Of a DNA stretch of 64,000 nt, positions 1 to 64,000 are shown piece after piece; within the stretch, counting starts at the first letter, position 1, and each line of letters begins with the position of its first letter. Source of the stretch: an uncultured Bacteroides sp. (GTDB lineage: Bacteria; Bacteroidota; Bacteroidia; Bacteroidales; Bacteroidaceae); the NCBI GenBank assembly GCA_944322345.1, contig CALUOO010000003.1, forward strand, positions 1 to 64,000, in the 5' to 3' direction. The translations under genes were made by a program, and so were the position numbers. The notes beneath the pieces are model-generated. The model worked only from the letters and a program-made list of their open reading frames with translations, searched no databases and was not told the DNA's origin.

Positions 1-71
1 GATTCATCGGATTCCAGGATCATGGAGACGATGTATGGTTCAGAAACATCAAGGTCAAAGTCATGGAATAA
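1..71 (+). CDS. C-terminal end of a DUF1080 (3-keto-disaccharide hydrolase) protein, partial
   Basis: An open frame entering from the left edge ends in TAA at 69-71. Its last residues include the strand GFQDHGDDVWFRNIKVKV, which matches the usual C-terminal signature of DUF1080 (concanavalin-like fold, annotated as 3-keto-disaccharide or 3-keto-glucoside hydrolase). The complete gene that starts 14 bases further on ends in the equivalent stretch (LLQSHGDPSAPISFRNIWI), so the two are paralogues in tandem and probably co-transcribed. Only 22 codons are visible, so size, signal peptide and active site cannot be judged. Confidence 0.7.
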   Translation, partial: FIGFQDHGDDVWFRNIKVKVME

Positions 72-85
72 TTATATTAGTCAAA

Positions 86-847
86 ATGAACAACAAGTTT
101 TTTATTACTACAGCATTTTGCCTAACAGCCTTACAATATACCTTTGCACAAGAAGGTATGAGGCCGGAAATGTCTGAATTCTATGAACCTGTAACACCAG
201 TTGTCACTCCGGGAAAAGATCTTCCCGGAGGAGGTTTTACAGCACCTTCTGATGCTATAATCCTATTTGATGGAAAAGATCTTTCTGCATGGGAAAACAC
301 ACAAGGAGGAGCAGCCGAATGGAAAGTTAAAGATGGTGTTTTAACCGTAGACAAAAGTAAAGGAGATATCCGTACAAAGGAAAAATTTGAGAACTTCCAA
401 CTCCATATTGAATGGAGAATTCCTGAAGATATACAAGGTGATGGACAAGGACGTGGAAACAGTGGAGTATATCTTCAAGGAATGTACGAATTACAAGTAT
501 TGGATAGTTATAAGAATGCTACTTACGTAAACGGACAAGCAGGAAGTATTTACAAACAAACTGCTCCATTAGTAAATGCAATGCGTAAGCCTGGTGAATG
601 GAACGTATACGACATCATTTATACAGCTCCCGTTTTTAAAGAAGACGGTACATACAGAACTCGTCCTCAAGTAACAGTTATGCTTAATGGAGTTGTATTA
701 CAGAATAATACAACAATTTTGGGGACAACAGAATATATCGGTTTCCCAAGAGTTGTAAAACATGGAGCTGGTCCAATTCTCTTGCAAAGTCATGGAGATC
801 CTAGTGCTCCAATTAGTTTCCGTAATATATGGATTCGCAGAATGTAA
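86..847 (+). CDS. DUF1080 family protein (3-keto-disaccharide hydrolase-like), secreted
   Basis: The protein has 253 residues. I chose the ATG at 86 because it begins a clear signal peptide (MNNKFFITTAFCLTALQ, cleaved near FAQ); an in-frame ATG at 35 would put a hydrophilic extension before it and lies inside the upstream gene. The mature part has the DUF1080 pattern: FDGKDLSAWE near the start, GNSGVYLQGMYELQVLDSY in the middle and the SHGDP...FRNIWIR end. Members of the family act in the periplasm on glycosides whose sugar has been oxidised at C3, cutting the glycosidic bond by elimination or hydrolysis, usually alongside GFO/IDH oxidoreductases. No oxidoreductase is visible here because the operon starts left of the window. 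Substrate unknown. Confidence 0.85.
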   Translation: MNNKFFITTAFCLTALQYTFAQEGMRPEMSEFYEPVTPVVTPGKDLPGGGFTAPSDAIILFDGKDLSAWENTQGGAAEWKVKDGVLTVDKSKGDIRTKEKFENFQLHIEWRIPEDIQGDGQGRGNSGVYLQGMYELQVLDSYKNATYVNGQAGSIYKQTAPLVNAMRKPGEWNVYDIIYTAPVFKEDGTYRTRPQVTVMLNGVVLQNNTTILGTTEYIGFPRVVKHGAGPILLQSHGDPSAPISFRNIWIRRM

Positions 848-867
848 AAAGATTATATAAAATCAGG

Positions 868-911
868 ATAACAATAAAAGACCTTTTTTAAAAAAGGTCT
901 TTTATTGTTAT
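868..911. terminator. Bidirectional terminator between convergent genes
   Basis: A perfect palindrome with 22-base arms (868-889 and 890-911), A/T-rich outside with a GACC/GGTC core, lies between the DUF1080 gene and the converging DUF6377 gene. Either strand gives a hairpin with a T-rich distal arm. The stop codon of the minus-strand gene (908-910) lies inside the arm. Confidence 0.85.
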
Positions 912-2566
912 ATCCGATTACTTCCCTGCCCTATTTGCAAAACTTCATTTTCAAAATCATCTTTATTAATAATTGATTTGTTCCTCATCTTAGTACGATA
1001 ATTATAAACTGTACTTGTTGAACACCTCAAAAAACTTGCAATCTTCGCACCATCATTAATACCTAAACGCAACAAAGCATAAATTCGCAGTTCCTTATTC
1101 AATAAGGAGCCTGTTTTAGGAATAACTTGTTCTCCATCTCTCAGTAGAGCATTAAAATCAGTAATAAATGTTGGATAAAGATTTAAGAAAATATTATCAA
1201 AATGACTATACAAAGCTTCTAACTCCTCATCAATATTTGCTGTAGATTTCAATTGTTTCAATAAAACCTCATAACGACGATTAACAGCTAATTTGTACAA
1301 AGAATTCTGATGCTCTTCCATCCTTGTAATATAATTAGAACATAAATCAAAAAATTGAGCGATAAACTGTTCTTTTATATTATTAATATCTTGCAATTGA
1401 GTATTTTTACTATAAAGTTGATTATTAGCATCATTTAGTGCCTTATTCAGATTCTGCAACTTTGTATTACTGTCAGAAAGCGCCTCTTTTATTTGTTTTA
1501 TTTTCTTAATTTGGCGATATGTATAAACTGTTAAAGCAACAACAAGCACAGAAAATATGCCAAGTAATATAAGAAAAATAATTAAATTAGATTTTACTTT
1601 AGCCTCTTGTACCTGATAAGCAGCACTAATTACAGGATAGAACTCATTAATCTGTGTGGCTCTAAACTGTATACCAGAAGCAATAGCCTCATCAACAGCT
1701 GTTTGTGTATATTTAAAAGCCCTATCCAAATCGTTGTCTGCATAACTAATAATTGCCAGGTTTTGCAATGAAAAATTCTCACGAGTGACATTAATAATAT
1801 CAGCTATAGCGGATTGCATAAAATATTTTCTCTCCTGATTCGGTTGTTTCTTATTCCTATTAATTATAGCTAATTCACAAGTGATAATCGCATAGTCAGG
1901 ACTTCCTTTTTCTTCAATTGCTAGCAGTTCAAGCAATTGTTTTTCAGCTTCTTCCAAATTATGCGGAGCAATCCGATTCATTATATAACATACCTTATAA
2001 TTAGTAGAGTTTGGATCTGCATTATCCAAAAAAAGATTTAAATATTTCTCCACCTGATGTTTGTACAAATCGGTGCGAGTAGTAGAAATAGAATAATATT
2101 CCCAAAAACGACGATAAACGTCATAATAAATGGACAGAAGTTCTCGTGAAAGCCCCGAAGGATCAATTTCTGTTAGAATTAATTCGGCTTCTCGATACAT
2201 TCCTCCCATCGAATACAACAAAGCAAGTTTTAAATTTGCATCAATTTCCTGTTCTTTTTCTCCTAAAGCTACAGCAATATCTATATTACGCTTAATATAA
2301 TGAATAGCAGAATCAACACAAAACTTTTTATATTCATCGTGCAACTTAAGATTCAATTTATATTCTTCCAATATACCAGCATCTTTGAGCTTCAATTTCA
2401 GTTTTTTAATGCGTTCTTCTTTTTGGTCAATAAAACTTTGTTCATGGTCAATAAGCTTACCTAATGAATCGGCTAATAAGCTCAATTCATTTTGGCCATA
2501 TAGTGAAAAACTTATGCTACATAAAAATAACAATAACCAATATCTTTTCAGGACATTTATATTCAT
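908..2566 (-). CDS. DUF6377 membrane-anchored regulator with TPR-like sensor region
   Basis: 552 residues. A signal peptide (LLLFLCSISFSLYG) is followed by an alpha-helical, TPR-like region of about 300 residues, a transmembrane segment near residues 325-350 (IIFLILLGIFSVLVVALTVYTY), a coiled-coil stretch rich in N, Q and L, and a cytoplasmic C-terminus with a helix-turn-helix-like segment (RLGINDGAKIASFLRCSTSTVYNY). This architecture is that of the Bacteroidetes DUF6377 family, whose members resemble one-component transmembrane regulators with a periplasmic sensor and a cytoplasmic DNA-binding end; the regulatory role is inference. A near-perfect promoter lies just upstream at 2589-2619. Target and signal are not shown by the sequence. 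Confidence 0.8.
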   Translation of the reverse strand: MNINVLKRYWLLLFLCSISFSLYGQNELSLLADSLGKLIDHEQSFIDQKEERIKKLKLKLKDAGILEEYKLNLKLHDEYKKFCVDSAIHYIKRNIDIAVALGEKEQEIDANLKLALLYSMGGMYREAELILTEIDPSGLSRELLSIYYDVYRRFWEYYSISTTRTDLYKHQVEKYLNLFLDNADPNSTNYKVCYIMNRIAPHNLEEAEKQLLELLAIEEKGSPDYAIITCELAIINRNKKQPNQERKYFMQSAIADIINVTRENFSLQNLAIISYADNDLDRAFKYTQTAVDEAIASGIQFRATQINEFYPVISAAYQVQEAKVKSNLIIFLILLGIFSVLVVALTVYTYRQIKKIKQIKEALSDSNTKLQNLNKALNDANNQLYSKNTQLQDINNIKEQFIAQFFDLCSNYITRMEEHQNSLYKLAVNRRYEVLLKQLKSTANIDEELEALYSHFDNIFLNLYPTFITDFNALLRDGEQVIPKTGSLLNKELRIYALLRLGINDGAKIASFLRCSTSTVYNYRTKMRNKSIINKDDFENEVLQIGQGSNRI

Positions 2567-2588
2567 AATCTTAGGAAATTACCGCAAA

Positions 2589-2619
2589 CAAAGTTAGTCA
2601 CAATCTCCCATATTACAAA
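2589..2619 (-). promoter_or_regulatory. Bacteroides-type promoter of the DUF6377 gene
   Basis: Read on the minus strand: TTTG (2616-2619), a 19-bp spacer, then TAACTTTG (2589-2596). This matches the Bacteroides primary-sigma consensus (-33 TTTG, -7 TAnnTTTG). The start codon at 2566 follows about 22 bp after the -7 box, so the leader is very short. Confidence 0.8.
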
Positions 2620-2764
2620 TTATACTTAAAATTGTTTGCAAACTTCGATATAGAATTAACATGATTTTGTAACACACAGATTCCATAATTCCATTGATAA
2701 TATATGAAAACAAAAGGGTATATTTTATATCAAACAGTATATCATTCATTTTATTAAAAAGCAC

Positions 2765-2772
2765 TATCTTTG
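2765..2772 (+). promoter_or_regulatory. -7 box (TATCTTTG) ahead of the HAD phosphatase / helicase pair
   Basis: TATCTTTG fits TAnnTTTG and lies 37 bp before the ATG at 2810. No good -33 TTTG is seen at the usual distance, so this is a partial match. With the divergent promoter at 2589-2619 it accounts for the 243-bp gap between the two genes. Confidence 0.5.
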
Positions 2773-2809
2773 TCGTCAGTTTTTCAGATACTATCCAACG
2801 GAAACAATT

Positions 2810-3595
2810 ATGATAAAAGCTCTTTTTTTCGATATTGACGGCACACTAGTCAGTTTCAACACACATCATATCCTATCTTCCACTATTGAAGCTATAAAAA
2901 AAGCACATCAAAAAGGAGTTAAAGTGTTTATTGCTACTGGACGCCCTAAAATCCTCATCAATAATTTAGCAGAATTACAAGAAGCAAATCTCATTGATGG
3001 ATATATTACAATGAATGGTGCCTATTGTTTTGTAGGCAAAAACATTATCTACAAAAAAACAATACATCCGAAAGAAGTAAAAGCAATGGCTGACTTTTGC
3101 AAGCAAAATGGAAATGCCTGTATATTTGTAGAAGAGCATGATATTTCCGTCTGTCAATCCAATGAAATGGTAAAAAAAATATTCTACGATTTCCTTCATG
3201 TGGAAACTATACCTACCACAACATTTGAAGAAGCAGCAAAGAAGGAAATCATTCAACTAACACCTTTCATTACAGAAAAAGAGGAACAAGAAGTAATGCC
3301 GTTTATACCTAACTGTGAAGTAGGCCGATGGTATCCAGCATTTGCCGATATTACCGCTAAAGGAGTTACCAAGCAAGTAGGAATTGACGAGATAATTAAA
3401 TATTTCAACATACGATTGGAAGAGACAATGGCTTTCGGCGACGGAGGAAATGATATCAGTATGCTCAAACATGCAGGCATCGGTGTGGCTATGGGACAAG
3501 CCAAAGAGGAAGTAAAAGCTGCTGCAGACTATGTAACGACCTCTGTAGACGAAGATGGGATCAGTCAAGCGATGGAACACTTTGGCATCATCTGA
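2810..3595 (+). CDS. Cof-type HAD-IIB family hydrolase (sugar-phosphatase-like)
   Basis: 261 residues, cytoplasmic. HAD motif I is FFDIDGT (nucleophile D8, acid D10), and motif IV is GDGGNDISML near residues 213-222, which binds Mg. The cap between them has the alpha/beta layout of type IIB (Cof/YbiV) enzymes, which dephosphorylate small sugar phosphates and related metabolites. The exact substrate cannot be read from sequence. Only 3 bases separate its stop from the start of the helicase gene at 3599, so the two are translationally linked; no functional tie between them is obvious. Confidence 0.88.
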   Translation: MIKALFFDIDGTLVSFNTHHILSSTIEAIKKAHQKGVKVFIATGRPKILINNLAELQEANLIDGYITMNGAYCFVGKNIIYKKTIHPKEVKAMADFCKQNGNACIFVEEHDISVCQSNEMVKKIFYDFLHVETIPTTTFEEAAKKEIIQLTPFITEKEEQEVMPFIPNCEVGRWYPAFADITAKGVTKQVGIDEIIKYFNIRLEETMAFGDGGNDISMLKHAGIGVAMGQAKEEVKAAADYVTTSVDEDGISQAMEHFGII

Positions 3596-3598
3596 CCA

Positions 3599-5620
3599 AT
3601 GAACATAGATACTGATAATGCAGTCTTTCAGGATGCACTTAACCTAATACAATATACCCGCCAATCAATATTCCTGACAGGAAAAGCCGGAACGGGTAAA
3701 TCGACATTTCTACGTTACGTCTGCGAGCATACGAAAAAAAAGCATGTAGTGCTTGCCCCCACTGGAATCGCCGCTATTAATGCTGGAGGAAGTACCATGC
3801 ACAGTTTTTTCAAGCTACCGTTCTATCCGTTGTTGCCCGATGATCCAAAGCTCAGCTTGCAACGTGGGCGTATCCACGAATTCTTCAAATATACCAAACC
3901 CCACAGAAAGCTGTTAGAGCAAATTGAGCTGGTCATTATTGACGAAATATCGATGGTAAGAGCAGATATTATTGATGCTATCGACCGCATTCTGAGAGTC
4001 TATTCACACAATCTGAGAGAGCCCTTCGGAGGCAAACAATTGCTTCTGGTAGGCGACGTATTCCAGCTGGAACCAGTAGTAAAAGGAGATGAACGAGAGA
4101 TACTCAGCCGCTTCTACCCCACTCCCTACTTCTTCTCGGCACGTGTATTTGGACAAATCGATCTTGTGTCCATCGAACTGCAGAAGGTGTACCGACAGAC
4201 AGACAAGGTGTTTGTCGGAGTGCTCGACCGTATCCGAAGCAATACAGCAGGAGCTGCCGATTTGCAACTGCTCAATACACGTTATGGAACCGTGCCGCAA
4301 GAGAATGAAAAAGAAATGTATATCACGCTTGCCACCCGACGTGATACGGTAGACTCGATCAATGAAAAGCGTTTGAACGAACTGCCCGGAGAGGAAGTGA
4401 CTTTTGAAGGAACTATCGAAGGAGACTTTCCCGAAAGCAGTCTGCCTACCTCACAAGAACTGGTCTTAAAGCCGGGAGCACAGGTCATATTCATCAAGAA
4501 TGACTTTGAACGGCGTTGGGTAAACGGCACTATCGGCGTAGTGGCAGGCATCGACGACGAAGAAGGAACAATCTATGTCATCACGGACGACGGGAAGGAA
4601 TGTGACGTCAAGCAAGAATCCTGGCGCAACATACGCTACCGCTACAATGAACAGACACATGAGATAGAAGAAGAAGTTCTGGGCAGCTTCACACAGTTTC
4701 CCATACGGCTGGCATGGGCAATCACGATACATAAAAGCCAAGGGCTCACCTTCAGCCGGGTAGTAATAGACTTCACAGGAGGAGTGTTTGCCGGCGGACA
4801 AGCGTATGTGGCACTAAGCCGATGCACCTCACTGGAAGGAATCTACCTAAGAAAGCCTGTCAACCGTGCCGACATCTTCGTACGGCCCGAAATAGTCAAA
4901 TTCGCCACCTCCTTCAACAACCGGCAGGCAATCGACAAGGCGCTGAAGCAGGCACAGGCAGACCTGCAGTACGCAGCAGCAGCCAAAGCCTTCAGCGAGG
5001 GAGACATGGAGCAGTGCCTCGAACAGTTCTTCCGTGCCATCCATTCGCGATATGACATCGAGAAGCCGGCCGCCCGACGACTGATACGCCGCAAACTAAA
5101 CATAGTCAACACCCTCCGGCAGCAGAACCGACGGCTGCAAGAACAGATGAAGCTGCAGCAGGAACGCCTCCGGCAGTATGCCCACGAATATCTGCTGATG
5201 GGAAACGAGTGCATCACACAGGCACACGACCCGCGGGCGGCAATCGCCAACTATGACAAGGCGCTCAGCCTCGACCCCGACTATGTGGACGCTTGGATAC
5301 GCAAAGGCGTCACACTGATGGACGAAAAGCTGCACGAAGAAGCCGCCGACTGTCTGAACCGCGCAGTCCGCCTCCGCCCAATGGACTTCAAAGCCGTCTA
5401 CAACCGCGGAAGGCTCCACCTGCGCATAGGACATATCGCAGAAGCCATATCCGACCTCGACAAGGCAACCACCATCCGTCCCGAACATGCCGGAGCGCAC
5501 CGCCTTTTTGGAGACGCCCTCTACCGGGCAGGAAAAGAAGAGGAAGCCGAACTGCAGCTACGCATCGCCGAAGAACTGGAAAAAAGGAAGAAGCGCCGCC
5601 CCAACCCGGAAGAGACGTAA
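3599..5620 (+). CDS. PIF1/RecD2-like SF1 helicase with C-terminal TPR domain
   Basis: 673 residues. The N-terminal two thirds is a superfamily 1 helicase: Walker A GKAGTGKST at residues 28-36, Walker B IIDEIS at about 113-118, a Q-motif-like GDVFQL, and motif VI region AITIHKSQGLTF...YVALSR. This set is typical of PIF1/Dda-type 5'-3' DNA helicases. The last 140 or so residues form tetratricopeptide repeats (A.ANYDKALSLDPDYVDAW, and two more with the Pro-containing ends RPMDF and RPEHA), suggesting a protein-binding tail. The gene is noticeably G+C-richer than those before it, especially in its 3' half, and is immediately followed by a tandem array. Biological role unknown; probably genome maintenance. 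Confidence 0.85.
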   Translation: MNIDTDNAVFQDALNLIQYTRQSIFLTGKAGTGKSTFLRYVCEHTKKKHVVLAPTGIAAINAGGSTMHSFFKLPFYPLLPDDPKLSLQRGRIHEFFKYTKPHRKLLEQIELVIIDEISMVRADIIDAIDRILRVYSHNLREPFGGKQLLLVGDVFQLEPVVKGDEREILSRFYPTPYFFSARVFGQIDLVSIELQKVYRQTDKVFVGVLDRIRSNTAGAADLQLLNTRYGTVPQENEKEMYITLATRRDTVDSINEKRLNELPGEEVTFEGTIEGDFPESSLPTSQELVLKPGAQVIFIKNDFERRWVNGTIGVVAGIDDEEGTIYVITDDGKECDVKQESWRNIRYRYNEQTHEIEEEVLGSFTQFPIRLAWAITIHKSQGLTFSRVVIDFTGGVFAGGQAYVALSRCTSLEGIYLRKPVNRADIFVRPEIVKFATSFNNRQAIDKALKQAQADLQYAAAAKAFSEGDMEQCLEQFFRAIHSRYDIEKPAARRLIRRKLNIVNTLRQQNRRLQEQMKLQQERLRQYAHEYLLMGNECITQAHDPRAAIANYDKALSLDPDYVDAWIRKGVTLMDEKLHEEAADCLNRAVRLRPMDFKAVYNRGRLHLRIGHIAEAISDLDKATTIRPEHAGAHRLFGDALYRAGKEEEAELQLRIAEELEKRKKRRPNPEET

Positions 5621-5623
5621 ACA

Positions 5624-5842
5624 GACATCCGCATGTCATGAGCAATGACATCCGTATGTCATGAGCAACGACTCCCGCATGTCATGAGCAACGACTCCCG
5701 TATGTCATGAGCAATGACATCCGTATGTCATGAGCAATGACTCCCGTATGTCATGAGCAACGACATCCGTATGTCATGAGCAACGACATCCGTATGTCAT
5801 GAGCAACGACATCCGTATGTCATGAACGACGACTCCCGTATA
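5624..5842. repeat. Tandem array of 23-bp units with palindromic core
   Basis: Nine full units start at 5624, 5647, 5670, 5693, 5716, 5739, 5762, 5785 and 5808, with a partial tenth at 5831. Two unit variants are mixed: GACATCCGTATGTC and GACTCCCGTATGTC, each followed by ATGAGCAAC or ATGAGCAAT. Where GACATCC follows AAT the core is ATGACAT-CCGT-ATGTCAT, a 7-bp stem with a 4-base loop. The period is not a multiple of three, so it does not encode a protein repeat. There are no unique spacers, so it is not CRISPR. It fills the gap between the helicase gene and the protease promoter. Confidence 0.95.
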
Positions 5843-5940
5843 CCTCTCAAAGCAAGTGAAGCCATTCACCTTCACCCTCCAGCGCAGGCACCGTCTTCCC
5901 ACTCCTCGCCAAGAAAAAAAGAAACATCGGACACAAAACA

Positions 5941-5971
5941 TTTGTTTTTTAGAGATGAAAGCGTACATTTG
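5941..5971 (+). promoter_or_regulatory. Bacteroides-type promoter of the S8 protease operon
   Basis: TTTG (5941-5944), 19-bp spacer, TACATTTG (5964-5971): a full match to the consensus. Transcription would begin near 5978, which rules out the upstream in-frame ATG at 5856 and supports the protease start at 6000. Confidence 0.85.
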
Positions 5972-5999
5972 TCAAGCGATTAGAAAACAATCAATAATA

Positions 6000-7808
6000 A
6001 TGAAAAAATACCTGCTTTGTCTACTGTCAATAGGATGCCTATGCGCATGTCAAAACGATGCCTTGTCCGACCTTTCCCAACCCGACGCAAACGGTCAGAC
6101 CGCCCTCTCCTCCCCACTCTCGGAAGACGACGTGCTGCCGGGACGGATGAGAATCAAACTCCGGGAAGAGCCGAAGGGGAACGTATCGGTCAGAACCACC
6201 TCCAACGGAGTCAGTACAGGCATCCAAGCGCTCGACGGGACTGCCTCCGTGCTAAAGGTCACCCGCATGCAACGCACCTTTCCCTATTCAGAGCAATACG
6301 AAGAGCGCACACGCCGCGAGGGACTGCACCTTTGGTATGACGTATGGTACGAAGAAAACACCTCTGCCCTGCGTGCAGCCGACGAAGTAGAACTGGTGGA
6401 AGGCATCGAGCTTGCCTGCCCCGTCCGCAAGATACGCACCCGCAGTGTCACACCCTCATGGAATGACCCGGCATTGGAGACACAATGGAACTTCTACAAT
6501 CCCGGCACGGAGACATGGCAAAGCGAAGGAGCAGACATCCGCCTCGCTAACGTATGGCAACAATACAACGGCGACCCCAGTATCATCGTAGCAGTCATAG
6601 ACGAAGGAATCGACACAGAACATCCTGACCTGACAGACAACCTGTGGGTCAACCAGGCAGAAATCCCCGGCAATGGACTGGATGATGACGGCAATGGATA
6701 CGTAGACGACATCAACGGATACAACTTCTACAGCGACCGCCCCAACATGATTCCCAGCGAGCATGGCACACACGTAGCAGGCATCATCGCAGCATCAAAC
6801 AACAACGGAACAGGAGTCTGCGGTATTGCCGGAGGCGACGGCACCCCCGGAAGTGGCGTCCGGCTGATGTGTTGCCAGATTATCGATTACATATATAATA
6901 ATAAAGGTGCAGAAGCCATCAAATATGCAGCCGACAACGGAGCCGTCATCTGTCAGAACAGTTGGGGCTACACAGGCACTATAGACCCTGTCGACAAAGC
7001 AGCCATCGACTATTTTGTGAAGTATGCCGGATGCGACAACGAAGGCAACCAATTGCCCGACAGTCCCATGAAAGGAGGCCTCGTACTGTTTGCCACCAAC
7101 AACTATAACACATCCGATCCCAGCGACGCCACTCCTGCCGACTATGAGAACGTATTGGGCATAGCCGCCATCAACTCTCAATACCAAAAAGCCTCCTATT
7201 CAGACTATGGCGATTACATTGACCTCTGTGCACCCGGAGGAGAAAGACCAAGAAACATGGGAGGAGCCGAAGAAGCACAAATACTGAGCACCATAGACGG
7301 TGGAGGATACGGATACCTGTATGGTGCATCCATGGCATGCCCTCACGTTTCTGGAGTAGCAGCACTCGTTATTCAGAAATACGGTGTAGGCAAACAAGGA
7401 TTCACAGCCGAACAACTCAAAGAAATCTTGCTCAGCACCGCATACGACGTAGACACTTACAATCCCCAGTATGCAGACCAACTGGGCAATGGATGCGTCA
7501 ATGCTGAAGCCGCCCTTAATGTCGAGAATACACCTGGATACGATCCAAACAAGACAGGAGCAACCTTTACACTGAAAACAAATCCTGTGACAGACGGTTT
7601 CCTTGTGTTTCGTGTAAATTCTTCATTATCGGGGAAAAGCGAACTGACCATCCGAAACAGCATAGGAGCAAAGGTCCTCAACCAACAGCTGAATGTAAAA
7701 CCTTACAGCAACATTTCTATTGATATCCGCTCTCTTGCAGCTGGATACTATACACTCGTTTATCAATGTAACGGGCAGCAAATACAAGAAAAGTTTGTTA
7801 AGTATTAA
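6000..7808 (+). CDS. Subtilisin-like S8 serine protease, lipoprotein, with sorting-domain-like C-terminus
   Basis: 602 residues from the ATG at 6000; this start gives a lipoprotein signal (LLSIGCLCACQ) and fits the promoter at 5941-5971. The catalytic triad is visible: D201 in AVIDEGID, H255 in HGTHVAG, S444 in GASMACPH, with the oxyanion Asn in CQNSWG. An N-terminal region of about 150 residues before the catalytic domain looks like a propeptide. The last 75 residues (LTIRNSIGAKVLNQQ...YYTLVYQCNGQ...EKFVKY) resemble a type IX secretion C-terminal sorting domain (TIGR04183), which is unexpected because Bacteroides is thought to lack a full T9SS. It is followed after 16 bp by a PorQ-like gene, probably in one operon. 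Substrate unknown. Confidence 0.88.
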   Translation: MKKYLLCLLSIGCLCACQNDALSDLSQPDANGQTALSSPLSEDDVLPGRMRIKLREEPKGNVSVRTTSNGVSTGIQALDGTASVLKVTRMQRTFPYSEQYEERTRREGLHLWYDVWYEENTSALRAADEVELVEGIELACPVRKIRTRSVTPSWNDPALETQWNFYNPGTETWQSEGADIRLANVWQQYNGDPSIIVAVIDEGIDTEHPDLTDNLWVNQAEIPGNGLDDDGNGYVDDINGYNFYSDRPNMIPSEHGTHVAGIIAASNNNGTGVCGIAGGDGTPGSGVRLMCCQIIDYIYNNKGAEAIKYAADNGAVICQNSWGYTGTIDPVDKAAIDYFVKYAGCDNEGNQLPDSPMKGGLVLFATNNYNTSDPSDATPADYENVLGIAAINSQYQKASYSDYGDYIDLCAPGGERPRNMGGAEEAQILSTIDGGGYGYLYGASMACPHVSGVAALVIQKYGVGKQGFTAEQLKEILLSTAYDVDTYNPQYADQLGNGCVNAEAALNVENTPGYDPNKTGATFTLKTNPVTDGFLVFRVNSSLSGKSELTIRNSIGAKVLNQQLNVKPYSNISIDIRSLAAGYYTLVYQCNGQQIQEKFVKY

Positions 7809-7824
7809 TCAGTAAATTCTTAGA

Positions 7825-8814
7825 ATGAAAAGAATATCCATCACTTTACTCATAATCCTCTCATTAGCGACAGGAATAGTGCAAGCTCAAGAGACAATGT
7901 CGCCCATCAATACAGGAGCAGCCAACTTCCTTACCCTCCCATCAGATGCACGTAGCGCAGGTATGGGAAGTACAGGAGTGGCAATGTCAGGCAGTGCCTA
8001 TGCTATTTTTCAGAATGCAGCCACCTCTTTGTTCACTCCCAAGAAAGGAGGACTAGGATATAGTTTTGCTCCAGTTCTTCGCCAATACGAATCAGGACAT
8101 GCACTACACAGCCTCGCAGGTTTTTATAAGCTCAATCCGAAAAATGCGATTCTTGGAGGTTTCCGCTTTTATCACTATCCTTCGCTGAATATCACTGCAA
8201 ATGAAGAAAGTACAGCACAACGTATTCGCCCCAAAGAATGGGCAATCGATTTGGGATATGCCTGTGAAGTAATTCCTCACTTATCGCTCTCGATTACAGC
8301 GCGAATGATACATTCTGATTTGGGTAGTTTCGGCGAATCACAAAGCGCCAATACAGCGGCTTTTGACTTAGGAATTGCTTATCACCGGAAAATCCACTCA
8401 CTGAAAGGAGCAAACTGGACAGTCGGCATGCGACTCGCCAACATAGGAGCCAAACTTGAGTATCCTAACAGTTCAGAAAGCATACCAACCTTAGCAAAAG
8501 CAGGTGGTGCTATAGGGATACCTATCAACCAATACCACCGTTTTACCTTCACAGGCGAGATAGGTTATCGGATAACCCCTTCGAATGTAAAAGCCCCCAA
8601 TTTCGGTACAGGAGCCGAATACACATTAAAAAAACTCCTTATGTTCAGAGGAGGCTATCACTATGGAGACAAAAAGAAAGGTGATTCAAGTTATGCTACA
8701 GCCGGAGCAGGAATTTGTCTAAAAGGAATACAGGCTGATTTTTCTTATCTATTTGCCAAAGAAGAGAATACACTCCGAGATTCCTATTGGATATCGATAA
8801 GTTATACCCTATAG
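7825..8814 (+). CDS. PorV/PorQ-like outer membrane protein
   Basis: 329 residues with a signal peptide (MKRISITLLIILSLATGIVQAQ). The early motif FLTLPSDARSAGMGSTGVAMSG...AIFQNAATSLF is characteristic of PorV/PorQ family proteins, FadL-like beta barrels of the Bacteroidetes outer membrane; the C-terminus ends in alternating hydrophobic residues (SYWISISYTL) as expected for a last barrel strand. In T9SS bacteria PorQ helps release and attach cargo. Here it sits 16 bp behind a protease with a CTD-like end, so a reduced or derived export function is plausible but not shown. It could also be a general FadL-like porin. Confidence 0.65.
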   Translation: MKRISITLLIILSLATGIVQAQETMSPINTGAANFLTLPSDARSAGMGSTGVAMSGSAYAIFQNAATSLFTPKKGGLGYSFAPVLRQYESGHALHSLAGFYKLNPKNAILGGFRFYHYPSLNITANEESTAQRIRPKEWAIDLGYACEVIPHLSLSITARMIHSDLGSFGESQSANTAAFDLGIAYHRKIHSLKGANWTVGMRLANIGAKLEYPNSSESIPTLAKAGGAIGIPINQYHRFTFTGEIGYRITPSNVKAPNFGTGAEYTLKKLLMFRGGYHYGDKKKGDSSYATAGAGICLKGIQADFSYLFAKEENTLRDSYWISISYTL

Positions 8815-8851
8815 AACTATCAGTTTATTCAATCCTTAAATAAAGCCATTT

Positions 8852-11359
8852 ATGAAAAAAGGTTTAAAAATCGCGACTATTACGTTAGGGAGTATCATTC
8901 TATTAATGTTGATACTTCCATTTGCTTTCCAAGGGAAAATAACAGAAATCGTAAAGAGAGAAGGGAACAAAATGTTGAACGCACAATTTGACTTCAAGCG
9001 CCTAGACATAAGTTTGTTTAAACATTTTCCACAAGCTTCCGTCACCCTCGAAGATTTCTGGCTGAAAGGAACAGGTGACTTTGCCAACGACACCTTGGTA
9101 CAAGCAGGGGGAGTAACAGCAGCCATCAATATTTTCTCTCTATTTGGGAGTAGTGGGTATGACATCGGAGGAATTTACATTGACAATACTCGCCTACATG
9201 CTATCATACTACCCGACGGGCGTGTTAACTGGGACATAATGAAACCTAGTAACTCGAACATGCAAGATAAAGAAAAATCTGAAGAAGTCTCATCATCTAC
9301 TTTCCGAATCAAGCTGCAACAACTAGCCATCAAAGACATGAACCTTATCTATGACGACCGGCAGACAAATAACTATGCAAACATCAAAGAATTTGATGCT
9401 TTTTGTACAGGTGATTTAGGAAGCGATCACACAACTCTGAAACTTGAAGCAGAAACAGAGGCGCTAACTTATAAAACGAACGGAATCCCTTTCCTATCCA
9501 ATGCCAATATCTCAGTAAAAATGGATGTGGATGCTGATTTCACCAACAACAAATTTACACTCAAGGAAAACACTCTGCGCATTAATGCCATTCAGACAAG
9601 TCTTGATGGGTGGATAACTATAGACGATCCCGCCATTAATATGGATCTGAAACTAAAGACGAACGATATCGGATTTAAAGAAATACTTTCACTGATTCCT
9701 GCTATCTATACCACAGATTTCTCTAGTCTGAAAACAGACGGTACAGCAACCCTTACAGCTTCTGCCAAGGGTACACTACTAGGTGATACCATTCCCTCAT
9801 TTAACGTCGATTTGAAAGTGAAGGATGCTATGTTCCGCTATCCTTCTTTACCTGCTGGAGTAGATCAGATCAACATCAGTGCCAACATACAAAATCCAGG
9901 AGGAAATATAGATAAAACCATTGTCAATATTCAACCCTTTAACTTTCGTTTAGCTGAAAATCAATTTAGTCTTATTGCACATATAGAGACTCCAGTTAGC
10001 GATCCAGCATTTAACATCGAAGCTAAAGGGAAACTAAATCTGGGTATGATAAAACAGGTCTGCCCCATCAACGAGATGACTCTAAATGGAATTATAGATG
10101 CTAATATGCTGGTATCGGGTAACCTCTCATACATCGAAAAAGAGCAGTATGACAAAGTAAAAGCAACAGGTACAATCCGCTTGACAGACATGAAGCTAAA
10201 AATGAAAAACATACCCGACGTAGAAATAAAGAATTCACTCTTTACGTTTGCTCCCCAATATTTACAATTGAATGAGACCACAGTCAATATAGGTAGAAAT
10301 GACTTCACTGCTAATTGCCGCTTCGAAAACTACATTGGCTATCTATTAAAAGGAAGTGTTTTGAAAGGCAACTTAAACATCCAATCCGAATATTTAAATC
10401 TAAATGATTTTATGAGTGAACAGACAGACAGTGTTGTAGCTACTTCTGGACAACAACTTACTGTTCAAGATACGATTACAAGTACAGGTGTCATCGAAGT
10501 CCCTCAAAACATCGATCTTCAGATGGATGCCAACATGAAGCAAGTTTTACTAGATAAAATGGCATTCAATAATGTCCTTGGACAAATTGTAATCAAAAAC
10601 AAATCGGCGAATATGAAGAATCTGTCAATAAACACAATGGGAGGGAATATTGTGATAAATGGTGTTTATTCTACAATCAACAGTCAGCGTCCCAAAGTAG
10701 AAGCAGGATTAAAATTGACGGATATCAGCTTTGCGCAAGCCTACAAAGAGCTGGATATGGTGCAAAAACTAGCTCCTATCTTTGAAAATCTGAAAGGGAA
10801 TTTTTCAGGAAATATCCAGATAGCCACCAGCCTCGATGAAAAGATGAATCCTTTGCTAAACACAACTCAGGGAGAAGGAACACTATTGATTAAGGACCTA
10901 AGTCTTAGCGGTGTAAAAGCCATCGACCAGATAGCCGATGCCATCAAACAGCCCAGCCTAAAGAATTTGGAAGTAAAAAACACACAAGTGGATTTCGCTA
11001 TCAAAGACGGTAGAGTTACCACAAAACCATTTGACATAAAAATGGGGGACTACTCGCTAAACCTAGCTGGGAGCACAGGATTGGATCAGACAATCGACTA
11101 CAACGGTAAACTCAGTGTACCAATATCTGGTAGAAAACTAGATGTCGGACTGAAAATAGGAGGATCGTTCAATTCTCCAAAAGTCAGTGTTGATATGAAT
11201 AGTCTTACCAACAAGGCTATCGAATCTATAGCCACAGAAGCATTGGGCAAATGGCTAGGCAAAGATTCAGACAAAAAAAATAACAGTAATAACGATAGTA
11301 ATAAACAAACAGAAGACGTGGAAGACAAATTGTTGGATCTTCTGAAGAATATTAAATAA
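8852..11359 (+). CDS. AsmA family protein
   Basis: 835 residues. One N-terminal transmembrane helix (TITLGSIILLMLILPFAF) anchors the protein in the inner membrane; the rest is predicted periplasmic. The N-terminal AsmA signature is present (FDFKRLDISLFKHFPQASVTLEDFWL), followed by a long repetitive beta-rich body and the AsmA_2-type C-terminus, ending in a low-complexity N/D/K tail. AsmA-like proteins are thought to bridge inner and outer membranes and move phospholipid. The gene follows the PorQ-like gene by 37 bp; coupling to it is uncertain. Confidence 0.85.
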   Translation: MKKGLKIATITLGSIILLMLILPFAFQGKITEIVKREGNKMLNAQFDFKRLDISLFKHFPQASVTLEDFWLKGTGDFANDTLVQAGGVTAAINIFSLFGSSGYDIGGIYIDNTRLHAIILPDGRVNWDIMKPSNSNMQDKEKSEEVSSSTFRIKLQQLAIKDMNLIYDDRQTNNYANIKEFDAFCTGDLGSDHTTLKLEAETEALTYKTNGIPFLSNANISVKMDVDADFTNNKFTLKENTLRINAIQTSLDGWITIDDPAINMDLKLKTNDIGFKEILSLIPAIYTTDFSSLKTDGTATLTASAKGTLLGDTIPSFNVDLKVKDAMFRYPSLPAGVDQINISANIQNPGGNIDKTIVNIQPFNFRLAENQFSLIAHIETPVSDPAFNIEAKGKLNLGMIKQVCPINEMTLNGIIDANMLVSGNLSYIEKEQYDKVKATGTIRLTDMKLKMKNIPDVEIKNSLFTFAPQYLQLNETTVNIGRNDFTANCRFENYIGYLLKGSVLKGNLNIQSEYLNLNDFMSEQTDSVVATSGQQLTVQDTITSTGVIEVPQNIDLQMDANMKQVLLDKMAFNNVLGQIVIKNKSANMKNLSINTMGGNIVINGVYSTINSQRPKVEAGLKLTDISFAQAYKELDMVQKLAPIFENLKGNFSGNIQIATSLDEKMNPLLNTTQGEGTLLIKDLSLSGVKAIDQIADAIKQPSLKNLEVKNTQVDFAIKDGRVTTKPFDIKMGDYSLNLAGSTGLDQTIDYNGKLSVPISGRKLDVGLKIGGSFNSPKVSVDMNSLTNKAIESIATEALGKWLGKDSDKKNNSNNDSNKQTEDVEDKLLDLLKNIK

Positions 11360-11382
11360 AGTTGACAAATTGACAATTCAAG

Positions 11383-11425
11383 AAATTGGCGAGTTAATAA
11401 AAACATCTTTACCCGCCAATTTGTT
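11383..11425 (+). terminator. Possible terminator after the AsmA gene
   Basis: AAATTGGCG (11383-11391) pairs with CGCCAATTT (11414-11422) across a 22-base loop, followed by GTTT. The T tract is weak, so attenuation or mRNA end protection are alternatives. Confidence 0.4.
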
Positions 11426-11461
11426 TACTCATCGAAGCATCAACTAAAACAAGGAAAAACT

Positions 11462-12082
11462 ATGTTACTCAAGCTCTACGATAAGAACAATAATCCACAA
11501 GATCTACAACGTGTAATAGACATTCTGAGCGATGGAGGCATCATCATCTATCCTACCGATACAATGTATGCAATTGGGTGTCATGGTCTGAAGGAACGTG
11601 CCATCGAACGTATCTGCCGCATCAAGGATATAGATCCTCGCAAGAACAATTTGTCTATTATCTGTTACGATCTGAGTAGTATCAGTGAATACGCCAAGGT
11701 TGACAACAAAGTGTTCAAGCTGATGAAACAATGCTTGCCGGGTGCTTTCACATTCATACTGAACGGAACGACGCACCTACCCAAGATTTTTCGCAACCGT
11801 AAAGAAGTAGGTATCCGTATGCCAGACAATCCAATCATACGTGAAATTACTCGCTTACTGGATGCTCCTATCATGACTACAACACTACCATACGACGAAA
11901 ACGAGGATATCGAATATGTAACCGATCCTGAACTGATCGACGAAAAGTTTGGAGATATGGTAGACCTTGTAATTGACGGGGGTATAGGAGGTATTGAGCC
12001 ATCTACAGTCATCAAATGTACCGATGACACGTTTGAGATTGTACGTCAGGGAAAGGGTATATTAAATTCCGGTATTTTTTAA
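11462..12082 (+). CDS. YrdC/YciO/Sua5 family protein (threonylcarbamoyl-AMP synthase-like)
   Basis: 206 residues, cytoplasmic. The fold signature YPTDTMYAIGC at residues 31-41, the basic motif RIKDIDPRKNNLS near 60-72, and the GIRMPDNP motif near 119-126 place it in the YrdC/YciO family. TsaC/Sua5 members make threonylcarbamoyl-AMP for the t6A modification of ANN-decoding tRNAs. The DPRK form of the motif is more like YciO, whose role is less certain, so I do not assign a gene symbol. It stands alone between two hairpins. Confidence 0.8.
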   Translation: MLLKLYDKNNNPQDLQRVIDILSDGGIIIYPTDTMYAIGCHGLKERAIERICRIKDIDPRKNNLSIICYDLSSISEYAKVDNKVFKLMKQCLPGAFTFILNGTTHLPKIFRNRKEVGIRMPDNPIIREITRLLDAPIMTTTLPYDENEDIEYVTDPELIDEKFGDMVDLVIDGGIGGIEPSTVIKCTDDTFEIVRQGKGILNSGIF

Positions 12083-12104
12083 ACCAGCACATACCAAAAA
12101 CAAA

Positions 12105-12146
12105 AAGAAGGCTATCCTTTCATTAAAGGATCAGCCTTCTTTTTTG
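12105..12146. terminator. Terminator between convergent YrdC/YciO gene and nagB
   Basis: AGAAGGCT and ATCCTTT pair with AAAGGAT and AGCCTTCT around a CATT loop, with A and T runs on the two sides. It serves both converging genes. Confidence 0.85.
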
Positions 12147-12172
12147 CTATTTTATATAACAAGAGGAATCCT

Positions 12173-12985
12173 TTATTTTATTAGGGATTCCGGATCTAGA
12201 TGCCCGGCTTCAATATCCTTGAAATAGCGATAGGTACCTACCTTTAATTCATCTGTAGCTGCATCATCACAAACGATAATACCCTTTTCATGAAGTTGCA
12301 GGGCACTGATAGTCCACATCTGAGTCACGGCTCCTTCTACAGCATGATATAGAGCTCGTGCTTTATTATGACCGTTCACAATGATCATCACCTCTTTGGC
12401 CGACAATACGGTACCAACTCCAACGGTCAACGCAGTTTTGGGAACTTTATTGATATCGTTGTCAAAGAAACGTGAATTGGCAATAATAGTATCTGTAGTC
12501 AGCGTTTTCTGACGTGTACGTGACGACAAAGAAGAACCAGGTTCGTTGAACGCAATATGTCCGTCAGGGCCGATACCACCCATAAACAGGTCGATACCTC
12601 CATAAGACTTTATTTTTTCTTCATAATGATCACACTCTGCATCCAGATCTGGAGCATTACCGTTCAGGATATTCGTATTTTCAGGTTTAATGTCAATATG
12701 GCTGAAAAAGTTATTCCACATAAACGAATAGTAACTTTCAGGATGTTCTTTAGGCAATCCTACATATTCATCCATATTGAAAGTTACTACATTCTGAAAG
12801 GAGACAATACCCTTCTTGTTTAAATCAATCAAGGCACGATACATTCCCAGCGGAGAAGAGCCGGTTGGGCATCCCAATACAAACGGTTTTTCAGGAGTTG
12901 GATTAGCTGCCTTTATCTTAGCTGCTACGTAATGTGCAGCCCACAAAGATACGGATTGATAATCCGGTTGAATAATAAGTCTCAT
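12173..12985 (-). CDS. nagB: Glucosamine-6-phosphate deaminase
   Basis: 270 residues, close to E. coli NagB (266). Converts glucosamine 6-phosphate to fructose 6-phosphate and ammonia, the entry of amino sugars into glycolysis. Visible motifs: [14 protein letters not shown] (phosphate loop), FNMDEYVGL with the catalytic Asp, and [17 protein letters not shown] with the active-site His. It is the last gene on the minus strand before the convergent terminator; the flavodiiron gene lies 112 bp upstream with an A/T-rich inverted repeat between them. No nagA neighbour is present in this stretch, although a GH84 hexosaminidase lies 27 kb away. Confidence 0.95.
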
Positions 12986-13040
12986 TTTTTAAGTTTTTAA
13001 GTTATAAGTTTTCTAATTCTTTGAACTTCTAAGTTTTTTA

Positions 13041-13086
13041 AGTTATGAGTTCTAAGACTATCCCCAAAAACTTTAAACTCATAACT
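13041..13086. repeat. Inverted repeat in the fprA-nagB gap
   Basis: AGTTATGAGTT (13041-13051) and AACTCATAACT (13076-13086) are exact 11-bp inverted repeats. A near-identical design occurs at 33610-33662. The surrounding sequence is rich in AAGTTTTTAAGTTATAAG-type repeats. Could be a processing or attenuation hairpin. Confidence 0.7.
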
Positions 13087-13097
13087 CAAAGTTCCAT

Positions 13098-14297
13098 CTA
13101 AACTCTGTCTTTTTTCAGGCGTTCTGCCATGGCGCGCGCTAGATTTTCACATTGAGTATAAGTGATATCCTTCATTGCTTGCTTCATCTCTACCGGATCG
13201 CCTACAATTTCAAATTTGCTTTTCTCTGCAAATTCGCCCATACGTTTTACTGCAGCACCTGCCCACGTAAATGAACCGAACATTCCCAAATAGCGTCCTT
13301 TAATCTCGCGTAGTAAAATCTTAGACAGCAACGACTCTACCTCGGGGAAGATATGGTTACTATAGGTTGGAGATCCCACAATCAATCCTTTGTAGCGGAA
13401 AATGTCGGCTAGAATATAAGATGGATGACTTTTCGTCACGTTGTGCATCACAATATTGCGGATACCCTGTGCCGAAAGCTCGGCAGCAATGGTCTCTGCC
13501 ATCTGTTCAGTGTTTCCATACATGCTGCCATAGGCAATCACCACTCCTTCATCGGCATCGTAGCGGCTCAGACGATCGTAGATACCCACTACCTTACCTA
13601 TATTTTCGGTCCACACCGGTCCGTGCGTAGAACAGATAGTTGAGATGGGCAAACTACCCAGCTTCTGTAGAGCCCTCTGTACAGGACTTCCATATTTGCC
13701 TACGATATTGGCATAATAACGTGTCATCTCGCCCCAGTATTTATCCAGATTGATGCGAGTATCCAGAAATCCTCCGTCCAACGTACCGAAACAACCGAAC
13801 GCATCTCCGGCAAAAAGAATTCCCTCCGTTTCATCGAACGTCATCATTGTTTCCGGCCAATGTACCATCGGGGTCAGATAAAAGCGCAGTTTATGATGCC
13901 CTAAAGTCAGGAAATCACCGTCCTTCACCACATACTGCTCACCTGTCACCCCATAATAACCCTCTATCATACCGAAGGTCTGCTTGTTTCCCACAATCAC
14001 GACATCGGGATAGTGTTGCTTGATCAGGCGGATCGATCCGGAATGATCTGGTTCCATATGATTTATAATCAGATAGTTGATCGGACGTTCGCCAATCACT
14101 TGTTTAATTTTTCTGAGATATACCTCAAAGTAACAGATATCCACCGTGTCGACCAGTGCAACCATGTCGTCATCGATCAGGTAAGAGTTATACGAAACAC
14201 CATAGGGTAACGGCCACATCGCCTCAAAACGGTGTTTGTTACGGTCATTTACTCCCACATAGTGGACATTTCCTTTAATCCTTGTTTTCTGTTCCAT
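13098..14297 (-). CDS. FprA family A-type flavodiiron protein
   Basis: 399 residues. The N-terminal half is a metallo-beta-lactamase domain with the diiron ligands of flavodiiron proteins: HMEPDH (about residues 80-85), H in MVHWPETM, D in FAGDAFG, and H in STHGPVW. The C-terminal half is a flavodoxin domain (VVIAYGSMYGNTEQMAE) that binds FMN. Such enzymes reduce O2 to water and/or NO to N2O in the cytoplasm, protecting anaerobes during brief oxygen exposure; electrons usually come from rubredoxin or NADH oxidoreductases, none of which is encoded beside it. It follows the radical SAM gene by 74 bp. Confidence 0.93.
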   Translation of the reverse strand: MEQKTRIKGNVHYVGVNDRNKHRFEAMWPLPYGVSYNSYLIDDDMVALVDTVDICYFEVYLRKIKQVIGERPINYLIINHMEPDHSGSIRLIKQHYPDVVIVGNKQTFGMIEGYYGVTGEQYVVKDGDFLTLGHHKLRFYLTPMVHWPETMMTFDETEGILFAGDAFGCFGTLDGGFLDTRINLDKYWGEMTRYYANIVGKYGSPVQRALQKLGSLPISTICSTHGPVWTENIGKVVGIYDRLSRYDADEGVVIAYGSMYGNTEQMAETIAAELSAQGIRNIVMHNVTKSHPSYILADIFRYKGLIVGSPTYSNHIFPEVESLLSKILLREIKGRYLGMFGSFTWAGAAVKRMGEFAEKSKFEIVGDPVEMKQAMKDITYTQCENLARAMAERLKKDRV

Positions 14298-14371
14298 TTT
14301 GCTTATTTTTTTGTAGATAAGTTAACAAGCAGATTAGTAGCCAACCTGTCAATTTACTTTTCAACTCATCA

Positions 14372-15331
14372 TTAAATCTGTACAAAGTTACTGTTTTTTT
14401 CTGAATCCATATATTTCTTTCCCTGATATGCTCCCCTTTCTTTCATTCTTTTTTGTAAACGGGCAACAAATTCATAATTTTTCACTCCCCAGTCGGGTGC
14501 TATCAGTAAATCCCTGGGGGATTGAGAAATAAAACGCTCTAACACCAGATCGGGTCTGAGGCGTTCTACGTAATCAATGACCAGATCGATATATTCATCA
14601 ACATCTGTAAACAAATGAAATTCAGACGAATTTATTACATACTCATGTGCCATCCGTGTACCTCGTATCAGTTGAAGTTGGTGAATCTTCAGCGTATCAA
14701 GCGGAAGACTAGACAACAATTCCGCCTGATCCAACATCTCGTCCCGCGTCTCGCCCGGAAGTCCCAAGATGATATGCCCGCCCGTCAAAATGCCGCAACC
14801 AGCGGTACGTGTTACTGCCTCTGCACTGTCTTGAAACGAATGCCCCCGATTGATGCGATCCAATGTCTTGTTCAGTGCACTTTCAATGCCATACTCTACA
14901 ATCAAAAACGTCTGCCTATTCAATTCTTCCAAATAGCGAAGCAACGACTCGGGCATGCAGTCGGGACGCGTTCCAATTACAAGCCCCACCACCCCATCTG
15001 TCTGCAATGCTTCTTCGTACTTCCGTTTCAGCTCATCCAGTTCCGAATAAGTGTTAGTATAAGCCTGAAAATACGCAAGATACTTCATTTCGGGATACTT
15101 ATGAGCGAAAAAACGCTTTCCCTCTTCCAACTGTACGGTAATACTCTTGTCCGTCCGGCAATAGTCAGGATTAAACGTCTGATTGTTGCAATACGTGCAT
15201 CCTCCCCATCCCCTTGTTCCGTCACGATTGGGACAAGTGAATCCGGCATTCAGAGATATTTTCTGAACCTTAAACGGGAAAAAACGTTTCAGAAAAGTTG
15301 GGAAGTCATTATATAAAGCATATTCGGACAT
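14372..15331 (-). CDS. TIGR01212 family radical SAM protein (YhcC-like)
   Basis: 319 residues. A cysteine cluster (CPNRDGTRGWGGCTYC) near residues 28-43 has the wide first spacing typical of TIGR01212/YhcC and binds the 4Fe-4S cluster and SAM. Other family motifs are ILGLPGETRDEML and KIHQLQLIRGTRM. The family is widespread and uncharacterised; links to tRNA or anaerobic redox chemistry have been suggested for relatives but nothing is shown here. A promoter lies about 95 bp upstream at 15424-15455. Confidence 0.9.
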   Translation of the reverse strand: MSEYALYNDFPTFLKRFFPFKVQKISLNAGFTCPNRDGTRGWGGCTYCNNQTFNPDYCRTDKSITVQLEEGKRFFAHKYPEMKYLAYFQAYTNTYSELDELKRKYEEALQTDGVVGLVIGTRPDCMPESLLRYLEELNRQTFLIVEYGIESALNKTLDRINRGHSFQDSAEAVTRTAGCGILTGGHIILGLPGETRDEMLDQAELLSSLPLDTLKIHQLQLIRGTRMAHEYVINSSEFHLFTDVDEYIDLVIDYVERLRPDLVLERFISQSPRDLLIAPDWGVKNYEFVARLQKRMKERGAYQGKKYMDSEKNSNFVQI

Positions 15332-15423
15332 AATTAACTCTTTTAGTTTTAGAACAGAGAATTTTAATTAAAAAGGAACACATAGAAACGATGCAGATTC
15401 ATGTGATGCAACAGATTCTGTTA

Positions 15424-15455
15424 CAAATGTAAGCCATCTATTGATGACTACCAAA
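15424..15455 (-). promoter_or_regulatory. Promoter of the radical SAM / flavodiiron genes
   Basis: Minus strand: TTTG (15452-15455), 20-bp spacer, TACATTTG (15424-15431). Leader about 90 nt to the start codon at 15331. Confidence 0.75.
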
Positions 15456-15830
15456 ATGAAGTATTGCTAAGACACCGAAAATCTGTTAATAATACACATT
15501 TTTGCGTTAATAAAACCAACATATCGATTTGCTATACAGAAAACAATGTTTTTAGATTCCCAAAAGTATGCTTTCCATTAAAACATACGACTGTTTTTTC
15601 TGCCCTTTAATGACTCTGAAGCAGAAATGTTACCAGCTTAACAAAAAAAATAAAATTCATTACGATTATAATACAATCTCTTATCGACATCATACAAAGA
15701 ATTTCCCGTCCAGTTTTCAAAAAAAGTAAACAGCCAATTAGTAAGTAAATATAAAAATCAGAACAAAGAATAAAAATAAATAGAGAAAAAAATGAGAGAA
15801 ACATACAACTCTTGTCAAAAGAAGAAAAAC

Positions 15831-15877
15831 AAATCGTGCACGAAAACATCTATTTCGTGCCCGCAAACATACGATTT
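15831..15877. promoter_or_regulatory. Nested inverted repeat upstream of the hexuronate-type operon (operator or hairpin)
   Basis: GCACGAAA (15838-15845) and TTTCGTGC (15853-15860) are perfect 8-bp arms around a 7-base centre, and just outside them AAATCGT (15831-15837) matches ACGATTT (15871-15877). It lies about 40-90 bp upstream of the -33 box at 15919, a position that suits a regulator-binding site, though an RNA hairpin is also possible. The rest of the 695-bp gap (15332-16026) is A/T-rich and shows no convincing gene. Confidence 0.45.
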
Positions 15878-15918
15878 TATCAAAAAATTGCCGATAATAC
15901 TAAAATGTTCAGTTACGG

Positions 15919-15950
15919 TTTGGAAGTAAACAAAAAAAATACTACTTTTG
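15919..15950 (+). promoter_or_regulatory. Promoter of the IIC-kduI-MFS operon
   Basis: TTTG (15919-15922), 20-bp spacer, TACTTTTG (15943-15950). Predicted start near 15957, leaving a leader of about 70 nt before the ATG at 16027. Confidence 0.75.
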
Positions 15951-16026
15951 GTACGTCGTTCAACTCTCCACAAGGAGAAACACTAATAAAATACCTAACA
16001 ACTATTATCAAAAAAAGAAGAGAGAA

Positions 16027-17406
16027 ATGGAAGAAATCTTCAAATACATTATCGGCTTAGGAGCCGCAGTGATGATGCCTGTCATCTTTACCATTTTAGG
16101 TGTTTGTATCCACATAAAATTTGCAAAAGCTTTTAAAAGCGGACTTTTGGTAGGAGTCGGCTTCGTAGGATTATCAGTAGTGACAGCATTGCTCACCAGC
16201 AGTTTAGGACCTGCACTGAGCAAAATGGTAGACATCTACGGACTTGAGTTGGAAATTTTTGATATGGGATGGCCATCGGCAGCTGCTGTAGCCTATAACA
16301 CATCGGTAGGTGCTTTCATCATACCTGTCTGTCTAGGTATCAACCTACTAATGTTACTCACACGAACTACCAGAACCATCAACATCGACTTGTGGAACTA
16401 TTGGCACTTTGCCTTCATCGGCGCTATTGTCTATTTTGCTTCCGACAGTATCTGGTGGGGATTCTTTGCTGCTATCATCTGTTACATTATTACACTGATC
16501 ATGGCAGATCTCACTGCCCCTGCTTTCCAAAAGTTTTACGACAAGATGGATGGTATTTCTATACCTCAGCCTTTCTGTCAAAGCTTTGTACCGTTTGCCA
16601 TTGTCATCAACAAGCTATTGGATATGATTCCCGGATTCGATAAGCTGAACATCGATGCCGAAGGAATGAAAAAGAAATTCGGACTGATGGGTGAACCGCT
16701 ATTTTTGGGTATTATAATAGGTTGTGGTATCGGTATGCTAGGTTGTAGTAGCTGGACAGAAATTGTGAACAACATTCCCAGTATTTTGGGACTAGGCATC
16801 AAGATGGGAGCAGTGATGGAGCTAATTCCACGTATCACAGGGCTATTTATCGAGGGACTGAAACCTATATCGGATGCCACACGCGAGCTGATTGCAAAGA
16901 AATATAAACATAGCGGCGGATTGCATATCGGCATGAGTCCCGCATTGGTAATCGGACACCCCACAACACTAGTTGTATCGTTGCTCCTGATTCCCGTTAT
17001 CATTTTCCTTGCCGTCGTACTACCAGGCAATCAGTTCCTACCTCTAGCCTCACTGGCGGGTATGTTTTACCTCTTCCCTATGGTACTACCCATTACAAAA
17101 GGTAACGTAGTGAAATCGTTCATTGTAGGATTAGTAGCTCTAATCGTAGGACTCTATTTCGTCACTGAACTAGCAGGATTCTTTACAGCTGCCGCCAAAG
17201 ATGTCTATGCTGCGACAGGCGATCCAACAGTCAACATCCCCGAAGGTTTCCAAGGCGGAGCACTCGATTTTGCTTCCAGCCTTTTCTGTTGGGCAATTTT
17301 TCACCTCACACATAGCCTGAAAGCCGTAGGTGCCACAATTCTAGTAGTCATCACGCTGGCAATGGCCATATACAACCGAAAAAAAATCACGAAAGCAGTT
17401 AAATAA
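16027..17406 (+). CDS. Galactitol-type PTS IIC homologue (membrane transporter), orphan
   Basis: 459 residues, strongly hydrophobic with roughly 10-12 membrane segments. The sequence has the character of the galactitol-family EIIC (MGWPSAAAVAYNT, GEPLFLGIIIGCGIGML, AVMELIPRI), including the HPTTL segment. No EIIA, EIIB, HPr or EI gene is near, and Bacteroides generally lacks a working PTS, so phosphorylating transport is unlikely; it probably moves a sugar or sugar acid by another energy source. As first gene of an operon with KduI and a hexuronate-type MFS protein, a role in uptake of uronates or unsaturated uronate products is a reasonable inference. Confidence 0.82.
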   Translation: MEEIFKYIIGLGAAVMMPVIFTILGVCIHIKFAKAFKSGLLVGVGFVGLSVVTALLTSSLGPALSKMVDIYGLELEIFDMGWPSAAAVAYNTSVGAFIIPVCLGINLLMLLTRTTRTINIDLWNYWHFAFIGAIVYFASDSIWWGFFAAIICYIITLIMADLTAPAFQKFYDKMDGISIPQPFCQSFVPFAIVINKLLDMIPGFDKLNIDAEGMKKKFGLMGEPLFLGIIIGCGIGMLGCSSWTEIVNNIPSILGLGIKMGAVMELIPRITGLFIEGLKPISDATRELIAKKYKHSGGLHIGMSPALVIGHPTTLVVSLLLIPVIIFLAVVLPGNQFLPLASLAGMFYLFPMVLPITKGNVVKSFIVGLVALIVGLYFVTELAGFFTAAAKDVYAATGDPTVNIPEGFQGGALDFASSLFCWAIFHLTHSLKAVGATILVVITLAMAIYNRKKITKAVK

Positions 17407-17446
17407 AAAATCCGTAAAAACATAGAAACTTAAAAACTCAGAAAAT

Positions 17447-18367
17447 ATGAAACGACTAGCAACAGCAATGCTACTGGGCGCCGCAGCTATCACCGGCTCT
17501 GCTCAGGTGAATTATAAAATGCAGGTGGCATGCAATCCAGAAGATGTGAAAACTTATGACACAAACCGTCTGCGTAGCAGCTTTATGATGGAAAAAGTAA
17601 TGGTGTCCGACGAAATTAATGTGACCTACTCAATGTACGACCGTTTTATTTTCGGAGGAGCCGTACCTGCCACCAAAGAATTGATACTGGAGACTATTGA
17701 CCCACTGAAATCCAAGTATTTTCTCGAGCGCCGCGAACTGGGCGTAATCAACATCGGCGGTGAAGGGATTGTCACTGTAGATGGAAAAGAATATACTCTA
17801 AAGTTCAAAGAGGCATTGTATGTAGGTTGCGGAAACCAAAAAGTCACCTTCAAAAGCAAAGACTCCAACAATCCTGCCAAATTTTATCTAAACTCGGCAA
17901 CCGCCCACAAGGCATATAAGACACAGCTGATTACTATCGATGGACGTAAAGGGTCGCTGAAAGCTAACTCGTTTGCTGCAGGAAAAATGGAAGAAAGTAA
18001 CGACCGGGTAATCAACCAACTAATTGTCAACAACGTATTAGAAGAAGGTCCCTGCCAGTTACAGATGGGGCTGACTGAGCTAAAGCCTGGAAGCGTATGG
18101 AACACAATGCCTGCACACACGCACAGTCGGCGTATTGAAGCATATTTCTACTTCAATGTTCCAGAAGGCAACTCCGTTTGTCATCTGATGGGCGAACCAC
18201 AAGAGGAACGTTTAGTGTGGATGCAAAACGAACAGGCTATCATGTCACCAGAATGGTCTATCCACGCAGCTGCAGGCACCAGCAATTACATGTTTATCTG
18301 GGGAATGGCAGGCGAAAATCTTGATTATGGCGATATGGATAAAGTAGAATACAAAGAAATGCGTTAA
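17447..18367 (+). CDS. kduI: 5-keto-4-deoxyuronate isomerase with N-terminal signal peptide
   Basis: 306 residues, about 25 more than E. coli KduI. The body matches KduI closely: [37 protein letters not shown], and the metal site [13 protein letters not shown] plus the late His in [16 protein letters not shown]. KduI interconverts 4-deoxy-L-threo-5-hexosulose uronate and 3-deoxy-D-glycero-2,5-hexodiulosonate in catabolism of pectin, alginate or glycosaminoglycan products. The extra N-terminus [20 protein letters not shown] is a convincing signal peptide, so the enzyme is probably periplasmic. An internal ATG at 17519 would give a cytoplasmic form without it. It lies between two transporter genes. 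Confidence 0.9.
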
Positions 18368-18395
18368 ATTATTACTATAAAAAAGACTCGCTATC

Positions 18396-19853
18396 ATGAA
18401 TGCACTTCAAAAAACAAAAGAAACAATGACCAATTACAGATGGGCTATTTGCTCTATGCTATTTTTTGCTACTACTATTAATTACCTCGACCGACAGGTG
18501 CTTTCACTTACATGGGATGAATTTATAAAGCCAGAGTTCCATTGGGATGAATCACACTATGGCAAGATTACAGCCGTATTCTCGTTTGTATACGCTCTTT
18601 GTATGTTGTTTGCCGGACGTTTCATCGACTGGTTGGGCACCAAGAAAGGATACCTATGGGCTATCGGTATATGGTCAGCAGGAGCATGTATGCATGCTCT
18701 GTGTGGTATAATTACCGAATATTATGTTGGTATGGACAGCGCAGCCGAACTTATGGCAGCCACGGGAGATATAGTAGTCATATTGGCTACGGTCAGTATG
18801 TATAGCTTCCTTGTTGCACGCTGTATTCTGGCCATCGGAGAAGCGGGAAATTTCCCTGCCGCAGTAAAAGTAACCGCCGAATATTTTCCCAAAAAAGATC
18901 GCGCCTACGCCACTTCAATCTTCAATGCAGGAGCATCTATCGGAGCATTAATCGCCCCACTGAGTATCCCTCCATTGGCCAAAATATGGGGATGGGAAAT
19001 GGCATTCATCACCATTGGTGCACTAGGCTTTATATGGATGGGAATATGGGTATTCATGTATACCACACCGGAGAAAAGTAAACATGTCAATCAAGCGGAG
19101 CTGGAATATATCGAAATGGATAAGCATGAGGAGACAACAACTTCTGCCGTTCAGGAAGAACAGACAAAAGAGGAAAAGAAGATGAGTTTCCTCCAATGTT
19201 TCAGCTACCGGCAGACATGGGCGTTCATCATCGGTAAGTTTATGACGGACGGCGTGTGGTGGTTCTTCCTATTCTGGATACCCTCTTACCTGAACACCCA
19301 GTTTGGAATCAAAACATCAGACGGACTTGGAATGGCACTCATATTTACTCTGTATGCCATCACCACCGTACTCTCTATCTATGGTGGTAAATTACCTACC
19401 ATCTTTATCAACCGGACTGGAGCCAATCCGTATGCTGCACGTATGAGAGCAATGTTACTCTTCGCATTCTTCCCGTTGGTCGTACTATTGGCACAACCGT
19501 TAGGGACCTATTCACCATGGTTCCCGGTAATCTTAATCGGTATCGGATGTGCTGCCCATCAGTCATGGTCAGCAAATATCTACTCCACTGTAGGAGACAT
19601 GTTCCCAAAATCTGCTATAGCCAGTATCACTGGTATTGGAGGTATGGCAGGTGGTATCAGCTCAATGCTCCTACAATACTGCGCAGGTAATTTGTTCGTA
19701 TATGCCGACAACACAAACATGGCATTCATGGGATTTGAAGGGAAACCCGCAGGATACTTCATTATATTCTGTATTTGTGCTATAGCCTACCTGATAGGAT
19801 GGATTCTGATGAAAATATTAGTTCCTAAATACAAACCCATTGTATTAGACTAA
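18396..19853 (+). CDS. MFS transporter, ACS family, hexuronate (ExuT)-like
   Basis: 485 residues with about 12 membrane helices. ExuT/ACS-type features: NYLDRQVLS near the N-terminus, RFIDWLGTKKGY between helices 2 and 3, RCILAIGEAGNFPAAVKVTAEYFPKKDRA in helices 4-5, and ASIGALIAPL. Members carry hexuronates, often with protons, across the inner membrane. The central loop is long and charged (about residues 235-265). The partner genes kduI and the IIC homologue support uronate as substrate, but specificity cannot be read directly. A strong terminator follows at 19875-19932. Confidence 0.88.
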   Translation: MNALQKTKETMTNYRWAICSMLFFATTINYLDRQVLSLTWDEFIKPEFHWDESHYGKITAVFSFVYALCMLFAGRFIDWLGTKKGYLWAIGIWSAGACMHALCGIITEYYVGMDSAAELMAATGDIVVILATVSMYSFLVARCILAIGEAGNFPAAVKVTAEYFPKKDRAYATSIFNAGASIGALIAPLSIPPLAKIWGWEMAFITIGALGFIWMGIWVFMYTTPEKSKHVNQAELEYIEMDKHEETTTSAVQEEQTKEEKKMSFLQCFSYRQTWAFIIGKFMTDGVWWFFLFWIPSYLNTQFGIKTSDGLGMALIFTLYAITTVLSIYGGKLPTIFINRTGANPYAARMRAMLLFAFFPLVVLLAQPLGTYSPWFPVILIGIGCAAHQSWSANIYSTVGDMFPKSAIASITGIGGMAGGISSMLLQYCAGNLFVYADNTNMAFMGFEGKPAGYFIIFCICAIAYLIGWILMKILVPKYKPIVLD

Positions 19854-19874
19854 TCTCAACCATCTTTCCAAAAT

Positions 19875-19932
19875 CAAACAGGGTTGGTTCTATCAGGCAA
19901 ATACCTTTCGGAACCAACCCTGTTTGTTTTTC
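19875..19932 (+). terminator. Terminator of the hexuronate-type operon
   Basis: Perfect 16-bp stem (19875-19890 with 19911-19926) followed by TTTTTCTTTCTT. It also faces the small RNA unit that ends nearby on the other strand. Confidence 0.9.
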
Positions 19933-19952
19933 TTTCTTCGGATAAAAGAAAA

Positions 19953-20024
19953 TAAAAAAAGGCTATCTATCACAGACAGCCAATCTTTTTCTTTAACCTT
20001 AAATCTAATACTTATGAAAAAAAC
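19953..20024 (-). ncRNA. Small RNA unit A (three-copy paralogous family)
   Basis: The minus strand carries a promoter at 20031-20061, then about 72 nt holding the family core TATTAGATTTAAGGTTAA, then a terminator hairpin GGCTGTC-TGTGATA-GATAGCC (19961-19981) with a T run. Copies B and C share core and layout. No reading frame is conserved. This may belong to the paralogous small RNA family reported in Bacteroides (I recall the name FopS), which I could not check. Ends are estimates. Confidence 0.7.
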
Positions 20025-20030
20025 ACAGCA

Positions 20031-20061
20031 CAAAAATAATGACTTACATGTAAAAGACAAA
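20031..20061 (-). promoter_or_regulatory. Promoter of small RNA unit A
   Basis: Minus strand TTTG (20058-20061), 19-bp spacer, TATTTTTG (20031-20038): full consensus. Confidence 0.75.
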
Positions 20062-20179
20062 TCTACTTGCTAAAAAACAAGCAAAATATAACACGGTTTA
20101 AATTTCTTCGAATTGAATTAACTTATTATACAGATAAAAGAGGAAAGAGGGGGAAATAAGAAAGGAATACCCTATAAAA

Positions 20180-20247
20180 AGAAGAAGGCTATCTATCACA
20201 GACAGCCAATCCTTTTTGTTAACCTTAAATCTAATACCATGAAAAAC
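20180..20247 (-). ncRNA. Small RNA unit B (three-copy paralogous family)
   Basis: Same layout as unit A on the minus strand: -7 box TACATTTG at 20254-20261, then CAATGTGTTTTTCATGG, the core TATTAGATTTAAGGTTAAC, and the same GGCTGTC/GATAGCC hairpin (20187-20207) before a T-rich stretch. Its first 40 nt are almost identical to unit C, while its hairpin is identical to unit A. Ends are estimates. Confidence 0.7.
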
Positions 20248-20253
20248 ACATTG

Positions 20254-20285
20254 CAAATGTAGGGCTTTTCTGTTTCATAAGCAAC
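20254..20285 (-). promoter_or_regulatory. Promoter of small RNA unit B
   Basis: Minus strand GTTG (20282-20285, one change from TTTG), 20-bp spacer, TACATTTG (20254-20261). Confidence 0.6.
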
Positions 20286-20385
20286 TCCTTAATATTATAT
20301 ATAACATGATTTAATAGCTGTACAAACGTATTAACAAGACACTATACATTCCCCAAAATAGGAATTATCCGATTGAAAAAAATGC

Positions 20386-20393
20386 TAACTTTG
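20386..20393 (+). promoter_or_regulatory. -7 box of the pncB promoter
   Basis: TAACTTTG, 29 bp before the chosen ATG at 20423. No clear -33 TTTG is seen. The position excludes the upstream in-frame ATG at 20393, which would overlap the box. Confidence 0.5.
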
Positions 20394-20422
20394 TGGCTGT
20401 TACTTATCATAAATCAACAATA

Positions 20423-21607
20423 ATGATTGTCAAGACATTATTAGACACAGACTTATACAAGTTTACAACTTCGTATGCCTACATCAAGTTGTTTCCTTCA
20501 GCACTTGGAACTTTCAGTTTCAATGACCGAAATGCTACACAATATACAAAAGAGTTTCTGAAAGCACTCAAAGAAGAAATCAGAAATCTGAGCCAATTAC
20601 GTCTGTCTCAGGATGAGCTGGAATACATGGCTTGTAATTGCCGTTTCCTTCCACGTGTATATTGGGAGTGGCTATCATCATTTCGCTTTGATCCGAAGAA
20701 AATAAAAGTAGAACTTGACGATAACCATCAGCTACATATCGAAGTAAGCGACTTTCTGTACAAAGCTACTTTATACGAAGTTCCTTTACTTGCCATCGTA
20801 TCAGAAATAAAGAACCGCTTCTATGGAAACATTGCAGATATCCATAACATTCTTCAGAAATTATCTGAAAAAGTAGAATTATCTAATCAAAACCAACTTT
20901 TATTTGCCGAATTCGGTACACGAAGAAGGTTTTCAATAGAGGTACAGGAGGCCGTTATCAGCTATCTGAGCACACATGCCAGCTACTGTACTGGTACATC
21001 CAACTGCCATTTCGCTATGAAATATGGTATGAAAATGATAGGAACTCATCCCCACGAATGGTTCATGTTTCATGGAGCACAATTCGGATACAAGCACGCC
21101 AACTACATGGCATTGGAAAACTGGGTAAACGTCTACGACGGAGATTTGGGTATTGCGCTGTCAGACACCTATACATCAGACATATTTCTCAGCAATATCA
21201 GCCGCAAACAAGCCAAATTATTCGATGGAGTCCGTTGCGACTCCGGCAATGAATTCACTTTCATAGACAAGCTGATAGCTCGCTACAAAGAGTTCGGGAT
21301 AGACTCAACTACCAAAACAATCGTTTTCAGTAACGCACTCGATTTTACCAAAGCACTAGAAATCCAAAAGTATTGCCATAATAAAATACGTTGCTCATTT
21401 GGCATAGGAACCAATCTAACAAACGACACAGGCTTTGAACCTTCCAATATCGTAATGAAACTTACTCAATGCAAAATGAATGCTAATCAAGAATGGAGGG
21501 AATGTATAAAACTATCCGATGATATTGGGAAACACTCAGGCAGCTCTCAAGAAGTAGATGCATGCTTGTATGACTTATGTTTATATCAAAAGCAAAAAGG
21601 TATATAA
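20423..21607 (+). CDS. pncB: Nicotinate phosphoribosyltransferase
   Basis: 394 residues from the ATG at 20423 (MIVKTLLDTDLYKFT), the usual family start. Makes nicotinate mononucleotide from nicotinate and PRPP in the NAD salvage (Preiss-Handler) pathway. Family features are LLDTDLYKFTTSY at the N-terminus, FGTRRRFS, the catalytic-His neighbourhood GTHPHEWFMFHGA, and GVRCDSGNEFTF. Length is normal. It is a single-gene unit with small RNA units A and B upstream and C just downstream, all antisense in direction but not overlapping the coding sequence. Confidence 0.95.
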   Translation: MIVKTLLDTDLYKFTTSYAYIKLFPSALGTFSFNDRNATQYTKEFLKALKEEIRNLSQLRLSQDELEYMACNCRFLPRVYWEWLSSFRFDPKKIKVELDDNHQLHIEVSDFLYKATLYEVPLLAIVSEIKNRFYGNIADIHNILQKLSEKVELSNQNQLLFAEFGTRRRFSIEVQEAVISYLSTHASYCTGTSNCHFAMKYGMKMIGTHPHEWFMFHGAQFGYKHANYMALENWVNVYDGDLGIALSDTYTSDIFLSNISRKQAKLFDGVRCDSGNEFTFIDKLIARYKEFGIDSTTKTIVFSNALDFTKALEIQKYCHNKIRCSFGIGTNLTNDTGFEPSNIVMKLTQCKMNANQEWRECIKLSDDIGKHSGSSQEVDACLYDLCLYQKQKGI

Positions 21608-21608
21608 A

Positions 21609-21670
21609 TAAAAAAGGAGTACCGCTGTACTCCAACCTTTGTTAACCTTAAATCTAATACCATGAAAAAC
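21609..21670 (-). ncRNA. Small RNA unit C (three-copy paralogous family)
   Basis: Minus strand: promoter at 21677-21707, then CAATGTGTTTTTCATGG, the family core TATTAGATTTAAGGTTAAC, and a different terminator hairpin, GGAGTAC-AGCG-GTACTCC (21616-21633), followed by six T. A conserved body with a changed hairpin that still pairs perfectly is good evidence for a transcribed RNA. It ends right behind the pncB stop codon. The rest of the gap to 21935 shows nothing notable. Confidence 0.75.
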
Positions 21671-21676
21671 ACATTG

Positions 21677-21707
21677 CAAAGATACAGACTTCTATTGTAT
21701 CTGCAAA
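21677..21707 (-). promoter_or_regulatory. Promoter of small RNA unit C
   Basis: Minus strand TTTG (21704-21707), 19-bp spacer, TATCTTTG (21677-21684): full consensus. Confidence 0.8.
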
Positions 21708-21934
21708 TATTTTGCCAAGAAAAAGCAGAATAAAAACATTAATTAACAAAACAAAAGATAACACAAGACCATTCTATATATTTATTCACATTTTATCAGC
21801 TCAAAAACTCAAAATACAATGAATAGAATTTCAAAAACATTAGCATGTTTGTCCACATTCATCCACACGTTTGTTGGGAAGCATACGGACCGATGAAATT
21901 AGCCAACCACTTCCCGCACTTCTCCCATGCAAGC

Positions 21935-22873
21935 TTAATCAAGCATTTTCCGTATAGCATCATACGAAGCATCCTTCAGCACCACCCGCTTCTGCCCGTC
22001 CAGCAGATAAAGTGAAGGCATTGCCTTCAGGTCATAAAGTGCCTGTTCCTTTACTATGCCACGGTCGGTAGCTACTATCCACCCAGAAGGCATGTCGGGT
22101 AGCGACTTTCTCCATGTTTCTTCATCACCTTCTGTATAGACTGCCAATACTGTTACCCGCTCTGCTCTCACCGCTTCTTCCAGCTTAGAATCCATAGCCA
22201 TCTGACGCAGTACCTCATGGCACGATTCACACTCCGGATCATAAAATACGACCACCAGTCGGTTGTTAACCGCAGAAGTTTCAGAAAGTGTACACTTTTC
22301 CCCGTCAGGCAGGTAATAACAAAAATCACTCGCTTTTGCACCTACATTGTTACGACCAAGCAATTGCAGCTTAAACTGATAAGTGGCACGATGGACATCA
22401 TTCTCGGGCACTGATCGAAGCATCGCTACCAAATAACAAGCATATAGTTTTTCATTATAATAAGGTGAGGTGGAATTGTACAAATAGCTATCAGCTATTT
22501 TTGAAAGTACCTGACGCGCGTATGTAAATGTAACCAGCCGACTACACCAATGTTGTAAACTCTCTCTCACCAATAACTCCGATGTAGTTTTATCACCAAG
22601 CAAAGCTATAAAATCGACAAATCCCTGTTCGGTGACATTACGGTTGTCTACCAACAACGTATCAGAAAAATCGAACTGGTCCCAATAATGAGACAGCAGA
22701 TAAGCTTTCCGTTCTTCCGACGAGGTCAATGAATCGGGAATAGCAGGAAAAGGAAAATATGGACGGACGATAGCAGAATCCGTCAAATAGTCCGCCGGTT
22801 GAAGCAGGACAGCATGAATATGCCCAACAACCACTCCACACAGAATACAAAACATCAGACAATATTTACTCAT
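21935..22873 (-). CDS. DUF5106 domain protein, thioredoxin-like
   Basis: 312 residues from the ATG at 22873, which starts a signal sequence (KYCLMFCILCGVVVGHIHA); an in-frame ATG 20 codons earlier only adds hydrophobic residues. The N-terminal half has the DUF5106 pattern (YLLSHYWDQFDFSDT, YFKEKL-like helices). The C-terminal half is a TlpA-like thioredoxin fold with VVFYDPECESCHEVL, a CxxC motif (CESC), and the cis-Pro region KAMPSLYLLDG. Probably a periplasmic thiol oxidoreductase. It lies behind the fimbrial operon on the same strand, separated by 286 bp with a palindromic element, so membership of that operon is doubtful. Confidence 0.82.
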   Translation of the reverse strand: MSKYCLMFCILCGVVVGHIHAVLLQPADYLTDSAIVRPYFPFPAIPDSLTSSEERKAYLLSHYWDQFDFSDTLLVDNRNVTEQGFVDFIALLGDKTTSELLVRESLQHWCSRLVTFTYARQVLSKIADSYLYNSTSPYYNEKLYACYLVAMLRSVPENDVHRATYQFKLQLLGRNNVGAKASDFCYYLPDGEKCTLSETSAVNNRLVVVFYDPECESCHEVLRQMAMDSKLEEAVRAERVTVLAVYTEGDEETWRKSLPDMPSGWIVATDRGIVKEQALYDLKAMPSLYLLDGQKRVVLKDASYDAIRKMLD

Positions 22874-23008
22874 AAACAGACTACTAAAAAACAAATACAA
22901 ATTAGCCACAAAACAAACAAAAGACAAAGTCAAAAAAAGAGTGATTCTTATAGGGGGAGTGAATAAAAAAGAGGATTTCTTAAAATGGAAAGTAACAACG
23001 TTTTATCA

Positions 23009-23081
23009 TCCTGAGCAAAGCAAGGAATCCGGGAGCAGCGACTAATACATCCAGATTCTTCACTTTGTTCAGTATGACATG
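23009..23081. repeat. Imperfect palindromic (REP-like) element
   Basis: CATCCTGAGCAAAGCAAGG at the left and, reversed, CATACTGAACAAAGTGAAG at the right form an imperfect inverted repeat of about 26 bp around a 20-bp centre. The wording resembles dispersed intergenic palindromes common in many genomes. It sits between the DUF4906 gene and the DUF5106 gene and may act as a terminator. Confidence 0.55.
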
Positions 23082-23159
23082 CACATTCAATTATACTTTT
23101 CAATCTTAAGAAAGCCCTCATTAAACAAGAGGCCGGTTTGATTCTCTATAAACCGATTA

Positions 23160-25427
23160 TTATTTCTTCGTTGCAAAATCGTTCTTATGATAAACAAGGC
23201 GGACGCGATGCTTGCTGGTACGGTCCTCCAAGCTTTGCACACCGATAATCGAGTTATAGGTATAGGTCTGCGTACCACTCATCGAAGAAGTCCAATAGGG
23301 CACATTACTGATACCGAAACGGACATCCACCACACCATACTGCATAATCTTTTCCCACTCTTTCACAGTGGGCAGACCGATACGTGCCATTTCATTGGCA
23401 TTGTACTTGATACTACCACCAGTGGATGTTACGGCATTTGCCGCACGGAAGAGCGCCGCACCCACCGCATCGTCCGGCTTTCCATGGTCGCCTTGGAAAT
23501 CAAATGCATTCGGATTGGTGCCATATAGAGCTGCAAGCACATCAAAGCCATACTCTGCATTATAAGTGCGTGTTTTACCCTGATAACTTTGGTAGTATGT
23601 CATGGAATTCGGATTCAAATTACTTGCATCCCAATTATCATTGTAAAAGTCCGGTCCCCAAACCATTTCCACACCTTCGTACAGGTCGATACGGCTGTAA
23701 TAGAGCGAAGCATTGTTCGGATCACCTGATATTGGGTTTCCGTTATTGTCCACCATCACCGGCATGGGCAGCCACTGGCGGGCTTCAAGTTCATGAACTA
23801 TCCGTCCTGTAGTTTTGTCTTTCAATATCAGGTGAGCTACACGGTAACCGTTGTTAATCCAATTTGTTATGGTACTAATGTCTCCTTGCGACCATTCCTT
23901 CCAGCTCCCCCATTCATCAATCCACGGTTGGGCAAAGAGCAGAATGTAAGTTACCCCCGGTTCACCACCGCACTGGTCATGAGAGTATAGAGTAGCCGGA
24001 AAAGATTCAGACGGAGTAAACATACCACCCGGTGTCTGAGCCCACAACCAAGGAGCACCATCTACACCTTCTTTACAATAAACAGCATACTGGTGTCCCT
24101 GTTCACCCACGAATCCAATGTATGCCATAGCACCGTTACTTGGCATATTTGTCCCTTCCGTCAGGAACGAACCGCCACCGGTTACACCGCTACTTTCCAC
24201 GCGCCAACTGGCCCCATCACCATCACCTATATAACTCCCATCTTCATAAGTCCTGCCGTCTTCCACCAGTCCCCCCATGCCTTTCAGAGAAAGGGTTACC
24301 TGGTAGTGTTTGTTGCGGTGTACATTAAAGTCGTTTGTAATATTCTCACCCAAATAAAGACGATATTTAATAGGACCGGAGATATATTTCTGATTTTCTC
24401 CCGAAGCAGACGGAACATACAGATAATCCGCTATAACCTCGATGTAACTGCAATATTTTTCCTGACCTTCCTTAGGAGTTTTCTGTATCTGATTTCCATC
24501 TTCCGCCCCATTAGTCCCCTGTAAGTTCTCGAACATAAAGACCGGAACAATATTTGGGTCTGTGCCATGTCCACCAACGGTAGTACCATGGCTTTCGGAG
24601 GTCAAGGCATCCCAACCTACTTGCTGCACCAAACCTTCTTCCCAAATACGGTCGTCTGTTGTAACTTTATTGTCTGTACCGATGTTACAATTCACCGGCA
24701 CATTGTGCAAGCAGATGGATCGCGGGGTTATCTTTACACCCTTATTCAACGCTTCATCGCCCGACCCCGAAGTGATTGCCACCGTAGTCATTGCCGTTGT
24801 ACGTTCCAACATACAGGTATAGTATCGACCGCCGTGAGTGTCTGTTCCAGAGCTTGAGTCTTCTACAGCTTCACCAAACAGGGTAGAAGTCAGGATACCC
24901 GGCTTACGGGGTGTTCCCTGTTGCAAATTTCTTAAATCATTAACAGTGGAAGTACCTACTGTCAAGCACTTGTTCAGATTATTTTTTTCCGGAATAATTT
25001 CTCCTGTGTTTCTATTAACCTGCCAATAGTTGCAGACTATGAATATCTGACTTTTTCCTGACCAAGACTTGCTTCCTACATGATAGGTCAATGTCCCATT
25101 ATCAGCAGGCAAACTTCCGTCAATCAAGCCGTTGTCACCCATCTCCGGATTTGTTGGCTTTGCATTATTCGGCACATAGATAATTTCCCGAATCACCCCA
25201 CCAGCATCCGCCAGCACAATGTTCATATCCTCGATGCGGCTACGGTCGGTACGCTCGGAAGCAGCACGTGTCAGATTCTTGTTGTCCATACCGGCAACGG
25301 AGATAATCAGGTTTACTCCTTCGTTGGAATTGTTGCATGGCATTCCGTCTTCATCGCGAATGCACCCGACCGCCAACCCTCCTGCAAGTAGCAAGGTGGC
25401 CATTATTTTCAATCCATACTTGTTCAT
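23160..25427 (-). CDS. DUF4906 fimbrial-associated lipoprotein (probable tip or accessory subunit)
   Basis: 755 residues. The lipoprotein signal is LLLAGGLAVGCIRDEDG. About 25 residues after the Cys the sequence reads NLTRAASERTDRSRIEDMNIVLAD: an Arg-containing strand of the kind trimmed during type V fimbria assembly, followed by the first beta strand of a fimbrillin-like domain. The rest is beta-rich and ends with a C-type-lectin/formylglycine-enzyme-like stretch (GLPTVKEWEKIMQYG...YWTSSM...HRVRLVYHK). Large proteins of this kind close type V fimbrial operons and are inferred to be tip adhesins. Last gene of the fimbrial operon, 15 bp behind the anchor gene. Confidence 0.8.
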   Translation of the reverse strand: MNKYGLKIMATLLLAGGLAVGCIRDEDGMPCNNSNEGVNLIISVAGMDNKNLTRAASERTDRSRIEDMNIVLADAGGVIREIIYVPNNAKPTNPEMGDNGLIDGSLPADNGTLTYHVGSKSWSGKSQIFIVCNYWQVNRNTGEIIPEKNNLNKCLTVGTSTVNDLRNLQQGTPRKPGILTSTLFGEAVEDSSSGTDTHGGRYYTCMLERTTAMTTVAITSGSGDEALNKGVKITPRSICLHNVPVNCNIGTDNKVTTDDRIWEEGLVQQVGWDALTSESHGTTVGGHGTDPNIVPVFMFENLQGTNGAEDGNQIQKTPKEGQEKYCSYIEVIADYLYVPSASGENQKYISGPIKYRLYLGENITNDFNVHRNKHYQVTLSLKGMGGLVEDGRTYEDGSYIGDGDGASWRVESSGVTGGGSFLTEGTNMPSNGAMAYIGFVGEQGHQYAVYCKEGVDGAPWLWAQTPGGMFTPSESFPATLYSHDQCGGEPGVTYILLFAQPWIDEWGSWKEWSQGDISTITNWINNGYRVAHLILKDKTTGRIVHELEARQWLPMPVMVDNNGNPISGDPNNASLYYSRIDLYEGVEMVWGPDFYNDNWDASNLNPNSMTYYQSYQGKTRTYNAEYGFDVLAALYGTNPNAFDFQGDHGKPDDAVGAALFRAANAVTSTGGSIKYNANEMARIGLPTVKEWEKIMQYGVVDVRFGISNVPYWTSSMSGTQTYTYNSIIGVQSLEDRTSKHRVRLVYHKNDFATKK

Positions 25428-25442
25428 AACTGTCCTCCGTCT

Positions 25443-26372
25443 TTAAAATTCCGGTTTAATATCTTCTATCACCCATTCGGGCACTTCCACAGTAACGCCG
25501 ATAGAGCTGAATTTTATAGAAATTGGCAATAAGGCTTCCTGCTTGGTTACATCAATCTCTCCAGCATTCTGCCGGAGATAATTGTAGATGCTTCCCCGAA
25601 GCAATTCTTCTCCAGTGCGTTTGTCCTTTAGCACAAGAATATGCGAACAAATATCCTGTTCCAATTCACCCTCATGGTCCATTCGGAAGAGTGCACAATC
25701 ATCAGTACGGTAACATTGCCGTTCTTCGTCGTACACCAAATCGGGATAGCAGGTACCCTTTTCTGCCTCGTTGATTTCGTTGTTAAAAGAAGTCTGTGCA
25801 TTCGAGTTCTCAAAACTCAATTCATAAGGTATATCTTCCGCCCTTGTACTTGCCGGTCTTTGCAAACCGAAAATCTCTACTGCCACATCAATGTGTGAGC
25901 TCACCAATGTCACAGTGTCCCTCAAGCGCTGATTGTTGCCAGGCACTTCAATCACCTTTTGTGTCATATAATTGTCATCGTGCCCAGTCACTTTTTTTGA
26001 TGTACCCCAGTTAGGGTGTTGAATATAAATAGTACCAAAATTCTGAGATTCAAGGTTGACTACAGCCGTACGTTCTTTGGCATTGCCCAATGCCACAATC
26101 TTATAACTTCCGGCAGGCAACCTGAACGAAGGAGTGGCCGTAAAGCTTGCCAACTGCTCAGAATCGTAATGCCGTATGCCCATAATACGGTTATTCTCAT
26201 CGAAAACATACAGATCTACCTGATCCATATATTGATATAACACGTCTTTATCACCATCTGCCAGATACTGGAAGTAGATAATGACATTGTCGCAATCTGA
26301 CCAATCGTCTTTTATACAACCTGTGGGCAACAGGCAGATAACCGACAAAAGTACTAATACATAATGTTTCAT
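25443..26372 (-). CDS. FimB/Mfa2 family fimbrial anchor subunit
   Basis: 309 residues. Lipoprotein signal LLSVICLLPTGCIKDDWSDC. The following region (VIIYFQYLADGDKDVLYQYMDQVDLYVFDENNRIMGIRHY) and PSFRLPAGSYKIVALGN are the Mfa2/FimB signature. In Porphyromonas, Mfa2 and FimB anchor the fimbria to the outer membrane and set its length. Sits 139 bp behind the major subunit gene with an imperfect hairpin in the gap, which could lower its expression relative to the major subunit. Confidence 0.9.
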   Translation of the reverse strand: MKHYVLVLLSVICLLPTGCIKDDWSDCDNVIIYFQYLADGDKDVLYQYMDQVDLYVFDENNRIMGIRHYDSEQLASFTATPSFRLPAGSYKIVALGNAKERTAVVNLESQNFGTIYIQHPNWGTSKKVTGHDDNYMTQKVIEVPGNNQRLRDTVTLVSSHIDVAVEIFGLQRPASTRAEDIPYELSFENSNAQTSFNNEINEAEKGTCYPDLVYDEERQCYRTDDCALFRMDHEGELEQDICSHILVLKDKRTGEELLRGSIYNYLRQNAGEIDVTKQEALLPISIKFSSIGVTVEVPEWVIEDIKPEF

Positions 26373-26407
26373 ATTTAATCTGTATATTTATGCTTTACTT
26401 TAAAAGA

Positions 26408-26456
26408 GACAGGGAACAGACTGTAAACCTGTCCGACACGGACGTCTGTCCCTGTC
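26408..26456 (-). promoter_or_regulatory. Imperfect hairpin between major-subunit and anchor genes
   Basis: GACAGGGAACAGAC (26408-26421) and GTCTGTCCCTGTC (26444-26456) form a 13-bp stem with one bulge. No T run follows on the minus strand, so this looks like an RNA-stabilising or partial attenuation structure rather than a full terminator. Confidence 0.5.
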
Positions 26457-26511
26457 CATCTCATTTCCTTATCCCCGAAAAGCAACCGGAGCAACTATTC
26501 TGTTCCGTCTA

Positions 26512-27705
26512 TTACTCAAATACCGGAGTCAAAGCAACGATTTCCCAGTCTGCTACTGTCACTTTTACATTTACACAGATTTCTTCATCCGGATTCCAAG
26601 GTCCTACATTTTCAACTTTAAACTTATAGCTGTCAATTCTGTAAATCTTACCGGCTTCGAAAGCAGTCAAAGGTTGTCCATCCGATGATTTATTGAAGCT
26701 TGCAGTTACCACTGCTCCGAATGGGTCTTTTGTTGTTTCATCCGTATAAGCGTCTACGGCAAGTTTAATCTGGACATTCTTCTTTGATGTAGAGCCAATC
26801 TGTGCAGGAGAGAACTGATAAACATAATAGCCGGCAGCAGGATTATGTATATCATCATTTTTTGCTAACTCAGCACCTATAATCTTATCCCATGCCCAGC
26901 TATAATTAGTATATGTACCATTCTGACTATCTGTTGTTTCACCAAAAATATACTTGCCTTTTACAGCAGTAGATCCCGGTTCCAATACATTGTCAATTGT
27001 CATCTCTTCGCTTGCAGTGCCGCCTAAAGTGAACCGATTATTATAGTCCATCAAACCGATAGCCTCCAATACAATCTTTTTGTATTTACTACCTGTCAAA
27101 TCTTCGCACTGGATTCCCTTTACTTCGAAACGGGAAACAAAAGGAGCCAATGCCACTTCAGCCTTATACAGTAAGTTATGCCCTTCTTGATCGTCGGTAA
27201 TACCATCACCCTCTGTGACAGGTGCAATTTGTGTATCCCCACCAAACAAAATGACATCTCCGAAATCCTGTTCGCCAGCTATCTGCAAAGCTTGATTTTT
27301 TACAGCAGAAATATTTGTCGTATTAGGTGTTACAGCTGGCAAATTTTTACCTTCTGCATTTCCAACTACATACACCTGTTCCACAGAGTTAGGGATACTA
27401 TGGAAAAGATGCCCTGCAGTACCTATAGTAGCCCAATCATCAGCATCGTCATTCAAGGTCTCTGTCTTTTTAATAACACCTGTTGCATCAGTAAAATACA
27501 CGGTAAAATTCGTCAGAGCAATCTGTCCTGCTGTTTTGCCTTCTTCCACTGCACGACCGGAAACACCGGAAGACAGCCCTTCGAACTTCAGATACATGCT
27601 CTTTGTTCCATCATTGCTTACACCAGAAGTCAAATCTTCTTCGTTACTACATGCGGCAAAAGCCAATCCCGCTAATCCCAGCATAAAGAATTTGTTCATT
27701 TTCAT
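26512..27705 (-). CDS. Mfa1-like fimbrial major subunit
   Basis: 397 residues. Lipoprotein signal LGLAGLAFAACSNEED, then a pro-segment containing GRAVEEGKTAGQ, a basic site suitable for proteolytic trimming that would free the donor-strand groove. The remainder is beta-rich with the Mfa1 layout (LTNFTVYFTDATG, HSIPNSVEQVYVVGNAEG, YYVYQFSPAQIG) and ends in a C-terminal strand (VKVTVADWEIVALTPVFE) expected to act in strand exchange. Type V fimbriae are assembled outside the cell from such lipoprotein precursors. A G/C-rich hairpin sits in its leader at 27751-27769. Two starts (27705 and 27699) are possible. Confidence 0.88.
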   Translation of the reverse strand: MKMNKFFMLGLAGLAFAACSNEEDLTSGVSNDGTKSMYLKFEGLSSGVSGRAVEEGKTAGQIALTNFTVYFTDATGVIKKTETLNDDADDWATIGTAGHLFHSIPNSVEQVYVVGNAEGKNLPAVTPNTTNISAVKNQALQIAGEQDFGDVILFGGDTQIAPVTEGDGITDDQEGHNLLYKAEVALAPFVSRFEVKGIQCEDLTGSKYKKIVLEAIGLMDYNNRFTLGGTASEEMTIDNVLEPGSTAVKGKYIFGETTDSQNGTYTNYSWAWDKIIGAELAKNDDIHNPAAGYYVYQFSPAQIGSTSKKNVQIKLAVDAYTDETTKDPFGAVVTASFNKSSDGQPLTAFEAGKIYRIDSYKFKVENVGPWNPDEEICVNVKVTVADWEIVALTPVFE

Positions 27706-27750
27706 AATTAAAATAAATTTAGTTAATGTATAAATATAGATTTCATCCCA

Positions 27751-27769
27751 AAGGGGGGATAATCCCCTT
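27751..27769 (-). promoter_or_regulatory. Hairpin in the leader of the major-subunit gene
   Basis: AAGGGG (27751-27756) with CCCCTT (27764-27769), or GGGGAT/ATCCCC within it, in otherwise A/T-rich sequence 46 bp ahead of the start codon. A 12-bp inverted repeat (27809-27820 with 27884-27895) lies further upstream in the same 208-bp gap. Both could favour separate accumulation of the major-subunit mRNA. Confidence 0.5.
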
Positions 27770-27913
27770 ACAGAATTTTTTCTGATACCTAGTTGCAGAG
27801 GAAGACAAACAGAGTTTCACGAGAACCGATCGGGCAAAAAACAGGGGAACTAGGGGAATAAAAAAAGCCTTTACTTTTCCTCTGTGAAACTCTGTATTCT
27901 CTTCGATAAGATT

Positions 27914-29368
27914 CTATTCCAACAATTCCATTGCCTTCCGGCACATGTCCAAATTTCCAGCAGCTCCGGCATATCCTGCCTCCTTCGCCTTATTGAACGC
28001 AACGGCGGCTTCCTTCCGCTGCCCGTTCTTGAAATAGGCAACGCCCAGCAGGTTGAGCAGAGCACCCTCTTTGGTTCCTTCCAGCAAGGCAATAGCTTCG
28101 CGGTAATGTCCAGTCTCTATCTCGGCAAGAGCAGCGTTGTTGCGTGCCGCCAAATTGTCCGGATAAGTACGCACTGCTATTTGCAGCGCCTCGCGGTAAG
28201 CATCGCTGTTACGTCCATAACTGTCTGCCACTTTTTGTATTTCGGCTACACTGAGATGTTCGGGGCGCGACTTCAAAAGCTGACGTGCTTCCCCGAGGTC
28301 AAAGTGACGCACGTTATATTCTATACGATATTCGTTACGACGCAACGGTCCGTACATTTCATTCAGTAACCGCTGGTAGATTTCCGGAGGAACCAATGCC
28401 TTGATTTTCTCTTCGCAGGCATCCTGATCGCCCGTACATCCATCAATAATTGCCAGCACCTCATCTATTTTCAACAGTTTAGGATGTTTCAACACTTCGG
28501 CACGCAGTCCGTCCCAATCCTCCCCTTTCCAGTTTACATGCCACAAATTGCGGTCCAGCTCGGGATTCTGTTCCTGAACATATTGGGTAAACTTCTGCGC
28601 ACGCCGTTTAGACAGCTCCATATTATACGCTACAGTAGCTTCCGGTGACGCATACCCGGTGACGAAAATACCAGTAATAGTAAGGTTTTTATCCTCTTTC
28701 ACCGCATCAACAGAAGCCTGCACCTTTGCCAATTCCTCGCGGTTATTTTTGTATTCAGGTAACACGTTGTGGCTGTCCTGCCGGTATTGCAGACGGGCAG
28801 TCTTCACCTCCGAACGACGTTTTACAGTCTCTTCCTGTGGTTTCATCACAGGTGTCATAACAAACCGGGGCTCTTCGTAAGGTAATACCGTACCAGTGAT
28901 CAAATTCTCGTCACCTTCATCACACGAAGCACATCCGGTAGTATATCCTCTCAGCTCCATACGGCTGTTTACCATCCATGTCTGAAAAGGAATCTCAGCA
29001 GAATAGTGCAACGACTGTTTTTGGCCATTCTTCCGTCGTAAGCGGACATCATAATCTGCCCAGCCTGTTTCGCCAAGACTTTCTTGTCTGCGCGTCACCT
29101 TATCTCTGATCTTTCCGTTAATAAGTACGGGCTCAAGTGCTTGCTGCTGTATACCATCAGCAGAGACCAACGTAGGAACAAGTTTCAGCGAATGCTGTCT
29201 TTTCATATCAAGATCATCAAGATTGATATCCATCTGAACCTTCACCGCTTTTCCCACCTTCTCTACACTGCGATTCTCTACTTTTATATTCTCCAAATAA
29301 TATGTCTGTGCAAAGGCAAACGGGCATGCAGCCAATAGCCATGCAACGAGTATTTGTCTCTTTTTCAT
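27914..29368 (-). CDS. DUF3868 protein, OmpA-like and TPR regions (fimbrial operon)
   Basis: 484 residues with a signal peptide (LVAWLLAACPFAFA). The N-terminal domain (YYLENIKVENRSVEKVGKAV...) is DUF3868. The middle carries an OmpA-like segment (ITGIFVTGYASPEATVAYNMELSKRRAQ), which usually contacts peptidoglycan, and the C-terminus has TPR-like helices (ARNNAALAEIETGHYREAIALLEG). Such proteins commonly accompany DUF3575 barrels in Bacteroides fimbrial operons and may form a periplasmic scaffold. It lies 18 bp behind the DUF3575 gene. Confidence 0.85.
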   Translation of the reverse strand: MKKRQILVAWLLAACPFAFAQTYYLENIKVENRSVEKVGKAVKVQMDINLDDLDMKRQHSLKLVPTLVSADGIQQQALEPVLINGKIRDKVTRRQESLGETGWADYDVRLRRKNGQKQSLHYSAEIPFQTWMVNSRMELRGYTTGCASCDEGDENLITGTVLPYEEPRFVMTPVMKPQEETVKRRSEVKTARLQYRQDSHNVLPEYKNNREELAKVQASVDAVKEDKNLTITGIFVTGYASPEATVAYNMELSKRRAQKFTQYVQEQNPELDRNLWHVNWKGEDWDGLRAEVLKHPKLLKIDEVLAIIDGCTGDQDACEEKIKALVPPEIYQRLLNEMYGPLRRNEYRIEYNVRHFDLGEARQLLKSRPEHLSVAEIQKVADSYGRNSDAYREALQIAVRTYPDNLAARNNAALAEIETGHYREAIALLEGTKEGALLNLLGVAYFKNGQRKEAAVAFNKAKEAGYAGAAGNLDMCRKAMELLE

Positions 29369-29386
29369 ATCGCTCTTCCCTCCTAC

Positions 29387-29950
29387 TTATTTAATAATGT
29401 ATATCAGTGATACGGCAGCCTTGGTCACACCTAAATAGTTTTTATCGCCATCACCTTTCCATTCACCACAACGCGGACAGTCGTAACGATCGTAATGTGC
29501 CCGCACATAACCTACGCCCAACTCAGCTTCGATGCTCCATCGGTTTCCCAACAGCCACTGATATCCATAACCTACACCTGCTCCGTAGTAAAATCCTTCG
29601 TAGCGGTGTTTTTCCAATCCTTCGTAAATACCAAAGGGAAAATCAATGCCTCCTACATTATACTGTCCGCCCAACAAGTGTAATCCCAGGAAATGGCCGT
29701 TGAAACGTTCGCAAAACCAATAACGCGCTTCGGGTTGTGCCATCCAGTGTTTCCACTTCTTATTTTCGTTAAATGTCCATCCATTATAATTCCCGGACAG
29801 ATCTAACGTCCATTTTGGCGACAGCCCGATTTCTGCACCCAAATTAACAGTAGCTGTTGCATCGTACAGCAGATTGGTCTTTACCGCCACTTTTGGGGCA
29901 GACAAAGAGAGGCTGACAAGCAGCAATAAAAAAATCAGATTTCGTTTCAT
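29387..29950 (-). CDS. DUF3575 outer-membrane barrel protein, first gene of the fimbrial operon
   Basis: 187 residues. Signal peptide LIFLLLLVSLSLSAPKV, then the DUF3575 opening VAVKTNLLYDATATVNLGAEIGL and alternating beta strands with many aromatic residues (GFYYGAGVGYGYQW, AAVSLIYIIK end), as in small outer membrane barrels. A CPRCGEW segment near residue 160 is notable. Nothing resembling a promoter lies between its start and the inverted repeat at 30017, so expression should depend on the invertible segment. Confidence 0.85.
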   Translation of the reverse strand: MKRNLIFLLLLVSLSLSAPKVAVKTNLLYDATATVNLGAEIGLSPKWTLDLSGNYNGWTFNENKKWKHWMAQPEARYWFCERFNGHFLGLHLLGGQYNVGGIDFPFGIYEGLEKHRYEGFYYGAGVGYGYQWLLGNRWSIEAELGVGYVRAHYDRYDCPRCGEWKGDGDKNYLGVTKAAVSLIYIIK

Positions 29951-30158
29951 GATTCTTAGTATTTATAGCACTACTTGATAGTAGTTGTTGTTCATTCTCA
30001 CCCCATTCTAAAACCATTACTTTGTAGGTAACAGGAATACTGTCGTTGAAAATATATTTGCAAAGTGCTTTGAGTAGAAATCTTGTATTGAAACTGTATA
30101 TTCTTTTTATAGGAGGAAAAGTTGCTCAATTTTTATTCTATCCTTCTTTATTATGTAC

Positions 30159-30250
30159 GAGATGTACATCTCGGCATACATGAGATGTGCATCTTGGCAT
30201 GCATGAGATGTACATCTTGGTATGTACAACATGCACATCTCGTACATACC
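30159..30250. repeat. Tandem array of 23-bp units with palindromic core, inside the invertible segment
   Basis: Four units starting at 30159, 30182, 30205 and 30228. Core GAGATGTACATCTC in unit 1 is a perfect 14-bp palindrome; units 2-4 vary by a few bases. Same period as the array at 5624-5842 but a different sequence. Confidence 0.85.
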
Positions 30251-30597
30251 AAGATTCCTATACCTAAAAAACATCGTTTATTAGAAAAAAAAAGAATAAA
30301 AGCGAGAGGACAAATCATATATATATACAAGGATCAGGTCAACCTCCATTCGAATGAGGATGAAAACGTCCTGCAGTTGCTTTTATGCTCAAAGAACTGT
30401 CATTTTATTATCTAAAACCCCAAGAATAATCTTATGTAAATAAATTAGGAAATATTTAAATCGATTTTATTGTGCTTATTGTAACAAAAAGATACATCGT
30501 ATCATATAAATAATTAGCTGACAAATATTTGAATTAAATGCTTGAATCGATTTCCGATTTTCTTTTTTGTTAAAACCTAAATTTTTTCTGTGTTTCT

Positions 30598-30629
30598 TTT
30601 GTTTGTTTAATAAAACATTTCTAATTTTG
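30598..30629 (+). promoter_or_regulatory. Invertible promoter, pointing away from the fimbrial operon
   Basis: TTTG (30598-30601), 20-bp spacer, TAATTTTG (30622-30629). It lies just inside the right inverted repeat. As sequenced it would transcribe rightward, antisense to the recombinase gene; after inversion it would drive the fimbrial genes. Confidence 0.7.
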
Positions 30630-30762
30630 TCAGAAACAAAGTTACCGTTACCTACAAAGTAAAAGAGTAGTTTTGTATTATCTTTTCCCCCCTTTTCCTT
30701 TCACTAGCTATCAGGACTATTTCTTAAAATCTTAGTCTCTATTTTAGATTTCCCGCAAAGTA

Positions 30763-31632
30763 TTAATGTATCCCAACAAGAATATCAGAAATTATTTCAC
30801 GATTCATCTGCCCAATTTGTTCATCAGTATGCCTTTTGAAATATGTCTCTGTTACCCGAACAGAGGAGTGTCCCATTGCATTAGAAATCAACTCCTGCTG
30901 ATAATTACGATAGTTAGCAATAGTCGCCCAACTATGGCGTGCACAATAGCTACTTAGAGAACAGGGAATATCTGCAAAAACAGCCAGCCTCTTTAGCAAC
31001 GCATTAAACCTCCTCAAAGCATTTCTATATTGCCTATAAGCCTCGTTGCCTACCTTATTTATATATGGAAACAGATAGGGAGATGTCGTATCCCTGCTTT
31101 TCAGCTTTTCTATCAGCCTCATTGCTTGCGGTAATACCTCTACTGTCAGCCAGCTTCCAGTCTTTCGACGACGATAGGTAAGCACATTCCCTTTAAGATC
31201 ACACTTCCGTAAGTAAGCAATATCGACAAAAGGAATGCCACGTAACATAAATAAAAGAAGAAACAGCATCCGTGCTTTATCCATCGGACAGTTTTGTTTT
31301 ACCTGTAAACCGTATAGCCGTTGTAATGTCTGCTCATCTATCGCCCGTTTCACAGTGATTCGCGTACCTGTATATACACCCTTGAAAAGCCGTGGGCGAT
31401 AAACCGCCAGCCCAACATCCACTGCACGAAAATAAACGGCACGCAGCATCCTCATGTAAGTAGAAATTGTATTCCAATGCAACTGCCTTCCAAGCAAATA
31501 ATTCTGAAAAGCTTTTAGCCATAAGGGAGTAATATCGTCCAAATGGGCAGAAGTACCTGCCATAAAGTTTTTTACTCGATTAAGCATACTCTCATACACA
31601 TGGGCAGTACCCAAACGTCCCTCTTCTTTCAT
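30763..31632 (-). CDS. Tyrosine site-specific recombinase (putative DNA invertase), N-terminus interrupted by a stop codon
   Basis: 289 residues from the first ATG after an amber codon. A SAM-like core-binding domain (TPLWLKAFQNYLL...NTISTYMRMLRAVYFRAVD) precedes the catalytic domain: R of LLRGIPFVDIAYL, K of RRRKTGSWLTV, SSYCARHSWAT with its Arg, and GHSSVRVTETYFKRH with His and the nucleophile Tyr. This is the Bacteroidetes family that often flips promoters. Upstream in the same frame, an ATG at 31683 begins MKQRINLDMYAACII, then TAG (31636-31638), then Q and this ATG, so the natural protein probably started at 31683 with CAG in place of TAG. Relatives usually carry about 15-20 residues here. 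Activity of the shortened form is uncertain. Confidence 0.85.
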   Translation of the reverse strand: MKEEGRLGTAHVYESMLNRVKNFMAGTSAHLDDITPLWLKAFQNYLLGRQLHWNTISTYMRMLRAVYFRAVDVGLAVYRPRLFKGVYTGTRITVKRAIDEQTLQRLYGLQVKQNCPMDKARMLFLLLFMLRGIPFVDIAYLRKCDLKGNVLTYRRRKTGSWLTVEVLPQAMRLIEKLKSRDTTSPYLFPYINKVGNEAYRQYRNALRRFNALLKRLAVFADIPCSLSSYCARHSWATIANYRNYQQELISNAMGHSSVRVTETYFKRHTDEQIGQMNREIISDILVGIH

Positions 31633-31926
31633 CTGCTAGATAATACAAGCAGCATACATGTCCAAATTGATTCTTTGTTTCATCTAAATATTCCAGTTTT
31701 TTATTTGTAGTTATTTCTTTACTCTGACTAAAAAATTACAAACTAATAACTTTAACTTATTTAAAGTTTATCATTATATTGTTTTTGATTTTATTTTTCT
31801 GTTTTTATCAAATACATAATAAATCGTACAACTAAAAACAGAGAGACGAGATATCGGACATTGCACAAAAACTAAACTTTCGTGCATTAAAAGCACATCC
31901 TATTCAAGATTTATCTATCTTTGCGC

Positions 31927-32006
31927 CCGATTTTAAACAAGCGGTCCAGCAATGTGCCCGAGAAAGTGATAAAATCATGCATACCTTTTTCCAACCTTAA
32001 AATCGG
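31927..32006 (+). promoter_or_regulatory. Structured leader of the carboxylase operon
   Basis: CCGATTTTAA (31927-31936) is exactly complementary to TTAAAATCGG (31997-32006), closing a loop of 60 nt that contains a further TGAT/ATCA stem. A TATCTTTG box at 31916-31923 lies just before it, though without a good -33 box. Transcription from there would include the structure in the mRNA leader. It does not match the cobalamin riboswitch features I know. The rest of the gap (31684-31926) is A/T-rich with nothing recognisable. Confidence 0.45.
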
Positions 32007-32096
32007 CAGATGCCATGTTTCCTGCAGCAGACAAAATTGCCTGAAGAAGGAAATACACATATAAAATATTATGTATTGCACCTAATTGAGTAAATT

Positions 32097-33611
32097 ATGA
32101 TAAAAAAAATCTTAGTAGCCAATCGTGGTGAAATTGCCGTAAGGGTAATGCGTTCTTGTAGAGAAATGGGAATCACAAGCATTGCCATATTTTCAGAAGC
32201 AGACCGTACCGCGAAACATGTGCTATATGCAGATGAAGCCTATTGCATAGGACCTGCTGCATCGAAAGAAAGTTATCTGAATATTGAAAAAATTATTGAA
32301 GTAGCGAAAACCGCTCATGCAGATGCTATCCACCCGGGATATGGTTTTTTATCAGAAAATGCAACTTTTGCACGCCGTTGCCAAGAAGAAGGGATTATTT
32401 TCATAGGTCCTGATCCAGAAACAATGGAAGCAATGGGAGATAAAATCTCAGCACGTATCAAGATGATTGATGCCGGAGTACCTGTTGTTCCCGGGACTCA
32501 AGAAAATCTAAAAAGTGTTGAAGAAGCCATCGAACTCTGTAATCAGATTGGCTATCCTGTAATGCTGAAAGCATCTATGGGAGGTGGAGGAAAAGGTATG
32601 CGTCTTATCCACTCCCCCGAAGAAGTAGAAGAAGCCTATACTACCGCAAAAAGCGAGTCACTCTCTTCATTTGGTGACGATACTGTCTATCTGGAAAAAT
32701 TTGTAGAAGAGCCTCACCACATTGAGTTCCAAATCTTAGGCGACAAACATGGAAATGTCATTCATCTTTGTGAACGTGAATGCTCCGTACAACGGAGAAA
32801 CCAGAAGATTGTGGAAGAAACTCCCTCTGTATTCGTTACTCCCGAATTACGCAAGGATATGGGTGAGAAAGCTGTAGCCGCAGCCAAAGCCGTCAACTAC
32901 ATTGGCGCAGGAACTATCGAATTCCTTGTAGATAAACACCGCAACTACTATTTTCTTGAGATGAATACCCGCCTGCAAGTTGAGCACCCTATTACAGAAG
33001 AAGTAATTGGAGTGGATCTGGTAAAAGAACAAATCAAAATAGCCGACGGTCAGGTATTGCAACTTAAACAAGAAGACATCAAGCAACGAGGACATGCCAT
33101 CGAATGCCGTATCTGTGCTGAAGATACTGAAATGAATTTTATGCCCAGCCCAGGAATCATCAAACAGATTACAGAGCCCAACGGAATCGGTGTACGTATT
33201 GACAGCTACGTTTACGAAGGATATGAAATTCCTATCTACTACGATCCGATGATTGGAAAACTGATTGTATGGGCTACCAACCGTAAATATGCCATCGAAC
33301 GTATGCGCCGTGTGCTACACGAATATAAACTGACAGGAGTGAAGAACAATATTAGCTACCTGCGTGCCATTATGGATACACCCGACTTTGTAGAAGGACA
33401 CTACGACACCGGATTCATTGCCAAAAACGGAGAGTACTTGCGAGAATGCATCACACGTACCAGCGAGCGTGCCGAAAACATCGCGCTGATTGCCGCATAC
33501 ATGGACTATCTGATGAATCTGGAAGAGAACAACAGTGGTACCGCGACCGATAATCGTCCTATCAGTAAATGGAAAGAATTCGGATTACATAAAGGAGTAT
33601 TGCGTATTTGA
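32097..33611 (+). CDS. accC: Acyl-CoA carboxylase, biotin carboxylase subunit
   Basis: 504 residues. Full biotin carboxylase architecture: N-terminal ILVANRGEIAVRVMRSCREMG, HPGYGFLSENA, the ATP-grasp glycine loop KASMGGGGKGMR, the EFQILGD...RECSVQRRNQK segment, and the C-terminal domain with GHAIECRICAED. It carboxylates biotin on the carrier protein using ATP and bicarbonate. With the carrier and carboxyltransferase genes behind it, it forms a complete three-gene acyl-CoA carboxylase, most likely for propionyl-CoA/methylmalonyl-CoA in propionate metabolism. Symbol given by family; acetyl-CoA as substrate cannot be excluded. Confidence 0.9.
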   Translation: MIKKILVANRGEIAVRVMRSCREMGITSIAIFSEADRTAKHVLYADEAYCIGPAASKESYLNIEKIIEVAKTAHADAIHPGYGFLSENATFARRCQEEGIIFIGPDPETMEAMGDKISARIKMIDAGVPVVPGTQENLKSVEEAIELCNQIGYPVMLKASMGGGGKGMRLIHSPEEVEEAYTTAKSESLSSFGDDTVYLEKFVEEPHHIEFQILGDKHGNVIHLCERECSVQRRNQKIVEETPSVFVTPELRKDMGEKAVAAAKAVNYIGAGTIEFLVDKHRNYYFLEMNTRLQVEHPITEEVIGVDLVKEQIKIADGQVLQLKQEDIKQRGHAIECRICAEDTEMNFMPSPGIIKQITEPNGIGVRIDSYVYEGYEIPIYYDPMIGKLIVWATNRKYAIERMRRVLHEYKLTGVKNNISYLRAIMDTPDFVEGHYDTGFIAKNGEYLRECITRTSERAENIALIAAYMDYLMNLEENNSGTATDNRPISKWKEFGLHKGVLRI

Positions 33612-33662
33612 GTTATAAGTATACAATAATTGAGCCATAAGTTTTATAAAAACTTATAACTC
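33610..33662. repeat. Inverted repeat between accC and the biotin carrier gene
   Basis: GAGTTATAAGT (33610-33620) and ACTTATAACTC (33652-33662) are exact inverted repeats overlapping the accC stop codon. The same design is found at 13041-13086. It falls inside an operon, so it is not expected to stop transcription fully. Confidence 0.7.
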
Positions 33663-33703
33663 AAAATCAAAACTTAAAACATACAACTCAAAAACTTAAA
33701 ATT

Positions 33704-34213
33704 ATGGAAATTCACATAGGAAACCGAGTGGCCGAAGTAGAATTGGTCAGTAAGGAAGACAACAAAATAATACTTACTATTGATGGAAAAACGTTTGAAG
33801 CCGATGTAGTAATGGCCGAAAACGGAACCTGTAACATCCTAATGGACGGACGTAGTTCCAACGCACAACTCATTCGTAAAGAAAACGGCAAAAGTTATAA
33901 GGTAAATACACACTACAGCAGCTTCAATGTAGAGATTGTAGACAGCCAAGCTAAATATCTGCGTATGCGTAAAAAAGGAGAAGAGGAACTAAACGATCGG
34001 ATCTCTTCGCCAATGCCGGGTAAAGTTGTCAAAGTCCCCGTAACTGTGGGACAAGAGATGAAAGCCGGAGACACCGCAATCGTAATTGAGGCAATGAAAA
34101 TGCAAAGTAACTATAAAGTGACTTCTGATTGCCGCATCAAGGAAATACTTGTTAAAGAAGGAGATAACATTGCCGGAGAACAGACATTAATAACATTAGA
34201 ACCTATTGCATAA
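33704..34213 (+). CDS. Biotin carboxyl carrier protein of acyl-CoA carboxylase
   Basis: 169 residues. The C-terminal 75 residues form a biotinyl domain with the motif EAMKMQ; K132 is the predicted biotinylation site. The N-terminal part resembles the carrier subunits of methylmalonyl-CoA and oxaloacetate decarboxylases and propionyl-CoA carboxylases. The stop codon overlaps the next start by one base (TAATG), indicating tight translational coupling with the carboxyltransferase gene. Confidence 0.9.
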   Translation: MEIHIGNRVAEVELVSKEDNKIILTIDGKTFEADVVMAENGTCNILMDGRSSNAQLIRKENGKSYKVNTHYSSFNVEIVDSQAKYLRMRKKGEEELNDRISSPMPGKVVKVPVTVGQEMKAGDTAIVIEAMKMQSNYKVTSDCRIKEILVKEGDNIAGEQTLITLEPIA

Positions 34214-35748
34214 TGGAAGAAATAAACAAAGCATATGCCACATTCGAAGAACGCGACCGTATTGCTTCTTTGGGTGGCGGAATCGAAAAAATAGAAAAGC
34301 AACACGAAAGTGGGAAAATGACTGCCCGCGAACGTATCGAGATGTTACTAGATAAAGGTACATTTGTAGAACTGGACAAATTGATGGTTCATCGTTGTAC
34401 GAACTATGGTATGGATAAAAACAAAATTCCCGGCGACGGTATCGTATCTGGCTATGGCAAAATTGACGGACGTCAGGTATTTGTCTATGCATATGATTTT
34501 ACTGTCTACGGAGGCTCACTTTCTGCATCCAATGCTAAAAAGATTGTGAAAGTGCAGCAACTGGCGCTGAAAAACGGTGCTCCTATTATTGCCCTGAACG
34601 ATTCGGGTGGAGCACGTATCCAAGAAGGGATTGAAAGCCTTTCAGGTTATGCAGACATTTTCTACCAAAATACAATGGCAAGTGGAGTTATCCCACAAAT
34701 CTCAGCAATTCTCGGCCCATGTGCAGGAGGAGCTTGCTACTCGCCAGCACTTACTGACTTCATCTTTATGGTCAAGGAGAAAAGTCACATGTTTGTCACA
34801 GGTCCGGATGTTGTAAAAACAGTAATCCACGAAGAAGTAAGTAAAGAAGAGTTAGGCGGTGCAATGGCACATAGCAGTAAAAGTGGAGTGACTCATTTCA
34901 TGTGTAATACAGAAGAAGAACTACTTATGAGTATTCGTGAATTACTCTCCTTCTTACCACAAAACAACATGGACGAGACTAAAAAGCAGAACTGCACAGA
35001 TGACATCAACCGTGAAGATACCGAAATGGACAGTATCGTTCCAAATGATCCGAACATTCCGTATGATATGAAAGATATTATCGAGCACGTTGTGGACAAT
35101 GGATACTTCTTTGAAGTAATGTCCAACTTTGCAAAAAATATTATCATCGGATTTGCTCGATTAGCAGGACGTTCGGTCGGTATTGTGGCCAATCAGCCAG
35201 CTTATCTTGCCGGTGTACTCGATATTGATGCCAGTGACAAAGCAAGTCGTTTTATCCGTTTCTGTGACTGCTTTAACATTCCGCTAATTACTTTTGAAGA
35301 TGTGCCGGGATTCCTGCCGGGATATACGCAAGAAAATAACGGTATTATCCGCCACGGTGCAAAAATCGTCTATGCCTTTGCCGAAGCTACTGTACCAAAG
35401 ATTACAGTAATCACCCGTAAAGCATATGGTGGTGCATACATTGTAATGAACTCCAAGCAGACAGGAGCAGATATCAATTTCGCCTACCCAAGTGCTGAAA
35501 TTGCAGTAATGGGAGCAGAAGGAGCTGTCAATATTTTGTTCCGTAAAGCCGATACTGACACAAAAACTAAAGAATTGGAGGCTTATAAAGAAAAATTTGC
35601 TAATCCTTATCAGGCTGCCGAATTAGGATTCATTGACGAAATTATCTATCCAAGACAAACCCGAAAAAGACTGATTCAAGCTTTAGAAATGACAGAAAAT
35701 AAGATGCAGACCAACCCGCCAAAGAAACATGGGAATATACCTTTATAA
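34213..35748 (+). CDS. Acyl-CoA carboxylase, carboxyltransferase subunit (propionyl/methylmalonyl-CoA type)
   Basis: 511 residues, the usual size for PccB/MmdA. Two crotonase-like halves are visible: N-terminal KMTARERIEMLLDKGTFVELD and NDSGGARIQEGIESL...PQISAILGPCAGGACYSPALTDF, then C-terminal IVANQPAYLAGVLDIDASDKASRFIRFCD, FEDVPGFLPGYTQE and RKAYGGAYIVM. It moves the carboxyl group between carboxybiotin and acyl-CoA. In Bacteroides such an enzyme acts in the succinate-propionate route. No membrane beta subunit of a sodium-pumping decarboxylase is nearby, which favours a soluble carboxylase. A terminator follows at 35779-35809. Confidence 0.92.
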   Translation: MEEINKAYATFEERDRIASLGGGIEKIEKQHESGKMTARERIEMLLDKGTFVELDKLMVHRCTNYGMDKNKIPGDGIVSGYGKIDGRQVFVYAYDFTVYGGSLSASNAKKIVKVQQLALKNGAPIIALNDSGGARIQEGIESLSGYADIFYQNTMASGVIPQISAILGPCAGGACYSPALTDFIFMVKEKSHMFVTGPDVVKTVIHEEVSKEELGGAMAHSSKSGVTHFMCNTEEELLMSIRELLSFLPQNNMDETKKQNCTDDINREDTEMDSIVPNDPNIPYDMKDIIEHVVDNGYFFEVMSNFAKNIIIGFARLAGRSVGIVANQPAYLAGVLDIDASDKASRFIRFCDCFNIPLITFEDVPGFLPGYTQENNGIIRHGAKIVYAFAEATVPKITVITRKAYGGAYIVMNSKQTGADINFAYPSAEIAVMGAEGAVNILFRKADTDTKTKELEAYKEKFANPYQAAELGFIDEIIYPRQTRKRLIQALEMTENKMQTNPPKKHGNIPL

Positions 35749-35778
35749 ATTCTATAGGCTATATGTACAACATTTAGC

Positions 35779-35809
35779 AAAAAGGCTGTCTCAAAGGTAG
35801 CCTTTTTTA
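35779..35809 (+). terminator. Terminator of the carboxylase operon
   Basis: AAAAAGGCT (35779-35787) pairs with AGCCTTTTTT (35799-35808), followed by T-rich sequence. Confidence 0.85.
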
Positions 35810-36062
35810 TAATCTGTAAGCTAAGCCATGAGAAAGTTCTTATTTTAACTCAGATTCTTTGAAAAAATAAGGAAAAACAAGAAGATTTCCTGTAATGAGG
35901 TTTCAATTTATAAGTCTTCCATTTCTGAAAATCCATTTTTAGCCAGACTTGCTATTCGTAAAAAATACACAGAAGACAGGGAGAAGAACAAAAACATATT
36001 TAATCGTTTCTATAAAAATATTCATTATCCACTAAAACACTATCAGACAGAAAGAAAGTCAA

Positions 36063-36125
36063 TAAAAAAACGGTACTCCGATTCACATCGCAGCACCGTC
36101 ACAACACAAACACAAAATAAAACAC
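36063..36125 (-). ncRNA. Candidate small RNA ending in a terminator hairpin
   Basis: On the minus strand a two-step hairpin (ACGGT 36095-36099 with ACCGT 36070-36074, inner CGAT/ATCG) is followed by seven T, a good intrinsic terminator with no coding gene directly upstream. A TAGTTTTG box at 36128-36135 would start a transcript of about 60 nt in the same style as units A-C, but there is no -33 box; another -7-like box, TACTTTTG, lies at 36237-36244. An alternative is that this is the distant terminator of the amidase gene. The remainder of 35810-36275 shows nothing else. Confidence 0.35.
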
Positions 36126-36275
36126 GACAAAACTACTATGCAAATCCACCTGTGTAATGTCGGGGAGACATACAATATTCATTTATATATATTCACATAC
36201 TTACAAACGATTTATCAGGCGATTGCAATTATACAACAAAAGTAGTTCTTTTTTTGTTCACAGAAAAATAAAAAA

Positions 36276-37319
36276 TTATTTTTTCGACTGATAATCTATA
36301 ATAAATCCTTCCATCAACCATTTAGCGAGTGCCTGACGATTTGAACTAATTACTAAACGACGTTGATCAAACGCATTCTGAATATTGCCTAATTCTACAA
36401 AAACAGCAGAAGGTATAGAATGAGAAAGGACATACAAATTCCGACTACTAACAGTTCCCGAAAAACCACGATTAGGTTGGTGTTTATCATATTTCGTTTC
36501 GAACATATTTTTCATATTAATAGCTAAACGTCTGCTCTCTTCTGTCTGTCCTGAATGATAGAAAAAGACATCCGTTTGTTTTCCCCTTCCCCGGCTATCT
36601 ACATGAATAAAAATCGAGCGACAATATTGATAACGATGACGATCTTTCTGATAAAGAGAATTTATTTTATCACAACGCTGTTGCAAGCGCTGCACTTGAT
36701 TTAAAGGAATGGGGTCACCCATACAAGTTTCCCTCTTACTATTAGGCAAATAAGCATCATTACGTATACCATCTTTCGCATCCTGAATAATAATATATAC
36801 TTTCGCTCCTTCCTGCATTAAATTACGCGCCAAGCGAAGAGCAATATCATAAGCATATTCATCCTCGTGAAGCTCATGCCTCCCGGACTTTCCTATTGCA
36901 CCCGGATCGGGACCACCATGACCGCTGACAACATAGAAACAAGCCCCTTCTAAACGGCGGGATTTGACTCTGACCTTTGATTGTCTCTTTCCAAATAAAG
37001 GCTCAATAATTGTATTTGCTTTTATATCTTGTCTACTCCCACTTTTTGAGTTTTCTTTCGAAAAGGATGAGGATGTTTCAACACACTTTACTGGAGGTAT
37101 TACATAAGTCACTCCCATTTTCAATACATTCCCTTTGCCCAACTTTTTCTTATTTAACTCAACAAAATCATCGTAATATTTTTGAGGAGAGCGATTATGC
37201 CTCAACAAAAAAGCAGCGATACCCTCTCCTGTTTTTGGAGTAGCCTTTTGTTGCCCCCATAGTGTTGCTATGGAAAAAAGAAAAATAAAATTTATAAAAA
37301 CATATAGTCGCTTCGTCAT
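36276..37319 (-). CDS. N-acetylmuramoyl-L-alanine amidase (Amidase_3)
   Basis: 347 residues from the ATG at 37319, which begins a signal peptide (RLYVFINFIFLFSIATLWGQ); an ATG 13 codons earlier is less suitable. After a short LysM-like segment (KYYDDFVELNKKKLGKGNVLKMGVTYVIPP) and a linker comes the Amidase_3 domain with zinc ligands H (VVSGHGGPDPGAIG), E (HEDEYAYDIALRLA), H (SIFIHVDS) and the catalytic E (FVELGNIQN). It cuts the bond between muramic acid and the stem peptide in the periplasm, in septum splitting or wall turnover. Single-gene unit. Confidence 0.9.
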   Translation of the reverse strand: MTKRLYVFINFIFLFSIATLWGQQKATPKTGEGIAAFLLRHNRSPQKYYDDFVELNKKKLGKGNVLKMGVTYVIPPVKCVETSSSFSKENSKSGSRQDIKANTIIEPLFGKRQSKVRVKSRRLEGACFYVVSGHGGPDPGAIGKSGRHELHEDEYAYDIALRLARNLMQEGAKVYIIIQDAKDGIRNDAYLPNSKRETCMGDPIPLNQVQRLQQRCDKINSLYQKDRHRYQYCRSIFIHVDSRGRGKQTDVFFYHSGQTEESRRLAINMKNMFETKYDKHQPNRGFSGTVSSRNLYVLSHSIPSAVFVELGNIQNAFDQRRLVISSNRQALAKWLMEGFIIDYQSKK

Positions 37320-37530
37320 CCTCATACAGCACATAAATATATAAATAAAATAGAACACGCAGACAGGTCCTACAGCAATACCAACAATGTAATTCCTCTC
37401 GTTCCTCTCCTTTACAAGGCTTCATTCCAAAAACATTGATGGAATGAATCGGGCAAAAATACAATTATTTTCTCTACTTTTGCGTGGCAAAAACTTTTTT
37501 TGATCGTAAAACCATAAACTAAATAACATT

Positions 37531-38811
37531 ATGGCAAAGCAATTTAAACCCGAAACTTTATGTGTACAGGCAGGATGGACTCCTAAAAAAGGAGAGCCAC
37601 GTGTACTTCCTATCTATCAAAGTACAACCTTCAAATATGAAACAAGTGAGCAGATGGCACGTCTTTTCGATCTTGAAGACAGTGGTTATTTCTATACACG
37701 TCTACAAAATCCGACAAATGATGCAGTAGCAGCCAAAATCGCAGCACTCGAAGGAGGAGTAGCAGCAATGTTAACATCCAGCGGACAAGCTGCCAATTTC
37801 TATGCCATATTTAATATTTGTCAGGCGGGTGACCATTTTGTATGTTCTTCAGCTATCTATGGAGGTACATTCAATCTGTTTGGCGTAACAATGAAGAAAT
37901 TAGGTATAGACGTCACGTTCATCCATCCAGACTCAACCGAAGAGGAACTTTCGGCAGCTTTCCGTCCTAATACCAAAGCATTATTCGGAGAAACCATATC
38001 CAATCCTTCTCTCGAAGTACTAGATATCGAAAAGTTCGCCCGCATAGCTCACAAGCATGGAGTGCCGCTGATTGTAGACAATACCTTCCCTACCCCCATT
38101 AATTGCCGTCCTTTTGAATGGGGAGCAGATATTGTGGTTCATTCTACCACCAAATATATGGACGGGCATGCAACAAGCGTAGGTGGTTGTATTGTTGATA
38201 GTGGCAATTTTGACTGGGAAGCTCATGCAGAGAAATTCCCCGGACTGTGCACACCAGATGAGTCTTATCATGGATTGACTTACACCAAAGCTTTTGGCAA
38301 AATGGCATATATAACCAAGGCAACGGCACAGCTCATGCGCGATCTTGGCAGTATCCAAAGCCCACAAAACGCGTTTCTCCTGAATTTAGGACTGGAAACG
38401 TTGCATTTACGTATGCCGCGCCATTGCAGCAATGCCCAGAAAATCGCCGAATACCTTTCTAAGCATGAGAAAGTGGCATGGGTCAACTATTGTGGCTTAC
38501 CAGATAACAAATACTACACACTTGCCCAAAAATATATGCCTAATGGCTCTTGTGGGGTTATTTCTTTCGGCCTTAAAGGAGGACGTGACGTTTCTGTCAA
38601 GTTCATGGATTCATTGGAAGTCATCGCCATTGTTACCCACGTAGCAGATGCACGCAGTTGTGTGCTTCATCCTGCCAGCCATACTCACAGGCAGCTTACA
38701 GACGAACAGCTAATCGAAGCGGGAGTACGCCCCGACCTGATTCGTCTGTCAGTAGGAATAGAAAATGTAGACGATCTGATTGCTGATATCGAACAGGCAC
38801 TGAATAAATAA
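37531..38811 (+). CDS. O-acetylhomoserine aminocarboxypropyltransferase / sulfhydrylase (MetY-like)
   Basis: 426 residues, typical of the long O-acetylhomoserine sulfhydrylases. PLP enzyme of the Cys/Met metabolism family: YSRL-equivalent YTRLQNPTNDAVAAKIAALEGG, SSGQAANF, DNTFPTP and the PLP lysine in HSTTKYMDGH. Makes homocysteine from O-acetylhomoserine and sulfide, and may also form cysteine from O-acetylserine. A TACTTTTG box at 37475-37482 is the likely -7 element, without a clear -33. The FKBP gene follows after 38 bp. Confidence 0.88.
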   Translation: MAKQFKPETLCVQAGWTPKKGEPRVLPIYQSTTFKYETSEQMARLFDLEDSGYFYTRLQNPTNDAVAAKIAALEGGVAAMLTSSGQAANFYAIFNICQAGDHFVCSSAIYGGTFNLFGVTMKKLGIDVTFIHPDSTEEELSAAFRPNTKALFGETISNPSLEVLDIEKFARIAHKHGVPLIVDNTFPTPINCRPFEWGADIVVHSTTKYMDGHATSVGGCIVDSGNFDWEAHAEKFPGLCTPDESYHGLTYTKAFGKMAYITKATAQLMRDLGSIQSPQNAFLLNLGLETLHLRMPRHCSNAQKIAEYLSKHEKVAWVNYCGLPDNKYYTLAQKYMPNGSCGVISFGLKGGRDVSVKFMDSLEVIAIVTHVADARSCVLHPASHTHRQLTDEQLIEAGVRPDLIRLSVGIENVDDLIADIEQALNK

Positions 38812-38849
38812 AATATGGAAAAAGCTCAAATTTCAGAATCCAATATCTT

Positions 38850-39248
38850 ATGAGCAAGCAGGATTACATACAAACCAATAGGGAGTGGCTGGCAACTAAA
38901 GCGAAAGAAGAAGGTGTCAAACCACTTCCTAAAGGAATCTATTACAAAATAATAAAAGAAGGGAATAATGACGGGAAACATCCTACCCCCCGAAGTATAG
39001 TTACTGCCCATTATACAGGTTGGACTATCAACGGCAAGAAATTCGACAGCAGCCGTGGAGGAACGCCCATAGCATTCCGGCTGAACGAACTGATCGAAGG
39101 TTGGATTATAGCAATGCAACAGATGTGTATCGGAGACAAATGGGAGATATACATTCCTGCCGAAATGGGATACGGAAAGTTTTCTCAGCCAGGCATACCC
39201 GGCGGATCGACACTGGTATTCGAAATTGAATTACTTGGAATTGCATAA
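38850..39248 (+). CDS. FKBP-type peptidyl-prolyl cis-trans isomerase
   Basis: 132 residues. A short N-terminal helix (DYIQTNREWLATKAKEEGV) precedes one FKBP domain with VTAHYTGWTINGKKFDSSRGG, the active-site region FRLNELIEGWIIAMQQMCIGDKWEIYIPAEMGYG, and the closing strand GSTLVFEIELLGI. No signal peptide is seen, so it is probably cytoplasmic. It may be co-transcribed with the MetY-like gene; no functional tie is evident. Confidence 0.92.
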   Translation: MSKQDYIQTNREWLATKAKEEGVKPLPKGIYYKIIKEGNNDGKHPTPRSIVTAHYTGWTINGKKFDSSRGGTPIAFRLNELIEGWIIAMQQMCIGDKWEIYIPAEMGYGKFSQPGIPGGSTLVFEIELLGIA

Positions 39249-39361
39249 TGACCGTATCCGCATAAGATTAAAAATTACACACCAAGTTCATCTTAAAAGG
39301 ATACTAAACTAGCAATAAAGAAATCTACTGTCGGCTAAGAATAAAATATAAGTAATTATAT

Positions 39362-39398
39362 AAAATAAAGGCTGCTGATAATCAGCAGCCTTTATTTT
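39362..39398. terminator. Terminator shared by tmRNA and the FKBP gene
   Basis: An 18-bp perfect stem (AAAATAAAGGCTGCTGAT at 39362-39379 with 39381-39398) gives a G/C-rich hairpin with a T-rich tail on both strands. Confidence 0.9.
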
Positions 39399-39405
39399 AT
39401 GAATG

Positions 39406-39800
39406 TGGAGCTGGAGGGAATCGAACCCTCGTCCAAACGAGGAAATCATAAGCTTTCTACATGCTTATCTTTGCCTAAATTTTCGTGCTGAAACAGAACC
39501 AAAGCCATCAATTTCAACCTTATCCTTTAAAAATTTCATTGGAAATACAAGGCTATCTCCAACTATCTCCGATATAACTGCACCACTTGACCGGAATGCT
39601 TCGGAGCAACAGCTTCCGAGTGATGTCTCGTCCTGACACCTTGTGTCTGGATTAAGCTAATCTACTGTACTTCGATTAAGCAGCAAGAGCGTAGTTTGTT
39701 TCGCCAGATAATCTTTTGATAACTGAGATTTAAGTGGAAATTACCGACCCACTGCATGCTTACTTACCATTTCTACCCGCTGTCAAATCCAGTCAACCCC
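39406..39800 (-). ncRNA. ssrA: tmRNA (transfer-messenger RNA)
   Basis: About 395 nt. The 5' end GGGGTTG (39800 downward) pairs with CAGCTCC at the 3' end (39407-39413) as a 7-bp acceptor stem, and the T arm reads GGTTCGATTCC. The TTTGACAGCGGG motif follows the 5' end. The tag frame ends GGC GAA ACA AAC TAC GCT CTT GCT GCT TAA, giving GETNYALAA, the known Bacteroides tag. CCA is not encoded. It rescues stalled ribosomes and tags their products for proteolysis. A TATCTTTG box at 39836-39843 is the likely promoter -7 element, implying 5' processing. Confidence 0.97.
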
Positions 39801-39911
39801 ATGACCTTTTTCTACAATTGATAGAAAATCGGTTGCAAAGATACAAAAAGCAGAAGAAATACTTCTATAATCTCCACTACTTTTTGTAATCTTGTATCCA
39901 CAAAGTTCAAA

Positions 39912-42146
39912 TTATTCGTCTTTAGGCAAAACATAGGAAACAATAAACTGCCGCAGGTAAACCTGCTGTTCCTGATCGCTTATGTTCGTAAAACGAACAA
40001 AACGGAACGGAATCTTTTGCAAATCGGTAGTAAGCGTCCTACCTCTCTGCACAAAATCTACCTGCTTCCACTCATTTCCATCAATAGAGACTTCCAGACG
40101 CCCCCACATACATTTCGTTTCAACTCCAAAATCGATTTGTACTTTTTCTCCTAAATAAGATTGGTCTAGTTCTATCTCAACGTACTTTCCGGAATTCCAC
40201 CTTATAACCTCATTAGCCGGAGAAATCATCACCCGATTAGCTTTTACCTGTAAAGGCAAATTCTTTATCTGTTCCACATTGCTATGTAATTTATGAGGTA
40301 TATAGTCTGTCACCATTTCCAGCTTCTCCCCGCTCTGCTTATTGTATCGTCCGACGGCTTCCACAAAAGTCTGATCAATCAGCGGCTTTATCACCTTTGT
40401 CCCTATTTTCACTCCCGGTTGGTATGGATTCTGGTTAAATGTCTGGTCTACATAAAACATCCGTTGCTGCAAGGCACGTATATGACGGTATTTTCTCAAG
40501 AAACAAGACAGCGAGTCCTGACTAAGGTATTCTACCATCTTCATAACTTCTTCTCCTGTTTCGGCAAGCAGCTTAAACTGAAGCAACCAGGGTTTGATTT
40601 CGGAAACTAAAGCCTCATTCTCCTTATTTGTCAATAATATATCACTGGACTCCTGCATCCGTTCGAATGTGCGCAACAGTAGCTGACGGTCTGCCTCATC
40701 ATACCGGTCGCCCGATTTGTACTTTGCAAGAAAGCGTTCTGCTACAGGCTGAATGTTCTGTGATTCATCACGACGGAAGCCATGTCCGTTGACTCCCAAA
40801 TCTGAAGAATGGATGGCCAGACAGGCCAGTTCATCCGAAGCGCCCGGCAAGATAGTGTGGATAGCTTGTCGCCATGCCTTCCACGCGTCGTATTTTACTG
40901 GATTCCATGCATAGCTTGCCACACTGTAAATAGCAATCTTTGATGCTTCGGCATGTTCCATCGGATTGGCTACAAAACCGGACAGCCCGTCGGCTATCGT
41001 TGTATCATTACCATATACAGGGCCGAGGAGAAGATGATCGCGGACATAATCAGAGACGGGGAAATTCCACCAGATATATGCCGGACGCCGGATCCGACTG
41101 TTAATCCATGCAAGTCCGTCGGCTGTTATGTTGGAAATCACACGGTCGCCCGTCCACATGATTTGGATAGAGGGGTTCAGCTTCTCGCCCAGTGTGGTCA
41201 GGTAGTTCCCCTTCGGATTCGACCAACTTTTATTATATTCCGTAGGGCACATTATCAATGGGGTTACATCCTGTTTTGTTCTGACAAAATGCTCATCTAT
41301 ATAATTAAGGAGTTCTGCCTGTTTGTCCGGATTGGTACCTTCGCCGGAGATGTCATCAAAGAATACGGCGAACGAACGGACACCTAACCGGTACATGTCC
41401 TCAAACTTAGCGAGCAGCAGATCTCTGTCCTCCTGATTCCACTTTATGTCTTTCCCCGGATGAATAGCCCACACAAAGTCGACTTCATTCTTTCCGGCAG
41501 CCGCTACCAGTTCTTTCAACTGTGCCGCTTCTTTCTCCGGATAGGGCAGGCGCCAATGGGGAGAACTGTGGTACGGATCGTCTTTAGGGCCATAGATGTA
41601 GGTATTCAACTTCGTCTCACCATAGAAGTCAAGCTGGCGCAGGCGTGCCTCGTGGCTCCAAGGGGTGCCATAGAATCCTTCTACAACACCACGATAACGT
41701 ACAGAAGGATAATCCTTTACCTCTATCTCGGGGAGCTGCCCACTATCCAACAGCCGGCGTAAAGTCTGTACGGCATAGAAAGTTCCTCTTTCATCATGCC
41801 CTGCCAACACTATTCGCTGCGAGCTGACGGAGAGATAATAGCCTTCGTCATGGGAGGGAATGAGTTTCCTGTACTTGCGCACACTTTTGTCATTCCGTTC
41901 GCCAATATATACAGGCATACCGGCCTCATCCGGCTGCTTACCGGAAAAGATTCCATTCACCAACGCTTCTACGGCATGAGGATTTGCATCCTGCTTCCCT
42001 TCCAGTCTGTAACTGACGGGCAGCTTGAGGACAGACTCCTTCAGGGTGTATTCCTGCGGAAGTGGCTGCAGGTCATCCACGTTCTGCGCACTCACAATCA
42101 GATGGCATACGAAACAAACGGCAAGTAGACAAACATTCTTCTTCAT
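39912..42146 (-). CDS. GH84 beta-N-acetylglucosaminidase (O-GlcNAcase family)
   Basis: 744 residues from the ATG at 42146, which begins a signal peptide ([20 protein letters not shown]); an ATG 31 codons earlier gives no better signal. Domain order: an N-terminal GH20b-like domain, the GH84 barrel ([32 protein letters not shown]) with the catalytic Asp pair D264-D265 in FFDDISGEG, and a C-terminal helical and carbohydrate-binding-like region. It closely resembles B. thetaiotaomicron BtGH84 from memory. Removes terminal beta-linked GlcNAc from host mucin or other glycans, in the periplasm or at the surface. It stands alone, not in a SusC/SusD locus. Confidence 0.93.
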
Positions 42147-42350
42147 ATCAAAACTGGTATTAAAGGCGTAAGACATAACTATTCTACGGGAAACAAAGAA
42201 ACGGAAAATAATCTGACTAAACAAATGATTATCAACCAAACGCCTTTTCGAAGGCAGTCACAAGAGTGCAGGGGAGTTTCACACCGTCCCCTCCTGCCTG
42301 TCTGCACGCCTGCATCTGCCGGGATGCGGAGGCATATCCCTGCGGATACG

Positions 42351-42482
42351 GACGCGTAGATACACAAGTGCCGACGCGTAGATACGTAAGTACAAATTTG
42401 CAGATACGTATCTACAGACGTGTAGATACGTAAGTACGGACGCGCAGATACGTATCTGCAAAAAGACGGCTACGTACAGGCA
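42351..42482. repeat. Tandem array of 22-bp units with palindromic core
   Basis: Six units beginning at 42351, 42373, 42395, 42417, 42439 and 42461. Units 3 and 5 contain the perfect palindrome AGATACGTATCT; units 2 and 4 read AGATACGTAAGTAC. Openings alternate between GACGCG/GACGTG and more diverged forms, so every second unit is most alike. The array lies between the B3/4 gene and the GH84 gene and occupies most of the 349-bp gap. Confidence 0.9.
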
Positions 42483-42495
42483 TCCGTTCCGACCG

Positions 42496-43161
42496 TTATT
42501 CAAAATAGAGCACCGACTCTTCCGTTGCCCCGGCGTAGCGCTGCAGCAGCTGTACAATCATCTCCGCAGCCTCCGTCAGCCCCTCTTTTCCGCTATAGCC
42601 ATTCACTATCGCCAGAATATGAGTAGTGTTCAAGTCCATTTTTGTCCGCTCATTGTCACTGGTGGGCGTACCAATCCCTCCCTGAGCATCACGATAAACC
42701 GGGAGGCCTTCGATATTCAGTACCCCCCGCCCGATGCCTTCGAACGGTTCGCCGGCTCGCCCGATGCCCAATTCCAGCGAAGTACCGTCAATCTTATCAG
42801 CATCGAACCCACCGATGGAATATCCGGTACGCAACGATACCAAGTTAATCAAGTCGACCAATGTATCAATCTGATATAACGGGATTCCCCGAAGCAACCG
42901 ACGGCGCAACGCTTCGGCAGAAGGGCGATAGCGTCCCGGGTCTTTTCCACAGCGCTTGTACGCTTCGCGGGTAGCTGCGATAGCCGGTTGAAGCTTGATG
43001 TCTTCCAGCCTGCCAGTCTCGGTCAGCCGAGCTGCAAATTCATCTATTTCATCCCACAGCCCCCGACTGAAGGAGGTATTCCGCACGGTGGCATATACGG
43101 CCACTCCCGAGAACTCAGGACACGCCTGCTTTAATTCTGTAGAAACTTTTATTTCAAACAT
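42496..43161 (-). CDS. B3/4 domain protein (PheRS beta-like)
   Basis: 221 residues. The fold seen in the B3/B4 editing domain of phenylalanyl-tRNA synthetase beta is indicated by REAYKRCGKDPGRYRPSAEALRRRLLRG, LVDLINLVSLRTGYSIGGFDADKI and TTHILAIVNGYSG. Free-standing members are thought to hydrolyse mischarged tRNA or bind amino acids, but function is unproven. Two in-frame starts exist: 43161 (used here) and 43182, whose ATG overlaps the stop of pgeF. Either way it is coupled to pgeF in an obg-pgeF-B3/4 unit. Confidence 0.85.
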   Translation of the reverse strand: MFEIKVSTELKQACPEFSGVAVYATVRNTSFSRGLWDEIDEFAARLTETGRLEDIKLQPAIAATREAYKRCGKDPGRYRPSAEALRRRLLRGIPLYQIDTLVDLINLVSLRTGYSIGGFDADKIDGTSLELGIGRAGEPFEGIGRGVLNIEGLPVYRDAQGGIGTPTSDNERTKMDLNTTHILAIVNGYSGKEGLTEAAEMIVQLLQRYAGATEESVLYFE

Positions 43162-43171
43162 AACTCTTGTT

Positions 43172-43987
43172 TTATGATTCATTCAACATAATTCCCGATA
43201 ATATGCGTCCCGAGTCCACTCCCAACCTACGTGCCGAAAAGAAATCGGAATGATGACGGTAAGTACAAACGCCGGCAACCTCTATGCGGGATGCAGGAAC
43301 ACCAAAATCCATCAGCTGTCTCCTGTTGGCTTCCCACAGGTCGATATGATGCTTCCCGGTCTGTGCATTGCGACAGGAAATCGAAGCCATGTCGAAGCCC
43401 TCGTCAGCAAATTGTCCGTAAACCTCCTCTCCCACTTCGAACGACCGGAGAGATATACTTGGACCAATACATGCTACCAGATCTTCTCCCTTTGTGCCAT
43501 ACACGCACTTCATCTGTTCAAGTACCTTGGAAACGATACGTCGCACAGTCCCCCTCCATCCGGCATGGACAGCCGCCACAACCTGCGAACGACCATCGTA
43601 CAGCAGTACCGGGACACAGTCGGCCGTAGTAACGCAGATGCAATACCCCCTGCAGGCGGTAATCAAAGCATCCACCCCTTCCAGAAAGACTTTCCGCTCA
43701 TCGGCCGACATATTTCCATACTGTTCATCGACCATACGGCAAGTAGTCCCATGACACTGACGAGGAATAATAAGTTCGGCAACAGGCTGATGCAGTCTCT
43801 CTAACAGAAGCTGCTGGTTACGGCAGACGCATTCCGCCTCGTCTGCAGTATACGGAGAGCAATTGAATGTGCCGTAACGCCCCTTACTGCATCCTCCATG
43901 ACGGGTGGTTACAAAATGAGAAATGTTGGGACAGGCATTCAGCAAGCCATATCCCAACATTGTATTGTCATCGGTCAGTGAAATCAT
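43172..43987 (-). CDS. pgeF: Peptidoglycan editing factor PgeF (YfiH/laccase-domain family)
   Basis: 271 residues from the ATG at 43987, which overlaps the obg stop codon (ATGA). Metal-binding and family motifs: [36 protein letters not shown], and [14 protein letters not shown]. The family includes PgeF, which removes wrongly incorporated L-Ser from muropeptide precursors, and related purine nucleoside-acting enzymes, so the precise activity here is by homology. The ATGA overlap argues for translational coupling with obg. Confidence 0.88.
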
Positions 43988-45156
43988 TTTTCTTCCCAAT
44001 CTTCTTCGTATTCAAAGTCCTCCAGATCCTCAATGTCATCCTCGTCGATATATTCTATCGTCAGATCCTCGTCTTCTCCCTCTTCCTGTAGCTCGGCACG
44101 GAGACTTCCCATATCTTTAGAGCGATGTGCAATGCTTTCTATCCGTCCTTCTATTTTGTTACTCTCCTTGTTCAGTTCCTCCCAAAGAATATCCTTCAAT
44201 GTAGCCAGTCCCATACCAGAAACAGAGGATATAAACAGATGAGGGATGCCCTCGGGCAGTGTCGGTTCTATCTCCGCCATCAGTTCCTCATCGAGCATAT
44301 CGCTTTTCGTAACTGCCAGCACCCGTTGTTTATCAAGCATCTCCGGATTAAATGTACGCAACTCATTAAGTAGAATGTCATACTCGCGACGAATATCATC
44401 ACTATCGGCAGGTACCATAAAAAGCAGAAGTGAATTACGCTCGATATGACGCAGGAAGCGAAGCCCCAGTCCTTTTCCCTGACTGGCTCCTTCGATGATA
44501 CCGGGTATATCTGCCATCACAAACGACTTACCGTCGCGATAGGAGACAATGCCCAGATTAGGTTCAAGCGTCGTAAAGGGATAATCTGCTATTTTCGGAC
44601 GCGCAGCAGAAATAGACGAAAGTAGTGTCGATTTCCCAGCATTTGGAAATCCCACAAGTCCGACATCTGCCAACAGTTTCAACTCCATGATGACTGTCAT
44701 CTCCTGCATGGGCTCGCCGGGTTGAGCAAAACGTGGTGCCTGACGGGTAGCCGTTCTAAAGTGCCAGTTTCCAAGTCCGCCACGACCACCTTTGAGAAGA
44801 ATAACTTCCTGACCATCATCGGTAACATCACAGATATACTCACCAGTCTCAGCATTATAGACTACTGTTCCACAAGGGACTTCAATTACTTTATCCTCAC
44901 CGTCTTTACCAAAGCTGCGATTCTTAGAACCCGATTCACCGTGACCGGCCATCACATGACGATTGAACTTCAGGTGAAGCAATGTCCAGTAATTTCGGTT
45001 TCCTCGTAGAATGATGTGACCGCCACGTCCCCCGTCGCCTCCATCAGGGCCTCCATTGGGACAATATTTTTCACGTCTCATGTGGGTAGATCCCCTTCCG
45101 CCCTTTCCGGAACGGCAATAAATCTTTACGTAGTCTACAAAATTTGATTCTGCCAT
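43984..45156 (-). CDS. obg: GTPase Obg/CgtA, ribosome assembly
   Basis: 390 residues from the ATG at 45156 ([19 protein letters not shown]); the longer frame upstream has no Obg homology. The Obg fold with its Gly-rich loops ([14 protein letters not shown]) is followed by the G domain: [11 protein letters not shown] (P-loop), [16 protein letters not shown] (G3), TKSDM (G4) and SSVSGMG (G5). The C-terminus is acidic ([17 protein letters not shown]), common in this family. Acts on the large ribosomal subunit and stress control. A TATCTTTG box at 45241-45248 on the minus strand suggests a separate promoter after the adk terminator. Confidence 0.96.
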
Positions 45157-45291
45157 ACTATTTTTTTTAATCACAAACGATAAGGGAAGGCTACTATAGC
45201 CATTCTGACAGCCATCATAACCAGATCCTTCAACAGGAGGCAAAGATAGCAATAATTGTTCAATCAGGAAATAAGAGCAAGAGTGACAGAG

Positions 45292-45344
45292 TAAAAAGAG
45301 CAACCGCAAAGACCGTCTTTAGACCAGATCTTATGCAGTTGCTC
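45292..45344 (-). terminator. Terminator of adk
   Basis: Minus strand: GAGCAACTGCA (45334-45344) pairs with TGCGGTTGCTC (45298-45308), including one G-T pair, with an inner GGTCT/AGACC-type stem, followed by TTTTT. Confidence 0.85.
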
Positions 45345-45428
45345 CTATTTCTGATTGAAAGCATCAGGTTGTAAGTCTTAAGATTTCAGAGCTATCAACC
45401 TACACTTTCTCGAAAGACTTAATACTTC

Positions 45429-46001
45429 TTATTTTACCGCATCAATAGCTTCGCAGATATGGGCAAAAATACCTTCCATTGTTCCCAAGCCATTGATATG
45501 ACAATACTTCTTTTCGTTCTTATACCAATCGATCAACGGTGCAGTCTGTGAATGGTAAACAGTCAGACGTTTCTTAATTGTCTCTTCGTTGTCGTCTGCG
45601 CGTCCTGATTCTTGTCCGCGTTTGATAAGACGAGTCATCAATTCATCTTCAGGCACTTCCAGATCGAGCATAACAGAAACTTCCTGACCACGTTCTGCCA
45701 ACATCTTCTTCAAAGCCTCAGCTTGTGCAATGGTACGAGGAAATCCGTCGAAAATTACTCCTTTGCTGTCTTTAAAACTATCCAATGTGCTAGCCAAAAT
45801 ATCTATAATAAGATTGTCCGGCAATAGCTGACCCTGATCGATATAACCTTTAGCGGTCTTTCCCAGTTCTGTACCGTTTTTGATTTCAGCACGAAGTACA
45901 TCTCCTGTAGAAATGTGGTTAATGCCATACTTTGCTACAATACGCTCGCTTTGTGTTCCTTTACCAGAACCCGGAGCACCAAAAATTACAATATTCAACA
46001 T
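45429..46001 (-). CDS. adk: Adenylate kinase
   Basis: 190 residues, the short form without an inserted zinc-type LID. Motifs: GAPGSGKGTQSE (P-loop), STGDVLRAEI, FDGFPRTIAQAE, and the LID arginines in RLIKRGQESGRADD. Interconverts ATP + AMP and 2 ADP in the cytoplasm. It lies 57 bp behind hpt on the same strand, a pairing of nucleotide enzymes. Confidence 0.97.
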   Translation of the reverse strand: MLNIVIFGAPGSGKGTQSERIVAKYGINHISTGDVLRAEIKNGTELGKTAKGYIDQGQLLPDNLIIDILASTLDSFKDSKGVIFDGFPRTIAQAEALKKMLAERGQEVSVMLDLEVPEDELMTRLIKRGQESGRADDNEETIKKRLTVYHSQTAPLIDWYKNEKKYCHINGLGTMEGIFAHICEAIDAVK

Positions 46002-46058
46002 CTTATTTCGGATTTATTAATTGTGATTGTTTCTATACCTATTATACACTATGCTCCA

Positions 46059-46601
46059 CTACTCCTCTGCAAGTGTGTAGATGTCAGCATAATTACGTCC
46101 ATATCCGTCATAGTCAAGTCCATATCCCACAATGAAATCATTGGGTATCTTCATCGCTACATAATTAATATCAAGGTCTACCTTCAGCTTATCTGGTTTC
46201 AGCAACAGCGTAGCAATATGGATAGACTCCGGATTAAGTGCCCCTAACGTGCGAAGTGTCTGTTTCATCGTCAATCCTGTATCCACAATATCCTCCACAA
46301 TGATAACAGCACGCCCGGCTATATCCTCCGTCAGCCCCACTACTTCTTTAATTACTCCCGTAGAACCCGTTCCTTCATACGAAGACAGTTTCACAAAAGA
46401 CACCTGACAAGGGATAGTAATACGGCGCAACAAGTCGGAAGTAAACATAAACGAACCGTTCAGAATACTGATAAAAAGCGGATTCTTATCTGCAAAATCA
46501 CGGTTGATTTCATCTGCCACACGGCACACTTCTTTTTGGATATCCTCTGCTTTGATAGACAGAGAAAACCGTTTGTCTTTTACTTGAATGGTCGTATTCA
46601 T
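46059..46601 (-). CDS. hpt: Hypoxanthine phosphoribosyltransferase
   Basis: 180 residues. PRPP-binding motif VIIVEDIVDTGLTMKQT, the early flexible loop (SFVKLSSYEGTG), and the late KIPNDFIVGYGLDYD motif that contacts the purine are all present. Salvages hypoxanthine and guanine to IMP and GMP. Forms a unit with adk downstream. Confidence 0.95.
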   Translation of the reverse strand: MNTTIQVKDKRFSLSIKAEDIQKEVCRVADEINRDFADKNPLFISILNGSFMFTSDLLRRITIPCQVSFVKLSSYEGTGSTGVIKEVVGLTEDIAGRAVIIVEDIVDTGLTMKQTLRTLGALNPESIHIATLLLKPDKLKVDLDINYVAMKIPNDFIVGYGLDYDGYGRNYADIYTLAEE

Positions 46602-46641
46602 AGGAACAAAATGCTTAAAAGTTGAGGCAAAAGTACAATTT

Positions 46642-48192
46642 TTATTCCACTCCGTGCATCATCTTCTGCAATTTCTTTGAAAGAAGAAACAGAATCAGTG
46701 CAGCTACACCAGACATAACGACGAATACCATAAAGAAATCGTATAGAGTAGTAATCTGAAAGCCCAGTATAGATTTCATCTTACCCTCCTCCGGATAGAG
46801 CCCGCTGAGCATCCCGGCAAACTTGTTGGCTGTAGCGGTCGAGAGATACCAAAGCCCCATCATCAGCGAAGCAAAGCGCAAAGGGCTCAGCTTGTTGACC
46901 ATCGACAGCCCGATGGGTGAAAGAGCAATCTCACCCATCGTATGGATGAAATAAAGTCCGGTCAGCCACACCATACTGACTTTTACCCCCGGAGCTGCAT
47001 CTTTCACCCCAAAGCAGATGAAAAGATAACCCAACGAAAGCAACAGCAGCCCGATTGCCTGTTTGGTAGGTGACGAAGGCTCCATACCTCGCTTGTTCAG
47101 GAAACTCCAAACACCGGGCATTATATATGCCAGCACCACCACAAACAACGGATTGAACGACTGGAACCACGATGCCGGCATCTCCCAGCCCAATATACTA
47201 CGATCTGTCTGCTCGTCGGCAAACAGAGTCAGCGAAGCTCCTGCCTGCTCGTAAGCCGCCCAGAAGAAGATGACAAAAAACGCCACAATATAAATCACAA
47301 ATATACGGCTACGTTCAATTTTCGTAAGCGATCCATCCAGCAAAACAAGGACAGGAAAAACGATACATGCCGTAAAAATGCCGATACTTACCCAGTCGCC
47401 GGGAAAAGTGTAACAGAAAAAGGCCAATAAACCAACTGTCAGCAAAACAGCAATACCAGCATTGCGCCATCGGTTCTTACCATTCGCGTTCTGATTATCG
47501 GCACCCACTTTTGTTTCCACATCTTCTTTCTTCTCCCGCTTTGCATCGGGCACAATCCCTATCGGCTCACCCGATGGAGAGAAAAGGTATTTATTCTTCT
47601 GAGTCTCGAACAGCAATACGGTGAACAGTGTCATCACTCCCGCAGCCAGAAATCCCCATTTAAAATCTTCCGGATTACCCGTATCGCCTAAGTATCCACA
47701 AATCAACGGAGCAGCAAACGAACCGACATTGACTCCCATATAGAAAATGGTATAGGCTGCATCCAGCCGATGGTCGCCGGGTTCATAGAGCTGTCCCACC
47801 AGCGATGAAACCGTAGGCTTGAAGCAACCGTTCCCCAAAATCAGGAATCCCAGACCGCCATACATCAACCAGTGTGCCAGCTCTGTGTTGTCAAGCGTGG
47901 AGGCACTTAGAAACATCAGGAACTGCCCTACTGCCATCATTACGGCTCCCCAAAACACCGAACGCCGGATGCCCCAATACTTGTCGGCAATATAACCGCC
48001 AATCAACGGAGTCAGGTAGACCAGACCGGTGTAACTGCCATAAATGGAAGCGGCAGCCTCTTTGTCGAACAGCAGCGCCTGCGTCAGGAAAAGAATAAAG
48101 ATGGCACGCATGCCATAATAGCTGAAACGTTCTGCCGTACTTGTGGCAAAAATAAGATAAAGCCCTTTGGGATGTCCTTTCAAATTACTCAT
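46642..48192 (-). CDS. POT-family peptide:H+ symporter
   Basis: 516 residues with about 14 membrane helices. The POT signature E-x-x-E-R-F-type start (FATSTAERFSYYGMRAIFILFL), the PTR2 motif region GGYIADKYWGIRRSVFWGA, and FYMGVNVGSFAAPLICGYLGD identify the family; a charged cytoplasmic loop (KREKKEDVETKVGADNQNANG) separates the two halves. Takes up di- and tripeptides with protons across the inner membrane. A promoter lies at 48232-48262. The hpt gene starts 40 bp past its stop. Confidence 0.92.
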   Translation of the reverse strand: MSNLKGHPKGLYLIFATSTAERFSYYGMRAIFILFLTQALLFDKEAAASIYGSYTGLVYLTPLIGGYIADKYWGIRRSVFWGAVMMAVGQFLMFLSASTLDNTELAHWLMYGGLGFLILGNGCFKPTVSSLVGQLYEPGDHRLDAAYTIFYMGVNVGSFAAPLICGYLGDTGNPEDFKWGFLAAGVMTLFTVLLFETQKNKYLFSPSGEPIGIVPDAKREKKEDVETKVGADNQNANGKNRWRNAGIAVLLTVGLLAFFCYTFPGDWVSIGIFTACIVFPVLVLLDGSLTKIERSRIFVIYIVAFFVIFFWAAYEQAGASLTLFADEQTDRSILGWEMPASWFQSFNPLFVVVLAYIMPGVWSFLNKRGMEPSSPTKQAIGLLLLSLGYLFICFGVKDAAPGVKVSMVWLTGLYFIHTMGEIALSPIGLSMVNKLSPLRFASLMMGLWYLSTATANKFAGMLSGLYPEEGKMKSILGFQITTLYDFFMVFVVMSGVAALILFLLSKKLQKMMHGVE

Positions 48193-48231
48193 GAATCACG
48201 ATACTATTAAAATGATTGTTGTTCTGGGCGA

Positions 48232-48262
48232 CAAAGGTATGAAATCTATGTAAAGTTCCAAT
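48232..48262 (-). promoter_or_regulatory. Promoter of the peptide transporter gene
   Basis: Minus strand ATTG (48259-48262, one change from TTTG), 19-bp spacer, TACCTTTG (48232-48239). Confidence 0.6.
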
Positions 48263-48650
48263 TCAAGTTGACATATAAACAAAAGACAATCTAAGGGAAA
48301 GTCCTACATTTTCTATAGTACAATCTGAAAAACAGAACATCTTCTTAGCCTATGCATCGTGAATTCAGTGCTTTCCACGTGTGACGGACGAAAAAGCCAA
48401 GCATTTGCCTGTTACAAAATTCCATCTGTTCATCATTTCACATTCTACATATTCTTTTTGACAGTTTCTTTGAGAATTGAATGACAATATTCAATGTATG
48501 CGACAAGAACAAAAGAAAACAGCTACTCTTCAAATTGCAGAAACCAGTGGCAAAATAGCAGAAATATCTACCGAAACCTCCCCTTTTCCACAGAAAAAGT
48601 CGTTGCCTGTGAAAGAAAAGGATGGTTGTTCCGAGGGAAAAGGTTGCCCA

Positions 48651-48700
48651 ATTTGTTGGGAAAGGTCAGTTGTCGTGTTCCGCAACCTTTCCCAACAAAT
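48651..48700. repeat. Perfect 16-bp inverted repeat in a large intergenic gap
   Basis: ATTTGTTGGGAAAGGT (48651-48666) and ACCTTTCCCAACAAAT (48685-48700) with an 18-base loop. The whole 880-bp gap 48193-49072 holds no convincing gene; a 133-codon ORF runs through it at 48477-48878 but includes both arms of the repeat and has unusual composition. A TATCTTTG box at 49036-49043 probably belongs to the nnr gene. Confidence 0.85.
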
Positions 48701-49072
48701 CCCCAAAGGCTTGCCAATGCCCTTAAAACGGTATATAATGCGAATATTTATCTATAAAAAAGAAACAAAGTGCATATTCTTACAGATTCAAAAGGTTCTT
48801 TCCTGCCAGAAGCAGAGTTTCAGAGCAACTGTCCAAAGGAAAAATCTTAAAAACAGAACATTTTTAGAAACCGTTTAACGATTTATCAATATGGCATCAA
48901 CAATGAACTCTTAGCTTTGACAGAGGGGAACTAACGGATACTTAGAGACACTATCGGTTTTTACCAAAATCGGGCAGTATGATTCATGACAATAATTTGT
49001 AGCTTCTCACAGAAAAGTGTTATACAATTTTTCCCTATCTTTGTATCCGTATATACAAAAAGACAGAACAAT

Positions 49073-50584
49073 ATGAAGATATTTCCAAGCAGCAGCATTA
49101 AGAAACTGGATGCTTACACAATTGAGCATGAACCCATCTCTTCCATAGACCTGATGGAGCGTGCAGCTACCGAACTAACCAAGGCTATTACACAAAGATG
49201 GACTCCCCAAACTCCTGTTATTGTTTTTGCAGGACCGGGCAACAATGGCGGAGATGCACTTGCCGTAGCACGCATGATGGCAGAAAAAGAATACGATGTG
49301 GAAGTCTACTTATTCAACACGAAAGGCGAACTTTCTGCAGACTGCCGAACCAACAAGGAACAGATAGCCGCCATGAAGAACGTAAAATTCCACGAAATCA
49401 GTACACAGTTTGTCCCCCCGACACTGACAGCAGAGCATCTGGTAATCGACGGACTTTTCGGTTCTGGGCTCAATAAGCCATTAAGTGGCGGATTTGCTGC
49501 CGTAGTGAAATACATCAACTCCTCTCCTGCCACGGTAGTGTCAATCGACATACCGTCCGGATTAATGGGAGAAGAGAATACATTCAACATAAAAAGCAAT
49601 ATCATCCGTGCCGACTATACCTACAGCCTGCAACTTCCCAAACTCGCTTTTCTCTTTGCCGAGAACGCCGAATTTGTAGGAAAATGGGAATTACTGGATA
49701 TTCAACTCAGCCAGGAAGCTATCAAGCAGTCGGAAACCAATTATGAATTAACAGAAGCGGAAGACATTCGCACACTTATCAAACCGAGGAAACAATTCGC
49801 GCACAAAGGAAACTTCGGACATGCACTGCTCATTGCCGGCTCCAAAGGAATGGCAGGAGCCTCTATACTGTCAGCACGTGCCTGCCTACGTTCTGGAGTT
49901 GGACTACTGACGGTACATGCACCTTTATGCAACTGCACTATCCTGCAAACTTCAGTACCCGAAGCAATGGTAGAAAGCGATGCGGATGAATCCTGTTTTG
50001 CTGTGCCAACAGATACAGACGACTACCAGGCCATAGCCATTGGACCCGGACTTGGAAAATCGGAAGAGACAGAGACAGCATTGCTGGAACAACTGCAACA
50101 CTGTCAGACACCAGCTGTGCTGGATGCCGACGCACTCAACATTCTTGCCAATCACCGGCATGCTCTTACGCACCTGCCCAAGGGTTCCATCCTAACTCCA
50201 CACCCCAAAGAGCTGGAACGGTTGGTAGGAAAATGTCAGGATTCCTATGAACGACTGACCAAAGCATGCGAACTGGCCAAGAATGCCAATGTGCATATAA
50301 TTCTCAAAGGAGCATATTCTGCCATCATCACTCCTGAAGGGAAATGCTATTTCAATCCAACCGGAAATCCGGGAATGGCAACCGGAGGAAGCGGAGATGT
50401 ACTGACTGGAGTCATATTAGCACTATTAGCTCAAGGTTATGACACAGATGCAGCAGCACGCATAGGAACATACGTTCATGGCCTGGCAGGAGATGTAGCT
50501 CAAAGCAAACAGGGAACAATCGGACTGATAGCAAGCGACATCATTGATTCTCTTCCTGCTGCATGGAAATTGGTAAGCGAATAA
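49073..50584 (+). CDS. nnr: Bifunctional NAD(P)H-hydrate epimerase / ADP-dependent dehydratase
   Basis: 503 residues from the ATG at 49073 (KIFPSSSIKKLDAYT); the upstream extension to 48986 covers the promoter region. The N-terminal YjeF_N epimerase domain has VIVFAGPGNNGGDALAVARMM and the Asp-containing VIDGLFGSGL. The C-terminal YjeF_C dehydratase domain, starting near residue 235, has HKGNFGHALLIAGSKGMAGA and NPTGNPGMATGGSGDVLTGVI. Repairs NADHX and NADPHX in the cytoplasm. Single gene with DUF4831 behind it at a distance of 68 bp. Confidence 0.95.
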   Translation: MKIFPSSSIKKLDAYTIEHEPISSIDLMERAATELTKAITQRWTPQTPVIVFAGPGNNGGDALAVARMMAEKEYDVEVYLFNTKGELSADCRTNKEQIAAMKNVKFHEISTQFVPPTLTAEHLVIDGLFGSGLNKPLSGGFAAVVKYINSSPATVVSIDIPSGLMGEENTFNIKSNIIRADYTYSLQLPKLAFLFAENAEFVGKWELLDIQLSQEAIKQSETNYELTEAEDIRTLIKPRKQFAHKGNFGHALLIAGSKGMAGASILSARACLRSGVGLLTVHAPLCNCTILQTSVPEAMVESDADESCFAVPTDTDDYQAIAIGPGLGKSEETETALLEQLQHCQTPAVLDADALNILANHRHALTHLPKGSILTPHPKELERLVGKCQDSYERLTKACELAKNANVHIILKGAYSAIITPEGKCYFNPTGNPGMATGGSGDVLTGVILALLAQGYDTDAAARIGTYVHGLAGDVAQSKQGTIGLIASDIIDSLPAAWKLVSE

Positions 50585-50652
50585 AAGTTAAGAAGTTACA
50601 GACTATTCAGAATGTTTATTAACTTTGTTGATAAAATAAACAAAAGTAGCAT

Positions 50653-51738
50653 ATGAAAACATTAATCATTGCAACAGGGCTGTTGCTAACAACTTCTTCT
50701 ATCTATGCCCAGACAGAGGTGTTGCAGGGAGTGATGCAAGGGAAAGATTATGGTGTGGTATACTCTCTCCCCAAGACAGAAATAGAAATAGAAATAAAAG
50801 CCAATAAAATAACATATAAGCCGGGAGAGTTCAGCAAATATGCAGAACGTTTCCTGCGCATGCCCAATGTATCCAATGACGCGGAAGAATACTGGGAAAT
50901 CACCGAGATTACCGCTAAAGGCATTGGCATACCCAATAGCGAGGCCACCTATTTCGTCAAACTGAAAGATAAGACAGTAGCTCCTTTAATGGAACTAACA
51001 GAAGATGGCATCGTAAAATCGATCAATGTACCTTACACTCCTGCCAAGACCTCTCCTGCTACTCCTGCCCAACCTGCAGGAGAGACACAAAAGAAAGTCA
51101 ATCCACGTGATTTTCTGACAGAAGAAATACTCATCGCAGGGTCTACAGCGAAAATGGCGGAACTTGTAGCAAAAGAAATCTACAATATACGAGAAAGTAA
51201 GAATGCATTATTACGTGGCCAGGCAGATAATATGCCTACAGACGGGACACAAATGAAAATCATGATTGACAACTTGAATATACAAGAAACAGCCATGACT
51301 GAGATGTTCACCGGCACACGTGAAAAAAAAGAAAAAACATTCACCTTCCGGATTACTCCAGACAAAGAACTTGCCAATGAAATCGTCTTCCGTTTTTCTA
51401 AGAAACTGGGCGTCGTAGGCAAGGACGATTTAGGAGGGAATCCTTTTTTCATAAGTCTTAAGGATTTGAAAACTGTTCAGATTCCACCCCAAGAAGAGAA
51501 CGGAAAAAAGAAAAAAGACAAGCCGGAAGGTATTGCTTATAATGTGCCCGGACAGGCATTACTCACCATTACCAATGGCAACAAGAAAGTATACGAGAAA
51601 GAAATTGCAGTTACCCAATTTGGAACAACAGAATATTTGGCTCCAGTATTGTTCAACAAAAATTCTACCTTTAAAGTCTATTTTGATCCGACAACAGGAG
51701 GCTTACTCAAAGTAGACAAAGAAGAAGTAGAAAAATAA
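50653..51738 (+). CDS. DUF4831 family protein
   Basis: 361 residues with a signal peptide (MKTLIIATGLLLTTSSIYAQ). The body matches DUF4831 of Bacteroidetes in layout: GVVYSLPKTEIEIEIKANKITYKPGEFSKYAERFL, a mid-segment AREIYNIRESRNALLRGQADNMPTDG-like stretch (here AKEIYNIRESKNALLRGQADN), and a C-terminal GGLLKVD. Proline-rich linker near residues 135-150 (PAKTSPATPAQPAG). Periplasmic or outer membrane associated, function unknown. A TAACTTTG box at 50620-50627 may be its -7 element. Confidence 0.85.
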   Translation: MKTLIIATGLLLTTSSIYAQTEVLQGVMQGKDYGVVYSLPKTEIEIEIKANKITYKPGEFSKYAERFLRMPNVSNDAEEYWEITEITAKGIGIPNSEATYFVKLKDKTVAPLMELTEDGIVKSINVPYTPAKTSPATPAQPAGETQKKVNPRDFLTEEILIAGSTAKMAELVAKEIYNIRESKNALLRGQADNMPTDGTQMKIMIDNLNIQETAMTEMFTGTREKKEKTFTFRITPDKELANEIVFRFSKKLGVVGKDDLGGNPFFISLKDLKTVQIPPQEENGKKKKDKPEGIAYNVPGQALLTITNGNKKVYEKEIAVTQFGTTEYLAPVLFNKNSTFKVYFDPTTGGLLKVDKEEVEK

Positions 51739-51947
51739 AGATGTATCTACCCTTCCATGTTTTCAGTACGCCTATCTTTATAGCAAAAATAAGCCGTGAT
51801 GATGGAAGGCGGGGCACTAAAGAAAACAGTAAGATAATTGCTATTTCGTCCAAGATACCAGATGCATCATTCCGCTTGTGGCAATTAGCATTGTTCTTGC
51901 TTTGTATTATTCACCTAGCGACAGAATATCTTCTGAAATTTATTGAG

Positions 51948-51985
51948 CGTGTATAGAAATACAGTCTATACACGTTTCTTTTTAT
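51948..51985 (+). terminator. Terminator after the DUF4831 gene
   Basis: CGTGTATAGA (51948-51957) pairs with TCTATACACG (51965-51974), followed by TTTCTTTTT. Confidence 0.85.
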
Positions 51986-52076
51986 ATTAAAAACGCACTT
52001 TCTTATATCATAATGCTACAAATCATAAGTTTTATTCGTACATTTGCAGCCAATAATAAATTTCTAACATACGAAT

Positions 52077-54368
52077 ATGGCTAAAATAACTAAAGAAGCT
52101 GCTTTGCTCTACCATTCACAGGGCAAACCAGGGAAAATAGAGGTAATACCTACCAAACCCTATAGTACTCAAACAGATCTGTCACTCGCTTACTCTCCTG
52201 GAGTAGCAGAGCCATGTCTGGAGATTGAAAAGAATCCGCAGGATGCTTACAAATATACAGCAAAAGGTAACCTTGTAGCTGTCATTTCAAACGGTACTGC
52301 CGTGCTCGGACTAGGCGATATCGGTGCTCTAAGTGGTAAGCCAGTCATGGAAGGCAAAGGACTGCTTTTCAAAATTTATGCAGGAATCGATGTTTTCGAT
52401 ATTGAAGTCAACGAAAAAGATCCGGATAAATTTGTCGAAGCCGTAAAAGCTATTGCCCCGACTTTCGGAGGAATTAATCTTGAAGACATCAAGGCACCCG
52501 AATGTTTTGAGATTGAACGCCGCTTAAAAGAAGAATTAGACATTCCGGTCATGCACGATGATCAGCACGGAACAGCCATTATTTCCAGTGCAGGACTGGT
52601 AAACGCTTTACAAGTGGCCGGAAAAAAAATTGAGGACGTCAAAATCGTTGTTAATGGAGCCGGAGCATCTGCAGTTTCCTGTACCAAGCTATATGTATCG
52701 TTAGGAGCACGGCTCGAGAACATCGTTATGCTGGATAGTAAAGGAGTTATCAGCAAAGCACGTACTGATCTGAACGAACAGAAAAAATTCTTTGCAACCG
52801 ACCGTACAGACATCCATACATTGGAAGAAGCAATAAAAGGAGCCGACGTATTTCTTGGACTTTCCAAGGGCAACGTCCTGACTCAAGACATGGTTCGCAG
52901 CATGGCTCCAATGCCCATTGTCTTTGCTTTGGCAAATCCTACTCCTGAAATATCTTATGAAGATGCAATGGCAGCACGACCTGATGTATTAATGGCTACC
53001 GGACGTTCTGATTATCCCAATCAGATCAACAACGTCATCGGATTCCCTTACATTTTCCGTGGAGCACTGGATACACAAGCTAAGGCAATCAACGAAGAAA
53101 TGAAAATTGCTGCAGTGCATGCTATTGCCAACCTCGCCAAACAACCTGTACCCGATGTAGTAAATGCCGCATACCATGTGAACAATTTCACATTCGGCCC
53201 CGAATATTTCATTCCGAAGCCGGTAGACCCACGACTCATTACAGAGGTTTCCTGCGCTGTGGCCAAAGCAGCTATGGAAAGCGGTGTGGCACGCAAACAA
53301 ATCAAAGACTGGGATGCTTATTGCGTACACCTACGCGAACTGATGGGATATGAATCCAAGCTGACACGACAGCTGTATGATACAGCAAGACGTAACCCAC
53401 AGCGTGTAGTATTTGCCGAAGGGATACATCCTAACATGCTGAAAGCTGCTGTCGAAGCAAAGGCAGAGGGCATCTGTCATCCTATCTTATTAGGCAATGA
53501 TGAAGCAATTACCAAGCTTGCCAAAGAACTTGACCTGAGTCTGGAAGGCATTGAAATCGTCAACCTCCGTCACCCGAACGAAGCTGAACGGCGCGAACGC
53601 TATGCACATATTTTGGCCGAAAAACGTGCCCGCGAAGGTTTCACTGTTGAAGAGGCTAACGACAAGATGTTCGAACGCAACTACTTTGGAATGATGATGG
53701 TAGAAACTGGAGAAGCAGATGCTTTCATCACAGGACTCTATACTAGATATAGTAACACTATCAAAGTAGCCAAAGAAGTGATAGGTATTCAGCCGGGATT
53801 TACTCATTTTGGAACAATGCATATCCTTAATTCAAAAAAAGGTACATATTTCCTTGCAGATACACTAATCAACCGGCATCCTGACACAGAAACTCTGATA
53901 GACATCGCCAAACTGGCAGATAAAACCGTACGCTTCTTCAATCATACCCCTGCTATTGCCATGTTATCATACTCCAACTTCGGAGCAGACAACGAAGGAA
54001 GTCCCGAGAAAGTACACGAAGCTGTTGCATATATGCAAGAAGCATATCCAGAATTAGCTATTGACGGAGAAATGCAGGTTAACTTCGCAATGAACAGAGA
54101 ACTTCGCGATGCCAAATACCCCTTTACCCGCTTAAAGGATAAGGATGTCAATACGTTGGTATTCCCTAATCTGAGTTCTGCCAATGCAGGCTATCAGCTG
54201 TTACATGCAATGTCACCCGAAACAGAAATTATCGGTCCCATCCAAATGGGACTGAATAAGCCGATCCATTTCACCGACTTTGAGAGTTCGGTTCGCGACA
54301 TTGTCAACATAACGGCAGTGGCAGTCATCGATGCCATCGTTGAAAAGAAGAAAAAAGCAGAGAAATGA
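52077..54368 (+). CDS. maeB: NADP-dependent malic enzyme with C-terminal phosphotransacetylase-like domain
   Basis: 763 residues, the usual MaeB size. The malic domain ([50 protein letters not shown]) and NAD(P) fold ([12 protein letters not shown]) fill about residues 1-410. The rest is a PTA-like domain ([20 protein letters not shown], ...[35 protein letters not shown]), which in MaeB is regulatory and not catalytic. Oxidatively decarboxylates malate to pyruvate with NADPH formation. A TACATTTG box at 52039-52046 is the probable -7 element. A tiny gene overlaps its stop codon. Confidence 0.95.
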
Positions 54369-54538
54369 AAAGGCCTCTTTCTACATCTCAAATAGTTTGC
54401 GTCAGCCTCCTTTGGCTGGCGCTTTGCTATCTGGTTCTGACAAAAGCAGAGCGTATTGACGGAATGACCATCATTATGCTTATCATTTCGGCAGCTTTGG
54501 TTTTTATTCCTGTCTATAAGTCAATCAAACGACGCTAG
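54365..54538 (+). CDS. Small two-helix membrane protein (57 residues), unknown
   Basis: The ATG overlaps the maeB stop codon as ATGA, a layout typical of translational coupling. The 57 residues contain two hydrophobic helices, IVCVSLLWLALCYLVL (10-25) and MTIIMLIISAALVFIPVY (34-51), joined by the polar turn TKAERIDG, and end in the basic tail KSIKRR. Base composition and codon use resemble maeB. Not recognised; presumably an inner-membrane small protein. A terminator follows directly at 54562, consistent with the two genes forming one transcript. Confidence 0.65.
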   Translation: MKRPLSTSQIVCVSLLWLALCYLVLTKAERIDGMTIIMLIISAALVFIPVYKSIKRR

Positions 54539-54561
54539 CAATATCTTTTTTTCTATTTTTA

Positions 54562-54599
54562 TGCAATAAATCATCATTTTGATACTTTATTGCATTTTT
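54562..54599 (+). terminator. Terminator of the maeB unit
   Basis: TGCAATAAA (54562-54570) pairs with TTTATTGCA (54586-54594), followed by TTTTTC. Confidence 0.75.
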
Positions 54600-54612
54600 C
54601 TTTATAAAATTG

Positions 54613-54643
54613 TTTGTTAGTTTATTTTTTATCTATACATTTG
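54613..54643 (+). promoter_or_regulatory. Promoter of gdhA
   Basis: TTTG (54613-54616), 19-bp spacer, TACATTTG (54636-54643): full consensus. Leader of about 55 nt. Confidence 0.85.
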
Positions 54644-54703
54644 CAACCGCATTAGAGAAATAGGTAATCGAATGTATAACCATTTAATTAAAGAACAAAC
54701 ATT

Positions 54704-56038
54704 ATGAATGCAGCAAAGGTATTAGAAGATTTAAAAAGACGTTTTCCTAACGAACCGGAGTACCATCAGGCAGTAGAAGAAGTACTCTCTACTATCGAAG
54801 AAGAATACAATAAGCACCCGGAATTTGACAAAGTCAATCTGATTGAACGTTTGTGTATTCCCGACAGAGTATATCAATTCCGTGTAACTTGGGTAGACGA
54901 CAAAGGTAACGTACAGACAAACATGGGCTACCGCGTTCAGCACAATAATGCTATCGGTCCGTACAAAGGTGGTGTCCGTTTCCACTCTTCTGTAAACCTT
55001 TCCATTCTGAAATTCCTTGCTTTTGAACAAACATTCAAAAACTCACTGACAACCCTGCCTATGGGTGGCGGTAAAGGTGGTTCCGATTTCTCTCCACGTG
55101 GCAAGTCAAACGCTGAAGTAATGCGTTTCGTACAAGCATTCATGTTAGAGTTATGGCGTCACATTGGTCCTGAAACCGACGTTCCTGCAGGAGATATAGG
55201 TGTAGGTGGTCGTGAAGTTGGATTCATGTTTGGTATGTACAAGAAACTGGCACACGAATTCACAGGAACATTCACCGGAAAAGGACGCGAATTCGGTGGT
55301 TCACTAATTCGTCCGGAAGCAACAGGATACGGAAACATCTACTTCCTGATGGAAATGCTGAAAACAAAGGGCATGGACCTGAAAGGAAAGACTTGTCTGG
55401 TATCAGGTTCCGGAAACGTAGCTCAATATACAGTAGAAAAGGTAATCCAAATGGGTGGTAAAGTAGTTACCTTGTCTGACTCAGACGGATATATCTACGA
55501 TCCGGACGGTATCGACCGCGAAAAGCTGGATTACGTAATGGAACTGAAGAATCTGTATCGTGGACGTATCCGCGAATATGCAGAGAAATACGGTTGCAAG
55601 TATGTAGAAGGAGCACGTCCTTGGGGAGAGAAAGCTGACATCGCACTGCCATCGGCTACTCAGAACGAAATCAATGGCGACGATGCACGTAAGCTGGTTG
55701 CCAACGGCGTAATCGCAGTATCCGAAGGTGCAAACATGCCTTCTACTCCGGAAGCCATCCGCGTATTCCAGGAAGCTAAGATTCTGTACGCTCCGGGTAA
55801 GGCAGCCAATGCAGGTGGTGTATCTGTTTCAGGTCTTGAAATGACTCAGAACTCTATCAAACTGAGCTGGAGTGCAGAAGAAGTGGACGAAAAGCTGAAG
55901 AGCATCATGAAGAATATCCACGAAGCTTGCGTTCAGTATGGTACAGAACCCGACGGATATGTAAACTATGTGAAGGGTGCAAACGTTGCCGGATTCATGA
56001 AAGTGGCTAAGGCCATGATGGCACAGGGAGTGCTGTAA
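54704..56038 (+). CDS. gdhA: Glutamate dehydrogenase (NADP-type), first copy
   Basis: 444 residues, the standard hexameric bacterial size. Substrate and catalytic region YKGGVRFHSSVNLSILKFLAFEQTFKNSL and PMGGGKGGSDFSPRGKS; coenzyme fold GKTCLVSGSGNVAQYTVEK. It makes glutamate from 2-oxoglutarate and ammonia, the main ammonia assimilation route in Bacteroides. A strong promoter precedes it. A second, similar gene starts at 62814; across the part I can compare, the two share most catalytic segments but differ at many positions and in codon use. Confidence 0.95.
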   Translation: MNAAKVLEDLKRRFPNEPEYHQAVEEVLSTIEEEYNKHPEFDKVNLIERLCIPDRVYQFRVTWVDDKGNVQTNMGYRVQHNNAIGPYKGGVRFHSSVNLSILKFLAFEQTFKNSLTTLPMGGGKGGSDFSPRGKSNAEVMRFVQAFMLELWRHIGPETDVPAGDIGVGGREVGFMFGMYKKLAHEFTGTFTGKGREFGGSLIRPEATGYGNIYFLMEMLKTKGMDLKGKTCLVSGSGNVAQYTVEKVIQMGGKVVTLSDSDGYIYDPDGIDREKLDYVMELKNLYRGRIREYAEKYGCKYVEGARPWGEKADIALPSATQNEINGDDARKLVANGVIAVSEGANMPSTPEAIRVFQEAKILYAPGKAANAGGVSVSGLEMTQNSIKLSWSAEEVDEKLKSIMKNIHEACVQYGTEPDGYVNYVKGANVAGFMKVAKAMMAQGVL

Positions 56039-56080
56039 AAAATACGAATCAAACACAGATAAGTAAGCTATAGTTTTGAA

Positions 56081-56118
56081 CAAGGGGCTGCTTCTGCGCA
56101 AGCGAAGCAACCCCTTTG
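56081..56118. terminator. Terminator-like hairpin after gdhA
   Basis: AAGGGG-C-TGCTTC (56082-56094) pairs with GAAGCA-A-CCCCTT (56104-56117). The T tract is short. Serves gdhA and, from the other side, the converging gene at 56186. Confidence 0.65.
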
Positions 56119-56134
56119 TCTATTTCATCTGTCA

Positions 56135-56165
56135 AACCCGGACCGATTGTGTTCCGGGTTTTCTC
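56135..56165. terminator. Second terminator between gdhA and the converging PEP-synthase-like gene
   Basis: AACCCGGA (56135-56142) pairs with TCCGGGTT (56153-56160), with TTCTCTTT on one side; more T-rich on the plus strand than on the minus. Confidence 0.7.
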
Positions 56166-56185
56166 TTTATCTGATTTTCCGGCGG

Positions 56186-59149
56186 TCAAGGCTTCATCAC
56201 AAGCCCCAGTTTTTTCTTTCCGTCCATTTTCACTACAATCGGAGTGTCGAAACGTACATGGCGAAGATATTTGGTCTCTTCTACAGCCGGGAGTGAATTC
56301 AGGAAATCCTGATCGTAAACGCCGTCGTTCATAAATGCATTGATGGTGAAATATCCCACACCGAACGAAGTAAGATTCTGGAAGAAGTGGGTACCCTGAC
56401 TCGGATCGACCCGATAGTTGGTAAGTCCTGCCTCCACAATGACACGGGCGGCTGAGATGTGTGGCCATTTCACGGGAATGCCCAGCCACGGATCGCTGCT
56501 TCCCCACCGACCGGGTCCTACGAGCACATAGTTGCGTCCGCTGTCGAGGAACTGGCGGTTCATTTTCTCTATCTCCCAAGCGATGTACTGATTGTTCGAA
56601 GCGCTGTACCCGTCGGTCTTGACATAGACAAGGTCGTGAATATCGTTCATAATGCCATGCCCCAGCGAATTGTAGGAACGCAGAATCACATCCTTATCCT
56701 CTATCTGCAAAAGGTCTTCGTCGAGCATCTCCTTACTGTCTACAATGGGACGGATCTGCAACAGATAGAACGTCCCCGTCTTGTCCTTGTCGCGACTCAG
56801 CGTAGCGGCAAACTCTATCTCCACGGGGCGGCGCATCTCCTGCTCGCCATACTTCAGTGCCAGCTGAAGGATGCGTGCCAAGGGGAAGACATCGTGCTGA
56901 AGGATGTTGGCAAAGGTGATTACCTTGCGCCCACCCGGATAGAGCCCGTCGCGGATAATCTGGTCGTAGGGATCGTAGGTAGAAGCGATGTAGCGGAGCG
57001 AGCCGTCGTTCTCGGCCTCCTTCACATGGAGCTTCAGCAGATTGAATCCGTCGTCGATAGAGAAGTTGTGTCCCGCGTTCTTCAGGTCGAGCGCATAGAA
57101 GCGGGTCTGCGTCTCTTTCAGCGCTATCTCCATCTCGCTGGTCTGGAGCACCTTGTCGGGATGGTAGGGCGAGAAGCGGAGCGTCATGCCGCCGTCGACA
57201 ATGTATTTGCCGAGTCCGAGCGCCAGATTGACTGTTCCCTCCTCCGCCTTTTCGTCGCCCAGCGGATAGTAGTTGAGCGAACGCGCCACGCCCGACATCG
57301 AGGGGTAATAGCGGTCGTCATACTGATTGCCTACCACTTCTTGCAGAATCACCGCCATCTTCTCCTGATCGATCACGTTGGAGGTTGCCTGCATGTATGC
57401 CTTGCTGTCGCGGAAGAAGACGGAGGCATAGACACCCTTGATGGCGTCGGACAGCATGCGGAGCATTTCGTAGCGGTCGTCCAGATAGGGAATCATATAG
57501 GTGTTGTAGATGCCGGCAAAGGGCTGGTAGTGGGAGTCTTCGAGCAGCGAAGAGGAGCGGATGGCAATGGGCGACTTCACTACGTCGAAGAACGTGAAGA
57601 AGTCTTCTACCAGACGGTCGGGCAGCTTTGCCTTGAGGAAGTATTTCAGAATCACGTCGTCCGCGGCATCCGACAGAGCTATCTGATACAGATTGTTCGT
57701 ATCCATAAACTCGTCGAACACATCGGTACACAGCACCACCGTCTTGGGGATTGCCACCGAGGCGTTGTCGAACTCTTCGAACTCGGGATGGCGCTTCACC
57801 ATGTTGTCGATGAAGGCAAGTCCGCGTCCTTTTCCTCCCAACGAACCGTCGCCGATGCGGGCAAAGTTGGAGTAGCGGTCGAAACGGTCGCGCTTGAAGA
57901 CTGCCACGACTCCCTGATTCTTCATCTTGCGGTATTTCACGATTGCCTCGAATATCAGCTTGCGGTGCGCATCGACGTCCTGAAGGCTGCTCCACGTAAT
58001 GGGACGCAGAAACTCGGCAATGGGGAACATGGCGCGCGAGTAGAGCCAGCGCGAGATGTGATTGCGCGAGATGTGATAGAGAAACGACTCGGCAGGCACG
58101 GCAAACAGGATGTTCTGCAGCTCCTTCAGGTTGCGCACGCGGGCAATCTCCTCGCCGGTATCGGGATTGCGGAAGACGAAATCGCCGAAACCGAAGTCTT
58201 CGGAGACGATGCGCCGCAGGTCGACGTCCATCTTCTTCGAGTTCTTGTCGATGAAGCTGGCGCCATACTTGGCGGCATACGAGGCGTTCTCCGACTCGGA
58301 CGACTGGATGATGAGCGGGACGAACGGATCGTTCCGCCGGATTTCGGCACAGAGCTTGATGCCCGCCAGCGCGTCTTTTTCGCCACCCTTCACACGCGGG
58401 AAACGCACGTCGGTAATCACTCCGAGAATATTATTCGGATATTTATGGTAAATGCCGGCAGCCTCATCGAACGTACGCGCCAGCACAATCTTCGGACGTC
58501 CGCGCATACGCAACGTCCGCTGATGGGCGTTCAGCGCCTCGGTAGAGAACTCCTGACTCTGCTGCAGGACAAACTTATACAGATTGGGCAGGATGGACGA
58601 GTAGAAGCGTATGCCGTCTTCCACCAGCAGAATCAGCTGTACGCCCACCTCCTGCACGTCGTGTTCCAGATTCATCTTGTCCTCCATCAGCTTGATGATG
58701 GACACCAGCAGGTCGGTGTTGCCCAACCAACAGAAGACGTATTCGAACGCACTGAGGTCTTCGTTGCTGATGCGCTTCGTGATGCCGTGGCTGAACGGAG
58801 TCAGAATGACGATGGGCAGATGCTCGTACTTCTCCTTGATGCGGCGGCCGATGGCAAAACTGTCGTTGTCGCCCGTGCCGGGCATGCAGATGACGAGGTC
58901 GAACGACATATTCGCCAGCTGTGCCATCGCCTCCTCCTCGGTAGACACCTGCGAGAAACGGGGCGGATAGCGGAGCGAGAGCGAAGTGTATTCGTTGAAA
59001 ATCTTCTCGTCGATACGCCCGTCGTCCTCGAGCATAAACGCATCGTAGGGATTGGCAATGAGCAGAACGTTGAATATGCGTCTGGTCATCAGATTGGCAA
59101 ACTGCGTATCTTTGAAATAAAGCTGATTGAGTTTGAATTTACTTAGCAT
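56186..59149 (-). CDS. PEP/pyruvate-binding domain protein with two receiver-like domains (PEP-synthase-like)
   Basis: 987 residues. The N-terminus has a receiver-like fold (FNVLLIANPYDAFMLEDDGR...MSFDLVICMPG), whose usual phospho-acceptor Asp appears missing, then a second receiver-like domain (LILLVEDGIRFYSSILPN...GVITDVRFPRVKGGEKDALAG) that keeps an Asp at that place. From about residue 430 comes a PPDK_N/PEP-synthase ATP-grasp domain (ARIGDGSLGGKGRGLAFID, SPIAIRSSSLLEDSHYQPFAGIYNTY, YLLQIRPI). No phosphohistidine swivel domain or PEP-binding barrel is visible, so it cannot be a normal PEP synthase. Function unknown; possibly a nucleotide-dependent signalling protein. The gene is G/C-rich and its complement carries an 895-codon spurious ORF. 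Confidence 0.85.
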   Translation of the reverse strand: MLSKFKLNQLYFKDTQFANLMTRRIFNVLLIANPYDAFMLEDDGRIDEKIFNEYTSLSLRYPPRFSQVSTEEEAMAQLANMSFDLVICMPGTGDNDSFAIGRRIKEKYEHLPIVILTPFSHGITKRISNEDLSAFEYVFCWLGNTDLLVSIIKLMEDKMNLEHDVQEVGVQLILLVEDGIRFYSSILPNLYKFVLQQSQEFSTEALNAHQRTLRMRGRPKIVLARTFDEAAGIYHKYPNNILGVITDVRFPRVKGGEKDALAGIKLCAEIRRNDPFVPLIIQSSESENASYAAKYGASFIDKNSKKMDVDLRRIVSEDFGFGDFVFRNPDTGEEIARVRNLKELQNILFAVPAESFLYHISRNHISRWLYSRAMFPIAEFLRPITWSSLQDVDAHRKLIFEAIVKYRKMKNQGVVAVFKRDRFDRYSNFARIGDGSLGGKGRGLAFIDNMVKRHPEFEEFDNASVAIPKTVVLCTDVFDEFMDTNNLYQIALSDAADDVILKYFLKAKLPDRLVEDFFTFFDVVKSPIAIRSSSLLEDSHYQPFAGIYNTYMIPYLDDRYEMLRMLSDAIKGVYASVFFRDSKAYMQATSNVIDQEKMAVILQEVVGNQYDDRYYPSMSGVARSLNYYPLGDEKAEEGTVNLALGLGKYIVDGGMTLRFSPYHPDKVLQTSEMEIALKETQTRFYALDLKNAGHNFSIDDGFNLLKLHVKEAENDGSLRYIASTYDPYDQIIRDGLYPGGRKVITFANILQHDVFPLARILQLALKYGEQEMRRPVEIEFAATLSRDKDKTGTFYLLQIRPIVDSKEMLDEDLLQIEDKDVILRSYNSLGHGIMNDIHDLVYVKTDGYSASNNQYIAWEIEKMNRQFLDSGRNYVLVGPGRWGSSDPWLGIPVKWPHISAARVIVEAGLTNYRVDPSQGTHFFQNLTSFGVGYFTINAFMNDGVYDQDFLNSLPAVEETKYLRHVRFDTPIVVKMDGKKKLGLVMKP

Positions 59150-59186
59150 GATTATATTTACTAATGTATATTATCTGAACTGAAAA

Positions 59187-61340
59187 TTATATTTTATAAA
59201 CCCTACAGTCTATGGTTTTCTTTAAATCGTCCGAGAACTTGATACGGCGAGTATCTCCTGTATAACCTACTTCAAGGCTTATCCTGTCACTTTTCTTCCG
59301 TACCCATTTTAAAGAAATCAATTCACTGCCTACCTGCATACGATCGACAGATACAAAAGAAAGCTCATCAGGAAAGAATGGATGGATATTTATGATACCC
59401 TCTTCTACACTGGGAATAATTCCTGCAAGACCCATGAAAATGCTTTCCATAAAAGTGGCATACGACCATAATTGAGAAATGTTAGAACAAAGACCGGGTT
59501 GGCATTCCGGAAACAATCCAAGGCAGGAATGCTGCAAGTCAAACACCGACTGCGTAGTGAGTTTCAACAATTGCCATCCCAAATCTCCTTTTCCATAACT
59601 AAATGCCGAAGTTGCGCAAAGATTGTTGTGCACTATTCCCACGCCTTCCTGCGATTGGTCTCTGCCGGGAGTATACCTGCCCACCATCCCCCATGCATCG
59701 TTCACCCAGTGGCGGGCGATGCGCTCCATTGCCTCGTTTCCCCTCGAAGCGATAGCTACACCCGATTTCTGAGGAAACACAACGTTCCAAAAATGATAAG
59801 GGCGAGGTTTGCCGTCTGCCGTAAAAGCTCCGTTCCAGATAGCTTCCTCCCTGTTCCACCAGATGTCATTGAAGCGATGCTGATAATCGTTTGCCCGACG
59901 GCGGCATGCACGGGCATCCGCACGGTCGCCCTCCAGCTCCGCCATACAAGCAACCGCCCTGAGAGCCGTATATAAATAGGATGCCGAAGAGAGTTCCTCC
60001 CAATCTGCCTTGAACTCAGATTCTTCCATCAGTCCATGCCCCTCAGGAAATCCATCTCCATCGGAGTCGGCATGTGCCTGCACATCATCCAGTAACTTAC
60101 GGCACAAGGGATACACCTCATGCAGAAAATCAGAATCGAGGCTCCACGCATAATAATCAAGACATGCAGCTATCCATTGGGGTGTAATCTGAATATGATC
60201 CCATCCCAGAAGAACACCGTCGCTACTGATTTCGTGCGGAGCACGCAAATGCTCGCGGGCATACTCGCCCATAGTCAGCAATGTGCTCCTGACAAGCGGG
60301 GCAAAGCCTCCGGCAAGCAATCCACGTACCGAAAAACAGAAATCGGTGCCAAACAAACGGGGATAGACAGGCACTCCGGCTCTGACAAATGGACGTTTCA
60401 CATAAGGGGAATGGTCGCAAGTGTTCAACAGCACATTTGCTTTTGCACAATAAAAAGCATCGCTCAGCCGATTGTCCGAACATCGGAAAGAAACTCCCTG
60501 AAACAGCTGCCGATGATAATATTCCGATTTTTCGGACACAATTTCGGCGCTACGAGCCAACAACCTGCCGTGTTCAGCCTCTGCCTCGTTGGAATTGCCT
60601 TGATTGTTACCCACAATCAACAACGGAAAACTCACAGCTTCTCCATGTGGCGGAACATCCAGCTGATATTCTACTTTTACCTGCGAGCCACGCTGTTCGT
60701 AACGGCAAGGGACATTGCCATTGCCTACCACCAATGCACCAGTCCGATTTCCGACCACCACATTTGCTTCATGTGAGCGGACGGTCAACTCATGCTCGTC
60801 TTGAAGAAGCTTACTGCATCGGGCAGAAGGGCGGATATCTGTATGAAATGTAAACGTCAAAGAGAGGTGGCGTGTCTTCCGGCGGGTATTGGCAATCTGC
60901 AGAACGATATACAAAGCTGGAGCGTCTTCGGCTATCACATCTCTGCGCGTAATCTGCAAACCATTTTTATCAAATTCAAATCGGGCAGAATGAAAATCGT
61001 AACTGAACCTGCGGGCATCGGTCAACGTCCAACTCTCCTCTCCCGCCTCTGCCACAACACAATCGATGGCAGAAAGCAGCTTCACCGGATGACACCAGAT
61101 GCCCCGCTCCACGTGTTTTTCCACGTCACTGGGAAACGTACCGTCAATGTGTGCCACTTCGTACATTTTTTTACCGGACAGCAGGAAAGAAGTTTCACCC
61201 GGCGACAAAGCCGTATACGTATGCGACAAAGAATCGACATACAAACACTGGATTACACTATCTGCCAAATGTGCACGGACAGAGAAAGAGATAAAAAGCA
61301 AAAATGTAATTCCAAGTATTCGAATTCTATTAAAAGACAT
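59187..61340 (-). CDS. Six-hairpin (alpha/alpha toroid) glycosidase-like protein, secreted
   Basis: 717 residues from the ATG at 61340 (SFNRIRILGITFLLFISFSVRAH is a signal peptide); an ATG at 61382 adds 14 residues before it. The N-terminal half is beta-rich. The C-terminal half has the helical toroid pattern of GH63/GH78/GH15-like glycosidases: RLFGTDFCFSVRGLLAGGF, ITPQWIAACLDYYAWSLDSDFL, HADSDGDGFPEGHGLMEESEFKADWEELSSASYLYTAL, and WNREEAIWNGAF. Acidic residues suitable for catalysis occur there, but I cannot assign a family or substrate. It is followed after 37 bp by the PEP-synthase-like gene on the same strand. Confidence 0.75.
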   Translation of the reverse strand: MSFNRIRILGITFLLFISFSVRAHLADSVIQCLYVDSLSHTYTALSPGETSFLLSGKKMYEVAHIDGTFPSDVEKHVERGIWCHPVKLLSAIDCVVAEAGEESWTLTDARRFSYDFHSARFEFDKNGLQITRRDVIAEDAPALYIVLQIANTRRKTRHLSLTFTFHTDIRPSARCSKLLQDEHELTVRSHEANVVVGNRTGALVVGNGNVPCRYEQRGSQVKVEYQLDVPPHGEAVSFPLLIVGNNQGNSNEAEAEHGRLLARSAEIVSEKSEYYHRQLFQGVSFRCSDNRLSDAFYCAKANVLLNTCDHSPYVKRPFVRAGVPVYPRLFGTDFCFSVRGLLAGGFAPLVRSTLLTMGEYAREHLRAPHEISSDGVLLGWDHIQITPQWIAACLDYYAWSLDSDFLHEVYPLCRKLLDDVQAHADSDGDGFPEGHGLMEESEFKADWEELSSASYLYTALRAVACMAELEGDRADARACRRRANDYQHRFNDIWWNREEAIWNGAFTADGKPRPYHFWNVVFPQKSGVAIASRGNEAMERIARHWVNDAWGMVGRYTPGRDQSQEGVGIVHNNLCATSAFSYGKGDLGWQLLKLTTQSVFDLQHSCLGLFPECQPGLCSNISQLWSYATFMESIFMGLAGIIPSVEEGIINIHPFFPDELSFVSVDRMQVGSELISLKWVRKKSDRISLEVGYTGDTRRIKFSDDLKKTIDCRVYKI

Positions 61341-61488
61341 AGACGATAGAATTAAATTAATAATATTCTTTGCAACATTCATTGCAAAAATAAGTAAATC
61401 ACAGAGAAATCTGTATATCCGAGAAGATAGTTTTAGCCGTATAAAAAGAAAAATGTATCATTTCTATTTAATTACGAATCTGGGAACG

Positions 61489-61734
61489 GCGTTTCTAATA
61501 TAAAACCGTTCCGGATGGAGCTGGAAACAGCGTTTCTAGCATAAAACCATTCCGGATGAAGCAAGATTCATGCGAATTTTCCTCCAAACAGTTCCGCTAA
61601 AGCAAAATTCATGCGAATTTTCCTCCAAACAATTCCGCTGAAGCAAGATTCACGCGAATTTTCCTCCAAACAGTTCCGCTGAAGCAAGATTCACGCGATT
61701 TTTCTTCCAAACAGTTCCGCTTGGAGCCGGAAGC
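61489..61734. repeat. Tandem array of six 41-bp units
   Basis: Units start at 61489, 61530, 61571, 61612, 61653 and 61694. The first two share GCGTTTCTA...TAAAACC.TTCCGGATG, the middle ones share GCGAATTTTCCTCCAAACA then TTCCGCT, and the last changes back toward the first type (GGAGCCGGAAGC). So two diverged types sit in one register. No spacers. The array fills the gap between the glycosidase-like gene and the DUF6261 gene. Confidence 0.92.
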
Positions 61735-61860
61735 GTGCGTTTCTACTCTATTTTTATTGTAAAAAATAAAATATTCAAAAAAAAATCACTACATTCGCAC
61801 TGTTGGCAAAAAGAGTTGCCAAAAAACACCAATAATTACCTTTTTAAAAACTCTATTATC

Positions 61861-62649
61861 ATGAAAGAGATAGAAGACATTTCATTATCGCGCATGAACA
61901 ACGGCGCACACTACCTCTTCGTAAGTCACATTCTGCAACGCGCCGAAGCCGACGCCAAAGTAAAAGAACGGGCAGCCGCCCAAGTCAGCGCACTCAAAGC
62001 AGCCGCAGACGAAGAGAATGCCAATCTGAAGCTCTCGACCAAAAGTCTGCTGACCGATGACATCGCCGCTGCCGACAGCGAACGCGACGCGTTCTATAGC
62101 GGATACAAGAAAGCAGTGCAGGGATTCCTCAACATGCCCGTAGCCGACATTGCACAGGCCGCCAAAGTGCTCAACCAACATATCAAGGACTACGACATCG
62201 ACCCGCGCATGCAGCTCGACAAGGAGAGCGGAATGCTGCTCAACTTCATCGAAGACCTTGAGGGAAAATACGCAGCACAGGTCACCACCCTGTCGCTCAC
62301 CCCATTCGTCACCAACCTGAAGGCGGCCAACGAACGCGTCATCTCGCTCACCGCCGAACGCACGGAAGAGCGCATGACCGTCACCGTAGGCGCCATGAAA
62401 GACTCGCGACGCGCGTCGGACGAAGCCTACCGGATGCTGGTAAAAATGGTGAATGCGCTGGCACTGGTGGAAGGAGAAGCCGAATACGCCAATTTCATCG
62501 ACTACGTGAACACGGAAATCGTCCACTTCAAACGCGAAGTGCTGGGACAGAGCGCCAAGCCTACCCAACCCTCGGGAGACGGCGGCGGACAGCCGGGTGG
62601 CGGCGACGAAGGCGGCGATGACGGCGAATCGCCCGACCCCATCGTCTGA
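61861..62649 (+). CDS. DUF6261 family protein
   Basis: 262 residues from the ATG at 61861 (KEIEDISLSRMNNGAHYLF); the open frame to the left runs through array sequence. The protein is almost wholly alpha-helical without a signal peptide (ADAKVKERAAAQVSALKAAADEE-type stretches) and ends in a low-complexity Gly/Asp/Pro tail (GDGGGQPGGGDEGGDDGE). The opening and helices fit DUF6261, a Bacteroidetes family of unknown function, perhaps a coiled-coil protein. Codon use is G/C-rich, like the following gdh copy. A TACATTCG box at 61790-61797 is a weak promoter candidate. Confidence 0.8.
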   Translation: MKEIEDISLSRMNNGAHYLFVSHILQRAEADAKVKERAAAQVSALKAAADEENANLKLSTKSLLTDDIAAADSERDAFYSGYKKAVQGFLNMPVADIAQAAKVLNQHIKDYDIDPRMQLDKESGMLLNFIEDLEGKYAAQVTTLSLTPFVTNLKAANERVISLTAERTEERMTVTVGAMKDSRRASDEAYRMLVKMVNALALVEGEAEYANFIDYVNTEIVHFKREVLGQSAKPTQPSGDGGGQPGGGDEGGDDGESPDPIV

Positions 62650-62673
62650 CCGCAGCCGGAATCCGGGGCAAAG

Positions 62674-62736
62674 AAACAGCCGGGAATATCATTTTATCAG
62701 TATTTAACCAAAACAAAATCATATTTCCGGCTGTTT
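62674..62736 (+). terminator. Inverted repeat between the DUF6261 gene and the second gdh (terminator or attenuator)
   Basis: AAACAGCCGGGAATAT (62674-62689) pairs with ATATTTCCGGCTGTTT (62721-62736) with one G-T pair across a 31-base loop. It ends 14 bp before a TATATTTG box (62751-62758) that could be the -7 element of the next gene. Confidence 0.6.
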
Positions 62737-62813
62737 ATTCAAAAAATACCTATATTTGCACCGAATTCCATTGACATTTCGTCAAACGGGAAACCTTTTA
62801 AAAGCATACCATT

Positions 62814-64000
62814 ATGAACATCCAGAAAATCATGTCCTCCTTGGAGGCAAAACATCCCGGTGAATCCGAGTACTTGCAGGCAGTAAAAGAAGTGCTTCTT
62901 TCCATCGAAGAAATCTACAACCAACATCCGGAATTTGAAAAAGCCAAAATCATCGAACGGCTGGTAGAACCCGACCGCATCTTCACCTTCCGCGTCACAT
63001 GGGTGGACGACAAAGGCGAAGTGCAGACCAACCTGGGCTATCGCGTACAGTTCAACAACGCCATCGGCCCGTACAAAGGCGGCATCCGTTTCCACGCATC
63101 CGTCAACCTCTCTATCCTGAAATTCCTTGGCTTCGAACAGACATTCAAGAACGCACTGACCACACTGCCCATGGGCGGCGGAAAAGGCGGTTCCGACTTC
63201 TCACCGCGCGGCAAGAGCAACGCCGAAATCATGCGCTTCTGCCAGGCATTCATGCTGGAGCTGTGGCGTCACTTGGGACCGGACATGGATGTTCCCGCCG
63301 GCGACATCGGCGTAGGCGGCCGCGAAGTAGGCTACATGTTTGGCATGTACAAGAAACTGACCCGCGAATTCACCGGAACCTTCACCGGTAAGGGACTGGA
63401 ATTCGGAGGATCACTCATCCGTCCGGAAGCCACCGGATTCGGAGGACTCTACTTCGTCAACCAGATGCTTCAGACCAAAGGCATAGATATTAAAGGAAAA
63501 ACAGTGGCCATCTCCGGATTCGGCAACGTAGCATGGGGAGCAGCCACCAAGGCAACACAACTGGGAGCCAAAGTCATCACCATCTCCGGACCCGACGGAT
63601 ATATCTACGATCCCGACGGCATCAGCGGCGAGAAGATCGACTACATGCTTGAGCTCCGCGCTTCGGGCAACGACATCGTAGCTCCGTATGCCGAACGGTA
63701 TCCGGGTGCCACCTTCGTAGAAGGCAAACGCCCATGGGAAGTGAAAGCAGACATCGCACTGCCATGCGCTACGCAGAACGAACTGAACGGAGACGACGCA
63801 CGCCATCTGATAGAGAACAAGGTGCTCTGCGTAGGCGAAATCTCCAACATGGGATGTACACCCGAAGCCATCGACCTCTTCATCGAACACAAGATGATGT
63901 ATGCCCCGGGTAAGGCAGTCAATGCCGGCGGAGTAGCAACTTCCGGACTGGAAATGTCACAAAACGCCATGCATCTGAGCTGGAGCGCACAGGAAGTGGA
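62814..64000 (+). CDS. Glutamate dehydrogenase, second copy, partial at window end
   Basis: 395 complete codons are present; the expected length is about 445, so roughly 50 residues lie outside. Catalytic segments are as in the first copy: YKGGIRFHASVNLSILKFLGFEQTFKNAL and PMGGGKGGSDFSPRGKS; the coenzyme fold reads GKTVAISGFGNVAWGA, where the first copy has SGSGNVAQYT. The GxGxxA fingerprint change suggests a different coenzyme preference (NAD versus NADP), but this is only a hint. Compared with the first copy the gene uses many more G/C-ending codons. Bacteroides species commonly have two such enzymes with different regulation by ammonia or peptides. Confidence 0.93.
   Translation, partial: MNIQKIMSSLEAKHPGESEYLQAVKEVLLSIEEIYNQHPEFEKAKIIERLVEPDRIFTFRVTWVDDKGEVQTNLGYRVQFNNAIGPYKGGIRFHASVNLSILKFLGFEQTFKNALTTLPMGGGKGGSDFSPRGKSNAEIMRFCQAFMLELWRHLGPDMDVPAGDIGVGGREVGYMFGMYKKLTREFTGTFTGKGLEFGGSLIRPEATGFGGLYFVNQMLQTKGIDIKGKTVAISGFGNVAWGAATKATQLGAKVITISGPDGYIYDPDGISGEKIDYMLELRASGNDIVAPYAERYPGATFVEGKRPWEVKADIALPCATQNELNGDDARHLIENKVLCVGEISNMGCTPEAIDLFIEHKMMYAPGKAVNAGGVATSGLEMSQNAMHLSWSAQEV

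What the first reader, a model, noticed from the sequence alone, without database searches (positions are those of the whole stretch)
30017..30662. Invertible promoter switch controlling a type V fimbrial operon, caught in the OFF orientation
Perfect 16-bp inverted repeats (30017-30032 and 30647-30662) bracket a 646-bp segment between a fimbrial operon and a tyrosine recombinase gene. The only full consensus promoter in the segment (30598-30629) points away from the operon, and no TAnnTTTG box faces the operon on the present left side or in the 67 bp outside the left arm. Flipping would put the promoter about 93 nt ahead of the first fimbrial gene. Invertible promoters upstream of surface genes are well known in Bacteroides; this element is inferred from sequence alone.
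Basis: partly seen in the sequence, partly recalled or inferred. Interest (0 to 1): 0.85.

Follow-up and report, generated by a model that had tools for sequence, protein, structure and literature searches.

The report
Flippable pilus promoter, recombinase gene truncated
A 646-base DNA segment with mirror-image 16-base ends sits in front of a predicted pilus operon in a Bacteroides-group bacterium and carries a promoter-like sequence pointing away from that operon; flipping it would likely switch the pili on, but the recombinase gene beside it has an early stop codon in this genome, so the switch is likely slow, stuck, or dependent on a second recombinase.

Summary
In detail: perfect 16-bp inverted repeats (30017-30032, 30647-30662) bracket a segment whose only full Bacteroides-type promoter (30599-30629) points away from a predicted type V fimbrial operon. 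Comparison makes a switch very likely: 15 further loci have the same cassette; of the 16, the promoter scores best at the operon-distal end in 12, at the operon-proximal end in 3, and 1 ties. In one close pair of genomes (flanks 96-98% identical), one assembly has both flanks ending on the last base of the 22-bp arms, as mixed orientations would give. The kind is known: tyrosine-recombinase promoter inversion in Bacteroidales, fimbrial genes included; this repeat sequence is in print. An element on another contig has the same 16 bp beside an intact recombinase (51% identical). So here the switch is likely stuck or slow in OFF, or inverted in trans; neither was tested.

The parts
30017..30032 (+). 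left inverted-repeat arm; site anatomy ATTAC-tttgtag-GTAAC counting one base outside the 16-bp match
30647..30662 (-). right inverted-repeat arm; TTTAC-tttgtag-GTAAC read on the - strand counting one base outside the 16-bp match
30017..30662 (.). 646-bp predicted invertible promoter element, present orientation OFF
   Evidence: corresponding elements in 15 further loci
30599..30629 (+). Bacteroides-type promoter TTG-N20-TAATTTTG, 17 bp inside the right arm, pointing away from the fimbrial operon
   Evidence: -7 consensus TANNTTTGY from PMC12632263 (passage)
30153..30255 (.). internally palindromic dispersed repeat inside the element (similar sequence at G000:C1:276827 and in several other genomes); strong predicted hairpin
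30763..31632 (-). tyrosine recombinase, 289-aa open frame from ATG codon 18; catalytic domain present (PF00589, PF13102)
31633..31683 (-). 5' end of the recombinase gene (codons 1-17), cut off from the rest by an in-frame TAG at codon 16 (31636-31638)
29387..29950 (-). first fimbrial-operon gene, DUF3575 protein
   Evidence: PF12099, 5.8e-80
27914..29368 (-). DUF3868/OmpA protein of the operon
26512..27705 (-). likely stalk pilin (Mfa1-like; NF038041 below its curated cut-off, no Pfam hit)
   Evidence: 46.9 bits against a cut-off of 130
25443..26372 (-). Mfa2-type anchor pilin
   Evidence: PF08842, 6.1e-31
23160..25427 (-). likely tip pilin, DUF4906 (role inferred)
   Evidence: PF16249
21935..22933 (-). 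DUF5106/thioredoxin-like protein, read in the same direction; operon membership inferred

Best explanation
The segment 30017-30662 is very likely an invertible promoter switch of the known Bacteroidales tyrosine-recombinase kind for the predicted fimbrial operon 21935-29950, it lies here with its promoter pointing away from the operon (OFF), and the recombinase gene beside it carries an in-frame stop codon, so in this strain it is likely stuck or slow unless another recombinase acts on it. Mechanism: a tyrosine recombinase would cut within the 7-bp spacer (tttgtag) between the half-sites of the two arms and re-join them inverted, which would move the TTG-N20-TAATTTTG promoter to about 93 nt ahead of the first fimbrial gene (ON). 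Shown: repeats, promoter position, stop codon, the cassette in 15 further loci, and promoters at either end among them. Inferred: inversion itself, transcription, and the effect of the truncation. The likeliest residual source of inversion is the intact recombinase on contig C4, whose own element has the same 16 bp, or restart of translation at the ATG just after the stop; neither is tested.
For: Repeats and promoter. Cassette: 16 distinct loci including the window carry GTTAC-N7-GTAAC-type arms 38-89 bp from the fimbrial ATG (one distance after setting masked bases aside), elements 303-1031 bp. Both ends used: one search scores 12 OFF, 3 ON (L083, L085, L089), 1 tie (L088, ON by eye). Assembly evidence: G064 contigs C39 and C4 both end on the last base of the 22-bp arms, with flanks 96.3% and 98.4% identical to G071 where the element is whole; searching G064 with that element found only the arms. 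Truncation: TAG at codon 16; 13 of 15 cassettes examined have an open gene; intact 306-aa protein P0001, 2 differences in 289 residues; the lost residues match most of helix 8-21 in the model of the L085 recombinase (mean pLDDT 87.6). Sibling site: C4:95554/95840 shares all 16 bp beside an open 313-aa recombinase, 51% identical. Precedents seen as passages: one recombinase for a local and a distant promoter (PMC4747536); defective neighbour recombinase whose promoter still inverts (PMC13114119).
Against: No read data: no change of orientation was seen in this strain, and the window contig runs through both arms. Both outer half-sites of the window depart from GTTAC (ATTAC, TTTAC), while both are GTTAC in 12 of the other 14 loci tabulated, so the site may be weakened. 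Promoter calls rest on short motifs: shuffles of the same composition reached the better score in 0 to 16% of 200 trials per cassette. No element scored ON aligned in inverted sense to one scored OFF. The break in G064 could have another cause; in G084 a second element 97.6% identical explains a similar break. The TAG could be a sequencing error, or the truncated protein may work.
Confidence: 0.85

Rival explanations
1. The switch is live in this strain, turned in trans by the intact recombinase on contig C4, which has the same 16-bp site in front of a 973-aa predicted surface protein; pili and that protein would then share one inverter. (This and the next two concern this strain only and are compatible with the main explanation.)
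For: Identical 16 bp and spacer; C4 recombinase open, 313 aa, 51% identical. The capsule-type element on C8 has no recombinase that I could see among ORFs of at least 100 aa in the 14 kb read, and the only PF13102 hit on C8 is 98 kb away, so trans action is plausible in this genome (other recombinase families were not searched). Precedents PMC4747536 and PMC13114119 (passages).
Against: The C4 recombinase groups with a surface-protein-linked one of G022, apart from the group of 15 that holds 14 fimbria-linked ones (the window's included) and L058; outer half-sites of the window differ from those of C4; no inversion data.
Confidence: 0.35
2. The truncated recombinase is still made from the ATG just after the stop and works well enough to flip the element.
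For: Open frame of 289 aa from that ATG; the conserved columns of the catalytic domain are kept; a methionine is at this place in the intact L085 recombinase too.
Against: The lost part covers most of the first helix in the model of the L085 recombinase; the 13 intact cassette-linked recombinases all have it.
Confidence: 0.25
3. The element is a frozen remnant: recombinase truncated, outer half-sites drifting, operon permanently OFF in this lineage.
For: Stop codon; both outer half-sites off consensus; a parallel case, L089 (Caecibacteroides pullorum by matching contig length), has an internal deletion in the recombinase, promoter ON, and no further site within one mismatch.
Against: The arms are still 16 of 16 complementary, the fimbrial genes are open, and an intact recombinase 99% identical exists, so any freezing is recent.
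Confidence: 0.35
4. Not a switch: chance or structural repeats near a fimbrial operon with a fixed promoter elsewhere.
For: No direct inversion data in this strain; the loosest control is not strong.
Against: Mean 0.025 such perfect repeats per simulated window; same site type in 15 further loci with promoters at either end.
Confidence: 0.04

Closest known systems
Phase-variable fimbrial/outer-surface locus of Bacteroides fragilis, tyrosine recombinases (Weinacht 2004, known here only as cited in PMC12632263, passages; original not held)
   Same: Tyrosine recombinase, phase-variable locus with a fimbrial-type gene
   Different: Recombinase of the window is truncated; site sequences could not be compared
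GTTACTTTGTAGGTAACGGA repeat by an integrase in B. xylanisolvens, and CCGTTACCTABVRAGTAAC repeats at B. thetaiotaomicron surface-protein and OmpA-family loci (PMC12118408, passages)
   Same: All 16 arm bases of the window lie within the 20-bp B. xylanisolvens repeat
   Different: Reported there around a 280-bp region without a named target; no fimbriae are mentioned in that paper (0 occurrences); element here 646 bp
BF2766/Tsr19 of B. fragilis (PMC4747536, abstract and passages)
   Same: Tyrosine recombinase; one enzyme for a local and a distant promoter is the model considered here
   Different: There proven by deletion; here only suggested by a shared site
Polysaccharide promoter of Phocaeicola vulgatus with a defective neighbour recombinase (PMC13114119, passages)
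   Same: Linked recombinase carries internal stops; another recombinase presumed
   Different: Polysaccharide target, promoter mostly ON; inversion shown by PCR
Inverton groups near fimbrillin family genes in the hCom2 community (PMC11892184, passages and section 7)
   Same: Fimbrillin genes enriched in regulatable position near invertons
   Different: Statistical survey; groups not matched to this site here

Membership tests
Bacteroidales tyrosine-recombinase invertible promoter | Near-perfect inverted repeats bracketing a short segment | tested here: met
   16/16 bp, 646 bp
Bacteroidales tyrosine-recombinase invertible promoter | Outward-facing promoter of Bacteroides type near one end of the segment | tested here: met
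   TTG-N20-TAATTTTG 17 bp inside the right arm; shuffles reached the score in 1% of 200 trials
Bacteroidales tyrosine-recombinase invertible promoter | Surface-structure gene starting just outside one arm | tested here: met
   ATG of the first fimbrial gene 66 bp outside the left arm
Bacteroidales tyrosine-recombinase invertible promoter | Both orientations occur among relatives | tested here: met
   Of 16 loci 12 OFF, 3 ON, 1 tie by motif score; across species, not within this strain, and without an inverted alignment of one ON to one OFF element
Bacteroidales tyrosine-recombinase invertible promoter | Inversion within one strain or species | not testable with these tools
   No reads; one assembly break at both arms in a relative is indirect
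Bacteroidales tyrosine-recombinase invertible promoter | Linked, intact recombinase gene (usual, not required) | tested here: not met
   In-frame TAG at codon 16
Tyrosine recombinase | Phage_integrase catalytic domain with its conserved residues | tested here: met
   PF00589 32.4 bits over cut-off 27.1; alignments; the model of the L085 recombinase matches Xer, Cre and lambda integrase chains (49 at E up to 0.001) at modest TM-scores of about 0.3-0.5
Type V fimbrial operon | Mfa2-type anchor pilin | tested here: met
   PF08842, 6.1e-31
Type V fimbrial operon | Stalk pilin of the FimA/Mfa1 family | tested here: inconclusive
   NF038041 at 46.9 bits, under its cut-off 130; no Pfam hit
Mpi-type serine invertase switch | Serine recombinase beside the element | tested here: not met
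   Adjacent recombinase is of the tyrosine type

The most novel reading that the evidence does not exclude
Two surface programmes are wired to one inverter: having lost its own recombinase, the pilus switch is run in trans by the recombinase of a distant surface-protein switch with the identical 16-bp site, so pili and that surface protein are flipped by the same enzyme; and recombinase loss is a recurrent way in which lineages fix pili OFF (window) or ON (Caecibacteroides pullorum).
Probability: 0.25. Interest if true: 0.55.

Novelty: new member of a known kind. Interest (0 to 1): 0.36.

Why it matters
Invertible promoters for surface structures, fimbriae included, are established in gut Bacteroidales, so the switch itself is ordinary. 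The use lies in a natural experiment: a conserved pilus cassette whose linked recombinase is open in 13 of 15 loci examined and broken in 2, one with the promoter OFF and one ON. That makes testable whether losing the local recombinase fixes the state or hands it to a recombinase elsewhere with the same site.

Tried and rejected
Chance repeat: rejected (15 further loci). G084 contig breaks at an arm as evidence of mixed orientation: rejected, because a second locus in that genome carries an element 97.6% identical over 336 bp. Direct inverted alignment between an ON and an OFF element: none found; the listed blastn matches were all plus/plus, all but one among elements scored OFF, the other a weak one between the C4 element (ON) and L088 (tie). 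Sequence of the same locus in viral contigs: no match to the left junction. Intrinsic terminators in 29900-32150: none found against 1.1 expected. PDB relatives of the 973-aa protein on C4: none by sequence. NCBIfam model for the recombinase: none over its cut-off. TATATTTG at 30053-30060 and TAGTTTTG at 30668-30675 were not counted as promoters, lacking by eye a TTG at the usual spacing. A genus-wide count of broken recombinases was not obtained (tool busy).

Full report
OBSERVATION. The arms are perfect and at the given coordinates. One perfect 16-bp inverted repeat pair at 100-1000 bp spacing was found in the 64-kb window, against a mean of 0.025 in 40 simulated sequences; with 3 mismatches allowed, 8 of 100 shuffles reached the 2 matches of the window. 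The best promoter match is TTG-N20-TAATTTTG at 30599-30629 (9 of 9 scored positions), pointing right; the operon is on the - strand to the left, its first ATG 66 bp outside the left arm. The -7 consensus used is that of PMC12632263 (passage). A flip would leave 99 nt between the -7 box and the ATG.

TARGET. Reading leftwards: DUF3575, DUF3868/OmpA, a protein resembling Mfa1 below the curated cut-off, Mfa2 anchor, DUF4906, and a DUF5106/thioredoxin protein. This is a predicted type V fimbrial operon by its anchor and gene order; the stalk and tip assignments are inferred.

RELATIVES. A DNA search of 149 genomes of the genus (86 with any match) and a protein-guided scan of named genomes (24 loci) led to 64 fetched loci with a DUF3575 relative; with the window that is 65 rows, some of them the same locus twice. 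Only the better part of the hits was fetched (40 stretches). In 19 of the 65 rows a GTTAC-N7-GTAAC-type arm pair lies just upstream; setting duplicates aside (15 distinct) and adding L031, whose pair shows, gives 16 distinct loci including the window; two of them (L032, L033) are contigs of one genome. 7 of the 65 rows have only another kind of repeat of 14 bp or more, in L040, L114, L116 and L118 of a TCTCT..AGAGA type, with more distant recombinases in L114 and L118. Rows with short upstream sequence (L026, L030/L084, L036, L048, L112) could not show a pair; L026 and L030/L084 show one arm. The collections hold one genome per species, so orientation could not be compared within this species.

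ORIENTATION. Scoring TTG-N18-22-TAnnTTTG near each end of the 16 elements gave 12 with the better score at the operon-distal end (OFF: window, L080, L081, L082, L031, L032, L033, L087, L091, L095, L097, L102), 3 at the operon-proximal end (ON: L083, L085, L089) and one tie (L088, which by eye is ON). The two nearest kin of the window's recombinase, L085 and L088 (support 93/97, not starred), are an ON and the tied one, while the window is OFF. Shuffles of the same composition reached the better score in 0 to 16% of 200 trials, so single calls are not all strong. No ON element aligned inverted to an OFF one. In the close pair G071/G064 (flanks 98.4% and 96.3% identical), G071 holds the element whole, while both G064 contigs end on the last base of the 22-bp arm and a search of G064 with the element found only the arms. 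A 22-bp repeat alone should not break an assembly with longer words, so mixed orientation is the likely reason; this is inference.

RECOMBINASE. The frame continues upstream through a TAG at codon 16 to an ATG at 31683 that matches the start of the relatives. Of 15 cassettes whose recombinase was examined, 13 have an open gene of 301-361 aa (the start of the longest, L031, is uncertain, and L102 is only 44% identical and falls outside the main group), the window has the stop and L089 an internal deletion; the recombinase of L087 lies on another contig and was not examined. P0001, 306 aa, has 2 differences in the 289 residues and is uninterrupted (5 member sequences, 10 contigs; source column shown as '-'), so intact copies exist in the same or a very near species. 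In the AlphaFold2 model of the L085 recombinase (mean pLDDT 87.6, pTM 0.75) the missing part corresponds to residues 1-18, most of the first helix 8-21. The catalytic half is kept. The model's nearest solved structures are Xer-type recombinases, at TM-scores of about 0.3-0.5.

OTHER SWITCHES IN THIS GENOME. The same 16 bp bracket a 302-bp element on C4, ON by score, between a 313-aa recombinase and a 973-aa predicted surface protein. Related sites bracket elements before NusG-family (UpxY-like by context) capsule-type genes on C5, beside a recombinase, and on C8, with no recombinase seen among the ORFs in the 14 kb read. The C4 recombinase is 51% identical to the window's and groups with a surface-protein-linked one in G022 (97/92). 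The shared site makes action in trans possible; the off-consensus outer half-sites of the window (ATTAC, TTTAC) may lower it, though the C8 element has ATTAC on both sides. A scan of 15 genomes for the 17-bp site within one mismatch found matches in 12; besides the window's genome, G022 and G084 have two elements each.

MECHANISM. Tyrosine recombination in the 7-bp spacer would invert the element and join the promoter to the operon. A further inference from geometry alone: in the OFF state the promoter would read into the 3' end of the recombinase gene in antisense, 100 bp outside the right arm, with no terminator-like site found between; this could damp the recombinase in OFF cells, but nothing here tests it.

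LITERATURE. Six searches. Read as passages: PMC12118408, PMC12632263, PMC4747536, PMC13114119, PMC11892184 (30, with section 7 in 57), PMC10939037. Phase-variable fimbriae of B. fragilis (Weinacht 2004, as cited in PMC12632263) and fimbrillin genes near invertons (PMC11892184) make the kind known; the repeat GTTACTTTGTAGGTAACGGA, which contains the window's 16 bp, is printed for B. xylanisolvens (PMC12118408). A defective neighbour recombinase with continued inversion is reported for P. vulgatus (PMC13114119). In these searches I did not see this fimbrial cassette with this site described, but the library lacks most subscription papers.

VERDICT. An ordinary Bacteroidales promoter switch for pili, correctly spotted, with one twist: its own recombinase gene is cut short in this genome.

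Noticed in passing
L009:7554-7857 (G000:C4:95553-95856): A second element with the same 16-bp arms, promoter ON by score toward a 973-aa predicted surface protein, beside an open 313-aa recombinase.
   Followed up: partly
L010:6944-7207 (G000:C8:28943-29206): Invertible-promoter-like element before a NusG-family capsule-type gene, promoter OFF by score, with no recombinase seen among the ORFs in the 14 kb read.
   Followed up: partly
L120:4192-4746 (G000:C5): Capsule-type element by a recombinase; promoter-like sequences score equally at both ends.
   Followed up: partly
window 30153-30255: Dispersed palindromic repeat (GAGATGTACATCTC type) inside the element; similar sequence at G000:C1:276827 and in several other genomes; predicted hairpin with z-score -5.2 (30110-30270, - strand).
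   Followed up: partly
L089 (Caecibacteroides pullorum by matching contig length): Cassette-linked recombinase with a large internal deletion; promoter ON by score; no other site within one mismatch in that genome.
   Followed up: partly
L157:4374-5750 (G022:C8): A 1377-bp element with the same site that contains its recombinase gene inside, before a 990-aa surface-type protein.
   Followed up: no
L156 and L087 (G084): Two loci led by DUF3575 proteins in one genome carry elements 97.6% identical with the same site.
   Followed up: partly
L040, L114, L116, L118: DUF3575 loci with a different repeat class (TCTCT..AGAGA); in L114 and L118 it goes with a more distant recombinase.
   Followed up: no
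window 39405-39800: tmRNA gene, tag GETNYALAA.
   Followed up: no
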